A stretch of 64,000 bases of DNA. Origin: Sediminispirochaeta smaragdinae DSM 11293 (lineage in GTDB: Bacteria > Spirochaetota > Spirochaetia > DSM-16054 > Sediminispirochaetaceae). Positions 1 to 64,000 of the stretch are shown here, in pieces. The stretch lies in assembly GCF_000143985.1 (NCBI RefSeq), contig NC_014364.1, positions 1,426,001 through 1,490,000 on the forward strand. Direction: 5' to 3'. The position numbers and the translations under genes were made by a program. Each line of letters opens with the position of its first letter. Position 1 is the stretch's first letter. The notes beneath the pieces are model-generated. The model ran no database searches. It was not told where the DNA came from and worked only from the letters and a program-made list of their open reading frames with translations.

Positions 1-825
1 GACCGGCTTATGGCAGGCAAGGCTCCCACAAACGGGTCCTACCGGATTGCGGTATCAGATATTCCTCCGCTTCCCGAGTCGGCGGAATCGATATCTTCCG
101 GCCTCCTTCTTGCATCGGCCGAAGAACGGGTTGCCCCCGAAGCCGAGGAGCGTGCCGATGTTTCTGCTCTTGCCGAGCCTTCCCTTGCGGAAAAGGGTGA
201 GGAGCCGGGAAAGGAAGAGATACCCGCGGGACCGCTCCTTGCAGAGGGTGACGGTCCTCGTCCGCCTGCCGAGACGGAGTCTGAAAAGGATGCCGGGGCC
301 GCGGTTCCCGCCCCTCCCGAACGGCAGATTGCCTCTGTGATGGTCGACGAGGGTGAAAGTGCCGGTCCCATACCCGAAGATGCCGAACTTGTAATCGAGA
401 GCGCCGACGCCAGGCCTCCCCAGGTCGATACGGCGGAACTTGATGCAGAGGAAGCGTCAAAGAAAGCGGCAATCGAAACGCTCCCTGAAGCCGAAAAAGC
501 GGCTGTGGCGGTCGATACATCGTCCGAGTCGAAAGCGACTGTACCCCAAACGACTTCCGCACCGGTTCCCATTGATTCCTACCTCGTCAGGGACCTGGAT
601 GAGCATGCCTACTATCTGCAGATCGCGGTGGTTAAAGAGGCTGATGCGGCGGGAAGGCTTGCACAATCCCTCGCTTCCACCTATCCTGTAACCATCCATC
701 CCAAAGACGACGGAGCCGGCTATCGTGTGATGGTGGGGCCTTTACGCAAGGACGAGAGCGGCGCACTGCTGCTCAGTTTCAGAGCCGGTGGTTACCGTGA
801 CGCATTTTTACGAAAGGGGAACTAA
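1..825 (+). CDS. SPOR-domain protein, 5' end cut by window edge
   Basis: The frame is open from base 1, and the first ATG (base 10) is probably internal, so this is read as the C-terminal part of a longer protein. About 190 residues rich in Glu, Ala and Pro form a low-complexity linker. It is followed by a C-terminal SPOR domain of about 70 residues, beginning YYLQIAVVKEADAAGRLAQ and ending in a GYRVMVGP strand and a final helix. SPOR domains bind denuded septal peptidoglycan, so a periplasmic cell-wall or division role is expected (family knowledge). The missing N-terminus may carry a membrane anchor, a lytic-transglycosylase-like domain or another SPOR domain. ligA follows after 9 bases, suggesting co-transcription. 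The SPOR call is firm; the full architecture is unknown. Confidence 0.7.
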   Translation, partial: DRLMAGKAPTNGSYRIAVSDIPPLPESAESISSGLLLASAEERVAPEAEERADVSALAEPSLAEKGEEPGKEEIPAGPLLAEGDGPRPPAETESEKDAGAAVPAPPERQIASVMVDEGESAGPIPEDAELVIESADARPPQVDTAELDAEEASKKAAIETLPEAEKAAVAVDTSSESKATVPQTTSAPVPIDSYLVRDLDEHAYYLQIAVVKEADAAGRLAQSLASTYPVTIHPKDDGAGYRVMVGPLRKDESGALLLSFRAGGYRDAFLRKGN

Positions 826-834
826 ACCGCGGCA

Positions 835-2946
835 ATGAACGACGAGGTACAGAAGCAGAAAGAGAAGGCAACCGAGGAGGTCCGCAGGCTTGCGGATCTC
901 CTTTTCCGTTATAACCGTGCCTACTATATTGAAGGCAAGCCTGAGGTTTCCGATACCGAATACGACCGGCTCTTCCTTCGGCTTCAGGAATTGGAAGAGC
1001 AGTGGCCGGAACTAAAACGTGAGGATTCTCCTACCCTTCGGGTCGGAAGCGATCTTTCTTCCGATTTTCCGGAAGTGGAACATCGCGTTCCCGTGCTCAG
1101 TCTGGATAAGGCCTACAGTGTCGAAGAGTTACTCGGCTGGATGGGGCGCACCAGCGGCAGGGAGGCCTCGGGTCTCTCCTTTGTCGTCGAAGAGAAGATC
1201 GACGGGGTTTCCATTGTACTTTACTATCGGGGCGGGATCCTGGAGAGGGCTGTCACCCGGGGAAACGGTTATGTCGGTAACGATGTAACCGACAATGTCA
1301 GGACCATAGGTTCCGTGCCTCTCCGTCTCACCGAAGCGGTCGATATTGCCGTGCGCGGTGAGATCTATCTGCCCAAGGCCTCCTTCGAAAGCTTGAATCG
1401 GAAGATGGGAAATCTCTATGTGAATCCCCGGAACCTTGCCGCCGGAACCCTTCGGCGGGTCAAAAGCCGGGAAGTCGCAGAGGTACCCCTTACGATCTTC
1501 GTCTATGAAGGGTTCTTTTCCGACGGACCCAAAAGTCATCTGGAAATTCTGGAATATCTTCAATCCCTCGGTTTCAGGACCAATCGACGTGTCGGAATCT
1601 TTACCAACCGAACGGACCTTGCCGACTTTTCCAGGCGTCACCCGGACTGGCAGAGCGGAACCTGGGATGAGCTTGAGGGGTATGTGCGTACGAGTACCGA
1701 AGAGCGGGGAAGCCTCGACTATGAGATCGACGGTCTTGTCGTTAAAATAAATGAGCTGGATGTGCGGGATCGCCTCGGCTATACGGGACACCATCCCCGC
1801 TGGGCCATTGCATACAAATTTGAAAGCCCTACCGGCACTAGCATCATCAAGTCGATAGATATCCAGGTGGGACGCACCGGGCGAATCACCCCGGTCGCAC
1901 GGGTGGAACCAGTATTTGTAGGTGGTTCCACCATCAGCAACGTCACCCTCCATAACCAGGATTACGTTGATATGCTGGAGATTGCCGTGGGCGATCAAGT
2001 GAGTATCTCCCGCCGTGGCGATGTGATCCCCGCGGTAGAGGAGGTGGTGGCAAAAAATGAAAGCGGAAATCCCGTCTGGAACATGCCCCTTCTTTGTCCC
2101 TCCTGCGGAAGCAGCCTGCAAAAAAAGGGAGCCCATACTTTTTGTTTGAACCTCTCTTGTCCCGACCAGGTGCGAGGGCGACTTTTCTTTTTTATTGCCG
2201 CCGGACAGATGGATATCGATGGTCTGGGCCCCGAGACGGTGGACCTCATGATACGCGAAGGTTTCGTCAGTGAGCCTGCCGATCTTTACCGTTTCGATTA
2301 TGAGAGACTGCTCCCCTATCCGGGCTTCGGCGAAAAAAAGATCGAGGCGATAAGACGGGGGCTTGAGAAAAGTCTTACGCGCCCCTTTCATACGGTCCTT
2401 GCCTCCGTCGGAATCCCGGAAATGGGGAAAAAGGTTATCGAGCTGCTCATCTCCGCCGGTTTTCGTTCCATGAAAGCTATCTATGCCCTTGTGGACCAAA
2501 AAAATCGCGATGCCTTGATTGCGGTAAAGGGTATAGGTGAAAAGACCGTGGATACAATCTTTGAAGAGCTCGGTCGCGAGGCTGTACGCAAACGGATCAA
2601 TGAACTTGCAGAGGTGGGCCTGGCAATGGAGGAAGAAGAGAAACTCTCCATTGCCTCCGAACAGCTTATCTTCGCCGGGCAGAGTTGGTGTGTCACCGGG
2701 AGTTTTCAGCACTTCAATCCCAGGGGTAAGGCTATGGAACTGGTCTCCCGTTTCGGAGGATCGGTGGTAAGTTCGGTCTCGGGGAAGACAAGCCACCTCC
2801 TCGCCGGAGAAGGGGGGGGCAGCAAGTTGACAAAGGCAAGAAGCCTTGGAGTGGAGGTCCTCTCCGAGGAGGAGTTCCTCGACTTGCTCGCTTCCGCCGG
2901 GATCGAAATTCCTTCTGCCGATGCTTCGGGAAAGGGGGCTTCGTGA
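835..2946 (+). CDS. ligA: NAD-dependent DNA ligase LigA
   Basis: Seals nicks in duplex DNA using NAD+ during replication and repair. At 703 residues it is close to the usual family length. In order it shows the NMN-binding Ia region near the N-terminus (residues 20-60, with YNRAYYIEGKPEVSDTEYD), the adenylation motif EEKIDG with nucleophilic Lys121, the RGNGYVGNDVT and NPRNLAAGTLRR motifs, the OB-fold region, a four-Cys zinc finger (CPSCG followed by CLNLSCPDQ), helix-hairpin-helix repeats (GIGEKT) and a C-terminal BRCT domain (WCVTGSF to about residue 690). The ATG at 835 lies 9 bases after the SPOR gene. The stop codon overlaps the start of the following methyltransferase gene, so the three probably share a transcript. 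Confidence 0.97.
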   Translation: MNDEVQKQKEKATEEVRRLADLLFRYNRAYYIEGKPEVSDTEYDRLFLRLQELEEQWPELKREDSPTLRVGSDLSSDFPEVEHRVPVLSLDKAYSVEELLGWMGRTSGREASGLSFVVEEKIDGVSIVLYYRGGILERAVTRGNGYVGNDVTDNVRTIGSVPLRLTEAVDIAVRGEIYLPKASFESLNRKMGNLYVNPRNLAAGTLRRVKSREVAEVPLTIFVYEGFFSDGPKSHLEILEYLQSLGFRTNRRVGIFTNRTDLADFSRRHPDWQSGTWDELEGYVRTSTEERGSLDYEIDGLVVKINELDVRDRLGYTGHHPRWAIAYKFESPTGTSIIKSIDIQVGRTGRITPVARVEPVFVGGSTISNVTLHNQDYVDMLEIAVGDQVSISRRGDVIPAVEEVVAKNESGNPVWNMPLLCPSCGSSLQKKGAHTFCLNLSCPDQVRGRLFFFIAAGQMDIDGLGPETVDLMIREGFVSEPADLYRFDYERLLPYPGFGEKKIEAIRRGLEKSLTRPFHTVLASVGIPEMGKKVIELLISAGFRSMKAIYALVDQKNRDALIAVKGIGEKTVDTIFEELGREAVRKRINELAEVGLAMEEEEKLSIASEQLIFAGQSWCVTGSFQHFNPRGKAMELVSRFGGSVVSSVSGKTSHLLAGEGGGSKLTKARSLGVEVLSEEEFLDLLASAGIEIPSADASGKGAS

Positions 2947-3704
2947 TGGGACAGCCCATCGGTGAAGACGAGCGCTCCGCCGCCGAACTGCTTCAAAGCA
3001 GAGGCTGGGGAGTCGAGGCTCCCATGCAGTTTCGTTCCGACATGGAGGAAGCTTTTTTCTCTCTTTGGCGCCGGGTCGAACCCTTTACCATGACCAGCCT
3101 TGAACGGGGGTACGCCCTCTATCGCAGTGTCCTTCACCTTTTGAATCGAAAACTTCCCGGTTCTTTCATCGAGTGTGGGGTTTGGAAGGGGGGATCTGCC
3201 CTCCTGATGGCCCTGACCATTCTTGCGGAGGGGGCTAGGCCGAGGGATATCTATCTGTTTGATACCTTTCGGGGCATGCCCGAACCGGGAGAAGAGGATA
3301 AGATCGCCTGGAGCGGCGAGTCTGTTAAAGGGCGATGGAAGCGACAGGACTTTGCCGACTGGGCAGTAGGCAGGAAGGAGGTAGCCGAACGTATTCTTTC
3401 CATAGGCTATCCCCCGCAACGGCTCCATCTTGTTGAGGGGGACGTCGAAGAAACCCTTCCCCCCTTTTCCCATGAAGCGGGCCCCGTCGCCTTACTTCGT
3501 CTCGATACCGATTGGTATGCATCTACCCGAGTGGAGCTCGAAGTGCTTTATCCCCGTCTACAACGGGGAGGGGTTCTCATTATCGATGATTACGGCCACT
3601 TTACCGGTGCCCGAAAGGCTGTGGACGACTATTTTGGAGGAAGGGAAGATGCCCCTCTTCTTTCCCGTGTCGATTATACCGGCAGGGTAGGGGTAAAACC
3701 CTGA
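2946..3704 (+). CDS. TylF/MycF-family SAM-dependent O-methyltransferase
   Basis: A protein of about 252 residues of the TylF (macrocin O-methyltransferase) family. Visible motifs are the SAM-binding FIECGVWKGGSALLMA near residues 75-90, the acidic strand DIYLFDTFRGMPEP, the metal-binding LRLDTDWYAST and the catalytic IIDDYGHFTGARKAVDDYF. In characterised members the paired Asp residues bind Mg2+ and methylate sugar hydroxyls; the substrate here is unknown. ATG 2946 and an in-frame GTG at 2943 both overlap the ligA stop (2944-2946), so translational coupling is likely. The link to ligA is positional only. A role in glycan or surface-polysaccharide methylation is an inference. Confidence 0.88.
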   Translation: MGQPIGEDERSAAELLQSRGWGVEAPMQFRSDMEEAFFSLWRRVEPFTMTSLERGYALYRSVLHLLNRKLPGSFIECGVWKGGSALLMALTILAEGARPRDIYLFDTFRGMPEPGEEDKIAWSGESVKGRWKRQDFADWAVGRKEVAERILSIGYPPQRLHLVEGDVEETLPPFSHEAGPVALLRLDTDWYASTRVELEVLYPRLQRGGVLIIDDYGHFTGARKAVDDYFGGREDAPLLSRVDYTGRVGVKP

Positions 3705-3728
3705 TATGCCTTCCAAAAAGGACGATGT

Positions 3729-4073
3729 CTACCGATTTTTTCTCGGCCTGATGTAACTGTGCAGTTGTTCATTACTCCTCCCGCTTAAGGCAGCGATGAG
3801 AAGCTCGATGCTTTTCCGATAGTCGGGATATCGCAGCCCCAACCTCGATACGTAACGTCGTTCATTCTCGACCCGCTTTTGTTTCTCCCTTCCCAGTAAA
3901 CCGAAAAGAAAGCGGTAGTTTTCTTCTTCCAGGAAAAGAGCGACGATGGCAAGTTCCCGATCCGAACGACGCATCAAGCGATTGGATGATTCTGTAGCGG
4001 ATAGGGAATGCAGGAGCGAGATGAGCCTTGCTTCGGGGCTTTGCCCTTGGGGCCGCTTTACGGGATGATCCAT
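3729..4073 (-). CDS. Small hypothetical protein downstream of the PEGA lipoprotein
   Basis: A reading frame of 114 codons beginning MDHPVKRPQGQSPEARL. The open frame extends upstream to 4202, but that part lies inside the 3' end of the PEGA gene in another frame. The start at 4073 gives a 16-base overlap with the upstream stop (4058), a normal coupled arrangement. The protein is helical and charged (RRSDRELAIVALFLEEENYR, then a basic stretch), with no signal peptide and no recognised domain. Its helical periodicity vaguely recalls FliG-type repeats, but not enough for a call. It is convergent with the TylF gene. Confidence 0.55.
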   Translation of the reverse strand: MDHPVKRPQGQSPEARLISLLHSLSATESSNRLMRRSDRELAIVALFLEEENYRFLFGLLGREKQKRVENERRYVSRLGLRYPDYRKSIELLIAALSGRSNEQLHSYIRPRKNR

Positions 4074-5683
4074 ATTCCCCCACCGGCACTGTAGTCCCAC
4101 TCTCCCGATTCGGGATTCCACTCGATGCCTGAAGCAAGAGAGATTGTGGTAATGCTGTTTGGCAACAGCCAGTGCAATTCGAGCCCCGAGGAGATGGGCC
4201 ATGCCGCTGCAACCCCTTTCTCAAGGCTCTTGCTTCGTATCGCCGTGGAAAAGGCAAGGCTAAAGGGACCTGCATCCAGCAGAATGGCCCCCCTTCCATA
4301 GGCCCAGGCCGTCACCCTCCCTTCGCTTTCTTCTTCCTCATCACCAATCCGTTCGGTGCTGACCATAAGTTCGGGAGCCAGAGCCACGCGTATCGGGGAT
4401 AGGGAGAGCGAAAAGGGGAGGCTCAGGGATATACCGGTAAAATTGGTACAAGGATCGATCGAACTGTTGTGGAAATATCCCCCCTTCACCAGAGCGGCTG
4501 CCTCCGGAACTACGTTCCCTTCACCTTGGAAAAGGGTTTTTGACCACGAAAGGCTTCCGAAAGGAATATCGCTCCCCGGATTACGGGCGATCATACCGCC
4601 GGAGATGACTATCTCCTCTCCCTTTTTTCGTGCATATCGCAGGGAAGCTACAGCAGGGATCTGGTAGTCGGATCCTCCTGCGTGGGCTAAAAAGATCATC
4701 CCCGCCTGGAGGCTCCCTTGCGGAAGGCTCGGCGGCAGAGGGCAGAAAAGCGTTCCTGCCGCACCGTTGTAGACCGGACGGGAGCGCAGATCGATGCTGC
4801 GGTCCACCGCTATCGGAGTTTCAACACTCAAGGGAAGATCCCCCTGCATTGCCGTGATCACAAGCCGATATTCGCCCTCCCTCGCTATCTGCCCCTTCGT
4901 ATCCCTGCCATCCCAGACGATTCTATTTAAGCTCCGGGTAAAGCGCACCGGGAAGGGGCCTGCCACGATCTCTCCCCCTTGGCCGACGATGATCATGCTT
5001 CCGTCGCCCGGGGCAGACACGGTAACAGAGGCGATGACGCTGCCATATGTGCCTGGATCTGTCGGGTCAAATCGCTTCCGCGTAGCGGATATCTGTTCAA
5101 AAACAAAGGGAACCGGTACAAGATCGATCGATATACGGCTAAGCTTTCCTTCTTCAACGGCCACCGTTTTCCGTTCCGTTTCATAGCCGAAGGCACCGAT
5201 CTCAAGTTCGTAACTACCAACCCCGAGTTGTTCCTCTTTGCCCGGCGTGAAGGTTTTCCATCCGCTGTGAATTTCGGCATCCTGAGGGGTCGTTTCTATC
5301 AGCAGGGAACCCTCTATCGCTTTGAGAGATAGTTCGACCTTTGTATACTCATCGCCGATATGGGAGAGGGAAATCGAGGCTCTTCTATAGCCGCTTTTTT
5401 CCGCCTCGATCAGATAATTGCCCGTCGGAAGGTCCAGAAGAAGCGGGCTATTTCCCTTTACCTTTCCATCCACCTTGATCCGTGCACCCGTGGGAATGGT
5501 GACGATACGTACCCCCTGGTCGGCCTCTTCGAAATGCTGCTGTTGGTAGGAACTCTCGATAGCTGATGAGGGACCGGCCGCGGCTGCCTTACGAATGGCA
5601 GGACCTGAATAGGAGGTACATCCTTCCAGGAGCAATAGTACGCTCAGGCCTATGACCGCCGCCGAAATACGAAGAGGTTTCAT
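4058..5683 (-). CDS. PEGA-domain outer-surface lipoprotein
   Basis: 541 residues from the ATG at 5683. The open frame continues upstream to 6091, but that extension runs antisense to the next gene and was rejected. The N-terminus is a lipoprotein signal (MKPLRISAAVIGLSVLLLLEGC). Two PEGA-type beta modules follow: VRIVTIPTGARIKVDGK through FPVG-like LPTGNYLIEAEKSGY, and SLLIETTPQDAEIHS through GSYELEIGAFGYE. Next is a FlgD-Ig-like module containing FTRSLNRIVWDGRDTKGQ and REGEYRLVITA. The last 200 residues are beta-rich and end in an aromatic strand, compatible with an outer-membrane barrel-like or beta-sandwich domain. A perfect TATAAT (bases 5689-5694 read on the minus strand) lies so close to the ATG that the mRNA may have almost no leader. 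Function unknown; cell-envelope location expected. Confidence 0.8.
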   Translation of the reverse strand: MKPLRISAAVIGLSVLLLLEGCTSYSGPAIRKAAAAGPSSAIESSYQQQHFEEADQGVRIVTIPTGARIKVDGKVKGNSPLLLDLPTGNYLIEAEKSGYRRASISLSHIGDEYTKVELSLKAIEGSLLIETTPQDAEIHSGWKTFTPGKEEQLGVGSYELEIGAFGYETERKTVAVEEGKLSRISIDLVPVPFVFEQISATRKRFDPTDPGTYGSVIASVTVSAPGDGSMIIVGQGGEIVAGPFPVRFTRSLNRIVWDGRDTKGQIAREGEYRLVITAMQGDLPLSVETPIAVDRSIDLRSRPVYNGAAGTLFCPLPPSLPQGSLQAGMIFLAHAGGSDYQIPAVASLRYARKKGEEIVISGGMIARNPGSDIPFGSLSWSKTLFQGEGNVVPEAAALVKGGYFHNSSIDPCTNFTGISLSLPFSLSLSPIRVALAPELMVSTERIGDEEEESEGRVTAWAYGRGAILLDAGPFSLAFSTAIRSKSLEKGVAAAWPISSGLELHWLLPNSITTISLASGIEWNPESGEWDYSAGGGIWIIP

Positions 5684-5688
5684 GCCTC

Positions 5689-5729
5689 TATTATAACCAA
5701 AATTCCGGTAAGATCCTGCCTGATTTTGG
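5689..5729 (-). promoter_or_regulatory. -10 element and flanking inverted repeat between divergent genes
   Basis: On the minus strand TATAAT (5694 to 5689) lies six bases before the PEGA lipoprotein ATG. Just upstream is an inverted repeat CCAAAAT (5697-5703) / ATTTTGG (5723-5729) with a 19-base spacer, positioned where a dimeric regulator could bind. No good -35 was identified. Confidence 0.4.
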
Positions 5730-5743
5730 CCGAATATGGAGGT

Positions 5744-6313
5744 ATGAGGTTGCGGCTGCCATATCTGCTTTTTATCCTTCTTTTTCTCTCGACTTTTTGC
5801 CGTACCTCTATGATCTGGGCCCAGAACGCGGATCAGGCACAGCACGATCCTCCTCCTACCGGTTTCGGAGAAATTCAATTGGGCCTCTCCTTTGCGGATG
5901 CTGAAGAGGCTCTCAAACGCGATCCGAATTTTTCTTATCGGGGGAAAGCCGATGTCTCCATGCTGCGGAATCCCAACGAGCGGATGATCGAAACCGGCGG
6001 TCTTGGTTTTATTCGCCGGGCATACCTGCAATTTCATGATGATCGACTCTACTCCATTGTTCTCGATATTGACGGGCAGCTGATGGATCACTACGCTCTC
6101 TATACGACCTTTGTCGGCAAGTATGGCCCCCCTAATGTCTTTACGCCGGATGAGAGTCGGTGGCAGGGCGAAACGAATGCCTTCATTCTGGAGCGTAAGG
6201 GGCTTCGGGTGAAGTATCTTGATACAGAGCTTCTGGATGAGATTCGCCGCTCAGGGGCCATCGACCAATCCTTCGAGGAAATGACGAGGGATCGGTTTTT
6301 GCGGCAATTTTAA
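5744..6313 (+). CDS. Secreted hypothetical protein
   Basis: About 189 residues. GGAGGT at 5738-5743 fits two starts: ATG 5744, which is very close to it, or TTG 5750, which has ideal spacing. Both give a hydrophobic signal sequence (LPYLLFILLFLSTFCRTSMIWAQ) likely cleaved after WAQ. The mature part begins with a region reminiscent of small periplasmic proteins in which a GFGEIQLGLSFADAEEALK segment is followed by beta strands carrying FHDDRLYSIVLDIDG and KYGPPNVFTPDESRW. No family is confidently recognised. It lies 5 bases upstream of the DUF192 gene and is probably co-transcribed with it; it is divergent from the PEGA lipoprotein. Confidence 0.65.
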   Translation: MRLRLPYLLFILLFLSTFCRTSMIWAQNADQAQHDPPPTGFGEIQLGLSFADAEEALKRDPNFSYRGKADVSMLRNPNERMIETGGLGFIRRAYLQFHDDRLYSIVLDIDGQLMDHYALYTTFVGKYGPPNVFTPDESRWQGETNAFILERKGLRVKYLDTELLDEIRRSGAIDQSFEEMTRDRFLRQF

Positions 6314-6318
6314 CGGGA

Positions 6319-6768
6319 ATGGTGATGAGGCTAACTGTAAGGTTTCTCTTCGGCTTCTGTTTTTTCCTTGTACTGCTTTCCGGCTGTAAGGGGGAACAAA
6401 CCGTCAAGCTGCTTATCGGCGCGAAAGAATTTACCCTGGAAGTCGCAGATGATCAGCAGGAGCGGGTCAAGGGTTTGATGTTTCGCGAAAAACTGTCCGA
6501 GGATCGAGGCATGATCTTTGTTTTTGAACACGATCAGCTGCTCGGATTCTGGATGAAGAATACCGAAATTCCGCTCTCCATTGCCTACCTCGACGGCTCA
6601 GGTACCATTGTCGATATTCTGCCGATGATACCGCATGATCTGCAACCGGTATACTCTTCAAGGTCGGTCAGATATGCCATAGAGCTGAACCGCGGAGCAT
6701 TCGAGACTGCCGGTGTAAGGGAGGGAGATCGCATCGATCTTGCTCCCCTGACATCGCGGCAGCCTTAA
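6319..6768 (+). CDS. DUF192 lipoprotein
   Basis: 149 residues from ATG 6319, with alternative starts at 6322 and 6325. A lipoprotein-type signal (FLFGFCFFLVLLSGC) precedes a DUF192 domain: the family hallmark VKGLMFREKL, then GMIFVFE, LGFWMKNTEIPLSIAYLD, and RYAIELNRG near the C-terminus. DUF192 proteins are small, secreted and beta-rich; their function is not established. The stop lies inside a short hairpin (GGCAGCC/GGCTGTC, about 6758-6776) that may help end transcription against the convergent xseB. Confidence 0.88.
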   Translation: MVMRLTVRFLFGFCFFLVLLSGCKGEQTVKLLIGAKEFTLEVADDQQERVKGLMFREKLSEDRGMIFVFEHDQLLGFWMKNTEIPLSIAYLDGSGTIVDILPMIPHDLQPVYSSRSVRYAIELNRGAFETAGVREGDRIDLAPLTSRQP

Positions 6769-6788
6769 CGGCTGTCGGCTTGAAGCGA

Positions 6789-7013
6789 CTACTGCCCGAA
6801 AAGCTCCAGGTTCGGTGTTTCGTCCGGGGCTTCCGGTTCATTGACGAGTATTTCGATCCTCCGTTCTATCTTCGAAAGCTCCTTTTCAAGCCCCTTTGCA
6901 AGGTCCATTCCCTCTTCGAAGGTTGCCATCGCTTCAGCCAGGGAAAGGCTCCCTTTTCTCAGTTGATCATTTAGTTCTTCAAGTCGGGCCATCCGTTCTT
7001 CAAAGCTTTTCAC
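6789..7013 (-). CDS. xseB: Exodeoxyribonuclease VII small subunit
   Basis: 74 residues with the XseB signature: SFEERMARLEELNDQLRKG, then LSLAEAMATFEEGMDLAKG, then a helix ending in EILV. The start overlaps the xseA stop by 14 bases, the usual xseA-xseB coupling. Several small subunits bind one XseA to form the processive single-strand exonuclease that yields oligonucleotides. Confidence 0.95.
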   Translation of the reverse strand: MKSFEERMARLEELNDQLRKGSLSLAEAMATFEEGMDLAKGLEKELSKIERRIEILVNEPEAPDETPNLELFGQ

Positions 7014-8223
7014 TGTGTATCTCCTCTATCGTTGCATCTACCGACCCCTTTGCCAAGCGAATGCAAAGTGCTTCCCCAAGCCTCTCTTCCGCTGCGTCGG
7101 TAACCAGGCCGTTATCCCGTTTTCGGCTTACCACCGCATACCCCTTTTGGAGAATTGCCAGGGGGTTTGATGTCTCCAGCTCCTTGATAATCAGGGCCAG
7201 GCGATGGCGCTCAGCCGTTATCTTCTCGCCTATGGCCCTGACCGCCTCTTCCCGTTGATCGTCAAGCTCAAGGCGCCGCGGTTGGAGCAGTCGCTGCATC
7301 CGCTCTTTCATCTCCTCGCCTGAGAAACGCTGAAGGAGGATTCTTGCCTTTTCTGCGCCGCGAAGCAGATTATCTCGCATCTCTCCCGCGATAGCCCCGA
7401 CCCTCAGCAACAACGCTTCACGTTCCTCGCAGACAAGTTCCGCCGCGGCCGAGGGGGTGGGGGCCCTGAGGTCAGCCGCAAGATCCGAAAGGGCCGTATC
7501 CGTCTCATGCCCGACCGCTGAGATGATGGGAATCGTGCTTTCGGCAACTGCCCTGGCCACCGCTTCTTCACTAAAGGGCAAGAGGTCTTCGAGACTGCCG
7601 CCTCCCCGTCCGATGATGATGACCTCTCCCATGTTGTAGCGATTCGCCCTTCTGATTTGGGCCGCTATCTGCTCGGCGGCTCCGTCTCCCTGAACCAAGG
7701 TAGGTAAAATGGTGATATCGACCCCTGCACCTCGACGCCCCAGTACCTGCAGAATGTCACGTAGGGCGGCTCCCGTGGGACTGGTGATCACCGCGACCCG
7801 CGCTGGAAAGGGTGGGATGGGTTTCTTCTTCTCCAGGTCGAACAATCCCTCGGCGGCAAGCCTGCGTTTGCGTTCTTCCAGCATCGCAAGGATAGCCCCC
7901 TCGCCCGAACGGACCATGGTGTCGCATATGATCTGGTAGTTCCCGCGTTTTTCATAGACAGAGAGATTTCCGCTTATCTTGACCGTTATCCCGTCTTCCG
8001 GGTAGAAATCGACCCTCGCACTCTTTCCCCGAAACATGACAGCACTGATGACCGCGTCCTGATCCTTAAGGGAAAAATACCAATGGCCGGCTGCAGAGGG
8101 ACGAAAATTCGATATCTCGCCCTCCACCGCAACCGATGAGAAGCCGCTTTCGAGCCGCTCCTTGATGAGAGCCGTAAGCCCGGAGACGGTGTAAAAGGCT
8201 TTGGATTCCTCTTCGAATAGCAT
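7000..8223 (-). CDS. xseA: Exodeoxyribonuclease VII large subunit
   Basis: 407 residues, typical of XseA. It has an N-terminal OB-fold (VEGEISNFRPSAAGHWYFSLKDQ, MFRGKSARVDF, VYEKRGNYQIICD), then the catalytic domain with RVAVITSPTGAALRDIL, IIIGRGGGSLEDLLPFSEEAVARA and SAVGHETDTALSDLAADLRAPTPSAAAE, and a coiled-coil C-terminal part that binds XseB, ending GYAVV plus the final strand. It lies 49 bases downstream of the TPR gene on the same strand and may share its promoter. Confidence 0.97.
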   Translation of the reverse strand: MLFEEESKAFYTVSGLTALIKERLESGFSSVAVEGEISNFRPSAAGHWYFSLKDQDAVISAVMFRGKSARVDFYPEDGITVKISGNLSVYEKRGNYQIICDTMVRSGEGAILAMLEERKRRLAAEGLFDLEKKKPIPPFPARVAVITSPTGAALRDILQVLGRRGAGVDITILPTLVQGDGAAEQIAAQIRRANRYNMGEVIIIGRGGGSLEDLLPFSEEAVARAVAESTIPIISAVGHETDTALSDLAADLRAPTPSAAAELVCEEREALLLRVGAIAGEMRDNLLRGAEKARILLQRFSGEEMKERMQRLLQPRRLELDDQREEAVRAIGEKITAERHRLALIIKELETSNPLAILQKGYAVVSRKRDNGLVTDAAEERLGEALCIRLAKGSVDATIEEIHSEKL

Positions 8224-8272
8224 GCCGACATCCTATACGTAAAACAAACCAACCGCAATTATGCCTTACGGA

Positions 8273-8866
8273 TTAATCCTTTGTTTTTGGACGTTCCCTC
8301 GTTTCAATCTGTTTATGAATACGTTTAAGATTCACCCTTGCAAGGGTTCTGAACTCTTCCGGAGTCGGAACCTTAAGCACTCCTTCAAGCAGGGGTTCCG
8401 CTTCGGCCGGTCGTCCGGCAAGCATGTAGGCCATGGCAAGAGCATACATGGTCCGGTAGTCGTCGGGGCCAAGTTCATTTGACTGTTCAAGCCTCCGAAT
8501 GCTTTTCCCCTCTTCTCCGAGGTGGTGATATACGACTCCGAGGTTGCGCTCTATGGATGGATTTCGATCATCCAGTCGTTCAGCCTCCTCAAGTATCTCT
8601 CTGCTCAGCCCATAATTTCCAAGTTTGAAGTGGGAACAGCCCAGGGCCTCCAATGCCTTTGCATCATCTCCCCACCGTTTCCTATAGTAATCGAGGGCCT
8701 TAACCGCTTTCCCTGCCTCTCCGCTTTCCATCCATGCGGTACCGGCAAGCCGAAGTGCTTCCCTCTCGTCCGGCTCTTCCCTGAGAATTTCAGTCAGGAT
8801 TTCAAGCGCGTCAAGGTAACGATTATCCATTATAAGCAGCTGTGCTCTTTGTATTCGTTCTTCCAT
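8273..8866 (-). CDS. TPR-repeat protein
   Basis: 197 residues made almost entirely of tetratricopeptide repeats (for example RYLDALEILTEILREEPDE, ALGCSHFKLGNYGLSREILE, NLGVVYHHLGEEGKSIRRLE, ALAMAYMLAGRPAEAEPLLE). No signal peptide is seen, so it is probably a cytoplasmic scaffold for protein contacts; the partner cannot be told from sequence. AGAGGG just upstream of ATG 8866 serves as ribosome-binding site. It is divergent from the alpha-glucosidase gene across a 57-base AT-rich spacer. Confidence 0.8.
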   Translation of the reverse strand: MEERIQRAQLLIMDNRYLDALEILTEILREEPDEREALRLAGTAWMESGEAGKAVKALDYYRKRWGDDAKALEALGCSHFKLGNYGLSREILEEAERLDDRNPSIERNLGVVYHHLGEEGKSIRRLEQSNELGPDDYRTMYALAMAYMLAGRPAEAEPLLEGVLKVPTPEEFRTLARVNLKRIHKQIETRERPKTKD

Positions 8867-8879
8867 CTTGCCCTCTGGC

Positions 8880-8890
8880 TATAATATAAT
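8880..8890 (+). promoter_or_regulatory. Two overlapping TATAAT -10 elements upstream of the glucosidase
   Basis: TATAAT occurs at 8880-8885 and again at 8885-8890, about 35-45 bases before the alpha-glucosidase start. No convincing -35 is present. Read on the other strand the same bases give TATTAT, so the element could also serve the divergent TPR gene. Confidence 0.45.
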
Positions 8891-8923
8891 GACGGCTGAG
8901 AAAAAAGGGAAACGGGGGATGCA

Positions 8924-10585
8924 ATGGGACAGCTGCACCGTGACGATAACTGGTGGAAAGAGGGCGTAATCTATCAAATCTATCCGCGAAGTTTCTTTGA
9001 TGCCGACGGAGACGGGGTGGGGGATCTCGACGGGATACGCACAAGGCTTGATTATCTTCGGGAGCTTGGGGTTTCAGGGATCTGGATCAGCCCGATCAAT
9101 AAAAGCCCCATGTTCGATTTCGGCTATGACATAAGCGATTATCGGGAAATCGATCCTGTATTCGGGGATATCGAGGCCTTCCGTCGGCTTTTGGACGAGG
9201 CCCACCGTCGCAACATTGGGGTGATCATGGATATGGTGTTCAACCACACCAGCGTTCTCCATTCCTGGTTCATTGAAAGCCGTTCATCAAAGGATAATCC
9301 TTATCGCGATTTTTACGTATGGCGGAAACCGAAAAAGGGCGGACGGGTGCCGAATAACTGGAAGGCCTCCTTCGGCGGCAGCTGCTGGAGTTTCGACGAG
9401 AAAAGCGGTGAGTATTATCTCCATTCCTTTTTGCCGGAACAGCCGGATCTGAACTGGGCGAATCCCCGCTGCCGGAAGGCGATTTTCGACGAGCTTGAGT
9501 TTTGGCTGAAGGAGGGCGTGGATGGTTTTCGCCTCGATGTCATCAACCTGATCGGTAAAGACCCCGAATTTCGGGACAACCCCTTTACCTTCGGCTGGCC
9601 TCCGAGGCCCTATGAGATGCAGCGCCATCTCTACGACCGCAACAGCCCCGCCACCGGGGACTATCTTCGTCAGCTTCGCAGGCTCCTTAATCGATATCCG
9701 GGAAGCTTTGCGGTAGGGGAGATCTATCTCGACAAGCCCGTTGATCAGGAACTCGCAGCATCCTTTACCGGTGTGCAGGATCAGCTTCATCTGGCCTTTG
9801 ATTTCTCGCTTACCTTTTCCCCCTGGTCCGCCCGTCGTTTCGGTTCGATTTTCGAGGGACAATATCGTGCAGCCCTGCGGTACGGTGGTACTCCCTGTTT
9901 CGTTTTTTCAAATCATGATGTTGTTCGTGCGCTCAGTCGCTATGCCCCCTCTTCGGATCGGGAGATGAAGGAAGCCGTGGCGAAATTGATCGGAGTGATG
10001 TTGCTGACCCAGGGAGGCACACCCTTTCTCTACATGGGAGAGGAGATCGGAATGGAAAACGCAGCGGTTCCCCGCTCCCGCCTCGCCGATCCTGTTGGAA
10101 TTCGTTACTGGCCCTTTCATAAGGGACGCGACGGAGAGCGGCTTCCCATGCAGTGGGATGGCGGCCCCTGCGCCGGTTTTTCCTCGAATCCCGATGCGAG
10201 ACCATGGCTTCCTTTGCACCCCAATTATCAAGAGGTGAACGTAGCGGATCAACAAGGCAGGGCGGGATCGGTCCTATCCTGCTTTAAGGCCCTAATAGCC
10301 CTTCGTTCAAAGTATCCCGCGCTTCGGCGCGGCGGTTTCACGTTGATTCAGGCTGAGGAGAAAGAGCTTCTTGTCTACCTGCGGGAAGCCGATACGAAAG
10401 AACGTTTTCTCGTCTGCGTTAATTTTTCATCAAAAAGACATCAATCGCTGAAGGTGGAGAATGGGAGATGGCGAAAGCTTTTTTCCACCCATGCCTCAGA
10501 TTTTTCGGAGCAGGGGACGCAAGTTGTTATTGAACAGGAGAGCATGCTTGCGCCTTTAGAAGGGATGATCCTTATTTCTCAGTGA
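8924..10585 (+). CDS. GH13 alpha-glucosidase / oligo-1,6-glucosidase
   Basis: 553 residues, without a signal peptide, of glycoside hydrolase family 13. The four conserved regions are visible: DMVFNHTS, GFRLDVIN (nucleophile Asp), VGEIYLD (acid/base Glu) and FSNHDVVR (transition-state Asp). The start WWKEGVIYQIYPRSFFDADGDGVGDL and the QPDLNWANP segment are typical of intracellular alpha-glucosidases acting on isomaltose, maltose or sucrose-type oligosaccharides. A small beta-sandwich domain closes the protein. The exact substrate cannot be fixed from sequence, and trehalose-6-phosphate hydrolase or oligo-1,6-glucosidase remain possible. It is monocistronic and convergent with the flavoprotein gene 10 bases downstream. 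Confidence 0.92.
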   Translation: MGQLHRDDNWWKEGVIYQIYPRSFFDADGDGVGDLDGIRTRLDYLRELGVSGIWISPINKSPMFDFGYDISDYREIDPVFGDIEAFRRLLDEAHRRNIGVIMDMVFNHTSVLHSWFIESRSSKDNPYRDFYVWRKPKKGGRVPNNWKASFGGSCWSFDEKSGEYYLHSFLPEQPDLNWANPRCRKAIFDELEFWLKEGVDGFRLDVINLIGKDPEFRDNPFTFGWPPRPYEMQRHLYDRNSPATGDYLRQLRRLLNRYPGSFAVGEIYLDKPVDQELAASFTGVQDQLHLAFDFSLTFSPWSARRFGSIFEGQYRAALRYGGTPCFVFSNHDVVRALSRYAPSSDREMKEAVAKLIGVMLLTQGGTPFLYMGEEIGMENAAVPRSRLADPVGIRYWPFHKGRDGERLPMQWDGGPCAGFSSNPDARPWLPLHPNYQEVNVADQQGRAGSVLSCFKALIALRSKYPALRRGGFTLIQAEEKELLVYLREADTKERFLVCVNFSSKRHQSLKVENGRWRKLFSTHASDFSEQGTQVVIEQESMLAPLEGMILISQ

Positions 10586-10595
10586 AGCTTCCTTC

Positions 10596-11195
10596 TTATG
10601 CGATTGTGCCTTGAAACGAGGCGGTAAAGGCTTTTCCGGCCGATTCCGCCTTTTCCCGTGACGATGGATCTTTGGCAACAGATCCCGGATAAAAATGGGC
10701 TGGGAAGGCAAGCTCTGCGAAAATCTCATAGCCGACGACCTTAATAGCGTCCCTCATGGCGACGATGGTATATCCCATCTCCTTCGGATCTATTTGTTCG
10801 CATACCCCAAAGACCAAGGCTTTTTTACCTTTTCCGCTGAGCCGGGAGCTGTAAGGCCCCGGCCGTTGTTGAGAGAAATCGAAATAAGGATAAAGACGGT
10901 CGATGAAAGCCTTCATCCAAGGCGTCATGTTGTAATTGTATGTCGGCGATCCCAGGATAATACCATCCGCTTTTTCTATCTTGGGATAGAGCAGCTGCAT
11001 ACCGTCGAAAAACTGAGTGCACCGTTTCTCTTTTCGGCACTTCTCGCAACCGATACAGCCTTCGATATGATATGAAGGCAGATGGATATACTCAGCTTCT
11101 CCTCCTGCTTTCCGAACACCCTCAAGCATGCAAGAGATGATCGTTCTGGTATTTCCATTTTTTCGCGGACTTCCGTTGATTCCAAGAATTTTCAT
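10596..11195 (-). CDS. Iron-sulfur flavoprotein (NADPH-dependent FMN reductase fold)
   Basis: 199 residues. The N-terminus KILGINGSPRKNGNTR is the FMN phosphate-binding loop of the flavodoxin-like NADPH-FMN reductase family. It is followed by a compact cysteine cluster C-x2-C-x2-C-x5-C (CIGCEKCRKEKRC), matching the iron-sulfur flavoprotein (Isf) pattern known from methanogens and anaerobes, which binds a 4Fe-4S cluster. GSPTYNYNMTPWMKAFIDR forms the second FMN loop. Members reduce O2, peroxide or other acceptors with ferredoxin as donor (family knowledge). The gene is monocistronic and ends against the glucosidase. Confidence 0.85.
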   Translation of the reverse strand: MKILGINGSPRKNGNTRTIISCMLEGVRKAGGEAEYIHLPSYHIEGCIGCEKCRKEKRCTQFFDGMQLLYPKIEKADGIILGSPTYNYNMTPWMKAFIDRLYPYFDFSQQRPGPYSSRLSGKGKKALVFGVCEQIDPKEMGYTIVAMRDAIKVVGYEIFAELAFPAHFYPGSVAKDPSSREKAESAGKAFTASFQGTIA

Positions 11196-11234
11196 GATGC
11201 TGCCTCGGCCCGCATCATACCCAGTGCGGCTTTC

Positions 11235-11984
11235 TCAGGTCAAGGAAAGATGTTCGATTTTATTTAGGGTGAGTCCGATATGCGATTCCATAACCGCTTT
11301 TGCCTGTGCCGCATCATGCTTTTGCAGGGCCTCAAGCATTTTATGGTGGTCGGTGATACTTGTTTCAATGCTCCCATGTACATAGCCGGTCTTGCCAAAG
11401 CATTTGACGAGCAGATCGCGCAGGTACCTGTACAGCGACATAAGAATCTTATTGCCGGTGGCATTGATGATTGATTGATGAAGTTTCAAATCAAGAAGGT
11501 TATAGGCATCTATCTCCCCTGTTTGGGCCTTAGCATCAAGTTCTTCCACAATTCGGGTAAATTGTGAGACGAAATTCGGCGGAGGATTCTGGGTTACATC
11601 GTATATTGCCTGAACTTCAATAATCCTGCGCGTTTTTGTGAGGTCGAGAAACAATTCTTTCTGTTCGGGAAGATGAAAAACAAACGACGCCATCAAGGTT
11701 TCTAAAAAGTAGTCGAGATTGTTGTTTTTAACAAAAACACCTTTACCCTGTTTTGTTTCCACCATACCCCGTGATTCCAGAGAGCGTATGGCCTCTCTGA
11801 TGGAGCGCGTTCCGACATGCAGCTTTGCCGATAGTTCAGCCTGAGAAGGTAATTTATCTCCCGTCTCCAAATTGTTCTCGACGATAAAGTCTTCAATCGC
11901 ACGAGTTACTTCATCGGAAATTTTCATGCGTGGTAACGGTAAAATGTCTTTCACATATACAACCTTTTGCCTGCGATGCATCAT
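11235..11984 (-). CDS. GntR/FadR-family transcriptional regulator
   Basis: 249 residues. The N-terminal winged helix is clear (DKLPSQAELSAKLHVGTRSIREAIRSLESRGMVETKQGKGVFV). The C-terminal all-helical FCD domain has a metal/ligand-binding Asp/His pattern (DLKLHQSIINATGN, then DHHKMLEAL and AVMESHIGLT). ATG 11984 and an ATG at 11981 are adjacent. Its promoter has perfect -35 and -10 hexamers with the putative operator across the -35, so the regulator should repress itself. The same operator is found at the two divergent/downstream operons, which points to control of the 12.1-20.2 kb catabolic locus with a pathway compound as inducer (inference). Confidence 0.92.
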   Translation of the reverse strand: MMHRRQKVVYVKDILPLPRMKISDEVTRAIEDFIVENNLETGDKLPSQAELSAKLHVGTRSIREAIRSLESRGMVETKQGKGVFVKNNNLDYFLETLMASFVFHLPEQKELFLDLTKTRRIIEVQAIYDVTQNPPPNFVSQFTRIVEELDAKAQTGEIDAYNLLDLKLHQSIINATGNKILMSLYRYLRDLLVKCFGKTGYVHGSIETSITDHHKMLEALQKHDAAQAKAVMESHIGLTLNKIEHLSLT

Positions 11985-12019
11985 GCATAAGAATTTTTGT
12001 GCACCGCCGATGTGAGTGG

Positions 12020-12047
12020 ATTATACGCCATCATGGACTTATGTCAA
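12020..12047 (-). promoter_or_regulatory. Consensus promoter and operator of the GntR regulator gene
   Basis: On the minus strand TTGACA (12047 to 12042), 16 bases, TATAAT (12025 to 12020): both hexamers match the sigma-70 consensus exactly. The -35 is part of TTGACATAAGTCCA, a copy of the operator-like sequence found at the two other promoters of the locus. Confidence 0.8.
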
Positions 12048-12067
12048 GAGTTTAGTGAAAAGTTTAG

Positions 12068-12096
12068 TTGACATATGACATAAGTCATGATAACGT
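12068..12096 (+). promoter_or_regulatory. Promoter and operator of the lyase-kinase-isomerase operon
   Basis: TTGACA at 12068-12073, a 17-base spacer, then a weak -10 TAACGT (12091-12096). The palindrome ATGACATAAGTCAT (12075-12088) fills the spacer, so a bound regulator would exclude RNA polymerase. The block AGTTGACATATGACATAAGT recurs intact upstream of the binding-protein gene. Confidence 0.7.
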
Positions 12097-12144
12097 TTTT
12101 TTGTCTTAAGGAATCAACTTAACGAATACAAGGTGTTGAACAGA

Positions 12145-13086
12145 ATGCGAAAAGAAATTGTAAGTGGTGTATATCCTACGATGGTGACGCCATTCAAAGA
12201 GAATCTTGCCATAGATTATGAAGCACTTGAGTGCCTCATGAACTGGTATAGTGAAAAGGAAATTGACGGCCTGTTTTCCGTATGTCAGTCCAGTGCGATG
12301 TTTGAATTATCGAGAAGGGAACGCAAGCAGTTGTGCAGGAAAACAGTTGAGCTATCCAGGGGAAGGTTCCCTGTCATGGCATCGGGCCATATCTCAGATA
12401 GTATTTCGGATCAGGTTGACGAATTGATGGATATGGCAGAGGCTGGTGCAGACGCACTTGTTTTGGTTTCCAATAGGCTTGCATCTCCCGACCAGAATGA
12501 TACCGTCTGGCTTACGTCCCTTGAAAAGTTGATGGCGGCTCTTCCCGATACCGTTCCCCTTGGCCTCTATGAATGTCCCTATCCCTATAAACGGCTTCTC
12601 TCCGAGGAAGTCCTTATTGCCTTGATTGCGACAAAACGCTTTCAATTCATTAAAGACACCTGCTGCAGCCCCTCTCTCATAGCAAAGCGTGCTGCCTTGG
12701 CAAAGGGAAGCAACGTAAAGTTTTTCAACGCAAATGCAGCGACACTTCTCTATTCGCTCCGGCAGGGATATGCCGGATATAGCGGAGTCATGGCCAACTT
12801 TCATCCGGAACTCTACAGGAAGTTATGTCACGACTGGGAGAGCATGGGGAAAAGCGCCGAAGAACTCCAAAACTACATTGGAACCGCTTCGGTCATAGAA
12901 TATCAATCCTATCCTGCCAATGCCAAGTATGCACTCATGAAAGAAGGTATTTTCTCAACTGAGATATGCAGGCGTTCTGATGCGCGATACACGATTTTGA
13001 GCGATTCACAGCGGCTTGAGGTCGATCAGTTTCGCGCACTTTCGGCGGATATGTGTGCCCGATTCCTGTCGGAGCGGGGAGCGTAA
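12145..13086 (+). CDS. DapA/NanA-superfamily lyase of unknown specificity
   Basis: 313 residues from ATG 12145; an upstream GTG at 12133 is possible but gives an atypical N-terminus. It belongs to the dihydrodipicolinate synthase/N-acetylneuraminate lyase superfamily: the Schiff-base lysine is Lys170 (FQFIKDTCC) and the catalytic tyrosine Tyr142 (LYECP), with the spacing expected from DapA. The usual pyruvate-carboxylate-binding GTTGE motif is replaced by VCQSSAMFELS, so true DapA or NanA activity is unlikely. It is the first gene of an operon with a ribokinase-like kinase and a SIS isomerase, which suggests an aldolase or dehydratase acting on a keto-acid sugar derivative (inference). An operator for the neighbouring GntR protein lies at its promoter. 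Confidence 0.8.
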   Translation: MRKEIVSGVYPTMVTPFKENLAIDYEALECLMNWYSEKEIDGLFSVCQSSAMFELSRRERKQLCRKTVELSRGRFPVMASGHISDSISDQVDELMDMAEAGADALVLVSNRLASPDQNDTVWLTSLEKLMAALPDTVPLGLYECPYPYKRLLSEEVLIALIATKRFQFIKDTCCSPSLIAKRAALAKGSNVKFFNANAATLLYSLRQGYAGYSGVMANFHPELYRKLCHDWESMGKSAEELQNYIGTASVIEYQSYPANAKYALMKEGIFSTEICRRSDARYTILSDSQRLEVDQFRALSADMCARFLSERGA

Positions 13087-13091
13087 TAGAG

Positions 13092-14096
13092 ATGGCAAAG
13101 CCCCCGAGGATCTTGGTGGTCGGAAGTTTTGTGATGGATCTGATCGTCACAACAGAGGTGTTTCCCGGCTCTGGCGAAACGGTGTTGGGGAAATCCTTTG
13201 CAACGGCTCCTGGAGGGAAGGGTGCCAACCAGGCGGTTCAAGCCGCCCGCCTGGGAGCCGATGTCACGATGATCGGTAAGGTCGGAGATGATGAGTTCGG
13301 AAGGACTCTGGTTCATTCCTGTGAGAAGGCTGGGATCAATACCCAATACGTGACGGTCGCAAAGAAAACCGCTTCCGCGGTTGGAGATGTACTGTTGGAA
13401 GAGGTGGCAGGCAAGGGGACGACGAATCGGATCATCGTTGTGTCCGGTGCAAATATGTCCATCGGGGCGGAGGATATATCCTTCGTAAAGGAGATTGTCG
13501 ACCAATATGCAATGGTGATGTTGCAATTGGAGATTCCGATGGAGATCAATGAGTTGGTAGTCGAATATGCCTCATCAAAAGGGGTACCGGTCATGCTCAA
13601 CTCCGCACCGGCTTCCGCACTATCCGATGACTTGCTTGCAGGGCTTAGCTACATCTCGCCCAATGAACATGAGATACAGGCGCTTACCGGAATACCCATC
13701 AGGAAGGAAGATAAACGGGTTAACCGTGATGATCTAAGAGCCGCAGCCGAGGTGTTGCTGAAAAAAGGCGTGAAGAATGTGCTTGTTACCTTGGGAAACG
13801 GCGGTTCTGCGCTGATTAATAGGAATGAGTTTCTTGTGCAGCCCTGTATCGATGTGGTGGATGTAAAAGACCCGACGGCAGCCGGGGATTCGTTTGTAGC
13901 TGCGTTTGTGAGCGGACTGGGTACCGGAATGAACCATGAACAGGCGTTACTGTTCGCAAGTTATACGGCGGCATTGACGGTGTCGCGTCCTGGTGCACAG
14001 CCGTCGTTGCCGTATTTGAGCGCGGTTACCGATTTAATGGCCAAAGGCCGGGAACAGGGCGTCGAGCCGAACCTGTTGGATGTGCTGAAGGGATAG
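13092..14096 (+). CDS. Ribokinase-like PfkB-family sugar kinase
   Basis: 334 residues from ATG 13092; the open frame upstream to 13053 overlaps the lyase and was not used. Motifs are the N-terminal VVGSFVMDLI, GGKGANQAVQAARLGADVTMIGKVGDDEFG (PfkB signature 1, sugar-binding Gly-Gly and Asn) and VKDPTAAGDSFVAAF (signature 2, with catalytic Asp and the anion-hole AAGD as in RbsK). It phosphorylates a sugar with ATP; ribose is the nearest guess, but the operon context suggests a sugar released from the imported compound. It lies 5 bases downstream of the lyase and 8 bases upstream of the SIS gene. Confidence 0.88.
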   Translation: MAKPPRILVVGSFVMDLIVTTEVFPGSGETVLGKSFATAPGGKGANQAVQAARLGADVTMIGKVGDDEFGRTLVHSCEKAGINTQYVTVAKKTASAVGDVLLEEVAGKGTTNRIIVVSGANMSIGAEDISFVKEIVDQYAMVMLQLEIPMEINELVVEYASSKGVPVMLNSAPASALSDDLLAGLSYISPNEHEIQALTGIPIRKEDKRVNRDDLRAAAEVLLKKGVKNVLVTLGNGGSALINRNEFLVQPCIDVVDVKDPTAAGDSFVAAFVSGLGTGMNHEQALLFASYTAALTVSRPGAQPSLPYLSAVTDLMAKGREQGVEPNLLDVLKG

Positions 14097-14104
14097 GAGA
14101 AGCC

Positions 14105-14746
14105 ATGGAAGAGTTGAAAGCGGGACAGGAGGCTCTGGACCGATTTGTCGATACGGCAAGCAAAGCGTTCGGCCGGTATGCCGAGCTTATTACGAGGGAC
14201 ATGTACGAGGATGCGGTCGAACTCATTCTTGCCGCTGAAAAACGGGGGAATCGGGTGCATATCACCGGAATCGGGAAGCCGTCGCATGTGGCAGAGTATG
14301 TAGCCTCATTACTCTCCTCTACCGGAACCCCGACCTACTACTTGCACGGGACTGAGGCGGTGCACGGTTCTTGCGGCCAATTGCTTCCCGGGGATGTTGT
14401 CATTTGTATTTCCAATAGCGGGGAGACGGTGGAACTGAAGGCCACTGTCTCTGCGATCAAAAGAAATGGATGTACGGTTATTGCGGTGACGGGAAATGCC
14501 AGCTCGTGGTTGGCACAGGAGGGGGATGCACATCTGTTTGCTGGGGTCCCCGAGGAAGGGGGCCCTCTTGATCGCGCACCGCGGATTTCGGTACTCGCTG
14601 AAATTCTCATTCTTCAGGGCTTAAGCGTCATCTTGCAGAGCGTTCGGGGAGTGAGCCCTGAAGAGTATGTGATGTGGCACCCTGGCGGAGCATTGGGCCA
14701 GTTGCGAAGCCATGAGACGAAGGCAACAGGGAGGCAGGTATGCTGA
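14105..14746 (+). CDS. Single SIS-domain phosphosugar isomerase, KpsF/GutQ-like without CBS
   Basis: 213 residues forming one SIS domain: ITGIGKPSHVAEYVASLLSSTGTP, HGTEAVHGSCGQLLPGDVVICISNSGETVEL and the WHPGGALG terminus that is characteristic of the arabinose-5-phosphate isomerase (KpsF/GutQ/KdsD) branch. The paired CBS domains of those enzymes are absent. It should interconvert an aldose and ketose phosphate supplied by the neighbouring kinase. A deglycase role on a phosphorylated sugar-amine is an alternative, since SIS proteins beside PfkB kinases and amino-acid importers occur in Amadori-product catabolism; those deglycases usually have two SIS domains. Confidence 0.82.
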   Translation: MEELKAGQEALDRFVDTASKAFGRYAELITRDMYEDAVELILAAEKRGNRVHITGIGKPSHVAEYVASLLSSTGTPTYYLHGTEAVHGSCGQLLPGDVVICISNSGETVELKATVSAIKRNGCTVIAVTGNASSWLAQEGDAHLFAGVPEEGGPLDRAPRISVLAEILILQGLSVILQSVRGVSPEEYVMWHPGGALGQLRSHETKATGRQVC

Positions 14747-14786
14747 GGGGGCCGTGTCTTCATACGGAATTTGCAATCATAAATAG

Positions 14787-14815
14787 TTGACATATGACAT
14801 AAGTTAGCATACCAT
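14787..14815 (+). promoter_or_regulatory. Promoter and operator of the ABC importer operon
   Basis: TTGACA (14787-14792), 17 bases, TACCAT (14810-14815). The spacer carries ATGACATAAGTTAG, a one-sided version of the palindrome at the lyase promoter. The start would fall near 14822, giving a leader of about 28 bases before the AAGGAGG ribosome-binding site. Confidence 0.72.
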
Positions 14816-14849
14816 TATGCATACTTCATTCAGATTAAGGAGGACGACA

Positions 14850-15698
14850 ATGCAAGTACGATTTTTACAGAAAAAAAGTATCATCCTTTTGGCCTTGGTG
14901 ATGATTCTTTCCCTTTTGGTAGGGGCTTGTTCAAACGGAGGACAGTCTGCTGCTAATGCGACAAAGGTACAGGAGGATGCACTCCAGAAGATTCTGAAGA
15001 GTGGAAAATTGGTGATAGCCACAGACCTGACAGGACCGCCTGTTCAGTACAAAGATGCGGAAGGAAAGCCTGCCGGATTAATCGTAGAGCTGATGGAGCT
15101 TGCTGCGAAGGAGTTGGGTGTAGAGATCGAATGGCAGGACATGGCTTGGGAGAGCCTGATTCCCTCTTTGACTGCCGGTAAGGTGGATATGATAGCGGCA
15201 AACATGTCGATGTCCTTATCGAGGGCAAAGGCGATCCGTTTTTCCGATCCTTATATGTTTACCGGTGTGTATGCGATGGTGCGGAAGGATAGCGGTATTC
15301 GGGATTGGGAAGAGTTGCTTGAACCCGGCAAGATCCTGGCGGCAACAATGGGTTCTTCTCATGCGACCTACCTGAAGGAAAACTATAACTACGAGCCAAA
15401 ACAGTATGAAAGTTCAACCGACTTTATCAATGAGCTGAAAAACGGGAGGATCGACGGTGTAATGGATGATGAACTCCTTTTATTGGAGTTTTGTAAGCAA
15501 AATCCAGAATTTACCCTCACTGCCAACCCCGTACGTCCCGATGTGTACGGCTTGGCATTCACGCAGGGAAATCAGAACGATACCTTGGTTGATTGGTTCA
15601 ATTGGTTTTTGAAATGGGAAAAGCTTAATGGAAATTATGGAACAATCTACAAGAAATTTGTGGGCAAGGATTGGACGCCAAACCCAGTAATCCAATAA
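14850..15698 (+). CDS. Amino-acid ABC transporter substrate-binding lipoprotein (family 3)
   Basis: 282 residues from ATG 14850, which follows a strong AAGGAGG; the in-frame ATG at 14817 lies at the expected transcription start and is not used. A lipoprotein signal ends in LLVGAC. The mature protein is a bacterial family-3 solute-binding protein: KLVIATDLTGPPVQYKDAEGKPAGLIVELMELAAKELG, then WESLIPSLTAGKVDMIAANMSMSLSRAKAIRFSDPY, and VMDDELLLLEF. Such proteins feed polar amino acids, opines or amino-acid conjugates to PAO/Art-type importers. First gene of an operon with its ATPase and two permeases. Confidence 0.92.
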   Translation: MQVRFLQKKSIILLALVMILSLLVGACSNGGQSAANATKVQEDALQKILKSGKLVIATDLTGPPVQYKDAEGKPAGLIVELMELAAKELGVEIEWQDMAWESLIPSLTAGKVDMIAANMSMSLSRAKAIRFSDPYMFTGVYAMVRKDSGIRDWEELLEPGKILAATMGSSHATYLKENYNYEPKQYESSTDFINELKNGRIDGVMDDELLLLEFCKQNPEFTLTANPVRPDVYGLAFTQGNQNDTLVDWFNWFLKWEKLNGNYGTIYKKFVGKDWTPNPVIQ

Positions 15699-15720
15699 GC
15701 TTAAAAGGCACAACACTTTA

Positions 15721-15746
15721 TGCGGAGGAGGGGAGCCTCTTCCGCA
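15721..15746 (+). other. Intercistronic hairpin between binding protein and ATPase genes
   Basis: TGCGGAGGAG and CTCTTCCGCA pair nine of ten bases around a six-base loop. The stem lies 22 bases after the binding-protein stop without a T-tract. Such stems commonly protect the upstream mRNA so that the binding protein is made in excess over the membrane components. Confidence 0.5.
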
Positions 15747-15767
15747 ATGTATTTTCAGGAAGGTTCC

Positions 15768-16514
15768 ATGAAGAAAGAAGAACTCGTTAGAATTACCGAT
15801 CTATCATTCAAATACGGCACTACACAGGTGCTTTCCGATTTAAGTCTCACTGTGGAGGAAGGCGATATACTTGTTATCTGCGGTCCCAGTGGTTCCGGAA
15901 AGAGTACCTTGCTGCGTTGCATCAATCAGCTTGAACACAGTCACCATGGCAGCGTAAAAGTTCTCGGCATGGAGATTTCCGGTGGCAAAAAGAACCGAAA
16001 GAATTTGACTGAAGTTAGAAAGCGATGCGGAATGGTATTTCAGCATTTCGATCTGTTTCCCCATCTCACGGTTTTGGACAATGTTGCAATCGGGCCCATA
16101 AAGGTAAAGCACGAAAATGAGGCAGAGGTAAAAGAACGGGCGAAGAAGCTGCTCGATCTTGTTGGTTTATCCGAAAAATATGATGTGTATCCTTCGCAAC
16201 TATCCGGCGGCCAAAAGCAGCGGGTTGCAATTGCACGCTCTCTGGCAATGAATCCCGAACTCATGCTTTTTGATGAGCCGACCAGTGCTCTTGATCCGGA
16301 AATGATTAAGGACGTCTTGTCGGTTATGAAGGACCTTGCACTTCAAGGAATGACTATGGTTATTGTCACCCACGAAATGGGTTTTGCCCGTGAGGTTGCT
16401 ACAAAGGTTTGTTTTCTCGAACGAGGGGAAATTCTTGAGCTCACAGATAAAGATCAGTTTTTTCATAATCCGACGAGTGATCGAGCAAAAGAATTTTTGA
16501 GAAAAATCCTTTAG
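15768..16514 (+). CDS. Polar amino-acid ABC transporter ATP-binding protein
   Basis: 248 residues from ATG 15768, which has CAGGAAGG upstream; an upstream in-frame ATG at 15720 falls within the hairpin and is unlikely. Walker A GPSGSGKST, Q-loop GMVFQHFDLFPHLTVLDNV, signature LSGGQKQRVAIARSL, Walker B LMLFDEPTSALDPE and H-loop VIVTHE are all intact. It is of the GlnQ/HisP type that energises polar amino-acid uptake with the two following permeases. Confidence 0.95.
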   Translation: MKKEELVRITDLSFKYGTTQVLSDLSLTVEEGDILVICGPSGSGKSTLLRCINQLEHSHHGSVKVLGMEISGGKKNRKNLTEVRKRCGMVFQHFDLFPHLTVLDNVAIGPIKVKHENEAEVKERAKKLLDLVGLSEKYDVYPSQLSGGQKQRVAIARSLAMNPELMLFDEPTSALDPEMIKDVLSVMKDLALQGMTMVIVTHEMGFAREVATKVCFLERGEILELTDKDQFFHNPTSDRAKEFLRKIL

Positions 16515-16530
16515 CCATCGGGAGTGTGTC

Positions 16531-17181
16531 ATGCAGATATATATTATTATCCAGTATCTCCCAGATTTCCTCAAAGCGGCATTGGAGACATTGAAAATTG
16601 CGTTTTTCAGTGCTTGTATTGCGCTTTTTTTGGGACTCGTTCTGGCGACTGTAAACCAGGCAAAGATTCGGCTGCTTTCCATGATTATCGATGCATACAC
16701 GATTATTATGCGTAGCACTCCACTATTGGTGCAGTTATACTTTATCTATTACGGCTTGCCGCTTCTTGGTATTCAGGTAAATCCGTATGTGAGTTCGGTC
16801 ATAGCTTTTTCGCTAAACACAGGAGCCTATGTCGTTGAGATTTTCCGTGGAGGCCTGGAAGGTATCGATAAGGGACAGTTTTACGCCGCCTATTCTCTTG
16901 GCATGGGTTGGTTTGCCTGCCTCCGGTATATCATTTTCCCTCAGGTCCTACAGCGGGTTATTGCTCCGCTTTTGTCTCAATTCTCATATCTGATAAAGGA
17001 TACCAGCCTTGCTGCAGTGTTAGTCGTCCAAGAATTGACATATACCTATCGAAATGTTTCCTCCTCTACCTACAGGCCGATGGAAGCCTTAGTCATACCG
17101 ATGATAATTTATTTCTTGCTCTACATTGTGTTCAGACTTGCTAGTATGTCCTTCGAAACCAAAAAGGCAAGCAGGGGGTAA
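16531..17181 (+). CDS. Polar amino-acid ABC permease 1
   Basis: 216 residues with about five membrane segments and the HisM/GlnP-type motifs: TLKIAFFSACIALFLGLVL at the N-terminus, RSTPLLVQLYFIYYGLP and the EAA loop NTGAYVVEIFRGGLEGIDKGQFYAAYSLGM. It pairs with the next permease as a heterodimer. Base composition is visibly more AT-rich here than in the flanking housekeeping genes. Confidence 0.93.
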   Translation: MQIYIIIQYLPDFLKAALETLKIAFFSACIALFLGLVLATVNQAKIRLLSMIIDAYTIIMRSTPLLVQLYFIYYGLPLLGIQVNPYVSSVIAFSLNTGAYVVEIFRGGLEGIDKGQFYAAYSLGMGWFACLRYIIFPQVLQRVIAPLLSQFSYLIKDTSLAAVLVVQELTYTYRNVSSSTYRPMEALVIPMIIYFLLYIVFRLASMSFETKKASRG

Positions 17182-17184
17182 ATC

Positions 17185-17841
17185 ATGTTCTTTGAAGATA
17201 TTTCCGTATTGCATCAGATCCTCCGCCTTGGAAAAGCATTTCTTATCAATCTCTCTTTCTTACCAATAGTTTTGCTTATCGGTCTTATACTGGGTTCTGT
17301 TATTGCCGTTGTTCGGTATTATAAGATACGTATTCTGTCTCAGTTTTTCTCCCTTCTTGTCGAGATCATCAGGGGAGCCCCTTTCTTGCTTCTGGTATAT
17401 GCAACGTTTTTTATTCTTCCCAATATCGGGATTTCCCTTTCTCCTTTTGGAACGGGCGTTTGTGTATTGTCTTTCACGTCATCCGCCTTTATGTCCGAAA
17501 TTTTCCTGAGTGGACTTCGCAGCATTGATACCGGGCAGTATTTTGCCGCTGATTCGATTGGCATGAATTTTTTTCAGAAAATGACGTTGATCATTTTTCC
17601 GCAGATGATCAAATTAACGTTGCCTTCGATCGTTGGTCAGGTGATTATGACGATAAAGGATACTTCCATCGTATCACTTGTCGGACTTGCCGAGGTGGTG
17701 AGAACATCACGACAGATGTCTTTGCTGACGCAAAACTCTTTTCTCGCATTTCTGATCGTGGGCGGGTATTTTTTTGTTATCTGTTATCCGTTGATTCTCG
17801 TTTCTAAAAATCTGGAACGGCGTCTTAGTACTCGCCACTAG
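17185..17841 (+). CDS. Polar amino-acid ABC permease 2
   Basis: 218 residues, same family and topology as the preceding gene (EIIRGAPFLLLVYATFFILP; EAA region TSSAFMSEIFLSGLRSIDTGQYFAADSIGM). It starts 3 bases after the previous stop (ATG 17185) and is followed 15 bases later by the alanine racemase gene. Confidence 0.93.
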   Translation: MFFEDISVLHQILRLGKAFLINLSFLPIVLLIGLILGSVIAVVRYYKIRILSQFFSLLVEIIRGAPFLLLVYATFFILPNIGISLSPFGTGVCVLSFTSSAFMSEIFLSGLRSIDTGQYFAADSIGMNFFQKMTLIIFPQMIKLTLPSIVGQVIMTIKDTSIVSLVGLAEVVRTSRQMSLLTQNSFLAFLIVGGYFFVICYPLILVSKNLERRLSTRH

Positions 17842-17856
17842 TTTGAGGTTACTTTT

Positions 17857-18972
17857 ATGCGTCCTACAAAGGCCCGTATCGATTTAGATCTGTATCGTCA
17901 TAATATTCGAGTCATTTCGAAGAAAACCGGCGGCAGGAAGATCTGTCTGGTGGTCAAAGCAAATGCATACGGCCACGGCTCCGTAAAGATGGCAAAGGTC
18001 GGTATTGAGGCCGGTGCACAGGCTCTTGGTGTTGCTACCGTGGATGAGGCTCTTGAGCTTCGGGAGGCCGGAATTGCGGCACCTATCTTTCTATTTACGG
18101 TAGCCGACGTTTCCGAGGTCCCCCAGCTCGTTAGATTTGACATTATTCCCTTTGTCTCCGATTTGGCATACATCAAACAGATTGAACGAGAAGCCCAAAA
18201 CCAGGAAAAAGTGGCTATGGTCCATCTCAAGGTTGATACCGGTATGGGACGGCTGGGTTGTCGACCCGAAGAAGCTTTGTCTCTGGCAAGCTTTGTCGGT
18301 AATAGTAAAAACCTTATGATGGGAGGGCTCTGTACGCATTTTTCCCTTTCGGATATCTCTGATCGTGCTTATACGCTTTTACAGATTAATAGGCTTAACC
18401 TACTTGTAGATACTCTTCGGTCCCAGCATATCCCTTATGGGCTTGTGCATGCTGCGAACACCGGTGCGATTATTCAGTATCCGGAGGCTTATTACGACAT
18501 GGTAAGGCCTGGTCTGGGTATCTTTGGGTATCCTCCCGATCTTATCCATATGGGGAGGGATAGAGCAGATCTTAGACCGGTTCTGTCCATGGAGACAAAG
18601 ATCGGACTCATTAAGACAATAAAAAAGGGTGAGAGTGTCTCCTATGGGAGAACATTTGTTGCTGAGAACGATACGCATATCGGTGTCGTAGCGGCCGGTT
18701 TCTGCGATGGCTACCCAAGAAGTCTCTCAAATAAAGGATTTGTCACAATCAAGGGAAAACACTATCCGGTTATCGGAATGGTCTGCATGGATCAATTAAT
18801 CGTTGATCTTGGTCGGGATCTGCAGGTAGACCCGGACGATACAGTGGTCTTACTGGGCCATGGCCGTAATGAACCGACAATGGTCGACCTTACCCAGAGG
18901 GGTAATATCATCGTTAATGAAGTTATTTGTCGAATTCCTGCAAGAGTTCCCAAGGTCTACATCAATGAATAA
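17857..18972 (+). CDS. alr: Alanine racemase
   Basis: 371 residues. PLP lysine is Lys34 in VVKANAYGHG; the opposing catalytic tyrosine is in VSYGRTF; GMVCMDQLIVDL and the NEVICRIPARVPKVY terminus complete the fold-type-III pattern. Full-length and apparently functional. Its place after an amino-acid importer and before an aminotransferase suggests use in catabolism, converting D- to L-alanine or the reverse as amino donor or product, rather than only cell-wall supply. An Alr-related racemase of other amino acids cannot be excluded. Confidence 0.93.
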   Translation: MRPTKARIDLDLYRHNIRVISKKTGGRKICLVVKANAYGHGSVKMAKVGIEAGAQALGVATVDEALELREAGIAAPIFLFTVADVSEVPQLVRFDIIPFVSDLAYIKQIEREAQNQEKVAMVHLKVDTGMGRLGCRPEEALSLASFVGNSKNLMMGGLCTHFSLSDISDRAYTLLQINRLNLLVDTLRSQHIPYGLVHAANTGAIIQYPEAYYDMVRPGLGIFGYPPDLIHMGRDRADLRPVLSMETKIGLIKTIKKGESVSYGRTFVAENDTHIGVVAAGFCDGYPRSLSNKGFVTIKGKHYPVIGMVCMDQLIVDLGRDLQVDPDDTVVLLGHGRNEPTMVDLTQRGNIIVNEVICRIPARVPKVYINE

Positions 18973-19017
18973 ATCTTGCAGCACATATTACCACAACTAT
19001 TCGCAGAGGAGAATACT

Positions 19018-20202
19018 ATGGGCAATCATCAGCAGATGAGATTTGGAAGCAAAAAACTACACTGGCTTGTTCCCGACGCTTTTGGTTTTATCCGTGAGAT
19101 GAAACTGAAGCCTCCAAGAAACTTTGATACGTTTATCGACCTCTCCATCGGCGCCCCGAACCGGGCGACACCAAAAAACATTCTTGATCAATTTGTTCAG
19201 GATGTTTATGTAGAGAAATATCACACCTACCCACCCCAATTCGGGGCAATGGAATTATGTGAAGCCGTCGCAGCGTGGTATGAGAAACGCTTTGCCGTTC
19301 GTATTGATCCCCGGACCGAGGTATTAATTACCGTGGGAATCAAAGAAGCGATCTTCAATGCATTTCACGCATTGCTCAACCCCGGTGAGGTTCTTGTCAT
19401 TCCGGATCCCGGTTATCCGACCTATTTCGAGGCGGGGGATTTTTGCGGTGCCAAGTTGATCACCTATAACAGTAACGCAGACGAGGCTGCTGTTTTGCAG
19501 GAGATCGAGGCAATTGCCGAACTCCATCATCCAAGTTATGTCGTCGTCAATTATCCTTCAAATCCGACGGGTCGACTGGTCGGCATTAGCTTTTATGAAC
19601 AACTTTCCCGGCTTGCTTCTCGTTACGATTTTGCAATCATGAGCGACCTGGCCTATTCGGAGATAGCTTTCGATGATAGGCGTGCTACAAGTTATCTTAC
19701 AGGAAACAACGGAACCTCCATGGCCTTGGAGTTCTTTGCCTTTTCAAAGACATACAACATGGCGGGATGGCGAGTCGGCGCGATTGTTGCCCAAAAAGAG
19801 ATCCTCGATGCCGTGAAACTCTACAAATCAAAGATCGATTCGAATGTGTTCTATCCTATACAGCTTGCCGCCGCGACGGCACTAAAGAGTATGGATGAGA
19901 CATTTTATCAGGAACTTTCATCGATGTATCAAAAGAGACGTGACATTTTGTGTGCGGGATTGTCTGCATGTGGACTCCGTTTTACGAAACCGGAGGGTGC
20001 CATGTATGTCTGGGTGGAGGTCCCTGCCGGCATGAATGCCTGGGATTTTATCCAGGCGCTATATGATGATTACGGCTTTGTGGGAGTTCCCGGCACGGCG
20101 TATGGAAAGAACGGTGGAGGATATATCCGCTTAGGCCTTGTCCAGGAAGAAGCGGTACTGGAAGAGGTTGCTAAGCGTCTCGGATCGGGAAATTTCGCAT
20201 AG
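19018..20202 (+). CDS. PLP-dependent class I/II aminotransferase
   Basis: 394 residues from ATG 19018, preceded by GAGGAG; the in-frame upstream ATG at 18976 has no ribosome-binding site. Fold-type-I motifs are DPGYPTYFEAG, NYPSNPTGR, SDLAYSEIAFD, FSKTYNMAGWRVG (PLP lysine in SKT) and YIRLGLV. The closest general groups are alanine/aspartate and LL-diaminopimelate aminotransferases; substrate undetermined. It is last in the ABC-alr operon and is followed by a hairpin terminator. Together with Alr it could move an amino group from the imported compound to pyruvate. Confidence 0.9.
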   Translation: MGNHQQMRFGSKKLHWLVPDAFGFIREMKLKPPRNFDTFIDLSIGAPNRATPKNILDQFVQDVYVEKYHTYPPQFGAMELCEAVAAWYEKRFAVRIDPRTEVLITVGIKEAIFNAFHALLNPGEVLVIPDPGYPTYFEAGDFCGAKLITYNSNADEAAVLQEIEAIAELHHPSYVVVNYPSNPTGRLVGISFYEQLSRLASRYDFAIMSDLAYSEIAFDDRRATSYLTGNNGTSMALEFFAFSKTYNMAGWRVGAIVAQKEILDAVKLYKSKIDSNVFYPIQLAAATALKSMDETFYQELSSMYQKRRDILCAGLSACGLRFTKPEGAMYVWVEVPAGMNAWDFIQALYDDYGFVGVPGTAYGKNGGGYIRLGLVQEEAVLEEVAKRLGSGNFA

Positions 20203-20247
20203 GCTTCGTTTACGCGGTCGGCGAAGATATCAGCATGTTTTTCGAAT

Positions 20248-20280
20248 AAGCGGCCGTGGATTAGCTCCATGGCCGCTTTC
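20248..20280 (+). terminator. Terminator of the ABC-alr-aminotransferase operon
   Basis: AAGCGGCCGTGG pairs with CCATGGCCGCTT (11 of 12 with one G-U in RNA), seven-base loop, followed by a short pyrimidine run. It lies 46 bases after the aminotransferase stop. Confidence 0.65.
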
Positions 20281-20375
20281 TCTACTCATGGAATGGTGGT
20301 AAACCGACACCTGCGGCTTGCCAAAAGCGCAAATATGATTACCATAAGCAAAACCCTCTGTAAGGAGAGCAGCGT

Positions 20376-21395
20376 ATGTCAAAGCCGGCAGGGAAGGTGA
20401 AAAAGTACATTATCAACGTTCTTAACGGGATGGCTCTCGGGCTTTTTGCAAGCCTCATCATCGGGCTCATCTTGAAACAGATAGGTACCTATGCGGGATG
20501 GAGCCTGCTTGCCCGCTTCGGACAGATTGCTCAGTACATGATGGGCCCGGCCATCGGCGCCGGTGTTGCATCATCGGTCGGGGCAGGGCCTCTCGGTATC
20601 TTCGCGTCGATTATTACCGGAGCCGTGGGAGCCGGGAGTGTCACCTTTTCCGATACCGGTGCGCTTCTTCATATTGGTGAGCCGGTAGGCGCACTCCTGG
20701 CCGCCTTGGTGGGAGCCGAGTTCAGTAAGCTTGTCCAGGACCGGACAAAGCTCAATATCATTCTGGTGCCCGCCGGTACCATCATCGTCGGTTCCCTTAC
20801 CGGTGCTTTTCTTGCTCCCTGGGTTGCCAAGCTTATGGGTGCCATAGGCGCCTTTATTAATCTGCTTACCACCCTCTATCCCTTACCTATGGGGATCCTC
20901 GTCGCAACGACCATGGGTATCATCCTGACCCTACCCATATCGAGTGCGGCCATCGCAATCAGCTTGGGTCTATCCGGGCTTGCCGCCGGGGCTAGTACCA
21001 TCGGCTGCAGCTGTCAAATGATCGGGTTTGCGGTGATAAGCTTTCGGGAAAATCGCTGGGGAGGTTTGATCAGCCAGGGGCTGGGAACCAGCATGATCCA
21101 GATCCCCAATATCGTCCGAAATCCCAGGGTGTGGATTCCGCCGATTATTGCCAGCGCCATCTTGGGACCCGTTGGAACGGTTCTTTTTCATATGGAAAAC
21201 AACCGCATCGGAGCAGGCATGGGAACCAGCGGCCTTGTAGGTCAATTTGCAACGATCGAGACCATGGGCCTCAAGGCAATTCCTCAGATCCTTTTGCTGC
21301 ATTTCATTCTTCCCGCCCTTATTTCGCTGGGGATCAGTGAATGGATGCGACGTAAGGGGTGGATTGCCGAAGGCGATATGGATCTCAGAGTATAG
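20376..21395 (+). CDS. Orphan PTS EIIC-like membrane protein
   Basis: 339 residues, about nine to ten membrane segments, Gly/Ala-rich, matching the PTS_EIIC_2 type of EIIC-like proteins (MMGPAIGAGVASSVGAGPLGIFASI, GEPVGALLAALVGAEFSKLV, GLAAGASTIGCSCQMIGFAV). No EIIA or EIIB domain or gene is nearby, so phosphoenolpyruvate-dependent uptake is not demonstrated; these orphans may work as facilitators or depend on remote EII parts. AAGGAGAGC precedes ATG 20376. The ywbE gene follows 11 bases later. Confidence 0.75.
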   Translation: MSKPAGKVKKYIINVLNGMALGLFASLIIGLILKQIGTYAGWSLLARFGQIAQYMMGPAIGAGVASSVGAGPLGIFASIITGAVGAGSVTFSDTGALLHIGEPVGALLAALVGAEFSKLVQDRTKLNIILVPAGTIIVGSLTGAFLAPWVAKLMGAIGAFINLLTTLYPLPMGILVATTMGIILTLPISSAAIAISLGLSGLAAGASTIGCSCQMIGFAVISFRENRWGGLISQGLGTSMIQIPNIVRNPRVWIPPIIASAILGPVGTVLFHMENNRIGAGMGTSGLVGQFATIETMGLKAIPQILLLHFILPALISLGISEWMRRKGWIAEGDMDLRV

Positions 21396-21406
21396 AGGAG
21401 GATACG

Positions 21407-21613
21407 ATGAACGACGGTCGCTATCGTAAAAATATCAAACCCGGCATGGAGGTCGCCATCGTTCTGAAAAAGGACCAGCGAAGTGGGGCTCTGACCGAGG
21501 GGAGAGTGGATCGGCTTCTGACGAAATCCGACTTTCATCCACATGGCATCAAGGTAATGCTTGAGGATGGGCAGGTGGGAAGGGTAAAGCAGATCTTCAA
21601 ATCGGAAGAATAA
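21407..21613 (+). CDS. ywbE: YwbE-family small protein
   Basis: 68 residues from ATG 21407, preceded by GAGGAGG; the longer frame to 21359 lies within the EIIC gene. The sequence RYRKNIKPGMEVAIVLKKDQ, then LTEGRVDRLLTKSDFHPHGIKVMLEDGQVGRV, is the YwbE family (small basic beta protein, KOW/SH3-like appearance). Function is not established. Probably co-transcribed with the EIIC gene. Confidence 0.88.
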   Translation: MNDGRYRKNIKPGMEVAIVLKKDQRSGALTEGRVDRLLTKSDFHPHGIKVMLEDGQVGRVKQIFKSEE

Positions 21614-21649
21614 GTTGTACTTGAAGATGAGCTACCTTACAATAAGGAA

Positions 21650-23449
21650 ATGAGTCAACATCGCAGCAAAGGTGGGTCAATTAAAAGCCGATTTATCGTA
21701 ATTGTGCTTTTTTCCCTCTTGCCTTTTCTTCTTGCCGTGGGATCCTCTACCTATGTTGTGTATCTGCTTTCCGCAGATTACCTTCAGACCCAGATGAAGA
21801 GCTCTACTCGGACGCTCCATAATCTGATCGGCTCGCTTTTGAGAAATAGCGTGCGCTCTTATCTTCGTTCAAAGGTGGAAGTCGGTGTCGATATCGTCAA
21901 AGAGGCGCTTCGCGAACAGGGATTGGCTGACCTTCCCGAAGAGGAGTGGCCGGTCTCCCTCCCTCCGGAGCTTGAAGAGCGACTGGTAAACTCGCTTTTA
22001 TCCTTCCATGTCGGAGAGTCCGGTTACTATTACGGTATTCGTAGTGATGGTACCGTCTTTTTTCATCCCGATCCCAAAATTGCAGGTAGTAATCAGCGTG
22101 AGAGAGAACCGGTGAAAGAACAGCTCTTGCTTCGTAACGGCTATCTTGAATATCGATGGCGTAATAGCGATGAAGAGGAACCGAAAAATAAAGCACTCTA
22201 TATGGCATACATCCCCGAGCTCGACTGGATACTTTCGGCCACCAGCTATCGGGAAGAATTTGTGCATATCATAGATTTGGCAGCCTTACGCCGTACCATC
22301 AACTCTGTATTGATCGGTAAAGGCGGGTATTCCTATGTTATCGACAGGGCCGGGACCTTTATCGCCCACCCCTACCTCTACGGGAAGGACGCGCGAGGAT
22401 ACATGCCCGCCGATGAATTTAGCTCGATTCTTCAACGTTTTTATGCGGAAGGAGAAGGGATTGCCAGCTACTATTGGCGCACTCCATCCGGAAATAAACG
22501 GCGCCTGAAGATCGTAAATTTTAAGTATATCCCGGATTTCGACTGGATTGTTGCGACGGCCTTTTACTGGGACGAGATCGGCAGGCCCATCCACCGTATC
22601 GTTTTCTTTAACCTGCTTATGGCCTTTCTCTCCTCTGTCGTCCTTTTTGCCCTTGTATACCGGGCAAACACCTCAATCGGGCGCCATCTTATTCGTATAA
22701 GCGAGGCCCTTGAACGGGCTTCTGCCGGAGATCTCTCATCAAGAAGTGCCGAGGGAGGACCAAGGGAGATTCGGGAGCTTTCAAAAAACGTTAATCGTTT
22801 TCTTGAAGAGTTGGAGAACAAGACCGGTTCCCTTGCCGCAAGCCTGGAAGAAAAAGAGCGCCTCCTCCAGGAGATCCAGCATCGTGTAAAGAATAATCTT
22901 CAGATGATCCTCAGCCTTATCAATCTGCAAAGAAACGGAGTTCTGACGGAAGAGGCCGTAAACGCCCTTGAGAAAACACACCGGAGGATAACCGGAATGG
23001 CCATGGTATATGATCATCTTTCCCGTACGAGGGAGCAGATGATCGGAGATCGTCTTTCTGTTCGAAATTTTCTGGAGGAATATATTGCGCAAATTGTTTC
23101 CTCTCACAACAGCGTCAGTTGCAACGTTGTCAATCGTATTGATGCCGTGATGTTTTCGAGGGACCTTTCCATTTATTGCGGAATGCTTGTAAATGAGCTG
23201 ATTTCGGCCGCAATAGATTCCAAGGCTATCGGAGGGCAATCGGTCCTTATCGATACGGAGCTGTGCGACGAGGGGGAAAATGTGCGGCTTACAATAAAAA
23301 CCGACAGTGCCGCCTTTGCCGAAGGGGATCTTCCTGAAGAAGAGTTGGTTGACGTCCTTTCTCAGCAAATCCACGGAACGGTACACCGAGAGGTTTTTGA
23401 CGGGGGATCACGCTTTGAGATCAGATTTCCCGTGGGAAAGGCGGTATGA
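21650..23449 (+). CDS. Membrane sensor protein with HisKA_2 domain and degenerate ATPase domain
   Basis: 599 residues. TM1 is about residues 14-38; two tandem cache-like extracytoplasmic modules follow (FHVGESGYYYGIRSDGTVFFHPDP and GKGGYSYVIDRAGTFIAHPYLYGKD), then TM2 (about 320-340), HAMP and coiled coil. The HisKA_2 motif LLQEIQHRVKNNLQMILSLINLQ has an intact His near residue 411. The catalytic domain is odd: the N-box reads NELISAAIDS, with Ala where HisKA_2 kinases have the Mg-chelating Asn, and the DxGxG and SLGL glycine boxes are absent (TDSAAFAEG, then EEELVDVLSQQIHG). It is likely unable to bind ATP normally. Ligands of cache domains include small acids and amines. It overlaps the cupin gene by four bases. 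Confidence 0.82.
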   Translation: MSQHRSKGGSIKSRFIVIVLFSLLPFLLAVGSSTYVVYLLSADYLQTQMKSSTRTLHNLIGSLLRNSVRSYLRSKVEVGVDIVKEALREQGLADLPEEEWPVSLPPELEERLVNSLLSFHVGESGYYYGIRSDGTVFFHPDPKIAGSNQREREPVKEQLLLRNGYLEYRWRNSDEEEPKNKALYMAYIPELDWILSATSYREEFVHIIDLAALRRTINSVLIGKGGYSYVIDRAGTFIAHPYLYGKDARGYMPADEFSSILQRFYAEGEGIASYYWRTPSGNKRRLKIVNFKYIPDFDWIVATAFYWDEIGRPIHRIVFFNLLMAFLSSVVLFALVYRANTSIGRHLIRISEALERASAGDLSSRSAEGGPREIRELSKNVNRFLEELENKTGSLAASLEEKERLLQEIQHRVKNNLQMILSLINLQRNGVLTEEAVNALEKTHRRITGMAMVYDHLSRTREQMIGDRLSVRNFLEEYIAQIVSSHNSVSCNVVNRIDAVMFSRDLSIYCGMLVNELISAAIDSKAIGGQSVLIDTELCDEGENVRLTIKTDSAAFAEGDLPEEELVDVLSQQIHGTVHREVFDGGSRFEIRFPVGKAV

Positions 23450-23982
23450 TACATGAGGAGGGACGGGTGGAAGCGATCGTGAAGCGACTCATTGATATAC
23501 TGGGACTTGAGCCCCTTCCTGTAGAGGGAGGGTATTTCAGGCAAAGCTACCGATCGAAGGCGGCGCTTACGGGCGGGCGTCCCGCAGCAACTGCCATCTA
23601 TTTTCTTCTTACCGCTCCCGACGGCTTTTCGGCACTACACCGTCTGGATGCAGATGAACTATTTCACTTTTATCTTGGAGATACGGTGGAAAGCCTCTTC
23701 CTTTACCCCGACGGCAGGATGGAACACATGGAATTGGGGCAGGATATTCTTTCCGGCCAGAAGCTCCAGGCCCTCTGCCCGGCGGGAACGTGGCAAGGCC
23801 ATCGGATCAAACCGGGGGGGACCTGGGCCTTGATCGGTTCCACAATGGCTCCCGGTTTTTCGTCGGACTGTTTTACGGGAGGCGAACGGACGGCACTTAT
23901 GGATAGCTATCCCGAAGCCTCGGGACTAATAGCAGAGCTTACCCGACCGGGAAGTGATGGAGCCATGCCCGAAGGGTATTGA
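23446..23982 (+). CDS. DUF985 (cupin_5) family protein
   Basis: 178 residues whose start overlaps the sensor gene stop (ATGA). Family features: LGLEPLPVEGGYFRQSYRS, AIYFLLTAPDGFSALHRLDADELFHFYLGD (cupin metal-binding His/Glu set) and CPAGTWQGHRI, then GSTMAPGFSSDCF. DUF985 proteins are single-domain cupins of unclear function, some related to epimerases or sugar-nucleotide binders. Translational coupling to the sensor suggests a shared role. Confidence 0.87.
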   Translation: MIHEEGRVEAIVKRLIDILGLEPLPVEGGYFRQSYRSKAALTGGRPAATAIYFLLTAPDGFSALHRLDADELFHFYLGDTVESLFLYPDGRMEHMELGQDILSGQKLQALCPAGTWQGHRIKPGGTWALIGSTMAPGFSSDCFTGGERTALMDSYPEASGLIAELTRPGSDGAMPEGY

Positions 23983-24019
23983 TGGAACGGCTTGGACGCG
24001 ATAGGCTTGAAAACGGAGG

Positions 24020-24313
24020 TTGCCTATCACCAGTTTGGAACGACAATTTCTCTATTCGGTTTTTCGCCTGATTGAACATATCAATCGACAGGAGCTGCGA
24101 AACAGCAGCAAACACCTCATCCGAAACTATATCGAAGAGTCGGGCGAGATTTCTCTTGCCGGCAGGGGACGGGAAGCCGTGGAACGTTATACCAACACCA
24201 TGCTGCCTTCCCTTCAGCGGCTGCGGGAAAAGGCGAAGGTTGCCCCGCTTGAGCCCCTGGACCATCTTACCCTTCAGCTGGAGTGGGCCGCACGCCAGGC
24301 CGAAAAAGCGTGA
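24020..24313 (+). CDS. Small helical hypothetical protein
   Basis: Up to 97 residues. The start is unclear: TTG 24020 abuts GGAGG, and TTG 24035 gives the cleaner N-terminus SLERQFLYSV. The protein is helical and charged (FRLIEHINRQELRNSSKHLIRNYIE; MLPSLQRLREKAKVAPLEPLDHL). No family recognised. It sits between the cupin and nagA genes on the same strand. Confidence 0.5.
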   Translation: MPITSLERQFLYSVFRLIEHINRQELRNSSKHLIRNYIEESGEISLAGRGREAVERYTNTMLPSLQRLREKAKVAPLEPLDHLTLQLEWAARQAEKA

Positions 24314-24334
24314 CGACATAAGGAACAGCGAAAG

Positions 24335-25510
24335 ATGAAAAGAATCTGGTTGACCGGCGGGACCATCCTGACCGGTTATATGAAGATGGATGCGTGCAGC
24401 CTTATGATAGAGGGGGAGCGAATCGGCGATGTCGTCACCGATCGCCGCTTTGCAGCGAAATCGATCGGGGATGATGATGTGGTCGTCCCCCTTCACGGGG
24501 CCTATGTAAGCCCCGGCTTTATCGATAGTCATATTCATGGTTTCGGCGGATTCGGTGTGGACGACTGTAGCGTCGAGTCGATCCTTGGTATGTCCCGGGC
24601 CCTCGTTTCCCATGGGGTGACAGGCTTTTGCCCTACCGTCTATACCGGAGAACGTCGGACCATGGAGAGCTCCCTTGCCGCTTGCGCCGATGCCATGGGG
24701 CGAGAGGAGGGGGCGAGGATTCTCGGCATCCACATGGAGGGGCCCTTTATCTCTCCCAAGCGGGTCGGGGCACAATCGGCCGACGGAGTAGCCGCAGTGG
24801 ACCTCGCCCTTATGGAGCGTCTCTGGCACGTCGCAGGTAAGAAAATAGTCACCATGACCGTGGCCCCCGAACTCAAAGGGATGCGGGAACTTGCCCTCTG
24901 GTGTATGAAGCGGGAGATCACCCTGCAGGCAGGCCACACCGATGCCGATTATGAACAGATGCTCGAAGGAATGCAGGCAGGCATACTCCACTCCACCCAT
25001 TTTTTCAACGCCATGAGCAGGCTTCACCATCGCAACCCCGGAGCGGTGGGAACCATCATGATCCATCCCGAAATATCGTGTGAGATTATCGCCGACGGCC
25101 ATCATGTTCATCCCGGACTGATAAAACTCCTCTTACGCGACAAGCCTGTCAGCAAGGTCGTTCTTGTTACCGATGCCCTTGCCCTCGCCGGGACCGGCAA
25201 GTCCGAGGGCAGGGCCAACGGTATGAAAATTTCCGACATCGACGGTGTTTTCCGCCTCGAGGACGGGACCATTGCCGGGAGTTCCCTGACCATGCTGAAG
25301 GGGATCGCCAACCTCACCGAATGGGGCGTACCTCTGGAGCATGCGGTCCAGATGGCGGGGAGTAATCCTGCCCGCATCTTCGGCTTTTCCCGCAGGGGGC
25401 TTCTCATTCCCAGTTACCAAGCCGATATCGCCGTTTTTGACCACAACTTTCGTCCCCTGATGACCTTCATCGGAGGGGAGCTTGCGTTCAAAGCGGATGA
25501 GATCACATGA
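24335..25510 (+). CDS. nagA: N-acetylglucosamine-6-phosphate deacetylase
   Basis: 391 residues. An amidohydrolase with PGFIDSHIHGFGGFGVDD (HxH metal ligands), GIHMEGPFISPKRVGAQ (Glu ligand), QAGHTDADYEQM, HFFNAMSRLHHRNPG, IIADGHHVHPGLIKL and VTDALALAG (catalytic Asp). It releases acetate from GlcNAc-6-phosphate in the cytoplasm and so feeds amino-sugar breakdown and cell-wall recycling. It overlaps the YesM-type kinase by four bases, tying amino-sugar use to that two-component pair and the convergent carbohydrate ABC importer. Confidence 0.95.
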   Translation: MKRIWLTGGTILTGYMKMDACSLMIEGERIGDVVTDRRFAAKSIGDDDVVVPLHGAYVSPGFIDSHIHGFGGFGVDDCSVESILGMSRALVSHGVTGFCPTVYTGERRTMESSLAACADAMGREEGARILGIHMEGPFISPKRVGAQSADGVAAVDLALMERLWHVAGKKIVTMTVAPELKGMRELALWCMKREITLQAGHTDADYEQMLEGMQAGILHSTHFFNAMSRLHHRNPGAVGTIMIHPEISCEIIADGHHVHPGLIKLLLRDKPVSKVVLVTDALALAGTGKSEGRANGMKISDIDGVFRLEDGTIAGSSLTMLKGIANLTEWGVPLEHAVQMAGSNPARIFGFSRRGLLIPSYQADIAVFDHNFRPLMTFIGGELAFKADEIT

Positions 25511-27222
25511 GAAGACGGGAGAAGCGGCAGGCCTATTTCACCCGTCTTTTGATCTCTTTCTTTCTCGTCGGAATCCTTCCCCTTGCCGCTGCAAGTATCA
25601 GCTTCTACGCCTCCAGCCTTCGCGCCATTCTCAGAGCCAACAGTCAGCGTGGTAGAGATGCGGCGGCCATCGCCGCTTCGGCCCTGGCCGATCAGCTGGA
25701 TATCTATCGTCATATCGCATACTCGGTTTCCAAGCTCCCGATTGTCCTCGATGCCTTTAGTCTGGAAGAAAAAGCCCGGGACTCCGCATGGCTCAAAGAG
25801 CTCTACCAATCCCTTTACGCCGAGATCGGCGGTCATCTCTACGAAACCTCGGTCCATATTCTCGGATCCGGAGGACAGATTTCCTATTCCACCCATCAGC
25901 TTCCCCATCGATACGACCTCTCCTATTACGAAAATGTGGAGGGTATTTTTTCCGAGAGCAGACCCAATCCCGATCGCACCTACCTCTACCTCGATCCCTT
26001 TCTTTCCGAGCGGGGTGAAAGGGTCGCCTGTTCGTTTTTGCGGGATATTCCCGGTGGTTATGTGGTGGTAGATGTTCTTGCCTCTGCCCTGATATCGGCA
26101 GGGGCGCAACCCGTTTTTGATTCCATGATCCTTATCGACCAGGAGCGGCTGAAGGCCTTTGATTTCTTCCGTCCGGAGAGAGACGGAACCTTTGATCACT
26201 TTCCCGAACTCACCTTTATGGGAGAGACCGAGCGGGACATGATTGCGGAGGGCAAAACAATCATGGAGGGAAGTCTATTGGTCATTCCCAGGGCCGTTAC
26301 CGATACCTCTCTCGTTTTGTTGGGGACCGTCCATTCCGATCAGTATCGCCTTGCCCTGAAGCCGCTCTGGGAAATCGGACTCTGGATCCTCCTTGTTCTC
26401 ATCGTCACCGTGGTACTGACCGCCTGGCGCATCAGCAGGCAGATTGGAACCCCTGTCCACGCAGTCGTCGCTGCCATGGAGTTGATCACCGAAGGGGTCC
26501 CCCCGAAACTCCCCGAAACAAAGCGCCATGATGAGCTTGGGCTTCTCGTCACCAGCTACAACCGCATGGTGGAGCGGCTCGACGAGTTGGTGGAGCGTAC
26601 CCGGGAGGAGGAGCGCGCCCTTCAGGCGGCCGAACGCAAGGCCCTGCAGGCTCAGATCAATCCGCATTTCCTCTATAATACCCTCGGCACCATCAAGTCC
26701 ATCGCAAAGTTGCGTGGCGTTCCCGAAATTGTTGACATTACCACGGGCCTGGGACGGCTTTTTCGAGCCGCCGTCGGTGGCGACGGGGCTTTCGTTCCTC
26801 TTCGCGAAAGTATCGATATTCTTAAAAGCTATATTGCCATCCAACACTATCGTTTCGGTGAGCGTCTTTATGCCCGATTCCTTATCCCGGAGGAGCTTGC
26901 CGATTTTTCCGTTCCCCGGCTTATTTTGCAGCCGATCGTTGAAAATGCGGTGGTCCACGCCCTTGACAGCTCACTAAAACCGCTGGAGCTTACGATTTGT
27001 GCCCGGAAAGCGACCGACCATGTTATCATTACGATCAGAGACGATGGTCCGGGGATCGAACCCGGCCGTTTACGGCAGGTTATTGAGGAATCCGATCGGG
27101 TCGGCATTGCAAATGTCCGCAGACGTATGGAGCTGCTCTATCAGAATAGGGGCGGCTTTTCCATAGAATCCCCGCCGGATGGAGGAACCCTCGTCACCTT
27201 TCTTTTTCCCTTGGAGGAGTGA
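25507..27222 (+). CDS. YesM-type sensor histidine kinase
   Basis: 571 residues. TM1 is about residues 11-32; an extracytoplasmic sensor region of about 250 residues follows; TM2 near 285-303; a HAMP domain (ISRQIGTPVHAVVAAMELITEG); then the His_kinase (PF06580) motif LQAQINPHFLYNTLGTIKSIAKL with the phosphorylatable His. The ATP domain has an N-box LILQPIVENAVVHAL and G-box RDDGPGIEPGR, then VGIANVRRRMELLY, so it appears functional. The coupled YesN-like regulator and nearby ABC genes suggest it senses an oligosaccharide and activates its transporter. Confidence 0.93.
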   Translation: MRRREKRQAYFTRLLISFFLVGILPLAAASISFYASSLRAILRANSQRGRDAAAIAASALADQLDIYRHIAYSVSKLPIVLDAFSLEEKARDSAWLKELYQSLYAEIGGHLYETSVHILGSGGQISYSTHQLPHRYDLSYYENVEGIFSESRPNPDRTYLYLDPFLSERGERVACSFLRDIPGGYVVVDVLASALISAGAQPVFDSMILIDQERLKAFDFFRPERDGTFDHFPELTFMGETERDMIAEGKTIMEGSLLVIPRAVTDTSLVLLGTVHSDQYRLALKPLWEIGLWILLVLIVTVVLTAWRISRQIGTPVHAVVAAMELITEGVPPKLPETKRHDELGLLVTSYNRMVERLDELVERTREEERALQAAERKALQAQINPHFLYNTLGTIKSIAKLRGVPEIVDITTGLGRLFRAAVGGDGAFVPLRESIDILKSYIAIQHYRFGERLYARFLIPEELADFSVPRLILQPIVENAVVHALDSSLKPLELTICARKATDHVIITIRDDGPGIEPGRLRQVIEESDRVGIANVRRRMELLYQNRGGFSIESPPDGGTLVTFLFPLEE

Positions 27223-28004
27223 TGTATTCGGTGCTGATTGTCGAGGACGAACCCTATCTCCGGCAGGAGCTTGTCGAAACCGTTCCCTGGGAGCGGCACG
27301 GTTTCAGGGTTGTCGCAGAGGCCGGAACCGAAGAGGAGGCAGAGGCCCTCTATCAGGAGCATCGTCCCGACCTTGTCGTAACGGACATACGGCTGCCCGC
27401 CGGCAGCGGACTTGACCTCTTGCAGCGCACCTCTCCCCGGGTCGCTATTGTCATTACCGGTCATGACGAGTTTGACTATGCACGACGTGCCATACGCCTT
27501 GGTGTCGTCGATTTTCTTCTCAAACCCATCGATGATGCAGAGCTTGAAGGGGCCTTGAGAAGATGCCAGCTCTTACTTGCCGGTAAGCCTCCTCTTCCCG
27601 ACACCGCCCCCGCTTCCCTGATCACCGATGATATGGAAAATTACGACAGCAGAGAACGACATGTCGTAGCGGCCGAAGATTTTATCCGCAGGCGCTACCG
27701 GGAAGATATTTCCCTCTCCGCCGCGGCATCGGAACTGGGATTGAGCGAAAGCTACCTTTCGAGAATCATCCGGGATCTGAGAAATCGTACCTTTGTAGAG
27801 ATGTTGACCTCCTACAGGCTGAGGGCCGCGGTTGAACTGCTTGGCGACCAGCGTTTGAGGGTAGGGGAGATCGCTTCGCTGTGCGGATTCCGTGACCAGG
27901 GCTATTTTGCCCGGACCTTTAAACGCAGCTTCGGTCTCTCCCCGACCCTGTATCGTTCACGCATCCAAAGCGTCGATGGCCGAGTCGGCAAGGAAGGATT
28001 CTAA
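27222..28004 (+). CDS. YesN-type response regulator with AraC DNA-binding domain
   Basis: 260 residues from ATG 27222, overlapping the kinase stop (ATGA). The receiver has VLIVEDEP, phospho-acceptor Asp in DLVVTDIRLP, and FLLKPID. The C-terminal double helix-turn-helix of the AraC family begins at EDFIRRRYREDISLSAAASELGLSESYLSRI and ends GEIASLCGFRDQGYFARTFKRSFGLSPTLYR. Likely activates the carbohydrate ABC operon transcribed toward it. Its 3' end overlaps the HAD gene by 48 bases on the opposite strand. Confidence 0.93.
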   Translation: MYSVLIVEDEPYLRQELVETVPWERHGFRVVAEAGTEEEAEALYQEHRPDLVVTDIRLPAGSGLDLLQRTSPRVAIVITGHDEFDYARRAIRLGVVDFLLKPIDDAELEGALRRCQLLLAGKPPLPDTAPASLITDDMENYDSRERHVVAAEDFIRRRYREDISLSAAASELGLSESYLSRIIRDLRNRTFVEMLTSYRLRAAVELLGDQRLRVGEIASLCGFRDQGYFARTFKRSFGLSPTLYRSRIQSVDGRVGKEGF

Positions 28005-28544
28005 GCCGGCCCTTCCGGTAAAACGGTGAGAGCGTATTCCTATCCCCTGTGCCGCCTTAACATTTTCTTCCAGATCGTCGGTGAAACGTGTCTCTGCTGC
28101 CGTAGCCCCCTCTTTTTTCAGGATGTAGCGAAAAAACTGCGGATCAGGCTTTGCCAGACCCATGATGTGGCTGGCATAAACCTTATCGAAGACCCCGTAA
28201 TCGCCTGCCTTCACGTGGTGTTCGTAATGGGAGGCTATGGTATTGGTCCCGCATACCACGCGGTGACCTGTCCGCCTCAAGCGGTCGATTACATCGACCA
28301 TGGAGGCATCGACCACCGGCTTGAACAGGGTTGAGAGATAATCTTCTTTCACCTCGATACCGTAGTGTTTTGTAAAAATCCTCCAGAACTCCCGAGTATC
28401 GATCCTCCCCGTACTCAGGCCCCAAAACTCATCCCCACAGACCCTTCTCAAATCGGCAAGCTCGATTCCTGTTTTTTCGGCTATCTGAGGAATGACCTCA
28501 ACATTGCTGCTGACGACATTGCCCATATCGAATATGATCAACAT
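27957..28544 (-). CDS. HAD-family phosphatase, YihX-like
   Basis: 195 residues. Motif I is IIFDMGNVV (nucleophile Asp6, second Asp replaced as in YihX and related HAD-IA proteins), motif II VCGTNT, motif III Lys in GLAKPDPQFF, and motif IV FTDDLEENV. YihX is an alpha-D-glucose-1-phosphate phosphatase; similar chemistry on a sugar phosphate fits the transporter context. The start lies 3 bases after the permease stop, making it the last gene of the ABC operon. Confidence 0.85.
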   Translation of the reverse strand: MLIIFDMGNVVSSNVEVIPQIAEKTGIELADLRRVCGDEFWGLSTGRIDTREFWRIFTKHYGIEVKEDYLSTLFKPVVDASMVDVIDRLRRTGHRVVCGTNTIASHYEHHVKAGDYGVFDKVYASHIMGLAKPDPQFFRYILKKEGATAAETRFTDDLEENVKAAQGIGIRSHRFTGRAGLESFLADSAIDALDA

Positions 28545-28547
28545 GCT

Positions 28548-29387
28548 TTAGCCCTTCCTGCTTGAGTAGACTGCCGCCCCGCTGACAAAGTAGTTGCTTA
28601 GGGCAAAAAACAAAATAAACATCGGAACGCTTGCGATCAATGCCACCGCCATCATTGCACCCTCGTCGGTGTGCATTTCGGCGGTAAATTTCACAATATA
28701 GAGGGGAATGGTCTTCATCTTCTCGGTCTGGGCGATCAGAAGCGGCCAAAGCAGGTTGTCCCATTGAGAGCGAAAGGCCAAGATGGCCAAGGTTGCAATG
28801 GCAGGCCCGGTATTTGGCAGAATCACCTGACGATAGATGGCAAACTCGCTCATCCCGTCTACCCTTGCAGCGTCGATGAACTCATTCGGAAAGGTTATCA
28901 GGTACTGTCGCATCATAAAGACCCCGAAGGCGTTCACCAGAAAGGGAAGAATCAGGCCCTGATAGCTGTTTTGCAGTCCCATCTTGGTAATGACCATATA
29001 CAGCGGTATCATGATCGCCTCGAAGGGAATCATCATGGTCGCCATGATCATGAGAAAGACAAGATCGCGTCCCCGATAGGAAAACTTCGAAAGGCTGTAG
29101 CCGGTCAGGCTGCTGATGAGCACCGTGGTAATACTGACGACCGAAGCGACAACCAGGCTGTTGAAGATATTGCGAATAAAAATGAAACTTCCGTCGTTTC
29201 CCGCAACGGCATGGACGAAATTCTCCACATGAAGATGCTTTGGTATCCAGCGATAGGGCATCTTTACGATATCGGATGCGGGCATGAGACTTGCCGTAAT
29301 CATGAAAACAAGGGGAGCTGCGACAAAGATCAGGGCAAGGGCGAGAATGATGCGGGCGAGAACGCCGGGTAGAGATATTCTGTTCAT
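28548..29387 (-). CDS. Carbohydrate ABC transporter permease, MalG-type
   Basis: 279 residues, six membrane segments. The EAA loop EFIDAARVDGMSEFAIYRQVILPNTGPAIATLAI and the QPLVFMITASLMPASDIVKMPYRWIP-like periplasmic start are typical of CUT1 MalG/UgpE subunits. It abuts the other permease, whose stop codon it shares bases with, so the two are coupled. Confidence 0.93.
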   Translation of the reverse strand: MNRISLPGVLARIILALALIFVAAPLVFMITASLMPASDIVKMPYRWIPKHLHVENFVHAVAGNDGSFIFIRNIFNSLVVASVVSITTVLISSLTGYSLSKFSYRGRDLVFLMIMATMMIPFEAIMIPLYMVITKMGLQNSYQGLILPFLVNAFGVFMMRQYLITFPNEFIDAARVDGMSEFAIYRQVILPNTGPAIATLAILAFRSQWDNLLWPLLIAQTEKMKTIPLYIVKFTAEMHTDEGAMMAVALIASVPMFILFFALSNYFVSGAAVYSSRKG

Positions 29388-30298
29388 TAGTAACTTACCT
29401 CATCGCTTTTGGAGGTGGAGAACTGGAGCCAGGTAAAGAAGAGCATGATGGCAAAGAGAATAATGCTCATGGCGCTGGCCCTTCCAATCCGCTGATCCCT
29501 AATTCCCGTATTGTAGATATTCATGGTGATGACGTTGATCGGTCCCTGGGGAGCCCCTGACTGGGTAAAGAGGTACTGGGTGCTGAAGGTCTTCAGACAC
29601 TGGAGCATCGACATAATGGATACCAGTACCACCGTCGGTCTTAAGAGGGGGAGGGTGATCCTCCAGAACGACTGCCAGCTGCTTGAGCCGTCGATCCTTG
29701 CCGCCTCGTAAAGCGTCGGCGGAATGGATGCGATCCCCGAGATAAAAATGATGACGAAGTAACCTACATACTTCCAGAAATAGACCAGCATGGTTGCCAT
29801 CTGGACCATGGTGGCATCTGCAAACCACTTATGATCGACCCCCGGGGTATTCATGACGAAATTCACCCACTGGTTGGCAAGCCCTCTCGGGTCGAAGATC
29901 AAAAGCCAAATAGCAGCCGCCACCACCGACGATAGTACCGCCGGGCTGTAGTAGGCCATCTGCAGAAACTTTTGCCCCCGCCTCATCTGGGTGATGAGCA
30001 CGGCGAGAATCAGGCTTGCCACCAGGAGGGGAATAAAGGTCCCCAGGGTAAAGACGATGGTTGCCCTGATCGAGTTCCAGAAATCGGCGGAAGTGAGCAG
30101 GTAATGATAGTTTTCAAGGCCGATGAAGGTCGGCGGCTTGAGGCTCAGCACCTTTTTTCGAAACAAGCTCGTGAAAAGGGCGTTGATGATCGGGTAGAAG
30201 CTGAAAAGACTAAAAAAGAGGATCGCCGGCAGGACAAAAATCATCCCCCAGCGGTCCTGATGCCGCTTCAGCGGCGATGATGCGTGATGTCGGGACAT
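29387..30298 (-). CDS. Carbohydrate ABC transporter permease, MalF-type
   Basis: 303 residues from ATG 30298 (SRHHASSPLKRHQDRWG...). The open frame runs on to 30436, but that extension has no membrane or family features and overlaps the binding-protein gene. The CUT1 permease shows TSLFRKKVLSLKPPTFIGLENY near TM1 and the EAA loop TLYEAARIDGSSSWQSFWRITLPLLRPT. Works with the MalG-type partner and the binding protein; no ATPase gene is adjacent, so a shared MsiK-type ATPase elsewhere is expected. Confidence 0.92.
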   Translation of the reverse strand: MSRHHASSPLKRHQDRWGMIFVLPAILFFSLFSFYPIINALFTSLFRKKVLSLKPPTFIGLENYHYLLTSADFWNSIRATIVFTLGTFIPLLVASLILAVLITQMRRGQKFLQMAYYSPAVLSSVVAAAIWLLIFDPRGLANQWVNFVMNTPGVDHKWFADATMVQMATMLVYFWKYVGYFVIIFISGIASIPPTLYEAARIDGSSSWQSFWRITLPLLRPTVVLVSIMSMLQCLKTFSTQYLFTQSGAPQGPINVITMNIYNTGIRDQRIGRASAMSIILFAIMLFFTWLQFSTSKSDEVSY

Positions 30299-30389
30299 CT
30301 GATTATACTCCGGATAAAGAATTGAAAGAAACGGGCGGGGAAGGTGGAAAAGCCTTCCACTCCTTCCCTTCGCCCGAGCATACAAAGGA

Positions 30390-31691
30390 TTACTCCTCGT
30401 CGAGAAGTTCCTGGGCCTCGGCCTTGAGGGTTGCATAGGCCTTTTCGCTGGAGACGCCGCTGAGCATGACCGATTCGACGGCCTGCTTGATCAGCTCCTG
30501 CATCTTAGCGCTGTTTTCGCCGTAATAGACAATGTGACCCTTTTCCATATCGTTGCTGAAAACGCTGGAGTAGGGCATGTTTTTAAAGGTCTCCGACTCC
30601 ATGAGCTTTTTAGTAGGCTGGATGATATTGACGGTGGTTAAGTACTCCTCTCCGTGGCCCAGCATATAGCCGATGAAATTCCACGCGGCTTCCTGGCGCC
30701 TCGAGGATGTTTGCCCATTTACCATGTAGTAATGGCCGTAGTAGCAGCCTGCCACCTCGTTCTTGGCATTGGCAAACTGGGGATAAGGGACCACCATCCA
30801 GTTTCCGCTGTCGTAGAATTCCGGATCGTCCGCCTTGATCCGTCCCTGCTGGTAGAGCCCGGTCATAGCCATGGCAATATCGTTATTGTCGTAGTTAAAA
30901 AGTTTTCGGGCGTTTTTGTAGGTCGGAGCTCCGAGATTTCGTCCGTTCGGTCCCCATGCCTTCATGTAGTTAAGGAACTCGATCCACGCCTCTTCTCCGA
31001 CAATAGCGGTCTTTCCGTCGTCGCTGATCAGCTTTCCGCCCAGCTGCTCCACCATGGGCACCATCGAAACCAAATAGTAGGGATAGCGAAAATCGAAACC
31101 CCGGCGAGTGATGATATCACCGTTGCGAATGATCAACTTTTCCGAAACATCGGCGACCTCTTCCCAGGTCTTGGGATAATCGGTCTCCGGATCAAGTCCG
31201 GCATCGCGGAATACATTCTTGTTGATGTAGATGCACCAGTTGGTCAACTCCAAAGGCAAACCGTAGATCTTACCATCCATGGTGACAGGATCAAGCACTT
31301 TCGGAATGTAGGCATCTTTCAGTGCCGTCAGGTTATCATACCCGACCGCTTTCGGATCGACCGGTGAAAGCCGCCCGTTGGCGATGTAGGCATACTCATC
31401 CTCGATGGACATGTTGAAGATATCGGGCCCCTGATTTGCTGCAAAGGCGGTAAGCACCAACTCCTGGATCTTAGTGGACGAATGGGTGACCCGTTTGATG
31501 GTGATTCCGGGGTTTGCGGCCTCGAATTCCTGGATGTATCGCTCTTCGATAACTGTCCTGTTTGGATCTTCATGGGTCCAGAACACCAGTTCTATGGGCC
31601 CCTCTTCGGCCGCCTGTTCCTGGCCTCCGTTTGCAAAAAGCGAGACGGATACCAGCGTGCAGATCAGTAATGGCAGCAGTAGACGCTTCAT
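30390..31691 (-). CDS. Carbohydrate ABC transporter substrate-binding protein
   Basis: 433 residues, family-1 solute-binding protein. The signal sequence (RLLLPLLICTLVSVSLFA) leads to NGGQEQAAEEG, a mature start common in spirochaetal binding proteins. Then ELVFWTHEDPNRTVIEERYIQ, KIQELVLTAFAANQGPDIFNM, GLPLELTNWCIYINKNVFRDAG (ligand loop) and the C-terminal EKAYATLKAEAQELL. The ligand is probably an oligosaccharide; the neighbouring nagA makes an amino-sugar oligomer plausible. It heads the operon binding protein, MalF, MalG, HAD. Confidence 0.92.
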   Translation of the reverse strand: MKRLLLPLLICTLVSVSLFANGGQEQAAEEGPIELVFWTHEDPNRTVIEERYIQEFEAANPGITIKRVTHSSTKIQELVLTAFAANQGPDIFNMSIEDEYAYIANGRLSPVDPKAVGYDNLTALKDAYIPKVLDPVTMDGKIYGLPLELTNWCIYINKNVFRDAGLDPETDYPKTWEEVADVSEKLIIRNGDIITRRGFDFRYPYYLVSMVPMVEQLGGKLISDDGKTAIVGEEAWIEFLNYMKAWGPNGRNLGAPTYKNARKLFNYDNNDIAMAMTGLYQQGRIKADDPEFYDSGNWMVVPYPQFANAKNEVAGCYYGHYYMVNGQTSSRRQEAAWNFIGYMLGHGEEYLTTVNIIQPTKKLMESETFKNMPYSSVFSNDMEKGHIVYYGENSAKMQELIKQAVESVMLSGVSSEKAYATLKAEAQELLDEE

Positions 31692-31722
31692 GTGATTCCT
31701 CCTGTATGGTTCGTATACAAAA

Positions 31723-31752
31723 ATTGTACCCGTACCGAAAGGAGACGGACAA
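31723..31752 (-). promoter_or_regulatory. Promoter of the carbohydrate ABC operon
   Basis: On the minus strand TTGTCC (31752 to 31747), 18 bases, TACAAT (31728 to 31723), followed after a short leader by AGGAGG before ATG 31691. Confidence 0.55.
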
Positions 31753-31788
31753 TCGGAACTTTTTGTCTTCCTTGGTAGGATTTTGACC

Positions 31789-31900
31789 TATGGGGCGGGG
31801 GAGTGCCCCCGCGCTCCATAGCCGCATCTTCCCCTTCGCTCTTTCCGGCTCCGCTCCTCCGCTCTGCCGGGCGAAGGGGGCGGCTATTGCGCTCCCCCCT
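31789..31900. repeat. GC-rich nested palindrome of about 110 bases
   Basis: GGGGGAGTGC (31797-31806) pairs with GCGCTCCCCC (31889-31898); ATAGCCGC (31818-31825) with GCGGCTAT (31880-31887); CCCCTTCGC (31831-31839) with GCGAAGGGG (31871-31879); and an inner CCGGC/GCCGG closes the loop. A second, alternative stem CTATGGGGCGGGGG / CCCCCGCGCTCCATAG lies at its left end. No open frame of note. It lies between the ABC promoter and the insertion sequence. Confidence 0.6.
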
Positions 31901-31915
31901 GGATCTCAAATAGTG

Positions 31916-31992
31916 TTCTGAATCGTGGTGATACATGAATAAAATCTCCTTTTCTCGTAGTTATTTATTGTAAGAACAGCCAGAAAAGGAGA
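31916..31992 (+). promoter_or_regulatory. Transposase promoter and RBS-sequestering inverted repeat
   Basis: Inside the left IS end TTCTGA (31916-31921), 18 bases, TAAAAT (31940-31945) form a probable transposase promoter whose start would be near 31952. A perfect 11-bp inverted repeat TCTCCTTTTCT (31945-31955) / AGAAAAGGAGA (31982-31992) covers the ribosome-binding site AAGGAG. RNAs entering from outside would fold and hide the site; RNAs from the internal promoter would lack most of the left arm. Confidence 0.65.
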
Positions 31993-31997
31993 ATACC

Positions 31998-32663
31998 ATG
32001 AACCATCCCCCCTTCTGCCCCAATCCCTATTGTCCCAATCATTTCCAAGCTGCAGGACCCTGGTTTATAAAAACAGGGTCATACCACTCAAAAACAGCTC
32101 CCCGTATTCAAAAGTTCAAATGCAAAACCTGCGGGCTCTCCTTCTCAACCCGGACCTTTAGCATCGACTACTGGACACATCGCCACATCTGTTACCACAC
32201 TATCCTCTCCCACCTCATCACCAGCTCGGGCATCAGAGACCTTTCCCGCATCCTCCATGCCTCCTGCTCCACTGTTACGGATCGTATCAGGCGTCTTGCT
32301 CACCAATGCCTCGCAGCCTCGGCTTCCCTCACCTGTGACATGGAGATAGCAGAAGACCTTGTTGCAGACGGATTTGAAAGCTTTGTCTGTTCTCAATATC
32401 TTCCGAATAACATCCATATCCTTGCAGGAAAGGAGTCTCAATTCTGGTTCCTTTCCGACTATGCCCAGCTGACGAGGAAGGGACGGATGACGGACTATCA
32501 AAAGAGGAAAAACAAACTGATCAAGGAGCATCTAAAGCTCTACAAAGGAAGTGTTTACCACTCCTTCCAACGGATGGTGGAAAAAACCCTGGAACTCCAA
32601 AAACATTCGAAAAAAAGCCTTTGTCGTTGTATACCGATGAACATAAGCAGTACCAACAGGTGA
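31998..32663 (+). CDS. IS transposase, N-terminal part (zinc ribbon, HTH, first catalytic Asp)
   Basis: 221 residues. The zinc ribbon has Cys pairs CPNPYC and CKTC. Next a helix-turn-helix (SSGIRDLSRILHASCSTVTDRI), and a segment IAEDLVADGFESFV that likely holds the first catalytic Asp. After the A7 run at 32610-32616 the frame continues with unrelated residues and stops; the catalytic domain goes on in the -1 frame. Either programmed -1 slippage, as in IS1, or an inactivating indel explains this. Confidence 0.8.
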   Translation: MNHPPFCPNPYCPNHFQAAGPWFIKTGSYHSKTAPRIQKFKCKTCGLSFSTRTFSIDYWTHRHICYHTILSHLITSSGIRDLSRILHASCSTVTDRIRRLAHQCLAASASLTCDMEIAEDLVADGFESFVCSQYLPNNIHILAGKESQFWFLSDYAQLTRKGRMTDYQKRKNKLIKEHLKLYKGSVYHSFQRMVEKTLELQKHSKKSLCRCIPMNISSTNR

Positions 32664-33115
32664 TGAAGGCCATGGGTACAGCGGTGTCGGGAAGGATAGA
32701 ACATTGTCTGGTGAGCTCGAGGAGGATTCGCGATCTACGCAATCCGCTGTTTAGTGTGAATTATCTTGATCGGGAGATCAGGAAAGATAACTCAGACCAT
32801 GTGAGGCAGACGGTTCAGTTTGCCCGGAATACAGGGAATATGATGGAACGGCTTGAAGTGTACCGGTTTTATCACAACTTCATGAAGCCGTACAGGATCA
32901 GAGGGAAGGGAGATGAAAGAGGGCTGACCCATGGACAGGTGGCAGGGATCGATGGGGAGAAGGTAGCCTGGCAGCTGAGGAGTTTATGTACCCAAAGGAG
33001 GTTTTTCCTGAGAAATCAGCCTATGTCACCTTCAAGCCGAGAGCTATGGCTAAAGGGAGTGCAAACGGCACTGCGTTGGAAGGCTGACTATCTTCCCTCA
33101 TATGCATGGGCATGA
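32621..33115 (+). CDS. IS transposase, C-terminal part (-1 frame)
   Basis: 164 codons from a TTG at 32621, but more likely read as a fusion by a shift at the A7 run just upstream (through codons AAG CCT TTG). It contains LYTDEHKQYQQV with the second catalytic Asp, and SDHVRQTVQFARNTGNMMERLEVYRFYHNFMKPYR with the expected third acidic residue and the YHNF signature common to IS transposases. No ribosome-binding site is seen for independent translation. Confidence 0.75.
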   Translation: MSLYTDEHKQYQQVMKAMGTAVSGRIEHCLVSSRRIRDLRNPLFSVNYLDREIRKDNSDHVRQTVQFARNTGNMMERLEVYRFYHNFMKPYRIRGKGDERGLTHGQVAGIDGEKVAWQLRSLCTQRRFFLRNQPMSPSSRELWLKGVQTALRWKADYLPSYAWA

Positions 33116-33142
33116 TAATCACCACGATTCAGGACACTACCT

Positions 33143-34009
33143 TTAGTTCAAGACCTCTGTGAAGCGGTGGCGAAGCTCCTGTGCCTGACTCGGATGCATC
33201 CTTTTCGGCACCCTGATCCCGTTCGGTTGCATTCGAGAAGCGACAAGCAGAAAGAGCTCCTCGTTTGAGACCACCCTGTTGGGCGGCAGATCAAGCTCAC
33301 GTGCGTATTCATCCCGTATGGAAAAAAGACGTAAAAAGCACTCTTTGCCATGTTTCGGCATGCAGAGAAAACGCTTCTTTTTGAGAAGCCCCGGAGTGCC
33401 CTCTTTCGGGATCGGCCGGCTGCTTACCTCGCTGTTTTGCCGCTCGTACTCATCGCTGAGCCCCTCTTCTTCCAGGCGCTTGAAAAGCTCCTCCTTAAGC
33501 GTGAAAAGGTGAAGCACATCGGCGGCCGCATATTCCAAAGCATCGGCATCGATGGGACGGCTCATCCAATCGTACTGCTGAAACTTTTTCTTTGGCTTTT
33601 CCTCGATATGCAGAACCGAAGAGAGCACCGAAGCAAGCCCCTTCTTCTGAAAATCAAGCAGAACCACCGCAGGCATGAGGTCGCACACCTCGTTGAAGTG
33701 GATACCGTACCTTCGATAGAGCAGGGTTCTGTCGCTGCTGCAATCATAGACAATCTTTCGGAAGGATCCGGACTCGAAGATCTCCCTGACCAGGGCAAGG
33801 TCCACGACCAAAGGATCGACAATGGCAAGAACTTCCCCGTCCCAGACCTGCACCAGGCAAAGATGCTCACCGTAGCGGTGGAGGTTGAACTCTCCCTCGA
33901 TGTCCACGGCGATCTCGCGAACTCCTCTTGCCTTGATATCATCAAGCCAGGCAGCAGTTGCCTGGTCATTGTCAAGAAACCGAATATGCTCATTCATTGA
34001 AGCCACCAT
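33143..34009 (-). CDS. rnd: Ribonuclease D
   Basis: 288 residues of the DEDDy exonuclease class: EIAVDIEGEFNLHRYGEH (DxE motif), KIVYDCSSDRTLLYRRYG (Asp) and DADALEYAAADVLHLF (Tyr..Asp motif). An HRDC-like C-terminal part covers about residues 205-288 (LRLFSIRDEYARELDLPPNRVVSNEELF). It trims 3' ends of tRNA precursors and other small RNAs. The length is short compared with E. coli RNase D, with one HRDC domain. The IS right end is directly beyond its stop. Start could also be ATG 33997. Confidence 0.88.
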   Translation of the reverse strand: MVASMNEHIRFLDNDQATAAWLDDIKARGVREIAVDIEGEFNLHRYGEHLCLVQVWDGEVLAIVDPLVVDLALVREIFESGSFRKIVYDCSSDRTLLYRRYGIHFNEVCDLMPAVVLLDFQKKGLASVLSSVLHIEEKPKKKFQQYDWMSRPIDADALEYAAADVLHLFTLKEELFKRLEEEGLSDEYERQNSEVSSRPIPKEGTPGLLKKKRFLCMPKHGKECFLRLFSIRDEYARELDLPPNRVVSNEELFLLVASRMQPNGIRVPKRMHPSQAQELRHRFTEVLN

Positions 34010-34143
34010 ACCCCATCTTTATGCGGGAAGGCAAGCTGATTGTGGAAGGTGAATCGTTTGTTGCGGACACTTCCATGGCCTTGAGTACTGGAATATCGCC
34101 AATTTTTCATCATAAGGCGTTGCACAATTGGATGACCCATGGA

Positions 34144-34173
34144 TTGACTTTCGGAAAAGTGGCATTATATAGT
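34144..34173 (+). promoter_or_regulatory. Promoter of the methyltransferase-FecBCD operon
   Basis: TTGACT (34144-34149), 18 bases, TATAGT (34168-34173). Transcription would begin near 34180, giving a leader of about 130 bases. It contains a small stem GTTCC/GGAAC (near 34240-34256) but no riboswitch that I recognise. Nothing else is seen in 34010-34309. Confidence 0.55.
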
Positions 34174-34309
34174 ATTGCAAGGCATGAAGCCCCATTCAGG
34201 ATAAAAAGGCCTGAGCCATTATAGAATGTTTTCCCACAATGTTCCCATGAAGGAACGCTACCGGAGACGAACTCCTTACTAACATTTTTACGTGAAGATC
34301 GGAGTTCTC

Positions 34310-35059
34310 ATGTCTGATGTGAAATCGCACATTCAAGCGTACTGGCGCGGAAGAAGTGCTACGTACGACCGGTTTCCTGCTTCAAGAAAAGAAGAGGAAG
34401 AGATACAGGCCTATGAAGCGGTCCTCGGCCGCTATATCCCTCCCGATCGGGCAGAAATTCTCGATGTCGGAGCAGGGACAGGTTTTTTGTCGCTTCTTTT
34501 GGCGCAGAAGGGGCACAGTATTACTGCCCTGGATTTGACCCGGGAGATGCTGGACAAGGCTTGGGAGAAAGCGGCCTCTCTTAACCTGAATCTCAATTTT
34601 GTGATTGGCGATGCCGAGAACCTGCCTTTTGAAAGTGAATCATTCGATTTTGTCGTATCCAGGTGGCTTTTGTGGACCCTTCCCCATCCCGATCGGGCGG
34701 TACTGGAGTGGAAGCGTGTACTGAAACCCGGTGGCTGCGTACTCTGTATCGACGGACTGTGGCATAGCAACGGCCTTACCGGTCGACTGAAAGTCGTATG
34801 CCGCAAGGCCGGTCTCATTCTGTACAACAGGACAAAACCCTCCGATTTGGGCTACAGCGAAGAGGTCAGCAGTCAGCTCCCCTTCCGTCGGGGCGTTGAA
34901 CCTGAACAAGCGGTAAAACAGTTTCGGCAATGCGGTTTGGCCGACATCACACGAGAAACCCTTCATGAGATACGAAGGATACGGGCACGGAATATGCCGC
35001 TGCTCTACCGGCTTTCCCTTGCCCCCGCCACCGAATTAATCAAAGGAGTAAAAGAATGA
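34310..35059 (+). CDS. Class I SAM-dependent methyltransferase
   Basis: 249 residues from ATG 34310, with CGGAG at good spacing; a GTG at 34292 is an alternative. Motif I is ILDVGAGTGFLSLLLAQKG, then ALDLTREML, GDAENLPFESESFDFVVSRWLLWTLPHPDRAV and LKPGGCVLCIDG, the Methyltransf_11 pattern. Its stop overlaps the start of the binding-protein gene (ATGA), so it is the first gene of an importer operon. Similar methyltransferases sit beside metallophore or corrinoid importers in anaerobes; the acceptor is unknown. Confidence 0.88.
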   Translation: MSDVKSHIQAYWRGRSATYDRFPASRKEEEEIQAYEAVLGRYIPPDRAEILDVGAGTGFLSLLLAQKGHSITALDLTREMLDKAWEKAASLNLNLNFVIGDAENLPFESESFDFVVSRWLLWTLPHPDRAVLEWKRVLKPGGCVLCIDGLWHSNGLTGRLKVVCRKAGLILYNRTKPSDLGYSEEVSSQLPFRRGVEPEQAVKQFRQCGLADITRETLHEIRRIRARNMPLLYRLSLAPATELIKGVKE

Positions 35060-36234
35060 ACCAATTACCATGTATGATAAAAACCGTTCTTCGCGCTGCA
35101 GTTGCTGCGCTTTTCATGCTGACCGCAGCCCTGCCCGTTTTTGCCGGTGGTGCAACGGAACTACAGAAATCTACAGAGGAAAGGCAGGCTGCTACTCCCA
35201 TAACCGATCTTGCAGGAAGGGTAGTGGAGGTAAAGCTGCCGGCAGAGCGTATTGTTCTTGCATCATCCCGCCATCTGCATGAATTTGCCGCAGTCGGTGG
35301 AGCCGAGGTGTTTGACAGGATATGCGGTTGGGGATCCGATCTGAAACTGTACGATATGGATACCTACCGTACCTATAAAGAGGCTTTTCCACAAATCGAT
35401 GAGATCAGGGATATCGGCTACCACTATAAAGGAACCTTCAGTCTTGAAGCCGTCGTCGGTCTGGCACCCGATGTGGTTGTCTTCCCTTTGTGGCTGCAGT
35501 CCCAGGACGGCATAGATGCTGACATTGAGGTCCTTGCCCAGGCAGGCATTCCGGTCGTGTATATTGATTACTATATCGATCCCTTTAATCATCCTGTACC
35601 CAGTAGCCTTATCATCGGGCAACTTCTCGGAAAGCAGGAGCGGGCAAAGGAGATCACCGATTATTATGAACAACAGATACAGGTGGTTACCGATCGCCTG
35701 AACGAGTGTGAATCCCGAGACGTAACGGCATACATTGAATCTGGCTCAAAGGGATCTTTGGAATACGGCAACACCTATTCATCGGCTCAGGGGCTGGGAG
35801 CGCTTATTGCTAAAGGCGGCGGAATCAATATCGCAGATGGAATCATTCAGAACACCGGTCCCATCAATCCTGAATACCTTCTGGAAGCCGATCCCGATGC
35901 CATCATAATCAGCGGTTCCTACTGGCCGGCCAATGAAACATCCATGAGGCTCGGGTATCATGCAGAAGAGGCCTCTTCCCGTGCCCTGCTTGAGAATTTC
36001 ACACACCGCGAGGGATGGAAGTTTCTCAAGGCCGTACAAAATAAACGGGTCTACAGTCTGTTTCACGGATTCTCTTTCAGAATCTACAACTTTGCCGGAA
36101 TACAGGCGGTTGCCTGCTGGCTCTACCCCGAACTGTTTGCAGACGTCGATCCAGCCGAAAACTTCAGAGAATTCCATGAAAGGTTCATGCCGGTTCCCTA
36201 CAGCGGTGTCTGGATGTTGGAACTTGATGACTGA
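35056..36234 (+). CDS. FecB/BtuF-type substrate-binding protein
   Basis: 392 residues. A signal peptide (AAVAALFMLTAALPVFAGG) precedes a class III periplasmic binding fold: ITDLAGRVVEVKLPAERIVLASSRHLHEF, GLAPDVVVFPLWL and a long linking helix, then GGGINIADGIIQNTGPINPEYLLEADPDAIIISGSYWP. Such proteins deliver ferric siderophores, haem, cobalamin or molybdate-type ligands to FecCD permeases. It is coupled to both neighbours by overlaps. Confidence 0.9.
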   Translation: MNQLPCMIKTVLRAAVAALFMLTAALPVFAGGATELQKSTEERQAATPITDLAGRVVEVKLPAERIVLASSRHLHEFAAVGGAEVFDRICGWGSDLKLYDMDTYRTYKEAFPQIDEIRDIGYHYKGTFSLEAVVGLAPDVVVFPLWLQSQDGIDADIEVLAQAGIPVVYIDYYIDPFNHPVPSSLIIGQLLGKQERAKEITDYYEQQIQVVTDRLNECESRDVTAYIESGSKGSLEYGNTYSSAQGLGALIAKGGGINIADGIIQNTGPINPEYLLEADPDAIIISGSYWPANETSMRLGYHAEEASSRALLENFTHREGWKFLKAVQNKRVYSLFHGFSFRIYNFAGIQAVACWLYPELFADVDPAENFREFHERFMPVPYSGVWMLELDD

Positions 36235-37291
36235 AACAGATAAGAAAAGGATATCTCCTTCACGGGCACTATACCGGATCATTACGGGCAGAAAGAAAAC
36301 TATGCTTACGGTTTTGCTTCTGATCATCATGCTGTTATTGATGGGAGATATCGTGACAGGGCCGGTACCTCTTTCCCTGAAGACGGTTATTCGATCTCTA
36401 TTTATGCCGGGCCATGCAGAAGGTATGTCCGGTTTCATCATCTGGCGTCTGAGATTGCCCGTTGCCCTCATGGCGATACTGGCAGGCGGGGGGCTTTCGG
36501 CGGCGGGAGCCGAAATGCAGACTATTTTGAATAATCCTCTGGCCAGCCCCTTTACCATGGGGGTCTCCGCAGCCGCCGGGTTCGGGGCCGCCCTTGCCAT
36601 TGTGCTCGGTGTCGGCATACTACCGTGGGCCGGACCGTTTTTGGTTCCTGCCAATGCCTTTCTGTTTTCCCTCTTGACCAGTGCGCTGGTGCTTGCCTTG
36701 AACGGAAGAAGGGAGCTGAGTTCCGAGACCATGGTTTTGGCGGGCATAGCCGTACTGTTTCTCTTTCAGTCCGGTATTGCCGTACTTGAATTTTTTGCCG
36801 CTGAAGAACAGCTGCAGGCCATCGTCTTTTGGCTGTTCGGCAGTCTGACAAAAACGACCTGGCCCCGATTGGGGATAACCGCCCTGGTATGCGGCATTGT
36901 CCTTCCCCTGTTTGCAAAGGAGGCCTGGAAGCTGACGGCTCTCAGGCTGGGGGATGCAAAAGCCGTCAGCCTCGGCATCAACGTAGGGCATCTGAGAATG
37001 CGGATACTGGTTTTGATTTCGCTTTTGACAGGCACCATTGTGGCTTTTACCGGAACCATAGGCTTTATCGGTCTGGCCGGTCCTCATATCGCCCGCATGT
37101 TCACAGGGGAGGATCAACGCTTTTTCCTTCCTGCCTCTTTTCTCTGTGGTTCCCTTCTCCTTTCCCTGGCATCTATTCTGAGCAAGATCGTCATTCCTGG
37201 AACCATTTTTCCCCCGGGGGTGATCACCTCATTCATCGGCGTGCCCTTTTTGCTGGTCTTGCTCCTTAAGCCGGGAAGGAGGTTCCGGTGA
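36227..37291 (+). CDS. FecCD-family ABC permease
   Basis: 354 residues from ATG 36227, overlapping the binding-protein stop by 8 bases; a longer frame from 35960 lies inside the upstream gene and was rejected. The FecCD fold is clear: IIWRLRLPVALMAILAGGGLSAAGAEMQTILNNPLASPFTMGVSAAAGFGA (typical RxPR..GxGLaxsG..Q region), then GFIGLAGPHIARMFTGEDQR and the PGTIFPPGVITSFIGVPFLLVLL terminus. Acts as a homodimer of ten-helix subunits. Confidence 0.93.
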   Translation: MTETDKKRISPSRALYRIITGRKKTMLTVLLLIIMLLLMGDIVTGPVPLSLKTVIRSLFMPGHAEGMSGFIIWRLRLPVALMAILAGGGLSAAGAEMQTILNNPLASPFTMGVSAAAGFGAALAIVLGVGILPWAGPFLVPANAFLFSLLTSALVLALNGRRELSSETMVLAGIAVLFLFQSGIAVLEFFAAEEQLQAIVFWLFGSLTKTTWPRLGITALVCGIVLPLFAKEAWKLTALRLGDAKAVSLGINVGHLRMRILVLISLLTGTIVAFTGTIGFIGLAGPHIARMFTGEDQRFFLPASFLCGSLLLSLASILSKIVIPGTIFPPGVITSFIGVPFLLVLLLKPGRRFR

Positions 37292-38061
37292 TGCTTGTTA
37301 CAGAAAATTTGACCTTTGCCTACACCCCTACCTTTCCTGTACTACGCGGGATTACCATGACCGCCCTTCCTGGAAAGATTACGGCTGTAATCGGCCCGAA
37401 CGCGGCAGGAAAGTCGACCCTCCTGAAATGCCTTTCCCATATGGAGGGGGCAAAGGGAATCGTGCGATGGGGCGACTGCATCAAAAACAGAAAGAACAGG
37501 GCACAGTGGCACCGTCTTATCGGTTATCTGCCTCAGTACCATGATATGCGGACCCGGATGACCGCATTTGAGTTTGTGCTTCTTGGCCGTCTGGATGATC
37601 TTTCCTGGCGCGTAGGGGATGAGGAGCTCGACCTGGTTATGTCGATTCTGAAAAAGCTCGGCATTGCTCATCTTGCAACCCGCTATGTCGACGAACTGAG
37701 CGGAGGGCAGCAGCAGATGACATCCCTGGCCCAGACGCTGGTCAGCAGCCCTCATGTCCTTCTTCTGGATGAACCGACAAACAGCCTTGATATCAAAAAC
37801 GAGCTTCAGATGCTGGACAGAATTACATTCTTTACGAAAGAGCACAACATAGCGACGGTTATGACCATTCACAGCCTCTCCCAGGCGGCCCGCTGTGCCG
37901 ATCATGTGGTGGTGCTGCATGAGGGGCGGGTCGAGGCATCGGGTGCTCCTGAGGATATTCTCAACCCCGAACTCATACGGAGTGTGTACGGTGTTGATAC
38001 CAGGATCATCAGGGATGGTCCGGATTATGCTGTCATTCCCAGGAGCATCGCACAGTTGTGA
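37288..38061 (+). CDS. FepC/BtuD-type ABC ATPase
   Basis: 257 residues. Walker A GPNAAGKST, Q-loop GYLPQ, signature LSGGQQQMTSLAQTL and Walker B VLLLDEPTNSLD, with H-loop MTIHSLSQAARCADHVVVLHEGRVEASG, are typical of iron-chelate/cobalamin importers. Overlaps the permease stop by four bases. Ends 9 bases from the convergent cyclase gene with no terminator between them. Confidence 0.94.
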   Translation: MMLVTENLTFAYTPTFPVLRGITMTALPGKITAVIGPNAAGKSTLLKCLSHMEGAKGIVRWGDCIKNRKNRAQWHRLIGYLPQYHDMRTRMTAFEFVLLGRLDDLSWRVGDEELDLVMSILKKLGIAHLATRYVDELSGGQQQMTSLAQTLVSSPHVLLLDEPTNSLDIKNELQMLDRITFFTKEHNIATVMTIHSLSQAARCADHVVVLHEGRVEASGAPEDILNPELIRSVYGVDTRIIRDGPDYAVIPRSIAQL

Positions 38062-38070
38062 CAAGGATTA

Positions 38071-38817
38071 TCAGGCCGGTGCTATGGCAAAGCAGCGGGC
38101 GGGAAATCCGGTTGCACCCTTTACCTTCGGAAATGTGCAGAAAATGACCGCTCCCACGGGAGGAACCTCGTCGAGGTTCGACATAACCTCTATCTGAAAT
38201 TTATCCTGGGCAAGGACATACCCTTCTCCCTTGAACGGGGCCTGGGACTCAAGGGTCGGGGGATCGGTGTCGAAGCCTTCATGGCCGACGGCCCCAACAT
38301 CTCGTTGTTCAAAAAGAAATTCCAGGGATTCCATGCTCCAGCCGGGATAACAGGCCTGTCCTTCTGCAATCCAGTTCTGCGATTTGTCCTGGTTGGGCCA
38401 TCGCTTGTACCAATCCGTCCGCATTGCCACGAATGCTCCCTCGGGAATCGTTCCGTATTCCCTTTCGAACTCCTTGATATCTTCAACCGTAAGGGCGTAG
38501 GCATTATCGGCTTCGGCCTTTTCATGAACATCGATGACACAAAGCGGGTAGGCGAATTCTGAGACGTCGATGTTATCCAACAGTCTCCCTCCTGCATGAA
38601 AATGGCCGGGGGCGTCTACGTGTGTGCCGTACTGGCCCGGAAAGGTGAATTGCTGCACCTTCATCGGCGCGGCATCCAGGTCAAAGAGGATTTGGTAATC
38701 CATCGGCTCGAATCCTGGCCATCGCGGAGTGTCGGCACCGAATTCATGGGTCAGGTCGACCCATTTAAAATTCGGCGACCTCAATGTCTTTAGCTGTTCC
38801 CACAGCATATGTTCCAT
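38071..38817 (-). CDS. Cyclase-family metal-dependent hydrolase
   Basis: 248 residues of the cyclase family (PF04199, kynurenine-formamidase-like). The metal site QYGTHVDAPGHFHAGG (HxxxDxxxH) and a later H-x-GFDTD element (GHEGFDTDPP) are visible, as are VDLTHEFGADTPRWPGF at the start and EGAFVAMRTDW in the middle. It hydrolyses an amide or lactam in characterised members; substrate unknown. GAGGAGG lies upstream of ATG 38817. Monocistronic. Confidence 0.85.
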   Translation of the reverse strand: MEHMLWEQLKTLRSPNFKWVDLTHEFGADTPRWPGFEPMDYQILFDLDAAPMKVQQFTFPGQYGTHVDAPGHFHAGGRLLDNIDVSEFAYPLCVIDVHEKAEADNAYALTVEDIKEFEREYGTIPEGAFVAMRTDWYKRWPNQDKSQNWIAEGQACYPGWSMESLEFLFEQRDVGAVGHEGFDTDPPTLESQAPFKGEGYVLAQDKFQIEVMSNLDEVPPVGAVIFCTFPKVKGATGFPARCFAIAPA

Positions 38818-39017
38818 GTATATCCTCCTCTTGCCTTATGGAATGTGCGATGCATATGATAAGCGAAAAGAATGCCAAAAAATCTATTTGGGGAAGATGA
38901 TGTTGACTATCTATTTATCATGTAAAAAATTATATATGTTCCATGCAGTATCAAAGCGAGTCTGAAACGTGTTTGGATATAATAATGTTCTACATTAATG
39001 TCGTAAAGCTGATATTG

Positions 39018-39036
39018 ACATACAAAAATGTATGTT
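39018..39036 (-). terminator. Weak hairpin after the OmpR-type regulator gene
   Basis: ACATACATTTTTGTATGT on the minus strand forms a 6-7-bp stem just beyond the regulator stop. Upstream, 38818-39017 is AT-rich leader for the cyclase gene; nothing else is seen there. Confidence 0.35.
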
Positions 39037-39037
39037 T

Positions 39038-39742
39038 TCAGGATTCCTGTTCGATATGCAGTCGATAACCGGCGCCCCATTTGTTGATGATATAGCGGGG
39101 AGCCTTGGGATCTTGCTCCAGCTTTGTCCGAAGGCGGCGGACATGTACCCGAACAGCCAGTGCCAGGTCATTGGGCGGGGCTTCCGGCCAGAGCCCCTCT
39201 GCAAGCTCTTCGGTGGATGTATAGGAACCGGCCCTTTTTGCAAGAAGAAGAAGGAGTTTCAATTCGATGGGAGTCAGCGGCGCATCTGTCTGGTCGATTC
39301 GAACCCGCTGCTGCTTCATGTCTATGGTCCATTGTCCCAATCGTAGCGTCCCCTCCTGCTTGCCGTCGAAGAGTGTGTTGCGTGAGAGGAAATGGGTAAC
39401 CCTTACGGCAAGTTCTTCGCTGTCGACAGGCTTTCTTAGATAATCCTCGGCTCCGGCCTGAAATCCGAGGATGGCATCGCTGGGAAGGTCCCTGGAAGAG
39501 ATCATGAAAAAGGGAATCTTGCGCTCTTTCAGCTCTTTTGCAATCTTGAAACCGTCGATATCGGGAAGAACGACGTCGAGGAGTACCAGATCAAAAAAGG
39601 TTTCCGATAGTAGATGCAAAGCGGTTTTTCCATCCGGAGCAAGCGATACTTCCGACTCTCCGAGAAGCGGATGGCCCAGGGCCTGTTTCATCTGGGCACC
39701 GGTGTACGGTTCATCCTCTACAATCAAGATCTTGGTTTTCAC
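39038..39742 (-). CDS. OmpR-family response regulator
   Basis: 234 residues. Receiver: ILIVEDEPYTG, Asp in LVLLDVVLPDIDG, and YLRKPVDSEEL. C-terminal winged helix: APLTPIELKLLLLLAKRAGSYTSTEELAEGLWP, then LAVRVHVRRLRTKLEQDPKAPRYIINKWGAGYRL. It overlaps the upstream hybrid kinase by 32 bases and is surely its partner. Targets unknown. Confidence 0.94.
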   Translation of the reverse strand: MKTKILIVEDEPYTGAQMKQALGHPLLGESEVSLAPDGKTALHLLSETFFDLVLLDVVLPDIDGFKIAKELKERKIPFFMISSRDLPSDAILGFQAGAEDYLRKPVDSEELAVRVTHFLSRNTLFDGKQEGTLRLGQWTIDMKQQRVRIDQTDAPLTPIELKLLLLLAKRAGSYTSTEELAEGLWPEAPPNDLALAVRVHVRRLRTKLEQDPKAPRYIINKWGAGYRLHIEQES

Positions 39743-41894
39743 GATCGGCGACTTCTCCTTCCCTATATCCTTCTATTGCTCTGCTTATCCTGCGGCAGAT
39801 CTCTATTCCCTCGCTTCGTCGGCCCTCATGAACAAGCTTATCGAGTTCTTCAGCCAGGGAGAGCAGAACGGGATTGGGGTGATGATACAACATTGTTCTA
39901 AAAAATCCCTTTAGGCTGTGGCTGATCATCTCCGCCTCCTGCTCCTCATCCTCTTTCGACAATACGACCTCAAGCCGTTGCAACTCATGGGGCACGTTAC
40001 GGATTCGTTCGGTGCTTATCAACTCCCAGCGCCGCTGCTCCCAGGGTGGTGGGGGAGGGGAGCCCTCCTGACCGATCGGCCGTTCTTCCAAAAAGAGCCG
40101 GAGAATCGGTTCCAGGTCTCTTCCCCTCACCGGCTTCGCGATGATTGCATCAAAGCCATAGTCTGTGAGAAGCTCAGTATCTTCAGCTGCATAGGCGGTT
40201 ACTGCAACTACGGGTATATCCCCTATGGCATCATTTCGTTTTCTGAGTATCTTCACTGCCTCCCTTCCGCTTAGGATAGGCATCTGGCAATCCATGAATA
40301 CAATGTCGAAGCGTTCATGCTCGATACAATCGAGGGCCATGCGTCCGTTTACCGCCTGTCTAACCTCGCAGCCGTAGCTATTCAGCAGGGAGCTGATGAT
40401 AAACCGGTTCGCCTCGTCGTCTTCTGCAAGCAGGACCTTACCAAAAAACGTTTTTCTTATCGTTTCCGGTTCCTGGTTCCATAGCGCCTTCTCTTCGCTT
40501 TTCGGCAGCAGCAGGGTAAAGAAAAACCTGCTGCCCTTTCCCGCTTCACTCACCACCTCAAGTGTCCCTCCCAGCTTGGCAACAAGAACGGCGGCGATAT
40601 GCAGGCCCAGCCCGCTGCCTCCGAAATTCTGGACCTCGGTATTGTGGATCTGGGTAAACTTCTCAAATATCGTTTCTATCTTTTCCTGAGGGATGCCGAT
40701 GCCGGTATCCTGTACCGAAAAATCATGTCGGTACATTAATTCCCCGTCTTCTTTTTGTATCCCCTTAGATCTGCAATCAAGGCGTATGCTTCCCGTAGGG
40801 GTAAATTTCAGGGCATTGTGGAGAAGGTTCATCAAAATCTGCCGAAGCCTGATGGGATCGACCAGATATTCCTGCTTTTCATCAGCTTCGCATGTGAGGA
40901 AAAGCTCCAACCCTTTTTTCCGGCATCGGGGACGAAATATGGTGGCAATCCCGTTCAGGAGAGCGGAAAGATTGGTTGGTCTGGGAACGATCGCCATCGC
41001 CCCCTGCTCCAGCTTGGAAAGATCAAGGACGTCGTTTACCCCGCTCATCAAGGCCTCCGAGGAGCCTTGAAGAATCTGCAGAAAATGCTGCTGTTCATCA
41101 TTCAATGCGGTATTCTGAAGCAGCTCTGCAGCCCCTATGATTCCCCCTAATGGAGTGCGGATTTCATGGGAAACATTGGCGAGAAAATCGCTTTTTGCGC
41201 GATTCGCTTCCTCCAGGCGCTGCATAGCGTCTCTGTTTTGTTCGTCTAACTGCTGCAAATCGTGGCGCATCACATCTAGGGCATTGTAGAGTTCCGAGAG
41301 GGGATGTTCGCCGGGCAATTCGGGAATGAGAACATCATAATCCCGGTTCCAGACAATGGTGCCTATGATCTCCACTAAGTTTCTGATTTCGCTCTGCTGA
41401 TATACAGGCAGGAGCGATCCCTGCTTGCCGAGCTTTTTGGTGTATTCGTTCGCAAGTTCGATGGCCTGACGATAGTCTCTGCAGATGATGATTTTCTCAG
41501 AGAGGCCTGATATCTGAACCGATAGCCGTACGATGGTTCGAACCGTTCTATTCATGCCGTAGAAATAGATACGCTTGAGTTTCCCCGCCGTTTCACGTAG
41601 GTTTTTCAATACTCTGAGCCTGTTGGCGATGGGAGGATTTTCCAGACCTGAGTAATCAAAAAAGGCATGGAATGTGATTCCGGGAGCAAAAGCCTCATCG
41701 ATAGCCCGGTAGATGTGCCTGGTGACACCCTCCCCATCCTCCAAAGCGGGAACCCCTTTGGGTTGCCAGACCATAACGTGCTCTCCCACCAAATAGAGAC
41801 GACCGGTATAGTTGCTGTTTGAACTTCTGTAAAACCAGTGCTTCGGCTCAAAGATCGCAAGGCCGGTTACGGGGCATACTGCTCCAACATCCAT
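39711..41894 (-). CDS. Soluble hybrid sensor kinase with receiver and HPt domain
   Basis: 727 residues from ATG 41894; a TTG at 41909 is an alternative. No membrane segment. The first 165 residues form an unrecognised sensor region (IFEPKHWFYRSSNSNYTGRL, FHAFFDYSGLENPPIANRL). HisKA: SDFLANVSHEIRTPLGGII. HATPase: LMNLLHNALKF, VQDTGIGIP and GGSGLGLHIA, all intact. Receiver: LLAEDDEANR, FMDCQMP, AKPVRG. A C-terminal HPt has SHSLKGFFRT. The architecture allows a full internal phosphorelay passed on to the overlapping OmpR-type regulator. Confidence 0.92.
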   Translation of the reverse strand: MDVGAVCPVTGLAIFEPKHWFYRSSNSNYTGRLYLVGEHVMVWQPKGVPALEDGEGVTRHIYRAIDEAFAPGITFHAFFDYSGLENPPIANRLRVLKNLRETAGKLKRIYFYGMNRTVRTIVRLSVQISGLSEKIIICRDYRQAIELANEYTKKLGKQGSLLPVYQQSEIRNLVEIIGTIVWNRDYDVLIPELPGEHPLSELYNALDVMRHDLQQLDEQNRDAMQRLEEANRAKSDFLANVSHEIRTPLGGIIGAAELLQNTALNDEQQHFLQILQGSSEALMSGVNDVLDLSKLEQGAMAIVPRPTNLSALLNGIATIFRPRCRKKGLELFLTCEADEKQEYLVDPIRLRQILMNLLHNALKFTPTGSIRLDCRSKGIQKEDGELMYRHDFSVQDTGIGIPQEKIETIFEKFTQIHNTEVQNFGGSGLGLHIAAVLVAKLGGTLEVVSEAGKGSRFFFTLLLPKSEEKALWNQEPETIRKTFFGKVLLAEDDEANRFIISSLLNSYGCEVRQAVNGRMALDCIEHERFDIVFMDCQMPILSGREAVKILRKRNDAIGDIPVVAVTAYAAEDTELLTDYGFDAIIAKPVRGRDLEPILRLFLEERPIGQEGSPPPPPWEQRRWELISTERIRNVPHELQRLEVVLSKEDEEQEAEMISHSLKGFFRTMLYHHPNPVLLSLAEELDKLVHEGRRSEGIEICRRISRAIEGYREGEVADRENQDLDCRG

Positions 41895-42043
41895 GATAAA
41901 TTGTACCAAACAATAGATGGGCTGTCGCCTTGTCTCTGTAACATTTTTGTAACGAAAATACTACTTTTCTGTTTCTCGACCCTCCTCTTCTTCGGTCACA
42001 TAATAACAACATGTCATCACACGCTTTTATAGAGGAGCACTGT

Positions 42044-42406
42044 ATGAGAACGAAAATCTATTTGCTGGTACTCTTTCTCGCTTTAGGCCTTGGAAGCTTT
42101 TGCTATGCTCAGAATAGCAACGCCGTTAGTTTTATCAACCATTATGGGGATAGAGGGGTCTCCGTAAACTTCGCACACGGTTTCTATGAAGTTGTCGAAA
42201 AGCGAAACGGCAACTGGTATACCGCAAAACGAATTCGCATTGTAAAAATATCGCAGGTCAACATGCGTTTTGATTACTTTACCCAACTTATTAGGGTAGA
42301 TCTGGAGGGAGCTCCTTCTCAGTACTTTCTTCCCGATTGGCAGGGTTATGTCGGAAGTGGGTGGACCAGCGAAGCAAAGGCAAGCGCGGTATGGCAGCGC
42401 CTCTAG
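42044..42406 (+). CDS. Small secreted hypothetical protein
   Basis: 120 residues from ATG 42044, with GAGGAG upstream. Signal peptide KIYLLVLFLALGLGSFCYAQ. The mature 100 residues are beta-rich and aromatic (NHYGDRGVSVNFAHGFYEVVEKRNGNWYTAKRIRIVKIS; QYFLPDWQGYVGSGW). No family recognised. Co-oriented with, and 20 bases upstream of, the lipoprotein gene; divergent from the hybrid kinase gene, whose system might control it. Confidence 0.6.
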   Translation: MRTKIYLLVLFLALGLGSFCYAQNSNAVSFINHYGDRGVSVNFAHGFYEVVEKRNGNWYTAKRIRIVKISQVNMRFDYFTQLIRVDLEGAPSQYFLPDWQGYVGSGWTSEAKASAVWQRL

Positions 42407-42425
42407 CAGAAGAAGGAGATATACG

Positions 42426-44456
42426 ATGAGATCAAACCGAGGAAGTTTCTGCAAAAAGGGAATCATTGTCATGCTGGCATCGCTTTCTTTCCTTGTCACC
42501 TCTTGTACTGGGCTGCAAGAGCTTACCGCTTCGGGATCTTCTCCGGAAACGGTAACGGCTGGAGAGCCTGCCAAACTTGTGCTTTCCATCCCGAAAGACG
42601 ATCTATGCGAAAGCCTTCGGGTCGCCAGTTCCATGATTGCTGCCGATGAAAAGGGGAGGGTGTGGTACTATCTTACCCTCGTTCCCGAAGCGTCGGTTGA
42701 AGCGTTTGACTACATCTGGTTCCAGAAATATGAACTTCATACGGGAAAGCTGACTCAGACAAAAAAGATCAAGACTGTACTGAAACATAAGCCCTACAGC
42801 GGCCCCTTGGCGTTGCCCCTCGGCTCTCCTCCTATCTGGGACGAGGTTCAGGTGCTGTCCCCGGAGCTTGCCGTTACCGCTTCCGGCGTCGGTTTCGCTC
42901 GTAATAGCTCATCCGATACCGATACAGGTGGAATATATTCGCCAACAACGGGGAGGGCCCTTATCAATTTTCACAAGCCTCCGATAGTCGGAGAGTTGAG
43001 TGATCGTTTCGGCCACGAGTTATCCATGCTTACACAGATCTCTTCCTCCATACCCATACGACCTTTTGCCTCCTATCTTCCTTCTTATACCGGTATCAGT
43101 CCGTTTGGACGATACAGTGCAGCAAAGATTCTTCCCACCATGAGTTCTCCCCAACAATCCTACAGCGAGGGGATGGAGATGGTGATCTGGGACAACAATA
43201 GCGGAGCGATTTTTCTCTCGTTTCGCCATGCCGATGTCCACACACCTGCCGGCGGCCCCGCTTTTCGGTTCAGCGATGATGAAAAGAGTCTCTTGTACTG
43301 CGCGAGCTATGCCAGGCTTTTTGCCGACGACTTTGATCCGACACAAGATGCTGACCTGATGACCTATTCGCTTCTTGACAGCAAGGCTCTTCCCCTGTTC
43401 TGGAGCATCAAGCCGGAATCCCATCCGAAAGGGGCGAAAGATTTGCTTTCCGGTTTATTCGAGAGTGACGACACCCTCCTCATCGACGGTGCTGGAAATC
43501 TTTTGTTTAGCGGATATTGGCTTTCGAAGGGGCTTCTTGATTCCAAGGGCGATCTTCTCTGGTACCGTGATCGGACCTATCCCGTCAGCCAGTGCTACGA
43601 CGAGTCCGGGCTTTTGCTTGAGCTTTGGTCTAATGCCGTCGACGTTTCTTATACAAACGGAAGGACCTATATTCCCTCCATTGCAAGGACCATTGTTCCA
43701 AACTACTACGAAACCAACGGCATCGGAGCAATAAGTCTGAAATTATGGTACGGGGGAGATGATGGTTCCTCCTATATAGTACCGAAAAAAGATGCCTCCC
43801 TTGCTCCGGGAACAAGCTTTGATTGCGGTCCTTACCTAATCAACAAGCCTCCTGCGGAGCGAATCGAGGCGATCGATGGTCTTCTGCGCGGCCTTGAACT
43901 TCTTTCCATGGATCTTGTCGACCTTGAGGAGTCCGCCCTTCCTTCGCTTTTTGAGAACAATGCGTATGATTTCTGGGAATTCGGCCTTACCTCCGCTTTT
44001 CCCGCGGTAGCGATGGATTACAAGATCACTCCTGCTCTCGCCGATCGCATTCTCTTTCAACTTTATTCTCAGGCCGAGAGGGGCGCACCCGAGGCTGCGG
44101 ATGGTGGTGGACAGGACCGCTTTCTCATAGATATCGAGCTTGCGTATCATCTGCTTGGTATGAAACAGATCGATCTTTCTTCCCAAGCCTATGCCACGGC
44201 CGTCTCCCTTATTGAGTCGGGGGCTGTCGAGGACAACGGCAGGAACAGGGCGGCCCTTGCCATGCTCTGGGCGCTCGGCCGTGCGGTAAATGGTTATACA
44301 GAGGATGCCGTCAAGGCCCTTGTAACGGTTCCCGAGCCCGACTGGAACCTTGCCCTGTATCACATGCGCTCAAGGAAAGAGCTTTTTGCACCGCTTTTGG
44401 CGGATAAGGAAAGGCTTGCTGCGGCCATGAATATCGACATATCACAACTGCCCTGA
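42426..44456 (+). CDS. Large lipoprotein of unknown function
   Basis: 676 residues from ATG 42426, which has an AGAAGGAGATATACG leader. Lipoprotein signal GIIVMLASLSFLVTSC. The mature chain is beta-rich with repeated WYYLTLVPEASVEAFDYIWFQKYELHTGK-like strands, read here in short pieces as WYYLTLVP and FDYIWFQKYEL, hinting at a propeller-like domain, and a helical C-terminal third (AERGAPEAADGGG, then LLGMKQIDLSSQAYATAVSL). No family recognised. Ends in a strong terminator. Confidence 0.6.
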   Translation: MRSNRGSFCKKGIIVMLASLSFLVTSCTGLQELTASGSSPETVTAGEPAKLVLSIPKDDLCESLRVASSMIAADEKGRVWYYLTLVPEASVEAFDYIWFQKYELHTGKLTQTKKIKTVLKHKPYSGPLALPLGSPPIWDEVQVLSPELAVTASGVGFARNSSSDTDTGGIYSPTTGRALINFHKPPIVGELSDRFGHELSMLTQISSSIPIRPFASYLPSYTGISPFGRYSAAKILPTMSSPQQSYSEGMEMVIWDNNSGAIFLSFRHADVHTPAGGPAFRFSDDEKSLLYCASYARLFADDFDPTQDADLMTYSLLDSKALPLFWSIKPESHPKGAKDLLSGLFESDDTLLIDGAGNLLFSGYWLSKGLLDSKGDLLWYRDRTYPVSQCYDESGLLLELWSNAVDVSYTNGRTYIPSIARTIVPNYYETNGIGAISLKLWYGGDDGSSYIVPKKDASLAPGTSFDCGPYLINKPPAERIEAIDGLLRGLELLSMDLVDLEESALPSLFENNAYDFWEFGLTSAFPAVAMDYKITPALADRILFQLYSQAERGAPEAADGGGQDRFLIDIELAYHLLGMKQIDLSSQAYATAVSLIESGAVEDNGRNRAALAMLWALGRAVNGYTEDAVKALVTVPEPDWNLALYHMRSRKELFAPLLADKERLAAAMNIDISQLP

Positions 44457-44485
44457 TCCCACGATGGGGCCCGCCATCTTCTTAC

Positions 44486-44527
44486 GGCTTCCGCTTTCCC
44501 CTTTGGGCAGGCGGAAGCCTTCTTTTT
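44486..44527 (+). terminator. Rho-independent terminator after the large lipoprotein gene
   Basis: GGCTTCCGC (44486-44494) pairs with GCGGAAGCC (44511-44519), followed by TTCTTTTT. A smaller hairpin GATGG/CCATC precedes it. Confidence 0.8.
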
Positions 44528-44528
44528 A

Positions 44529-44563
44529 TAGTGTTGCGAATCGTGGTGATAGTCATGTATGAT
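44529..44563 (+). promoter_or_regulatory. Solitary IS end forming a promoter for the aldolase operon
   Basis: TAGTGTTGCGAATCGTGGTG (44529 on) matches the IS terminal repeat at 31911/33139 (20 of the 22 bases of the left end, 24 of 29 of the extended right end). No transposase follows. TTGCGA (44534-44539), 18 bases, TATGAT (44558-44563) copy the layout of the transposase promoter and would start RNA near 44570, just before the aldolase gene. Confidence 0.6.
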
Positions 44564-44589
44564 GGGGAAAAATATCAGTGAGGTTGAAG

Positions 44590-45441
44590 ATGCTGGTTAC
44601 ACTGAAAGATGTTTTGGAAAGAGCAAAGCGGGGAAACTATGCGGTCGGGGCCTTCAATATCACCAACGGCCTCTGTTTGTCTCCTCTTCTGAAGGCAGCG
44701 GAGGCACAACGCTCCCCTGTTATCATAAATATTGCGGAGATCTCCTTTGAGGATGTCGACATCCCGAGGCTCTATCCCGCCATCATCCACTCGGCAAAGG
44801 AAGCAACGGTACCTGTCGTCGTGAATCTTGATCACGGGTTGACGGAAAAGGCATTGATGACGGCCCTGCGATGCGGTTTTAGCTCCGTCATGTTTGATGC
44901 GACGAAGTATTCATATGAGGATAACATCAGACTCACGAAGCAGTATGCTGATATGGCACACAGCGTGGGTGTTTCTCTCGAGGGGGAACTCGGTGTCATC
45001 GGTGGTTCCGAGGCGGGTGAAGGGGTTGCCGTTGCGGCCAACTACACCGATCTACGGAAGGTAAGGCCCTATGTGGATGCTACCGGGGTGGATGCCCTTG
45101 CTGTTTCTATTGGGAATGTTCACGGTTTTTACAAGGGCGAGCCGGATCTTCAGTTTGATCTTTTGGCCGATATAGCGGCTGCATCTGCGGTTCCTCTTGT
45201 CCTTCACGGGGGATCGGGCATTTCCGACGACGATTTCAGAAAGGCCGTTTCTCTTGGAATTTGCAAGATAAATTTCTACACCGGCTCGAGTGTCTCGGTT
45301 TTTCATGCGCTGAACGCCTATATGAAGGAACTCAACGACGGCTATGCAGATATGGCTGCCATATCCTGGACCATGATGAACGCCTTTCAAAAAACAGTGG
45401 AAGAGCGGATGCAGGTTTTCGGAAGCGCCGGAAAGGCGTGA
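44590..45441 (+). CDS. Class II fructose/tagatose-bisphosphate aldolase family protein
   Basis: 283 residues from ATG 44590; GTGAGG seven bases upstream is the ribosome-binding site, so the GTG at 44578 is not the start. Zn ligands and phosphate loops are in place: NLDHG, SLEGELGVIGG, VSIGNVHGFYKGEP and VLHGGSGISDDD. KbaY/FbaA/IolJ-type enzymes cleave ketose 1,6-bisphosphates or related phosphates into DHAP and an aldehyde. With the following PfkB kinase it makes a two-gene ketose pathway whose sugar is unknown. Confidence 0.88.
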   Translation: MLVTLKDVLERAKRGNYAVGAFNITNGLCLSPLLKAAEAQRSPVIINIAEISFEDVDIPRLYPAIIHSAKEATVPVVVNLDHGLTEKALMTALRCGFSSVMFDATKYSYEDNIRLTKQYADMAHSVGVSLEGELGVIGGSEAGEGVAVAANYTDLRKVRPYVDATGVDALAVSIGNVHGFYKGEPDLQFDLLADIAAASAVPLVLHGGSGISDDDFRKAVSLGICKINFYTGSSVSVFHALNAYMKELNDGYADMAAISWTMMNAFQKTVEERMQVFGSAGKA

Positions 45442-45465
45442 GTGTTCCGGATGGAAGGGCTATAA

Positions 45466-46428
45466 ATGTCTAAGTTCGAAATGATCTGCGCCGGAATTAC
45501 CTGTCTGGATATCGTTGTGACCGGAAACATCGGCCCCCATGTCTTTCAGGTGGATAGCACGCCGGTCGATACTATTTCCCTCGGCATCGGGGGGGATGCT
45601 GCAAACCAGGCGATTACCGCCTCTTCTTTGGGGCTGTCGGCAGCACTTTTTAGCTGCGTGGGGGATGATTGGAAGGCCGAAAATCTTTCCGGGCTCCTAT
45701 CGGAGAAGGGGATTTGTATCGAGTATCTCCAGAGGTATGAACACGATACCACCATGTCCTCTCTCGTTTTGGTCGGCAGGGAAGGACAGCGGAATTTTCT
45801 TTTCGATCGCGGTTGCGGTAAGAACTATGTTCCAAACGCATATAGTCTGGAGGCGGTAAAAAAGGCCCGACTCTTGTCAATCGGCAGCCTTTTCGTTATG
45901 CCGGAATTTGACCGTCATGGGGCCGGAAGCTTGCTCGCCGAGGCTAAAAGGCATGGAGTGATTACGGTGGCGGATATGACCTGCGATACCGAAGGCGCTG
46001 CCGATGAAGTCCTTGATGTTCTTTTGCCGCATATCGACTATTTGATGCCGAGCCTTGAGGAAGCCTCCGCGGTGACAGGGGCTGGTGATCCTGCCGAAAT
46101 GTGCCGGAAACTTCGTGATCGTGGGGCCGGTAACGTCGTAATTAAATTGGGTTCTCAGGGGTGTTATATCGATATCGACGGCGTGAGAGGACAAATCCCC
46201 GCTTTTACGGATATAGAGGTGCTTGATACCACCGGCTGTGGCGACACGTTTGTGGCTGCCTTTTCCTACGGCATTCTGAAAGGGTATCCGCCGGAAGAGT
46301 GTGCTGCCTTTGCCCAGGCCGCAGCAGCGATAAATGCCACCCACATCGGGGCTTGCGGTCATATTCCTTCGGTGGAGGCGGTACGTTCTTTTCTCCGCGA
46401 CCATCCGACGCAAAAGATCGTGTCGTAA
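45466..46428 (+). CDS. PfkB-family carbohydrate kinase
   Basis: 320 residues. Signature 1 area: DTISLGIGGDAANQAITASSLGLSAALFSCVGDDW. Signature 2: VLDTTGCGDTFVAAFSYG, with catalytic Asp and GCGD in place of GAGD. It follows the aldolase by 24 bases and would supply its phosphorylated substrate. Specificity (fructose, tagatose phosphate, deoxy-sugar) cannot be read from sequence. Confidence 0.88.
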   Translation: MSKFEMICAGITCLDIVVTGNIGPHVFQVDSTPVDTISLGIGGDAANQAITASSLGLSAALFSCVGDDWKAENLSGLLSEKGICIEYLQRYEHDTTMSSLVLVGREGQRNFLFDRGCGKNYVPNAYSLEAVKKARLLSIGSLFVMPEFDRHGAGSLLAEAKRHGVITVADMTCDTEGAADEVLDVLLPHIDYLMPSLEEASAVTGAGDPAEMCRKLRDRGAGNVVIKLGSQGCYIDIDGVRGQIPAFTDIEVLDTTGCGDTFVAAFSYGILKGYPPEECAAFAQAAAAINATHIGACGHIPSVEAVRSFLRDHPTQKIVS

Positions 46429-46479
46429 TGATGGTGTTTTTTTTCTACTGAATTTGTCGGGATTGAAGTTGTCGATGGC

Positions 46480-46515
46480 AAAGCGGCCTTCGCTACCGAT
46501 CACGCAGGCCGCTTT
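46480..46515. terminator. Hairpin between convergent PfkB and threonine-synthase-like genes
   Basis: AAAGCGGCCT (46480-46489) pairs perfectly with AGGCCGCTTT (46506-46515) around a 16-base loop. T-runs are short on both strands. A second, 12-bp perfect hairpin follows inside the next gene (46559-46590). Confidence 0.5.
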
Positions 46516-46538
46516 ACTTCACCAACGGTTATTTGAAC

Positions 46539-47759
46539 CTATTTGAACAAAAAGGCCTCAACAGCGTCGAGCTTCGGTTCGACGCTGTTGGGCATCTTTA
46601 TCGTATCTTCCACAGCCTTCATATCCTTAAAGCCTATGCCGGTAAGAAGGACGACCGCTTCCGCTTCTGGAGTGATCTTGCCTGAAGCCAGATCTTGTTT
46701 GTATCCGGCCCATGCTGCCGAGGCTGCCGGTTCTGCAAAAAGGCCTGCCTCTTTGCAGAGTTCAAGCTCCGCTTCGATGATAGCCTCGTCACTCACCTGG
46801 CTTGCCCAGCCCTTACACTCGTTGATAAAGTCAACAGCCATGCGGCCATTGGCGGGGCTTGCCACGCTGATGGAATCGGCCTTCGTCGTTGCCGCCGGGA
46901 TGGTTTTTGCCTCACCGCTCTCCCAGGCTTGGGCTATTGCGTTGCTTTTTGTCGATTGAACGCAGATAACCTTCGGCAAGCGTTCGATTAATCCTGCATC
47001 GAGGAGGTCCTTGAAGCCCTTAACCACGCCGCTGTAGATTACTCCATCCCCCACCGGCACATAGACATACTCAGGTGCACGCCTTGCAAACTGCAGGAAG
47101 AGTTCGATGGCCACGCTCTTTTTGCCTTCGACGGTCATAGGATTGTAGGCGGTGTTCCGATTGATGCCCCCATGTTTTTCGGTAAACTCGATGGAAAGTC
47201 CGAAGGCATCATCATAGGTTCCCTTTACCGGAACTACCGTTGCTCCGTAAAGCACCGACTGCATCAATTTGTTCCTCGGCGCCGTTTCCGGAACAAACAG
47301 TATGATCTCCAACCCGTAGGCGGCTCCCGCACAGGCCATGGCACTGCCTGCATTCCCCGTCGAAGCGAGGGCAACCTTTTGTTCCCCGAAGTGGAGGGCC
47401 TGCCCCACCACAAGCTGGCTTGCCCTATCTTTAAAGGAACCGGACGGGTTCATGCCGTCGTTTTTCAAAAACAGCCTGGGGACCTTATATCTTTTTCTCA
47501 GCCGCTCGGGACCGAGAAGGGGAGTATTCCCTACCGGATATGCCTGGGGTGTGGGGATCTCATAGGGAAAGAAGTCAAAGGGCGAAAGGTTTTTTTTGTC
47601 CGCCAGGCTTTTAAGATAGGCAGGATCGATGATGGTACGCAGGTTTCCCCGTTGCATCTCTCCCTCTGCTGCCTTTCCGCTGCAGGCCGGGCAGCGGTAG
47701 ATGATATGCTTCGAGTCGTATTCTGCTCCGCAGTCGTTACATATGTAATGAAACTCCAT
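46539..47759 (-). CDS. Threonine-synthase-like PLP enzyme with zinc ribbon
   Basis: 406 residues. N-terminal zinc ribbon CNDCG / CPACSG, then fold-type-II PLP enzyme: GNTPLLGPERLRKRY, NPSGSFKDRAS with PLP Lys110, ASTGNAGSAMACAGAAYG, and VPVGDGVIYSGVVKGFKDL. Threonine synthase makes Thr from O-phosphohomoserine. However, this subfamily with zinc ribbon also includes cysteate synthase and ammonia-lyase relatives, so the reaction is not certain. It has its own ribosome-binding site (AGGAG) and is separated from the next PLP gene by a terminator. Confidence 0.78.
   Translation of the reverse strand: MEFHYICNDCGAEYDSKHIIYRCPACSGKAAEGEMQRGNLRTIIDPAYLKSLADKKNLSPFDFFPYEIPTPQAYPVGNTPLLGPERLRKRYKVPRLFLKNDGMNPSGSFKDRASQLVVGQALHFGEQKVALASTGNAGSAMACAGAAYGLEIILFVPETAPRNKLMQSVLYGATVVPVKGTYDDAFGLSIEFTEKHGGINRNTAYNPMTVEGKKSVAIELFLQFARRAPEYVYVPVGDGVIYSGVVKGFKDLLDAGLIERLPKVICVQSTKSNAIAQAWESGEAKTIPAATTKADSISVASPANGRMAVDFINECKGWASQVSDEAIIEAELELCKEAGLFAEPAASAAWAGYKQDLASGKITPEAEAVVLLTGIGFKDMKAVEDTIKMPNSVEPKLDAVEAFLFK
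46559..46590. repeat. Perfect 12-bp inverted repeat in the 3' end of the threonine-synthase-like gene
   Basis: CAACAGCGTCGA (46559-46570) and TCGACGCTGTTG (46579-46590) around an eight-base loop, coding for the SVEPKLDAVEAF region. It could stop transcripts arriving from pfkB or protect the mRNA 3' end. Confidence 0.6.
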
Positions 47760-47807
47760 GGAAGGCTCCTCTTGAATAATCCTTTTTGCGTAAACGTTCT
47801 TTGAGAC

Positions 47808-47841
47808 GAAAAAAAGGCCGGCACTGTGCCGGCCTTTTTTT
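47808..47841 (-). terminator. Bidirectional-looking rho-independent terminator between two PLP genes
   Basis: GGCCGGCA (47816-47823), loop CTG, TGCCGGCC (47827-47834), flanked by seven A on the left and seven T on the right. On the minus strand it ends the message of the 487-residue PLP enzyme. Confidence 0.88.
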
Positions 47842-47851
47842 GTGAAATCGC

Positions 47852-49315
47852 TTAGATAAGGCCGACTTCGGCGTTGAACTCTTCGATCAGCTTATCGATT
47901 TTAGGAGTAAGGGCCTGGATATTTGTCCAGTAGTCACTGTCGTACCACTGAGCATTGATCTGGGCATAGGTTTTTCCCTGCTGCTCGACCCACGTGTAGT
48001 ATTTGAGGTTGTGGACCCGCAGGCGGTCCCGGTAACCGAGCTCCATCATGTTGTCGATGCCCTGCTTCTCAAGGCTGCCATGGTAGATCTGCGCCGCCTT
48101 TACGGTATCCAGTTCGCCGTCCCGCTCCTGCATCTCTTTGATTCTGCTGGGGTACATCTCGAAGGAGTCGGTAAGGACGGTTACCACAACATCATCCTCG
48201 TCCATCTCGTAGTATTTCGCCATCTTAATGGCTCCGAGGACATTGGCAATGCCGCTGATTCCAAGAAGCTCGGCGTTATCGACGAAAGAGGCAGGGATTC
48301 CGATTTTCTTCATATATTCCTGGCCTGCCGGCTCGTTGAAAAGTCTGAGCAGATCCATGGAATCGTCATCGTCGATGGCGATGACCATATCGGTATTCCG
48401 TACGTTATGGATCCAGGGCACATGCTTGTCGCCGATCCCTTCGATTCTATGCCCGCCGAAACCGTTACTTAGCAGGGTCGGGCACTGAAGTGCTTCCCCT
48501 GCCGCGATCTTCAATTCTGGAAATTTCTGCTTCAGATAATCTCCCGCACCGATGGTGCCCGCAGAACCGGTGGTGGAGAAATAGCCCTTAAACCGACTCT
48601 TCGGCCCCATCTCTTTTTTCACGATCTCTTCGATGGCATTTCCTGTTACTTCATAATGCCAGAGATAGTTCCCGAACTCATCAAACTGGTTGAAAATAAC
48701 GATGGCATCGCCACGCTGGGAAGTCAGCTCATGGCACTTGTCGAAAATCTCCTTAACGTTACTTTCACAACCGGGAGTGGCAATAACCTCTCCTGCCACC
48801 TTTTTAAGCCAGTTAAACCTCTCGGCACTCATCTCTTCAGGGAGGATGGCGATGGAATCACAGGCGAGAAGGTCGGAGTTATATGCGCCGCCGCGGCAGT
48901 AGTTGCCGGTAGAGGGCCAGACAGCCTTCTGCTTTGTAGAGTCGAAATTTCCGGTTATGAGGGCGGGAGCAAGACAACCGTACGTGGCTCCTACCTTATG
49001 GGCTCCGGTGGGAAACCATTTCCCCACAATCGCAAAGACCCGTGCTTTGACCCCGGTTATTTCTTTGGGAATCTCAATGTAGTTGACCCCTCCGAAGGTT
49101 CCTCCATCCTTGGTCGGCTCGTTTTTCCAGGTGATGCGGAAAAGGTTGAGGGGATTGATGTCCCACAGGCCAACCTCTTTTAGTTTTTCACGGACAGAAG
49201 CCGGAATTTTTGAAGGATCTTTCATTTGGGCAAAGGTGGGCAGAATGATGCCTCGTTCACGACATCTTTGAACATTTTTCTTTTTTACGTCCTCGTGCAT
49301 GGTCAGATCGATCAT
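47852..49315 (-). CDS. TrpB-like fold-type-II PLP enzyme of unknown reaction
   Basis: 487 residues from ATG 49315 (GAGGGA upstream). The PLP lysine is Lys107 in WFPTGAHKVGATYG, the lysine context of tryptophan synthase beta rather than SFKDR-type enzymes; the phosphate loop is TTGSAGTIGAGDYL. WPSTGNYCRGGAYNSDLLACDSIAILPEEMSAERF precedes it, shown here only in part as STGNYCRGGAYNSD. It is of the type annotated as PLP-dependent protein subunit beta in anaerobes. Lying divergent from the purine cluster, it may act on an amino-acid intermediate such as 2,3-diaminopropionate (speculative). Confidence 0.75.
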   Translation of the reverse strand: MIDLTMHEDVKKKNVQRCRERGIILPTFAQMKDPSKIPASVREKLKEVGLWDINPLNLFRITWKNEPTKDGGTFGGVNYIEIPKEITGVKARVFAIVGKWFPTGAHKVGATYGCLAPALITGNFDSTKQKAVWPSTGNYCRGGAYNSDLLACDSIAILPEEMSAERFNWLKKVAGEVIATPGCESNVKEIFDKCHELTSQRGDAIVIFNQFDEFGNYLWHYEVTGNAIEEIVKKEMGPKSRFKGYFSTTGSAGTIGAGDYLKQKFPELKIAAGEALQCPTLLSNGFGGHRIEGIGDKHVPWIHNVRNTDMVIAIDDDDSMDLLRLFNEPAGQEYMKKIGIPASFVDNAELLGISGIANVLGAIKMAKYYEMDEDDVVVTVLTDSFEMYPSRIKEMQERDGELDTVKAAQIYHGSLEKQGIDNMMELGYRDRLRVHNLKYYTWVEQQGKTYAQINAQWYDSDYWTNIQALTPKIDKLIEEFNAEVGLI

Positions 49316-49533
49316 TTCGTATCCCTCTCGTTATGATGTTTTTTTGGTTACTGGAACTTCAAAGCGAGCCAATCGCCTAAAAGATACAATAACCTGTACA
49401 TTTACGCAATCACTACAGCATAAAGATCGGAAAAATTGAAATATCTAAGTGAAACTTTCGTATTTCTCAAATTCCAACCCTACTTCATCTATACTACACC
49501 CTGTCCCCCACGTCAAGATACGAGCGTAAAAAA

Positions 49534-49585
49534 TGTTGCAAATTGTTGCATTCGTTGTTGACAACAGAATGAAACACGGTACAAT
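49534..49585 (+). promoter_or_regulatory. Promoter with TGTTGCA repeats upstream of the purine cluster
   Basis: TTGACA (49558-49563), 16 bases, TACAAT (49580-49585). Directly upstream TGTTGCA occurs at 49534-49540 and 49544-49550 with ten-base spacing; the palindromes TGCAA-N4-TTGCA (49537-49550) and TGTTGACAACA (49556-49566) overlap it and the -35. Such placement fits a regulator acting on the whole operon. The rest of 49316-49533 is AT-rich, with a possible minus-strand promoter for the PLP gene and no open frame. Confidence 0.68.
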
Positions 49586-49645
49586 AAAGTCAGACCGGGA
49601 CACAAAAGTCAGCTTTATTCTATTTCAACGTAATAAGGGGTGCGT

Positions 49646-52600
49646 ATGGGAGATATCATGCGGCCTGTTCCCTTGCGGGAGCTGGTAGAGAGAGTTTTTG
49701 GAGAATATAGGAAGTCACAGTCGATATTCGGTATACCTGTTTCACGATTTTACCGACCGTCGTCGGGAAAACGGATTTCCGTTTTTCACGGAAGCTGTAG
49801 TTCTCCCATGGGACCTGCCGCCGGGCCTCACACTCAGCTCGCTCAGAATATTATTGCCGCATATCTTTCCGGTGGCCGTTTTATGGAGCTGAAGACTGTT
49901 CAGATCATGGATACCCTTGAGATTGCAAAACCATGTATCGATGCAAGAGATGAATGTTACAACACCGAGTGGTCCACCGAGTACACCCTCACCAAGGCAT
50001 ACGATGAATATGTAAAGGCGTGGTTGCTTCTTCACGTGCTTGAGGAGTTGTTTGAACTTGGCGACGGTAAGGGGCCCTCTTTTATCTTTAATATGAGTGT
50101 CGGCTATGATCTCGCCGGCATCAAAACGGAACGGATGGATCAATTTATCGAGAGGATGATTGATTCTTCACATGATGAGCGATTCAAGGAACAGCTTGAG
50201 AGCCTTGAGGCTGTCCTTAGCGACGGCGCTTTGTATGCAGGCACCGATCTGGAAGCTCGTTTTCCTGCTTTACAGGGGATATCGAAGAGAATCGGTTCGA
50301 AGATCACTCCTTCGGTGACCCTTTCGACCATGCACGGCTGCCCACCCGATGAAATCGAGGCGATCTGCAGCTACATGCTCACAGAAAAGAAGATCCCCAC
50401 CTATGTAAAACTCAACCCGACCCTTCTGGGCTATGACAGGGTACGGGAAATCTTGGATGGTATGGGCTACTCTTATTTGCACCTAAGTCGCGAAGCCTTC
50501 GGCCATGATCTTCAGTGGGAGGCCGCCAGGGGGATGCTTCTGCGGCTTAAGGGACTGGCGGAAAAAGAGGGGCTGACCTTTGGGGTTAAGCTTTCCAATA
50601 CCCTTGGGTCGGTCAACGACCAGGGGGCATTGCCCGGAGACGAAATGTATATGTCCGGCAGGGCCCTTTATCCCCTGACCATCAACCTTGCAGCCCTTGT
50701 TTCAGAGGAGTTTGACGGGAAGATGCCCATCAGCTACGCCGGTGGTGCCTCCGCCTTTAATGTGAAGGCGATTTTCGAGGCGGGAATCCGTCCCATCACC
50801 TTGGCAACGGATATGCTCAAACCCGGCGGTTATTTCAGAATGGCTGAGCTTTCGGCCCTCACCGACGCCTCTTCAGGGTGGGGAAAGGGTACGGTCGATG
50901 TCGGGGCGGTAAAGAAGATGGCACAGCAGGCCCTTTCGGCGCAGAATGCGGTGAAAGATTTCAGGGGAAAGAGCCGGATAGAAACCCACCGGCCGCTGCC
51001 GCTGTTCGACTGTTATGTGGCTCCCTGTACCATCGGCTGCCCCATCGGACAGGATGTTCCCGAGTATGTCAGGCTCACCGGCGAAGGTCGCTACAGCGAG
51101 GCCCTGGATCTTATCTATGAAAAAAACGCCCTTCCCAACATCACCGGCCAGATCTGCGACCACCAGTGTCAGTATAACTGTACACGGCTCGACTACGAAG
51201 GGGCGGTAAAGATTCGAGAAATGAAACGAATCGCAGCCGACAACGGCTGGGATGAGTATATTCGCCGCCACAACACGGCGACCAGGAAAAACGGCCGGAA
51301 GGTTGCGGTGGTTGGCGCAGGTCCTGCCGGATTATCCGCCGCCTACTTCCTTGCACGGGAAGGGTTTGATGTAAAGGTCTTTGAGAAACACGACTCTGCC
51401 GGCGGGGTGGTGCGTCATGTCATTCCCCACTTCCGTCTTCCCCTTTCCGCCATTGAAAAGGATGTGGAGTTCATCAAATCCCACGGCGTCGAGTTCGAGT
51501 TTAATGTCGATCCCAGGTCCGTCACCATCGACGGACTGATTGCGAAGGGGTTTGAGTTTATCTTTCTCGGGGTAGGAGCGGAGAAGGGTAACGTAATGGC
51601 CCTCGACGGCTCCGACAGCAGGGTCCTGGAATCCCTCGACTTCCTGTGGGAGTTCCGAAACGCCCCGGAGAATGTGAAACTGGGACGGCGTGTTGTTGTC
51701 GTGGGCGGGGGAAATACCGCCATGGACAGCGCCCGGGCGGCCCTGCAGGTCCCCGGTGTGGAGAAGGTTTCGGTCCTCTACCGCAGAACCAAGGAGCAGA
51801 TGCCCGCCGACCTGGAAGAATATGATATGGCCGTTGAGGACGGCGTGGAGTTCCATTTTCTCCGTAACCCCGAGTCCTTCGATGCCGACGGCAGTGTCAC
51901 CTGCCGGGTGATGGAGCTCGGCAACATGGATGCCTCGGGACGACGCAGACCGGTTGCCACTGCAAAGACCGAAACCATCGAGGCCGATACCATCATCACT
52001 GCCATTGGGGAAACCGTCGATGCACAGGCCCTCAGTGATATGGGCCTTCCCCTTGGCCCTGACGGATGGCCCGAGGTGGATACCTCCACCCTGGAAACGA
52101 AAATTCCGCGGGTCTACCTTGGCGGAGACGCTCAAAGCGGACCTTCCACCATTGTCCGCTGTGTCGCCGCAGGGCGAAAAGCGGCCGATTCGATCTGCCG
52201 TTCTGCCGACAGCCAGTGGAAGCACGAGATACGGCTTCCCGAATCCGGCGATCGTGCAGCTGTTTTGCTTCAGCGAAAGGGAAAGATTCTCGAATCCGAG
52301 GATGTGAAGGCTGCGGGCGATGCGAAATTTGCAGAGCGGGAGGCCGCCAGGTGTCTGGAGTGCAACTACGTCTGTAACAAGTGTGTGGAAGTATGCCCTA
52401 ACCGGGCAAACATCGTCATAGAGACCCCTGATCTGGCCGATTTTCACGATCCTGCGCAGATCCTCCACATAGATGCCTACTGCAACGAGTGCGGAAACTG
52501 TGCGACCTTCTGCCCTCACGACGGCAGGCCCTATCGAGACAAGTTCACCATCTACAACAGAAAAGACGATTTCGAGAATTCGGCCAATCCCGGCTTTTTT

Positions 52601-52765
52601 ATCCGGGACGGAAGGCTCTTCCTGCGCCAAAACGGACAGGTTTCCGAATACTCGATAGACAAAGAGGGTAGAATTTCCGGCGGCTTTGTGGACAGAAGGG
52701 TTTCGGCTGTGATCGGAAAGGTGGCAAGTGAATACAATTATCTGCTTACGGCAGTGGGAGAATAA
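49646..52765 (+). CDS. ygfK: YgfK-type iron-sulfur flavoprotein oxidoreductase
   Basis: 1,039 residues from ATG 49646 (AAGGGG seven bases upstream; GTG 49640 possible), the length of E. coli YgfK. The N-terminal 420 residues resemble a dihydroorotate-dehydrogenase-like barrel (ISYAGGASAFNVKAIFEAG). Next a GltD-like Fe-S domain (CTIGCPIGQDVPEY, CDHQCQYNC), then FAD and NADPH sites (VAVVGAGPAGLSAAYFLAREG; VVVVGGGNTAMDSARAAL), and C-terminal 4Fe-4S sets (CNYVCNKCVEVCP; CNECGNCATFCP). Formerly called putative selenate reductase; in gut anaerobes ygfK homologues are genetically tied to purine/urate breakdown. Likely a redox enzyme on a purine ring or its electron hub. Confidence 0.9.
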   Translation: MGDIMRPVPLRELVERVFGEYRKSQSIFGIPVSRFYRPSSGKRISVFHGSCSSPMGPAAGPHTQLAQNIIAAYLSGGRFMELKTVQIMDTLEIAKPCIDARDECYNTEWSTEYTLTKAYDEYVKAWLLLHVLEELFELGDGKGPSFIFNMSVGYDLAGIKTERMDQFIERMIDSSHDERFKEQLESLEAVLSDGALYAGTDLEARFPALQGISKRIGSKITPSVTLSTMHGCPPDEIEAICSYMLTEKKIPTYVKLNPTLLGYDRVREILDGMGYSYLHLSREAFGHDLQWEAARGMLLRLKGLAEKEGLTFGVKLSNTLGSVNDQGALPGDEMYMSGRALYPLTINLAALVSEEFDGKMPISYAGGASAFNVKAIFEAGIRPITLATDMLKPGGYFRMAELSALTDASSGWGKGTVDVGAVKKMAQQALSAQNAVKDFRGKSRIETHRPLPLFDCYVAPCTIGCPIGQDVPEYVRLTGEGRYSEALDLIYEKNALPNITGQICDHQCQYNCTRLDYEGAVKIREMKRIAADNGWDEYIRRHNTATRKNGRKVAVVGAGPAGLSAAYFLAREGFDVKVFEKHDSAGGVVRHVIPHFRLPLSAIEKDVEFIKSHGVEFEFNVDPRSVTIDGLIAKGFEFIFLGVGAEKGNVMALDGSDSRVLESLDFLWEFRNAPENVKLGRRVVVVGGGNTAMDSARAALQVPGVEKVSVLYRRTKEQMPADLEEYDMAVEDGVEFHFLRNPESFDADGSVTCRVMELGNMDASGRRRPVATAKTETIEADTIITAIGETVDAQALSDMGLPLGPDGWPEVDTSTLETKIPRVYLGGDAQSGPSTIVRCVAAGRKAADSICRSADSQWKHEIRLPESGDRAAVLLQRKGKILESEDVKAAGDAKFAEREAARCLECNYVCNKCVEVCPNRANIVIETPDLADFHDPAQILHIDAYCNECGNCATFCPHDGRPYRDKFTIYNRKDDFENSANPGFFIRDGRLFLRQNGQVSEYSIDKEGRISGGFVDRRVSAVIGKVASEYNYLLTAVGE

Positions 52766-52768
52766 CCA

Positions 52769-54103
52769 GTGATCATTATTAAAGATGCTCAGGCAATGCA
52801 GTTTAACCCTCCCAGGGTTTGGGAGAAGGCCGATATCGTTATCGACGGTGATACCATACTCGCCGTGGGGGAAAATGCCGGAGTAGCGTATCGGGACCGG
52901 GCGGAGAAGGTGATCGATGCATCGGGCAGACTGGTCTATCCGGGCCTTGTCTGCAGCCATCATCACTACTACAGCGGCCTTTCCCGTGGGGTCATGGCCA
53001 AGGTCGGTCCGACCCCGGACTTTGTCTCGACCCTTCGGAACCTCTGGTGGCTCCTTGATCGGGCCCTGGACGAGGAGTCGGTCTACTATTCCGGACTCAT
53101 TTGCTCTATGGATGCCATCAAGTCCGGAACCACTGCGGTCATCGATCACCATGCAAGCCCCAGCTATATCAAGGGAAGCCTTGCCACCTTGAAGAAATCC
53201 TTCGAAAAGGTGGGCCTTCGGGGTATGACCTGTTACGAGACCACGGACCGAAACGGCCTTGAGGGCATGGAACAGGGGATCGAGGAGAATATCGAATTTG
53301 CCAAGCTTATCGACGAAGAGAAGAAAAGCGGCAGGGGCGATCATCTTGTAGAGGCGGCCATCGGCGGACATGCCCCCTTTACCCTTCCCGACGCAGGGCT
53401 TGTTGCAATGAAGGAAGCGGTCGATGTAACCGGCCGGGGAATTCACCTTCATGTTGCCGAGGGGCGCTACGATGTCAGTGATTCTCACCTGCGTTTCAAC
53501 AAGGATCTCGGCCGTCGGCTTGCTGACCACGGCCTCCTTAACGAGAAGGCGCTTTTGGTCCACGGTATCTACCTTTCCGATGAGGATATTCGGCTTATCA
53601 ACGAGGCCGATGCCTATCTTGTGCATAACGCCCGAAGCAACATGAACAACGGGGTCGGCTACAATGTCAATCTGCCGAAGTATAAGAATCTTGCCCTCGG
53701 AACCGACGGGATCGGCGCAAACATGTTCGAGGAATTTAAGTTCGCCTACTTCAAACACAAGGATGCAGGCGGCCAGCTCTGGCCGGATGATTATCTGAGG
53801 TTTCTCTACAATGGAAACGCTATCCTGGAGCGTTATTTTGACGAAAAGTACGGGCGCCTGGAGGCCGGCTACAAGGCGGATATCGTTATTGCCGACTATC
53901 TTAGCCCGACGCCGCTTGCCCCCGAAAATATCGCTGGGCACATGGCCTTCGGCATGACAAGCGGTGATGTACGGACCGTACTTGTTAACGGCCGCGTGGT
54001 GCTGGAAGATGGCCGCTTCCCCTTTGATGCAGAGGCACTGTATGCCGAGGCCCGCAAAACGACACTGCGGGTCTGGAAGAACATAGACAGATTAGCCGAT
54101 TAA
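52769..54103 (+). CDS. ssnA: SsnA-type amidohydrolase
   Basis: 444 residues starting at GTG 52769, three bases after ygfK. Amidohydrolase-superfamily metal ligands: YPGLVCSHHHYYSGLSRG, later HLHVAEGRYDV, ALLVHGIYLS and LGTDGIGANM. SsnA proteins are chlorohydrolase/guanine-deaminase relatives always found with YgfK in these clusters, and are expected to deaminate or open a purine-derived ring. Position and motifs make the name firm; the precise substrate is not. Confidence 0.9.
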   Translation: MIIIKDAQAMQFNPPRVWEKADIVIDGDTILAVGENAGVAYRDRAEKVIDASGRLVYPGLVCSHHHYYSGLSRGVMAKVGPTPDFVSTLRNLWWLLDRALDEESVYYSGLICSMDAIKSGTTAVIDHHASPSYIKGSLATLKKSFEKVGLRGMTCYETTDRNGLEGMEQGIEENIEFAKLIDEEKKSGRGDHLVEAAIGGHAPFTLPDAGLVAMKEAVDVTGRGIHLHVAEGRYDVSDSHLRFNKDLGRRLADHGLLNEKALLVHGIYLSDEDIRLINEADAYLVHNARSNMNNGVGYNVNLPKYKNLALGTDGIGANMFEEFKFAYFKHKDAGGQLWPDDYLRFLYNGNAILERYFDEKYGRLEAGYKADIVIADYLSPTPLAPENIAGHMAFGMTSGDVRTVLVNGRVVLEDGRFPFDAEALYAEARKTTLRVWKNIDRLAD

Positions 54104-54141
54104 AAAAGACGGCAAATATAAAACGACAAAGGAGAATTAAT

Positions 54142-55362
54142 ATGGGAGTTCGTGACGATATTCTGAAAAAAGCGAAGGAATACCGTGACTATACGGCACA
54201 GGTCCTGAGCGAAATGGTACAGATCAAAAGTTACAGCGGGGATGAAGAGGCTGTCTGCCGGAAGATTGTCCAGATGTGCCAGGATGCCGGTTTCGACGAG
54301 GTTCGTATCGACGGCCTCGGAAGCGTGATCGGCAGGGTTGGAAACGGGCCCAAGACCATTGCCTTCGACGCTCATATCGATACCGTCGAAGTCGGCGACC
54401 CCGACCAGTGGAAGTTTGACCCCTTTTCCGGCCTTATCAAGGAGGGGCTGATTCACGGACGGGGATCCAGCGATCAGAAGGGTGGTGCCGCCAGCATGAT
54501 TGCCGCCGGTCGAATTCTGAAGGAACTTGGCTACAGCGGTGAATACACTGTCTACTTTACCTTTACCGTCATGGAAGAGGACTGCGACGGCATGTGCTGG
54601 AAGTACCTTATCGAAGAAGAGAAGTTCAAACCGGACCTTTTTGTCTCTACCGAACCGACCAGCTGCCGTATCTACCGCGGACACCGGGGAAGGATGGAGA
54701 TGATGGTGCGCCTCAAAGGGGTTTCCAGCCACGGCTCCGCCCCGGAGCGGGGTGAAAGTGCCGCCTACAAGGCAGCTCGTGCCGCCCTCGCCATGGAAAA
54801 GCTCAATGCAGATCTCCAGCCCGACGACGATAATTTTCTCGGAAAGGGAACCGTCGTGGTAAGCCAAATCGATGTAAAGGGTCCAAGCCAGTGTGCGGTT
54901 CCCGATCAGGCTATGCTCTATCTCGATCGACGCCTGACCTGGGGTGAGGACAAGGAACTTGCCATCGCCCAGGTGAAAAAGTACATTTCCGAGGCCATCG
55001 GCGAGAGCGAGGATAAGGTACAGGTGGAGATGCCCATGTACGAAGAGCTCGGCTGGAAGAAGCTGGACTATCATCAGGAGCTGTACTTTCCCACATGGAA
55101 GATTCCCGAGGACAATAAACTGGTTCAGGCAGGTGTGAGCGCCTATAAGGATCTCTGGAACAAGGAGCCGGTTGTCGATAAGTGGACATTTTCCACCAAT
55201 GCCGTTGCCACTACCGGACGCCATAAAATTCCGGCCATCGGCTTCGGCCCCGGGGATGAGGCTCAGGCCCATGCCCCTAATGAGATCACCAGGGTAGATG
55301 ATCTTGAGATCTGTTCGGCCTTTTATGCCATGCTTCCCTATGTACTTGAAGGAAAAAACTAG
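54142..55362 (+). CDS. ygeY: YgeY-family M20 peptidase-like hydrolase
   Basis: 406 residues with AAGGAGAATTAAT before ATG 54142. M20 metal-binding pattern: IAFDAHIDTVEVGD, HGRGSSDQKGG, VMEEDCDGMCW (Glu-Glu) and STEPTSCRIYRGHRG, and a terminal His in GFGPGDEAQAHAPNE. YgeY is annotated as a selenium-metabolism-linked hydrolase and is part of the anaerobic purine catabolic set, where it probably cleaves a carbamoyl- or acyl-amino intermediate. Followed by a terminator, so the first three genes may form one transcript with partial read-through to the next block. Confidence 0.92.
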   Translation: MGVRDDILKKAKEYRDYTAQVLSEMVQIKSYSGDEEAVCRKIVQMCQDAGFDEVRIDGLGSVIGRVGNGPKTIAFDAHIDTVEVGDPDQWKFDPFSGLIKEGLIHGRGSSDQKGGAASMIAAGRILKELGYSGEYTVYFTFTVMEEDCDGMCWKYLIEEEKFKPDLFVSTEPTSCRIYRGHRGRMEMMVRLKGVSSHGSAPERGESAAYKAARAALAMEKLNADLQPDDDNFLGKGTVVVSQIDVKGPSQCAVPDQAMLYLDRRLTWGEDKELAIAQVKKYISEAIGESEDKVQVEMPMYEELGWKKLDYHQELYFPTWKIPEDNKLVQAGVSAYKDLWNKEPVVDKWTFSTNAVATTGRHKIPAIGFGPGDEAQAHAPNEITRVDDLEICSAFYAMLPYVLEGKN

Positions 55363-55386
55363 TATATTACTAGAGTATAGGATTGT

Positions 55387-55418
55387 GCCCGTCCGCCGAT
55401 GACGACGGACGGGCTTTT
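55387..55418 (+). terminator. Terminator after ygeY
   Basis: GCCCGTCCG (55387-55395) pairs with CGGACGGGC (55406-55414), then TTTT. A small CCTCC/GGAGG hairpin (55428-55442) near the ribosome-binding region of the next gene could affect its translation. Confidence 0.7.
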
Positions 55419-55460
55419 CGACGCTAACCTCCGTCCGGGAGGAAGAAGGGTAGGTCTTGA

Positions 55461-57596
55461 ATGAACGCAAACATCAGTAAGGCCGTGACGCGGGTCGATG
55501 CCGAGGCAAAGAGTACCGGAGCTGCCAAGTATGTCTCAGATCTCCAGTTTCCGGGACTCTTATACGCCAGGGTTCTCCGCTCGGATCGCGCCAGAGCAAC
55601 AATTCTTGAGGTACATGTTCCACCGCTACCCGAGGGCTATTTTTTCATAAATAAAAACGATATTCCCTCTGGTGGCACCAATGAAGTCTTAATGATCAAA
55701 AAGGATTGGCCCGTATTCGCCGACGGCCGGGTCCGCTATATCGGAGAAGCCATCGGCCTGGTTGTAGGGCCTGATCGACAAAGGGTGCTGGAAATCCTGA
55801 AAGGAATCGAGGTAGTCTACGAGGATCTCGATCCCGTGTTCACGCTGGAGGAGGCCCTTGCACTCAAAGGGGGCCCGCTTTACGGTGATGATAATCTCTA
55901 TGCCGATTACCATCTGGTCAAGGGAGACCCCGACGCCGCCTTTGACGCTGCCGATCAAATCATCGAAGATGAGATCAGCACCGGCTATCAGGAACATATC
56001 TACATGGAGCCTCAGGGGGTCATCGGAACCCTGGAAGAGGGGAAGATTACCTTTTACGCCTCAAGCCAGTGTCCCTTTTACATTCGAAAGGCCGTTGCGC
56101 ATTGTTTAGGCCTTTCTCCCGACGAGGTGAGGGTGAAGCAGGCTGTTACCGGAGGCGCTTTCGGGGGCAAGGAGCACTTCCCCGATGTGATGGCCACCCC
56201 TGTCGCCGTTGCGGTACACAAGATAGGAAAGCCTGTTCAGCTGGTTCTCGACCGCATCGAGGACATCAGCTTTACCCCCAAACGGCATCCCAGTACAACC
56301 CGTTTCCGAACGGCCCTGGACAAAGATGGGAAAATCATCGGTATGGATATCGATGTACAGATAAACGCTGGGGCCTACGAGAGCTGCTCGCTTGTCGTTC
56401 TTCAGAGGGCGATTTTCAGTTCCAACAGTGTCTACGACATTCCCAACGTCAAGATTCGGGGCAGGGCCATTGCCACGAACAATGTGCCCAGCGATGCCTA
56501 CCGCGGTTTCGGGGCGCCCCAGGGGCTTTTTGCGGTTGAGATGCATATGAGCCATCTCGCACGGCAGCTTGGTGTCGATGAGCTTGCCTTCAAAGAGCGT
56601 TATTTTACGGAAAAGGGTGGTGTAACCGTCACCAACGGCAAGATCAAAGAGGATGTCAAACTGCCGGAGATGCTCCAAAAGATTAAAGAGGCCTCCGACT
56701 ACGATCGAAAGGCCGCCGAGTATAGCCGTGGGGCCCTTCGGGGAATCGGCATATCGATTTTTAATCACGGCAGCGGTTTTACCGGTAACGGAGAACAGGC
56801 GATCATAAAGGGCCTTGTTACCATGCGGGGAAGGCGTGATGGAAAGGCTGACCTGTTGGTGAGTAACGTAGAGATGGGGCAGGGACTCCAAACCACCTTT
56901 CGTAAGATCGCTGCCCAGGTTCTCGGCCTGCCGGTGGAGGATGTCGGTTATGATAATCCCGATACCGACCGTGTCCCCGATTCCGGCCCGACCTGTGCCT
57001 CTCGCTCCATTGCGGTTGTGGGTTTTCTGGTCCAGGAATGTGCAAAGAAGTTGAAAGCCGCCTGGAAGCCGGGGGAAATGGTCGAAGTTTCCCACCGTTA
57101 CGCCCCGCCTCCCGGACTGGAATGGAACCAGGATGATCTTCAGGGGGATGCATACCCCTCTTTCGGCTGGGGGATCAATGTTGTCGAAGTGGAGGTCGAT
57201 CCGGTTACCTATGAGGTTTCCACAAAGGGAATCTGGTCGGTTTTTGATGTGGGAACGGCCATCGACGAGAGGGTGGTTGAAGGGCAGGCTCATGGTGGTA
57301 TCATCCAGGGGCTCGGTTATGCCAGCCTTGAAAAGCTGGAGGCGGTCAACGGACGCTTTCGCCAGCATACCATGGCCGATTATGTCATTCCGACCTCCAT
57401 GGATTTCCCATCCATCCACAACCAATTGGTAGACAATCCCTATCCCTACGGTCCCTTTGGAGCAAAGGGGGCGGGAGAGCTGGTCTTCGACGGCGCCGCT
57501 CCTGCCTATGCCGATGCGGTTCAGTGGGCAATCGACAAGCCTGTCGACCGGATTCCGGTCACGCCGGAATATCTGATGGAGGTGATCGAAGGATGA
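55461..57596 (+). CDS. xdhA: Xanthine dehydrogenase molybdenum-binding subunit
   Basis: 711 residues of the xanthine-oxidase Mo-cofactor family: AKYVSDLQFPGLLYARVLRS, GGAFGGKEHFPDVMATPVAVA, AYRGFGAPQGLFAVE, and the active-site loop PYGPFGAKGAGELVF with the catalytic Glu of GxKGxGE. No selenocysteine codon is seen. It hydroxylates purines such as hypoxanthine or xanthine (or works in reverse on urate). Its stop overlaps the start of the iron-sulfur subunit (ATGA), and the FAD subunit follows, a complete three-subunit enzyme. Confidence 0.92.
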   Translation: MNANISKAVTRVDAEAKSTGAAKYVSDLQFPGLLYARVLRSDRARATILEVHVPPLPEGYFFINKNDIPSGGTNEVLMIKKDWPVFADGRVRYIGEAIGLVVGPDRQRVLEILKGIEVVYEDLDPVFTLEEALALKGGPLYGDDNLYADYHLVKGDPDAAFDAADQIIEDEISTGYQEHIYMEPQGVIGTLEEGKITFYASSQCPFYIRKAVAHCLGLSPDEVRVKQAVTGGAFGGKEHFPDVMATPVAVAVHKIGKPVQLVLDRIEDISFTPKRHPSTTRFRTALDKDGKIIGMDIDVQINAGAYESCSLVVLQRAIFSSNSVYDIPNVKIRGRAIATNNVPSDAYRGFGAPQGLFAVEMHMSHLARQLGVDELAFKERYFTEKGGVTVTNGKIKEDVKLPEMLQKIKEASDYDRKAAEYSRGALRGIGISIFNHGSGFTGNGEQAIIKGLVTMRGRRDGKADLLVSNVEMGQGLQTTFRKIAAQVLGLPVEDVGYDNPDTDRVPDSGPTCASRSIAVVGFLVQECAKKLKAAWKPGEMVEVSHRYAPPPGLEWNQDDLQGDAYPSFGWGINVVEVEVDPVTYEVSTKGIWSVFDVGTAIDERVVEGQAHGGIIQGLGYASLEKLEAVNGRFRQHTMADYVIPTSMDFPSIHNQLVDNPYPYGPFGAKGAGELVFDGAAPAYADAVQWAIDKPVDRIPVTPEYLMEVIEG

Positions 57597-58066
57597 GCTT
57601 GGTATCTTTTACATTAAACGGGAAACCGGTAAGCGTGGAAGCCGATCCGCTTCTGCGCCTACTTGATCTGCTTCGTGAAGATCTCGGCCTCACCGGCGTC
57701 AAAGAGGGCTGTGGAGAGGGGGAATGCGGAGCCTGTTCTGTTCTCAAAGACGGAAAGATTGTTAATTCATGTCTGATCCCCGTGGCTACCGTTGCGGGAT
57801 GTGAGATCGTAACCCCGGAAGGACTCCGTGACACGGATAGGGGTAAGTGCATCGTCGAGGCCTTTGCAGAAAGCGGGGCTGTTCAGTGTGGTTTCTGTAC
57901 GCCCGGAATGATGATGGCAACCGAGTCTCTTTTGCGTAAGAATCCCGATCCGAGCGAGGCTGAGGTGCGGGAAGGGCTTTCCGGCAACCTCTGTCGTTGT
58001 ACCGGTTACGACATGATTGTTCGCGGGGTTTTGCTTGCCGCGAACAAGGGGAGGGGGCTATGGTAA
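57593..58066 (+). CDS. xdhC: Xanthine dehydrogenase [2Fe-2S] subunit
   Basis: 157 residues from ATG 57593. All eight cluster cysteines are present: Cys40, 45 and 48 in [10 protein letters not shown] and Cys60 (plant-type cluster), then QCGFCTPG and LCRCTGY (second cluster). Transfers electrons from the Mo centre to FAD. It overlaps both neighbours by a few bases. It is the only protein of this block with intact 2Fe-2S ligands. Confidence 0.95.
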
Positions 58067-58917
58067 CGGGATACAAACCTCAAACCCTCCGCGAGGCGCT
58101 CGAATTACGGAAAAACAGCGGGGTTCTTCCCTTTGCCGGAGGTACGGACCTCATGGTTCGCTATAAAAGCTGGGCGGGGACGCTTCCTTCTTTTCCAAAA
58201 TCCGTGCTCTTTTTAGGCCATTTGAAGGAACTCCAAAACATTGAGCTAAGCAGTGGAAAGATTATCTACGGTGCGGGTGCCACCCTGACCGAAATCATGG
58301 AGTATCCCGGCACCCCAGCCCTTCTCGCCGAAGCAATCCGGGGCATCGCTGCACCAGCCTTGCGAAATGTCGGCACCATGGCCGGAAACCTCTGCAACGC
58401 ATCTCCTGCCGGAGATTCGATTTGCGCCCTCTATGCTCTTGGAGCCTCTGTTGTCTGTAAAAGCCTTTCCGGTGAACGACAGATTCCCGTCATCGATTTT
58501 GTGACAGGGCCGGGCCGAACGGCCCTCGCCGATGATGAGATTGTGTCGGCCATCATTGTCCCTGCTCTCGATTGGACTGTTACTTTTTATCGCAAGGTGG
58601 GAACGAGAAAGGCAAACGCTCTTTCCAAACTGAGCTTCTGCGGCCTCGCCAAGATCAAAGGCGGCCGGATCGACGATGTCAGGATTGCCGTCGGTGCTGT
58701 CGGTCCGACGGTTGTTCGTAGCCTTGAGTTGGAAAGGCTCTTGGCCGGGGCGGGATCCGGCGAGCTTGAAGAGCTTCGCGAGCGCCTGCTGCAATCCTAT
58801 GGTGCCATGATCGTGCCTATAGACGATCAGCGTTCCACCGCAGCCTATCGAAAAAGGGTTGCCCTCAATCTTCTGGAACTATTTATCGATGACGAACTGA
58901 AGAAAGGAGTCTCCTGA
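58060..58917 (+). CDS. xdhB: Xanthine dehydrogenase FAD-binding subunit
   Basis: 285 residues from ATG 58060 (GAGGGGG upstream), overlapping the iron-sulfur subunit stop. FAD motifs LPFAGGTDLMVRYKSW and RNVGTMAGNLCNASPAGDSICALYALGA are intact, and the C-terminal CO-dehydrogenase-flavoprotein domain is present. It passes electrons to NAD+ or another acceptor. Confidence 0.94.
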   Translation: MVTGYKPQTLREALELRKNSGVLPFAGGTDLMVRYKSWAGTLPSFPKSVLFLGHLKELQNIELSSGKIIYGAGATLTEIMEYPGTPALLAEAIRGIAAPALRNVGTMAGNLCNASPAGDSICALYALGASVVCKSLSGERQIPVIDFVTGPGRTALADDEIVSAIIVPALDWTVTFYRKVGTRKANALSKLSFCGLAKIKGGRIDDVRIAVGAVGPTVVRSLELERLLAGAGSGELEELRERLLQSYGAMIVPIDDQRSTAAYRKRVALNLLELFIDDELKKGVS

Positions 58918-58919
58918 CC

Positions 58920-60281
58920 ATGGCAAAACTGCTTTTGAAGGATATCTATTACCTGCATCCCGGCGGCCAGGCCGAAGGGCTTCGCGGTTATGATATGTTG
59001 GTCGACGGCAACAAAATTGCCTCGATCGCCCCGAAGATCGATCCTGCCGGGGTCGACCGGATTATCGACTGTTCCACCCATGTGGTGGTTCCCGGTCTGG
59101 TGAATACCCATCACCACTTTTACCAAACCCTGACGCGAAACATTCCTGCGGTGCAAAACGCCAAACTTTTCGACTGGCTGGTCTACCTCTACGAGGTGTG
59201 GAAGCACATTGACGAAGAAGCCGTCTATTATTCGAGCCTTCTTGCCATGGCAGAACTTCTGAAGACCGGCTGTACCCTTACTACCGATCACCACTACCTC
59301 TACCCCAATAATTTTGCCGGTGACCTCATGGGGCTTCAGTTCGAGGCGGCCGAAACCCTCGGTATGCGCTTCTCACCGACCCGGGGCTCCATGAGCCTCT
59401 CGAAGAAGGATGGGGGATTGCCCCCCGACTCGGTGGTACAGACCGAGGAGATTATCTTGGCCGACAGCGAGCGGGTCATCTCCCAATATCACGACAAAAG
59501 CGATTTTTCCATGCGCAAGGTTGTTCTGGCCCCTTGTAGCCCCTTTAGCGTAACCGAACAGCTCATGAAGGATTCCGCGGCCCTTGCGCGGCAGCATGGG
59601 GTTCGCCTGCACACCCACCTTGCCGAGACCCTGGATGAAAATGATTTTTGTGTTCAGGTCTACGGCAGGCGCCCGGTACAGGTGATGGCCGACTGCGATT
59701 TTCTCGGTGATGATGTCTTTTTTGCTCACGGCATCCACTTCAACGATGAGGAACTCGATATTTTGGCCGAAACCGGTAGCCACATCGCCCACTGTCCGGC
59801 CAGCAATATGCGCCTGGGAAGCGGTATCTGCCGGGTTTCGGAGATGCTGCCTCGGGGGATAAATGTCGCCCTTGGGGTGGATGGCTCTGCCAGTAACGAT
59901 ACCAGCGATCTTTTGGGCGAAGCCCGTCAGGCCATGCTGCTCCAGCGGGTCAAGTACGGAAGCGGTGCCCTTACCGCAAAACAGACCTTCAAGATCGCCT
60001 CGGAAAACGGTGCAAGGTTACTTGGTTATGAAAGGGTGGGGAGGCTTGAAGAGGGGATGGCGGCCGATATGGCGATCTGGAATGTCGATCGGCTCGAATA
60101 TGCCGGGGCCCTTTCCGACCCCCTTGCCGCGCTGCTTTTCTCTGGTTACGACCACGGGACCGCCTACACCATCGTAAACGGTGAGGTGGTCGTCGATGAG
60201 GGCTGCCTTGTCGGTTTTGACGAAAGAGCATTGACAGGGAAGGCCAATGCCATTGCTACCAGGCTTCTCGAGCAACGATAG
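58920..60281 (+). CDS. 8-oxoguanine deaminase-type amidohydrolase
   Basis: 453 residues starting two bases after xdhB. Metal ligands VPGLVNTHHHFYQTLTRN, TDHHYLYPN, RLHTHLAETLDEN, FAHGIHFND and LGVDGSASND. The segment RGSMSLSKKDGGLPPDSVVQ is characteristic of the 8-oxoguanine/isoguanine deaminase branch. It would convert 8-oxoguanine-like purines to urate, or guanine to xanthine, feeding the xanthine dehydrogenases. Distinct from SsnA upstream, so the cluster has two amidohydrolases. Confidence 0.87.
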   Translation: MAKLLLKDIYYLHPGGQAEGLRGYDMLVDGNKIASIAPKIDPAGVDRIIDCSTHVVVPGLVNTHHHFYQTLTRNIPAVQNAKLFDWLVYLYEVWKHIDEEAVYYSSLLAMAELLKTGCTLTTDHHYLYPNNFAGDLMGLQFEAAETLGMRFSPTRGSMSLSKKDGGLPPDSVVQTEEIILADSERVISQYHDKSDFSMRKVVLAPCSPFSVTEQLMKDSAALARQHGVRLHTHLAETLDENDFCVQVYGRRPVQVMADCDFLGDDVFFAHGIHFNDEELDILAETGSHIAHCPASNMRLGSGICRVSEMLPRGINVALGVDGSASNDTSDLLGEARQAMLLQRVKYGSGALTAKQTFKIASENGARLLGYERVGRLEEGMAADMAIWNVDRLEYAGALSDPLAALLFSGYDHGTAYTIVNGEVVVDEGCLVGFDERALTGKANAIATRLLEQR

Positions 60282-60291
60282 GGAGGTGGAT

Positions 60292-61083
60292 ATGGTAGGA
60301 GAATACGTGAAACCATCTCGGGCCGAAGAGGCTCTGGAGTTAAAAAATCGGTATGGAAGCGAGGCCTTTTTTCTCGCCGGCGGGAGTGAGGTGAACAGGC
60401 TTCACTCGCCTGTTGCCGGGAGTATTGCAATTGACATTTCCGCTGTAACGCCGAAAAGGATCGAAACGTCAGCTTCTTCCCTTATCATTGGAGCTGGTAT
60501 ATCGCTTCAGCAGATAGCAGATGAAGGTTCCCTCCCTGAGCCTCTTCGCCATGCCGCCGGTCAGGCTGCAAGTCGTCCCCTGCGTCACATGGCGACGGCC
60601 GGAGGCAATATTGCCTCCGATCGCCGGGACAGTTATCTCATCCCTGTGTTGCTTGCCTATGATGCCCTCCTTGAGATGTCATCGGGAGAAACGGTATCCC
60701 TGGAACAGTGGCTTTCCGATAAGCAGGGTTTGATCATGAATATCATCCTCCCCGACCCGAAGCGGCGGCTGCGAACCGCAAGGCTTACCAGGACCTCCCA
60801 GGGCTCTCCCGTTTTTGTCATGGCCTGTGCCCTTACCGAAGTTCCTGAGAAGGGGGTTCGTTTTGTCGTGGGGGGGCTTCCAGGGAGTCCCCGGCGAGTG
60901 AAATCGGTAGAGACGCTTTTGGCTTCGGAACCCGAAGCTGTTAAAAGGCTTCCTCAACACCTTGAAAACGCGATAAAGCCGGTTTCCGATTATCTCGGTT
61001 CTGCAGAATATAAACGTTACATTGCAGGCGTTAGTGCTATAGATCTTTTTACGGCCTGTATCGCCGCCGGGAATAGGGGGTAA
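60292..61083 (+). CDS. ygfM: YgfM-type FAD-binding protein
   Basis: 263 residues from ATG 60292 (GGGAGGTGG upstream); an in-frame ATG at 60247 lies in the previous gene. It is a xanthine-dehydrogenase-type FAD domain: EAFFLAGGSEVNRLHS and SRPLRHMATAGGNIASDRRDS are the flavin loops. In E. coli the homologous ygfM precedes xdhD, as here (5-base gap). Serves as electron partner of XdhD. Confidence 0.88.
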   Translation: MVGEYVKPSRAEEALELKNRYGSEAFFLAGGSEVNRLHSPVAGSIAIDISAVTPKRIETSASSLIIGAGISLQQIADEGSLPEPLRHAAGQAASRPLRHMATAGGNIASDRRDSYLIPVLLAYDALLEMSSGETVSLEQWLSDKQGLIMNIILPDPKRRLRTARLTRTSQGSPVFVMACALTEVPEKGVRFVVGGLPGSPRRVKSVETLLASEPEAVKRLPQHLENAIKPVSDYLGSAEYKRYIAGVSAIDLFTACIAAGNRG

Positions 61084-61088
61084 ACGCA

Positions 61089-63959
61089 ATGGAATTGACA
61101 TTCACCCTAAACGGTGTTGAGAAACGACTTTTTTCACATCCCGGCGAGAACCTACGCGAATTGCTTTATCGCCTCGGCATGCTCTCGGTCCGTGACAGCG
61201 ATGACGGCGAGGGTTTCGCCGGTAGCGATCTCATCCTCGTGGATGGAAAACCTGCCTATGCCAATCTCATGATTGCAGCCCAGGCAGAGGGACGGACGAT
61301 CCGAACCGCCGAGTCTCTGGTGAAAGGAAAAAAGCTTTCGATCGTCCAGGAATCGATGATCGATGCGGGGGTAGTCCAGTCCGGTTACAACAGCCCTGCC
61401 GCGGCTCTCGCCCTTGCAGATCTCCTCGAACGGAGTCCCGATCCTTCCCGAGCGGAGGTGATAGACGCACTTTCCGGGATCTATAATCGTGCCACCGGGT
61501 ATCAGCAGTTTTTCAAGGCTGTGGAACTCGCATCCCGACGGATGAAAGATCCCGGCTATACCACACAGATCGCTCCCGAGTTTCGGGAAGACCTCGATGT
61601 GGTCGGGAAGGTGAGAAAAAAGGTGGACGGTGCCAAATTGGTTACCGCCCGCAAGGCCTTTGTCGAGGATTTTGTGGAACAGGATGCCTGCATCCTCAAA
61701 ATGCTCAAGAGCCCTCATGCCCATGCATATATTACCAGTATCGATACCAGTAAGGCCGAGGCCTTGCCTGGAGTCGTCATGGTCATTACCTATAAAAATT
61801 GTCCCGATGTTTGGTACACCTTTGCCGGCCAGGGCTTTCCCGAGCCCTCTCCCTATGACAGACGGATGTTCAATCAGAAGCTTATGCATGTAGGTGACCG
61901 TGTCGCTGCAGTTGTTGCCGAAAACGGGGAGATCGCCGACAAGGCCTTGGGCCTTATCGAGGTCGAATATGAGGTACTTGAGCCTGTATTTACCATCGAA
62001 GAAGCCGCTGCCGAAGGCGCACCTGTCATCCACGGCGGAACCGTTGAGTATGTGGCAGGAGCTCCCGACGAGCTTGATTCCTACAACAAAGGAGCAAATC
62101 CCCGGGACGGTAAGATCATCTATCAGTTTCCAATCCACGGTGATCCCCGTCATAATATTGCCGCAAGTGTGACCGGAGGGATCGGGGATGTCGACATCGG
62201 CTTTGCTCAAGCCGATGTGGTTATCGACAGAGAATACGAGACCAGCCAGGTGCAACAGGCCCCTCTGGAGACCCATGTCGTCTATACCCAGATGGATGGG
62301 GAGCGGCTTGTTATCCACGCCTCTACCCAGGTTCCCTGGCATCTTCGCCGGATTGTTTCCACGATCCTTGGTGTCAGTGAAAACCAGGTTAGGGTGATCA
62401 AGGAACGTGTCGGCGGCGGTTACGGATCGAAGCAGGATATCGTTCTTGAAGAGGTCGCCGCCTTTGCCACCTGGAGTACCGGCAGATCGGTCTTCTACCA
62501 TTACACCCGGGAAGAGGAGTTCACCAGCAACTCCAGCCGCTTTCCCATGAAGGTTCGGGTAAAGCTGGGAGCAAAACGTGACGGCACCCTCACCGCTGTC
62601 TACATGCGGGTGCTTGCAAACAGCGGCTGCTTCGGCAATCATTGTCTCACCGTTCCGATGAATGCCTGTTCCAAGAGTCTTCCCTTGGTGATGTGCGACA
62701 ACTTTAAATTCGATGTTATCACCTATTATACCAATATTCCCATAACCGGTGCCTACCAGGGCTACGGAGCACCGAAAGGCTCCTTTGCCCTGCAAATGGC
62801 CCTGGCGGAACTCGCCGATGAGTTAAAGATGGATCACCTCAAACTTGTGGAAAAGGTACGGGTCAAAGAGGGGACCATGCTGGAAATCCTTCGCTGTCTC
62901 GGTGAGGGGCGGGAGGGTACTCCTGCGCCGGTCGGCAGCTGCGGCCTTGGCCCTGCTCTGGAGGAAGGAGCGGATCTGATAGGCTGGGGAAAGAAGGATC
63001 AGCCTGCGAACCCCGATGTTCACATCGGTCAGGGACTTGCCATTATTCAGCAAGGATCGGGACTTCCCGGTCTGGATCATTCCTGTGCCGATGTCAAAAT
63101 GCTTGCCGACGGAAGCTTCATGATCCATTCCGGCGGTGCCGATCTCGGAACCGGCCTTGATACGGTTTCGGTGAAGGTGGCTGCCGAGACCTTGAAGGTG
63201 GATATGGAGCAGGTTTCGATCCTTTCCGGCGATACCGATACAACACCCTTCGACACCGGCGCCTATGCCTCAAGCGGAACCTTCTTTTCCGGCAATGCCT
63301 CCCTCAAGGCTGCCGTGGACCTAAAGGAGAAAATTCTGCAGGTTGCCTCGAGGATGCTCGACGAGCCCGTAGAGGAGCTTGCCGTTGAGAAACCGGGCGT
63401 TGTTGTGGGAAAGAAAGGGAAGGTGAGCTATAGGGAAATTGCCCAGGAGACCCAGGCGGGCCTTGGCTCCGGTCAGCTGGTCGGCTACGCAAGCTTCACC
63501 AGTGAGGATTTTGCCTTTCCCTATGGGGCCCATTTCTGTCAGGTCGCGGTTAATACCCGTACCGGCGAGGTAAAGGTGCAGAAGTATCATGCCCTTCAGG
63601 ACTGCGGGACTCCCATCAACCCGGAACTTGCTCTCGGACAGATTTACGGAGGTGCCTTTAAATCGGTCGCCCACAGCCTGTGGGAAGAGATGGTGATCGA
63701 TAAAGAGGGTGTCCTAACCAACCCGACCCTGAGGGACTACGGTATCCCCATGATTACCGACTTGCCTGAGGAGTTTGGCGCACATTTGGTCTTTACCGAC
63801 GACGCCTACGGCCCCTTCGGCGGAAAATCCGTATCGGAGATCAGCCTGAACGGTGCCTCTCCCGCTCTTGCTTCGGCAATCCACGATGCCGTCGGGGTTT
63901 GGATCCGGGACTGGCCTTTTACACCGGAGAAGGTACTTCGGGCTCTCGGAAAGCTCTAA
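61089..63959 (+). CDS. xdhD: XdhD-type molybdenum hydroxylase with cysteine-free ferredoxin-like domain
   Basis: 956 residues, the same length as E. coli XdhD as I recall it. Residues 1-150 align with the 2Fe-2S subunit of xanthine dehydrogenase, but every cluster cysteine is replaced (SDDGEGFAGSD for [18 protein letters not shown] for [16 protein letters not shown] for LCRCTGY). Residues 175-956 form the Mo-cofactor domains: GGGYGSKQDIVLEEVAAF, AYQGYGAPKGSFALQ and the active-site loop YGPFGGKSVSEIS with the catalytic Glu. Associated with urate/purine catabolism in gut anaerobes and with YgfM. The gene ends 41 bases from the window edge. Confidence 0.93.
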   Translation: MELTFTLNGVEKRLFSHPGENLRELLYRLGMLSVRDSDDGEGFAGSDLILVDGKPAYANLMIAAQAEGRTIRTAESLVKGKKLSIVQESMIDAGVVQSGYNSPAAALALADLLERSPDPSRAEVIDALSGIYNRATGYQQFFKAVELASRRMKDPGYTTQIAPEFREDLDVVGKVRKKVDGAKLVTARKAFVEDFVEQDACILKMLKSPHAHAYITSIDTSKAEALPGVVMVITYKNCPDVWYTFAGQGFPEPSPYDRRMFNQKLMHVGDRVAAVVAENGEIADKALGLIEVEYEVLEPVFTIEEAAAEGAPVIHGGTVEYVAGAPDELDSYNKGANPRDGKIIYQFPIHGDPRHNIAASVTGGIGDVDIGFAQADVVIDREYETSQVQQAPLETHVVYTQMDGERLVIHASTQVPWHLRRIVSTILGVSENQVRVIKERVGGGYGSKQDIVLEEVAAFATWSTGRSVFYHYTREEEFTSNSSRFPMKVRVKLGAKRDGTLTAVYMRVLANSGCFGNHCLTVPMNACSKSLPLVMCDNFKFDVITYYTNIPITGAYQGYGAPKGSFALQMALAELADELKMDHLKLVEKVRVKEGTMLEILRCLGEGREGTPAPVGSCGLGPALEEGADLIGWGKKDQPANPDVHIGQGLAIIQQGSGLPGLDHSCADVKMLADGSFMIHSGGADLGTGLDTVSVKVAAETLKVDMEQVSILSGDTDTTPFDTGAYASSGTFFSGNASLKAAVDLKEKILQVASRMLDEPVEELAVEKPGVVVGKKGKVSYREIAQETQAGLGSGQLVGYASFTSEDFAFPYGAHFCQVAVNTRTGEVKVQKYHALQDCGTPINPELALGQIYGGAFKSVAHSLWEEMVIDKEGVLTNPTLRDYGIPMITDLPEEFGAHLVFTDDAYGPFGGKSVSEISLNGASPALASAIHDAVGVWIRDWPFTPEKVLRALGKL

Positions 63960-64000
63960 GACTCGGCTAATAACGCTCGCATTGCCCCGCCTTATGGCGG

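Follow-up and report, generated by a model that had tools for sequence, protein, structure and literature searches.

Gene content of the locus

The window, which is the whole 64,000-nucleotide stretch of DNA analysed from the marine spirochaete Sediminispirochaeta smaragdinae, contains a presumed regulated stretch of ∼9 kb (11235-20202). In this stretch, the gene for a GntR/FadR-subfamily regulator diverges from genes for a lyase, a sugar kinase, a SIS protein, an amino-acid-type ABC importer, an alanine racemase and an aminotransferase (Table 1).

Table 1. Genes, promoters and operators of the presumed regulon (positions in the window).
Feature	Position	Strand	Remarks
GntR/FadR-subfamily regulator, FCD domain	11235..11954	-	Pfam GntR + FCD; GTG start at 11954 probable
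Regulator promoter	12020..12047	-	TTGACA-16-TATAAT, 12/12 consensus positions
Half-operator O2	12038..12046	-	One arm, TGACATAAG, on regulator -35
Lyase promoter	12068..12096	+	-35 TTGACA 12068-12073; weak -10 TAACGT 12091-12096
Operator O1	12069..12087	.	19-bp palindrome TGACATATG-A-CATAAGTCA at lyase promoter
Lyase, DHDPS/NAL family, uncharacterised subfamily	12145..13086	+	Pfam DHDPS; below every NCBIfam cut-off
PfkB/ribokinase-like sugar kinase	13092..14096	+	TIGR02152, 292 bits (cut-off 299.65)
SIS protein like single-domain arabinose-5-phosphate isomerases	14105..14746	+	PDB 5uqi, 2xhz; kpsF/KdsD models
Importer promoter	14787..14815	+	TTGACA-17-TACCAT, 10/12 consensus positions
Operator O3	14788..14806	.	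TGACATATGACATAAGTTA, 1 mismatch to consensus, importer promoter
Substrate-binding lipoprotein, SBP family 3	14850..15698	+	
Amino-acid-type ABC ATPase	15765..16514	+	
ABC permease 1	16531..17181	+	
ABC permease 2	17185..17841	+	
Alanine racemase	17857..18972	+	TIGR00492, 357.9 bits
Class I/II aminotransferase, presumed regulon end	19012..20202	+	

The regulator scores above the Pfam cut-offs for an N-terminal GntR helix-turn-helix (HTH) domain (64.8 bits) and a C-terminal FCD domain (77.5 bits). Its longest open reading frame begins at 11984; orthologues begin at the position that corresponds to residue 11. Residues D155, H159, H203 and H225 of the FCD domain, which we take to be the metal ligands, are invariant across 15 regulator sequences. 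The best NCBIfam and PDB matches are both to NanR, but the NCBIfam score (108.6 bits) falls far below the NanR cut-off of 260 bits.

The AF2 model of the lyase (pLDDT 94.8) aligns with N-acetylneuraminate lyase at a VIA Z score of 35.0 (rmsd 2.0, 295 aligned). Fold comparison could not assign the substrate: matches to N-acetylneuraminate lyase, DHDPS and other aldolases all score Z 34-35 and do not discriminate. No characterised member of the lyase's own subfamily was found. The SIS protein matches a phosphosugar isomerase (5uqi, E 2.5e-27) and an arabinose-5-phosphate isomerase (2xhz, E 2.2e-25) and keeps the motifs HGTEAVHG and HPGGALG, with scores below the kpsF/KdsD subfamily and equivalog cut-offs. 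No KdsA above the cut-off was found in the genome, where the sole match to the KdsA model reaches 124 bits against 314; a role for the SIS protein in Kdo biosynthesis is thus disfavoured, and the protein is probably catabolic. The alanine racemase is one of two in the genome, the second being encoded elsewhere and 41% identical.

A 19-bp palindrome at the lyase and importer promoters

The operator has a palindromic 19-bp consensus, TGACWTATG-W-CATAWGTCA. Both copies at the locus, O1 and O3, are located between the -35 and -10 hexamers of their promoters; they have 21 identical bases in common, and their flanks are little alike (10/38 and 16/40). O3 is present in the sister species too, there as ...GTGA. 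The -35 of the lyase promoter is perfect and its -10 poor, at a 17-nt spacing, and the promoter scan left it unscored. Searching the 4.65-Mb genome with TGACWTATGWCATAWGTCA at up to three mismatches returned two sites only (12069-12087 and 14788-14806), and the reversed pattern returned none at the same threshold. In simulated first-order Markov genomes of 4.65 Mb, 0-0.2 sites are expected at up to one mismatch. The sequence TGACATAWGTCA has one exact occurrence in the whole genome.

These results bear on an original prediction made from the sequence, which had placed ATGACATAAGTCAT at 12075-12088 in the lyase promoter and a repeat of AGTTGACATATGACATAAGT from 14785 in the importer promoter; both are where it put them, and the regulator promoter that it had called perfect, with a 16-base spacer, does match at every position. 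The third copy that it had described, TTGACATAAGTCCA, lies on the minus strand at 12047-12034 over the regulator -35 but is a single operator arm, not a full copy. Similarly, the predicted operator, ATGAC-N4-GTCAT, proved to be the right-hand part of the conserved element. Since the central base is A in some orthologues and T in others, the 19-bp palindrome is the conserved unit, rather than this 14-bp motif, which in that register is absent from the orthologues with a central T. The regulon, described as self-contained and about 8 kb long, appears self-contained in that both genomic sites lie at the locus, but it is the somewhat longer stretch given above. The interpretation is supported in its main points, with the register and length of the operator corrected.

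Conservation of the operator among Spirochaetia

Conservation of the motif upstream of orthologous operons had been set as a check on the prediction, and it was borne out. In a class sample of 395 genomes, orthologues of the regulator (46-98% identity) occur in 13 further genomes; 13 of the 14 regulators, the window's own included, are at least 51% identical and form the counting set (51-100%). The divergent promoters of 12 of these 13 regulators, from eight genera, contain the palindrome with 0-2 mismatches, a count for which the consensus was partly derived from the same sequences. The exception, in genome G228 (68% identity), has four mismatches, and the regulator of genome G231 (about 45-46% identity) is accompanied by a site with five. 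In the relatives, the palindrome fills the gap between the -35 and -10 of TTGACT-17-TACAAT promoters, the same place as in the lyase promoter here. In 10 of 13 orthologues, the arm TGACWTAWG lies on the regulator -35, at a distance of 18-22 bp from O1, and the regulator promoter is TTGACA-N16-TAYAAT-like in most orthologues. Additional half-sites have been described for FadR-subfamily operators (PMC4494728).

Every exact operator site from the class scan adjoins an FCD regulator. Operator-like sites of family f9, found upstream of dnaA and elsewhere, were rejected as regulon members because they have no FCD regulator nearby and the reversed control was comparable at two mismatches. In f9 genomes that have no FCD regulator nearby, operator-like palindromes, up to three per 180 bp, also lie close downstream of dnaA or next to it, on the opposite side of the gene's start (L059:1341-1519 and L063:1501-1519). 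Eight copies of TGGCATATGAAATATGTCA, mostly ∼621 bases apart, in genome G021 (C8:54-6329, L043) are apparently a tandem array without relation to the operator regulon.

Regulator residue 28 and the operator core

In FadR-subfamily sites, Arg at HTH position 28 accompanies the G/C in the TKGT/ACMA boxes (Suvorova et al., PMC4494728); the TKGT-N3-ACMA core is common in the subfamily rather than defining, and its members NanR and BioR depart from it too (PMC4494728). The operator core described here, TTAT-GWC-ATAA, has A in place of the G and so does not match the FadR-subfamily core. Residues 23-85 of the regulator match positions 2-64 of the Pfam profile, which puts Ala49 (249-aa numbering) at position 28, where the family usually has Arg, if PMC4494728 numbers the GntR domain as Pfam does. 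The operator, with 0-2 mismatches, accompanies all sampled FCD proteins with Ala28, those at L052-L054 (∼28% identity) among them, and none of the four with Arg28. This association agrees with the published rule linking Arg28 to G/C (PMC4494728); it is correlative, and the proteins sampled are few and related. At L052, L053 and L054 the operator is exact; the L053 regulator lies, as judged by eye, between isocitrate/isopropylmalate-dehydrogenase-like and iron-type alcohol-dehydrogenase-like genes.

A proposed repressor switch

On this sequence evidence, we consider it probable (roughly 0.8) that the FCD regulator and the 19-bp palindrome control the lyase and importer promoters as a repressor switch. 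The FadR-subfamily (FCD) repressor is proposed to bind TGACWTATG-W-CATAWGTCA. Repressor on O1 and O3 would keep RNA polymerase off the catabolic promoters, whose genes would thus stay silent, and the half-operator O2 would give weak repression of the regulator gene. The operators would be freed by a carboxylate ligand bound at the FCD metal site; the probable ligand is the substrate of the pathway or the 2-keto-3-deoxy acid. Most likely, the importer and breakdown genes for an acidic sugar-like nutrient would in this way be switched on together.

Since some FadR-subfamily members activate, the regulator could instead be an activator, or act in both ways, at these promoters. We regard this as unlikely, because steric repression is favoured by the location of O1 and O3 between the -35 and -10 hexamers. 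Even less probable is that the sites serve a different, more global regulator and that the adjacent FCD protein acts elsewhere. The palindrome does also adjoin FCD regulators of just ∼28% identity and a DapA paralogue in genome G008, but the window's genome has its two sites only at the FCD regulator's own locus, and the exact sites of the class scan are likewise confined to the neighbourhood of FCD regulators. The G008 locus (L027:8960-15111) contains a paralogous FCD regulator (35%), the DapA-like gene and a second set of TRAP genes, with an operator at 10934 (1 mismatch); cross-regulation with the orthologous locus of G008 is possible. Finally, although all three sites overlap a -35 hexamer, they are most improbably just similar strong promoters (a TTGACA -35 and an AT-rich spacer) without an operator, since the conserved positions run through the spacer, which is unconstrained in promoters, and across genera, and chance predicts ∼0-0.2 such sites per genome.

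Apparent exchange of the importer

In most relatives, a TRAP importer operon, dctP-dctQ-dctM-lyase, is transcribed divergently from the regulator gene; the exceptions are the window's own genus, G228 (without TRAP) and G231 (without a close lyase). The TRAP importer is replaced in Sediminispirochaeta by an amino-acid-type ABC importer that has an operator copy of its own, and the kinase and the arabinose-5-phosphate-isomerase-like protein are added. No TRAP permease orthologue was found in the window's genome (best match 36%). Because the window's lyase falls among the TRAP-linked lyases in the lyase tree, with moderate support, the ABC arrangement looks derived.

Elsewhere in this genome, a paralogous cluster (G000:C1:816000-829500; L164:4364-13452) contains an FCD regulator, two DHDPS-family enzymes and an SBP-3 ABC importer, as well as a class V aminotransferase, a kinase (66% identical to the window's), a SIS protein (75%) and an RbsD/FucU protein, and has no 19-bp operator near its FCD regulator. 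From these similar genes without such an operator, the window's regulon looks like an old pair of regulator and lyase to which a module of this type was joined, with an operator copy placed at the importer promoter. The operator would thus have been kept while the type of importer under its control was exchanged.

Predicted sugar-acid pathway

A general route of import, lyase, kinase and isomerase has, in our estimate, slightly better than even odds. Import would be by TRAP in the relatives and by the amino-acid-type ABC system here, and the racemase and aminotransferase perhaps make the keto acid from an amino-acid precursor. Aldol cleavage by the lyase would yield pyruvate and an aldose, which would pass through the PfkB kinase and the KdsD-like isomerase to the pentose phosphate pathway. 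The gene string at L181:4431-12937 (G352, Spirochaetia), namely IclR - TRAP PQM - lyase - PfkB kinase - SIS - phosphohexomutase with RbsD/FucU divergent, points to a single pathway for the importer and all three enzymes, with a different regulator in control, and the lyase, kinase, SIS and RbsD genes occur together at one locus of a Ruminococcaceae genome. Because a close SIS homologue is missing from most TRAP-lyase genomes, the kinase and isomerase steps are not universal.

We propose that the substrate is a 2-keto-3-deoxy sugar acid, possibly Kdo. Conversion of such an acid to pyruvate and an aldopentose would account for the lyase, the RbsD-type mutarotase (where present), the kinase and the isomerase; the natural candidate is Kdo. 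Our tentative suggestion is that the operon serves catabolism of Kdo or a close stereoisomer, with the lyase as a Kdo aldolase forming pyruvate and D-arabinose, followed by the kinase and a catabolic arabinose-5-phosphate isomerase. A Kdo (3-deoxy-manno-octulosonate) cytidylyltransferase gene, scoring over the curated cut-off, adjoins the TRAP-lyase locus at L082:10152-14114, and some other lyase relatives adjoin BNR-repeat (sialidase-like) proteins (7 of 80 loci). Gfo/Idh-like and BNR-repeat genes are also present at L082. To our knowledge, Kdo aldolase activity (EC 4.1.2.23) has no assigned gene; a limited literature search on such a gene and on Kdo catabolism gave nothing useful.

Kdo alone does not account for the amino-acid-like importer, the racemase and the aminotransferase. 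It is possible, if doubtful, that the importer operon serves ordinary amino acids and shares only the regulator, outside the lyase pathway, as the resemblance of the SBP family 3 protein, alanine racemase and aminotransferase to amino-acid genes would suggest. Against this, the lyase and importer promoters have the operator in common, and the 816-829 kb cluster again unites DapA-like enzymes, an SBP-3 ABC importer, an aminotransferase, a kinase and a SIS protein.

Implications and relation to known systems

The analysis assigns an operator and a regulon, in testable form, to an uncharacterised FCD regulator of many Spirochaetia genera, associates an uncommon operator core with one HTH residue, that at position 28, and suggests a lyase-kinase-isomerase route for a sugar acid. 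If the Kdo reading is true, it would also provide a gene family for EC 4.1.2.23 and a case of importer replacement under a conserved operator.

The lyase shares its fold with the DHDPS/N-acetylneuraminate lyase superfamily, and its conserved Lys and Tyr sit where we would expect the Schiff-base Lys and catalytic Tyr of that family, but it forms a subfamily of its own with the motifs QSS[AE]MF, YECPYPYKR and KDTCC. The SIS protein has its fold family and its two motifs in common with KdsD/GutQ/KpsF and single-domain 5uqi and, unlike KdsD/GutQ/KpsF, has no CBS domains. The lyase under NanR control is of the NAL family, and NanR of other bacteria also governs a TRAP importer; here, no gene of the operon was recognised as NanK/NanE-like, and the operator is an inverted repeat, whereas NanR sites are TGGTATAW direct repeats. 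The regulatory design is conventional and the operator core uncommon: the regulator resembles FadR, PdhR, LldR and NanR in its GntR winged helix, its FCD metal-ligand residues and a palindromic operator over divergent promoters, but differs from them in the core TTATG-W-CATAA, in Ala/Ser28 instead of Arg, and in the added outer TGAC/GTCA arms.
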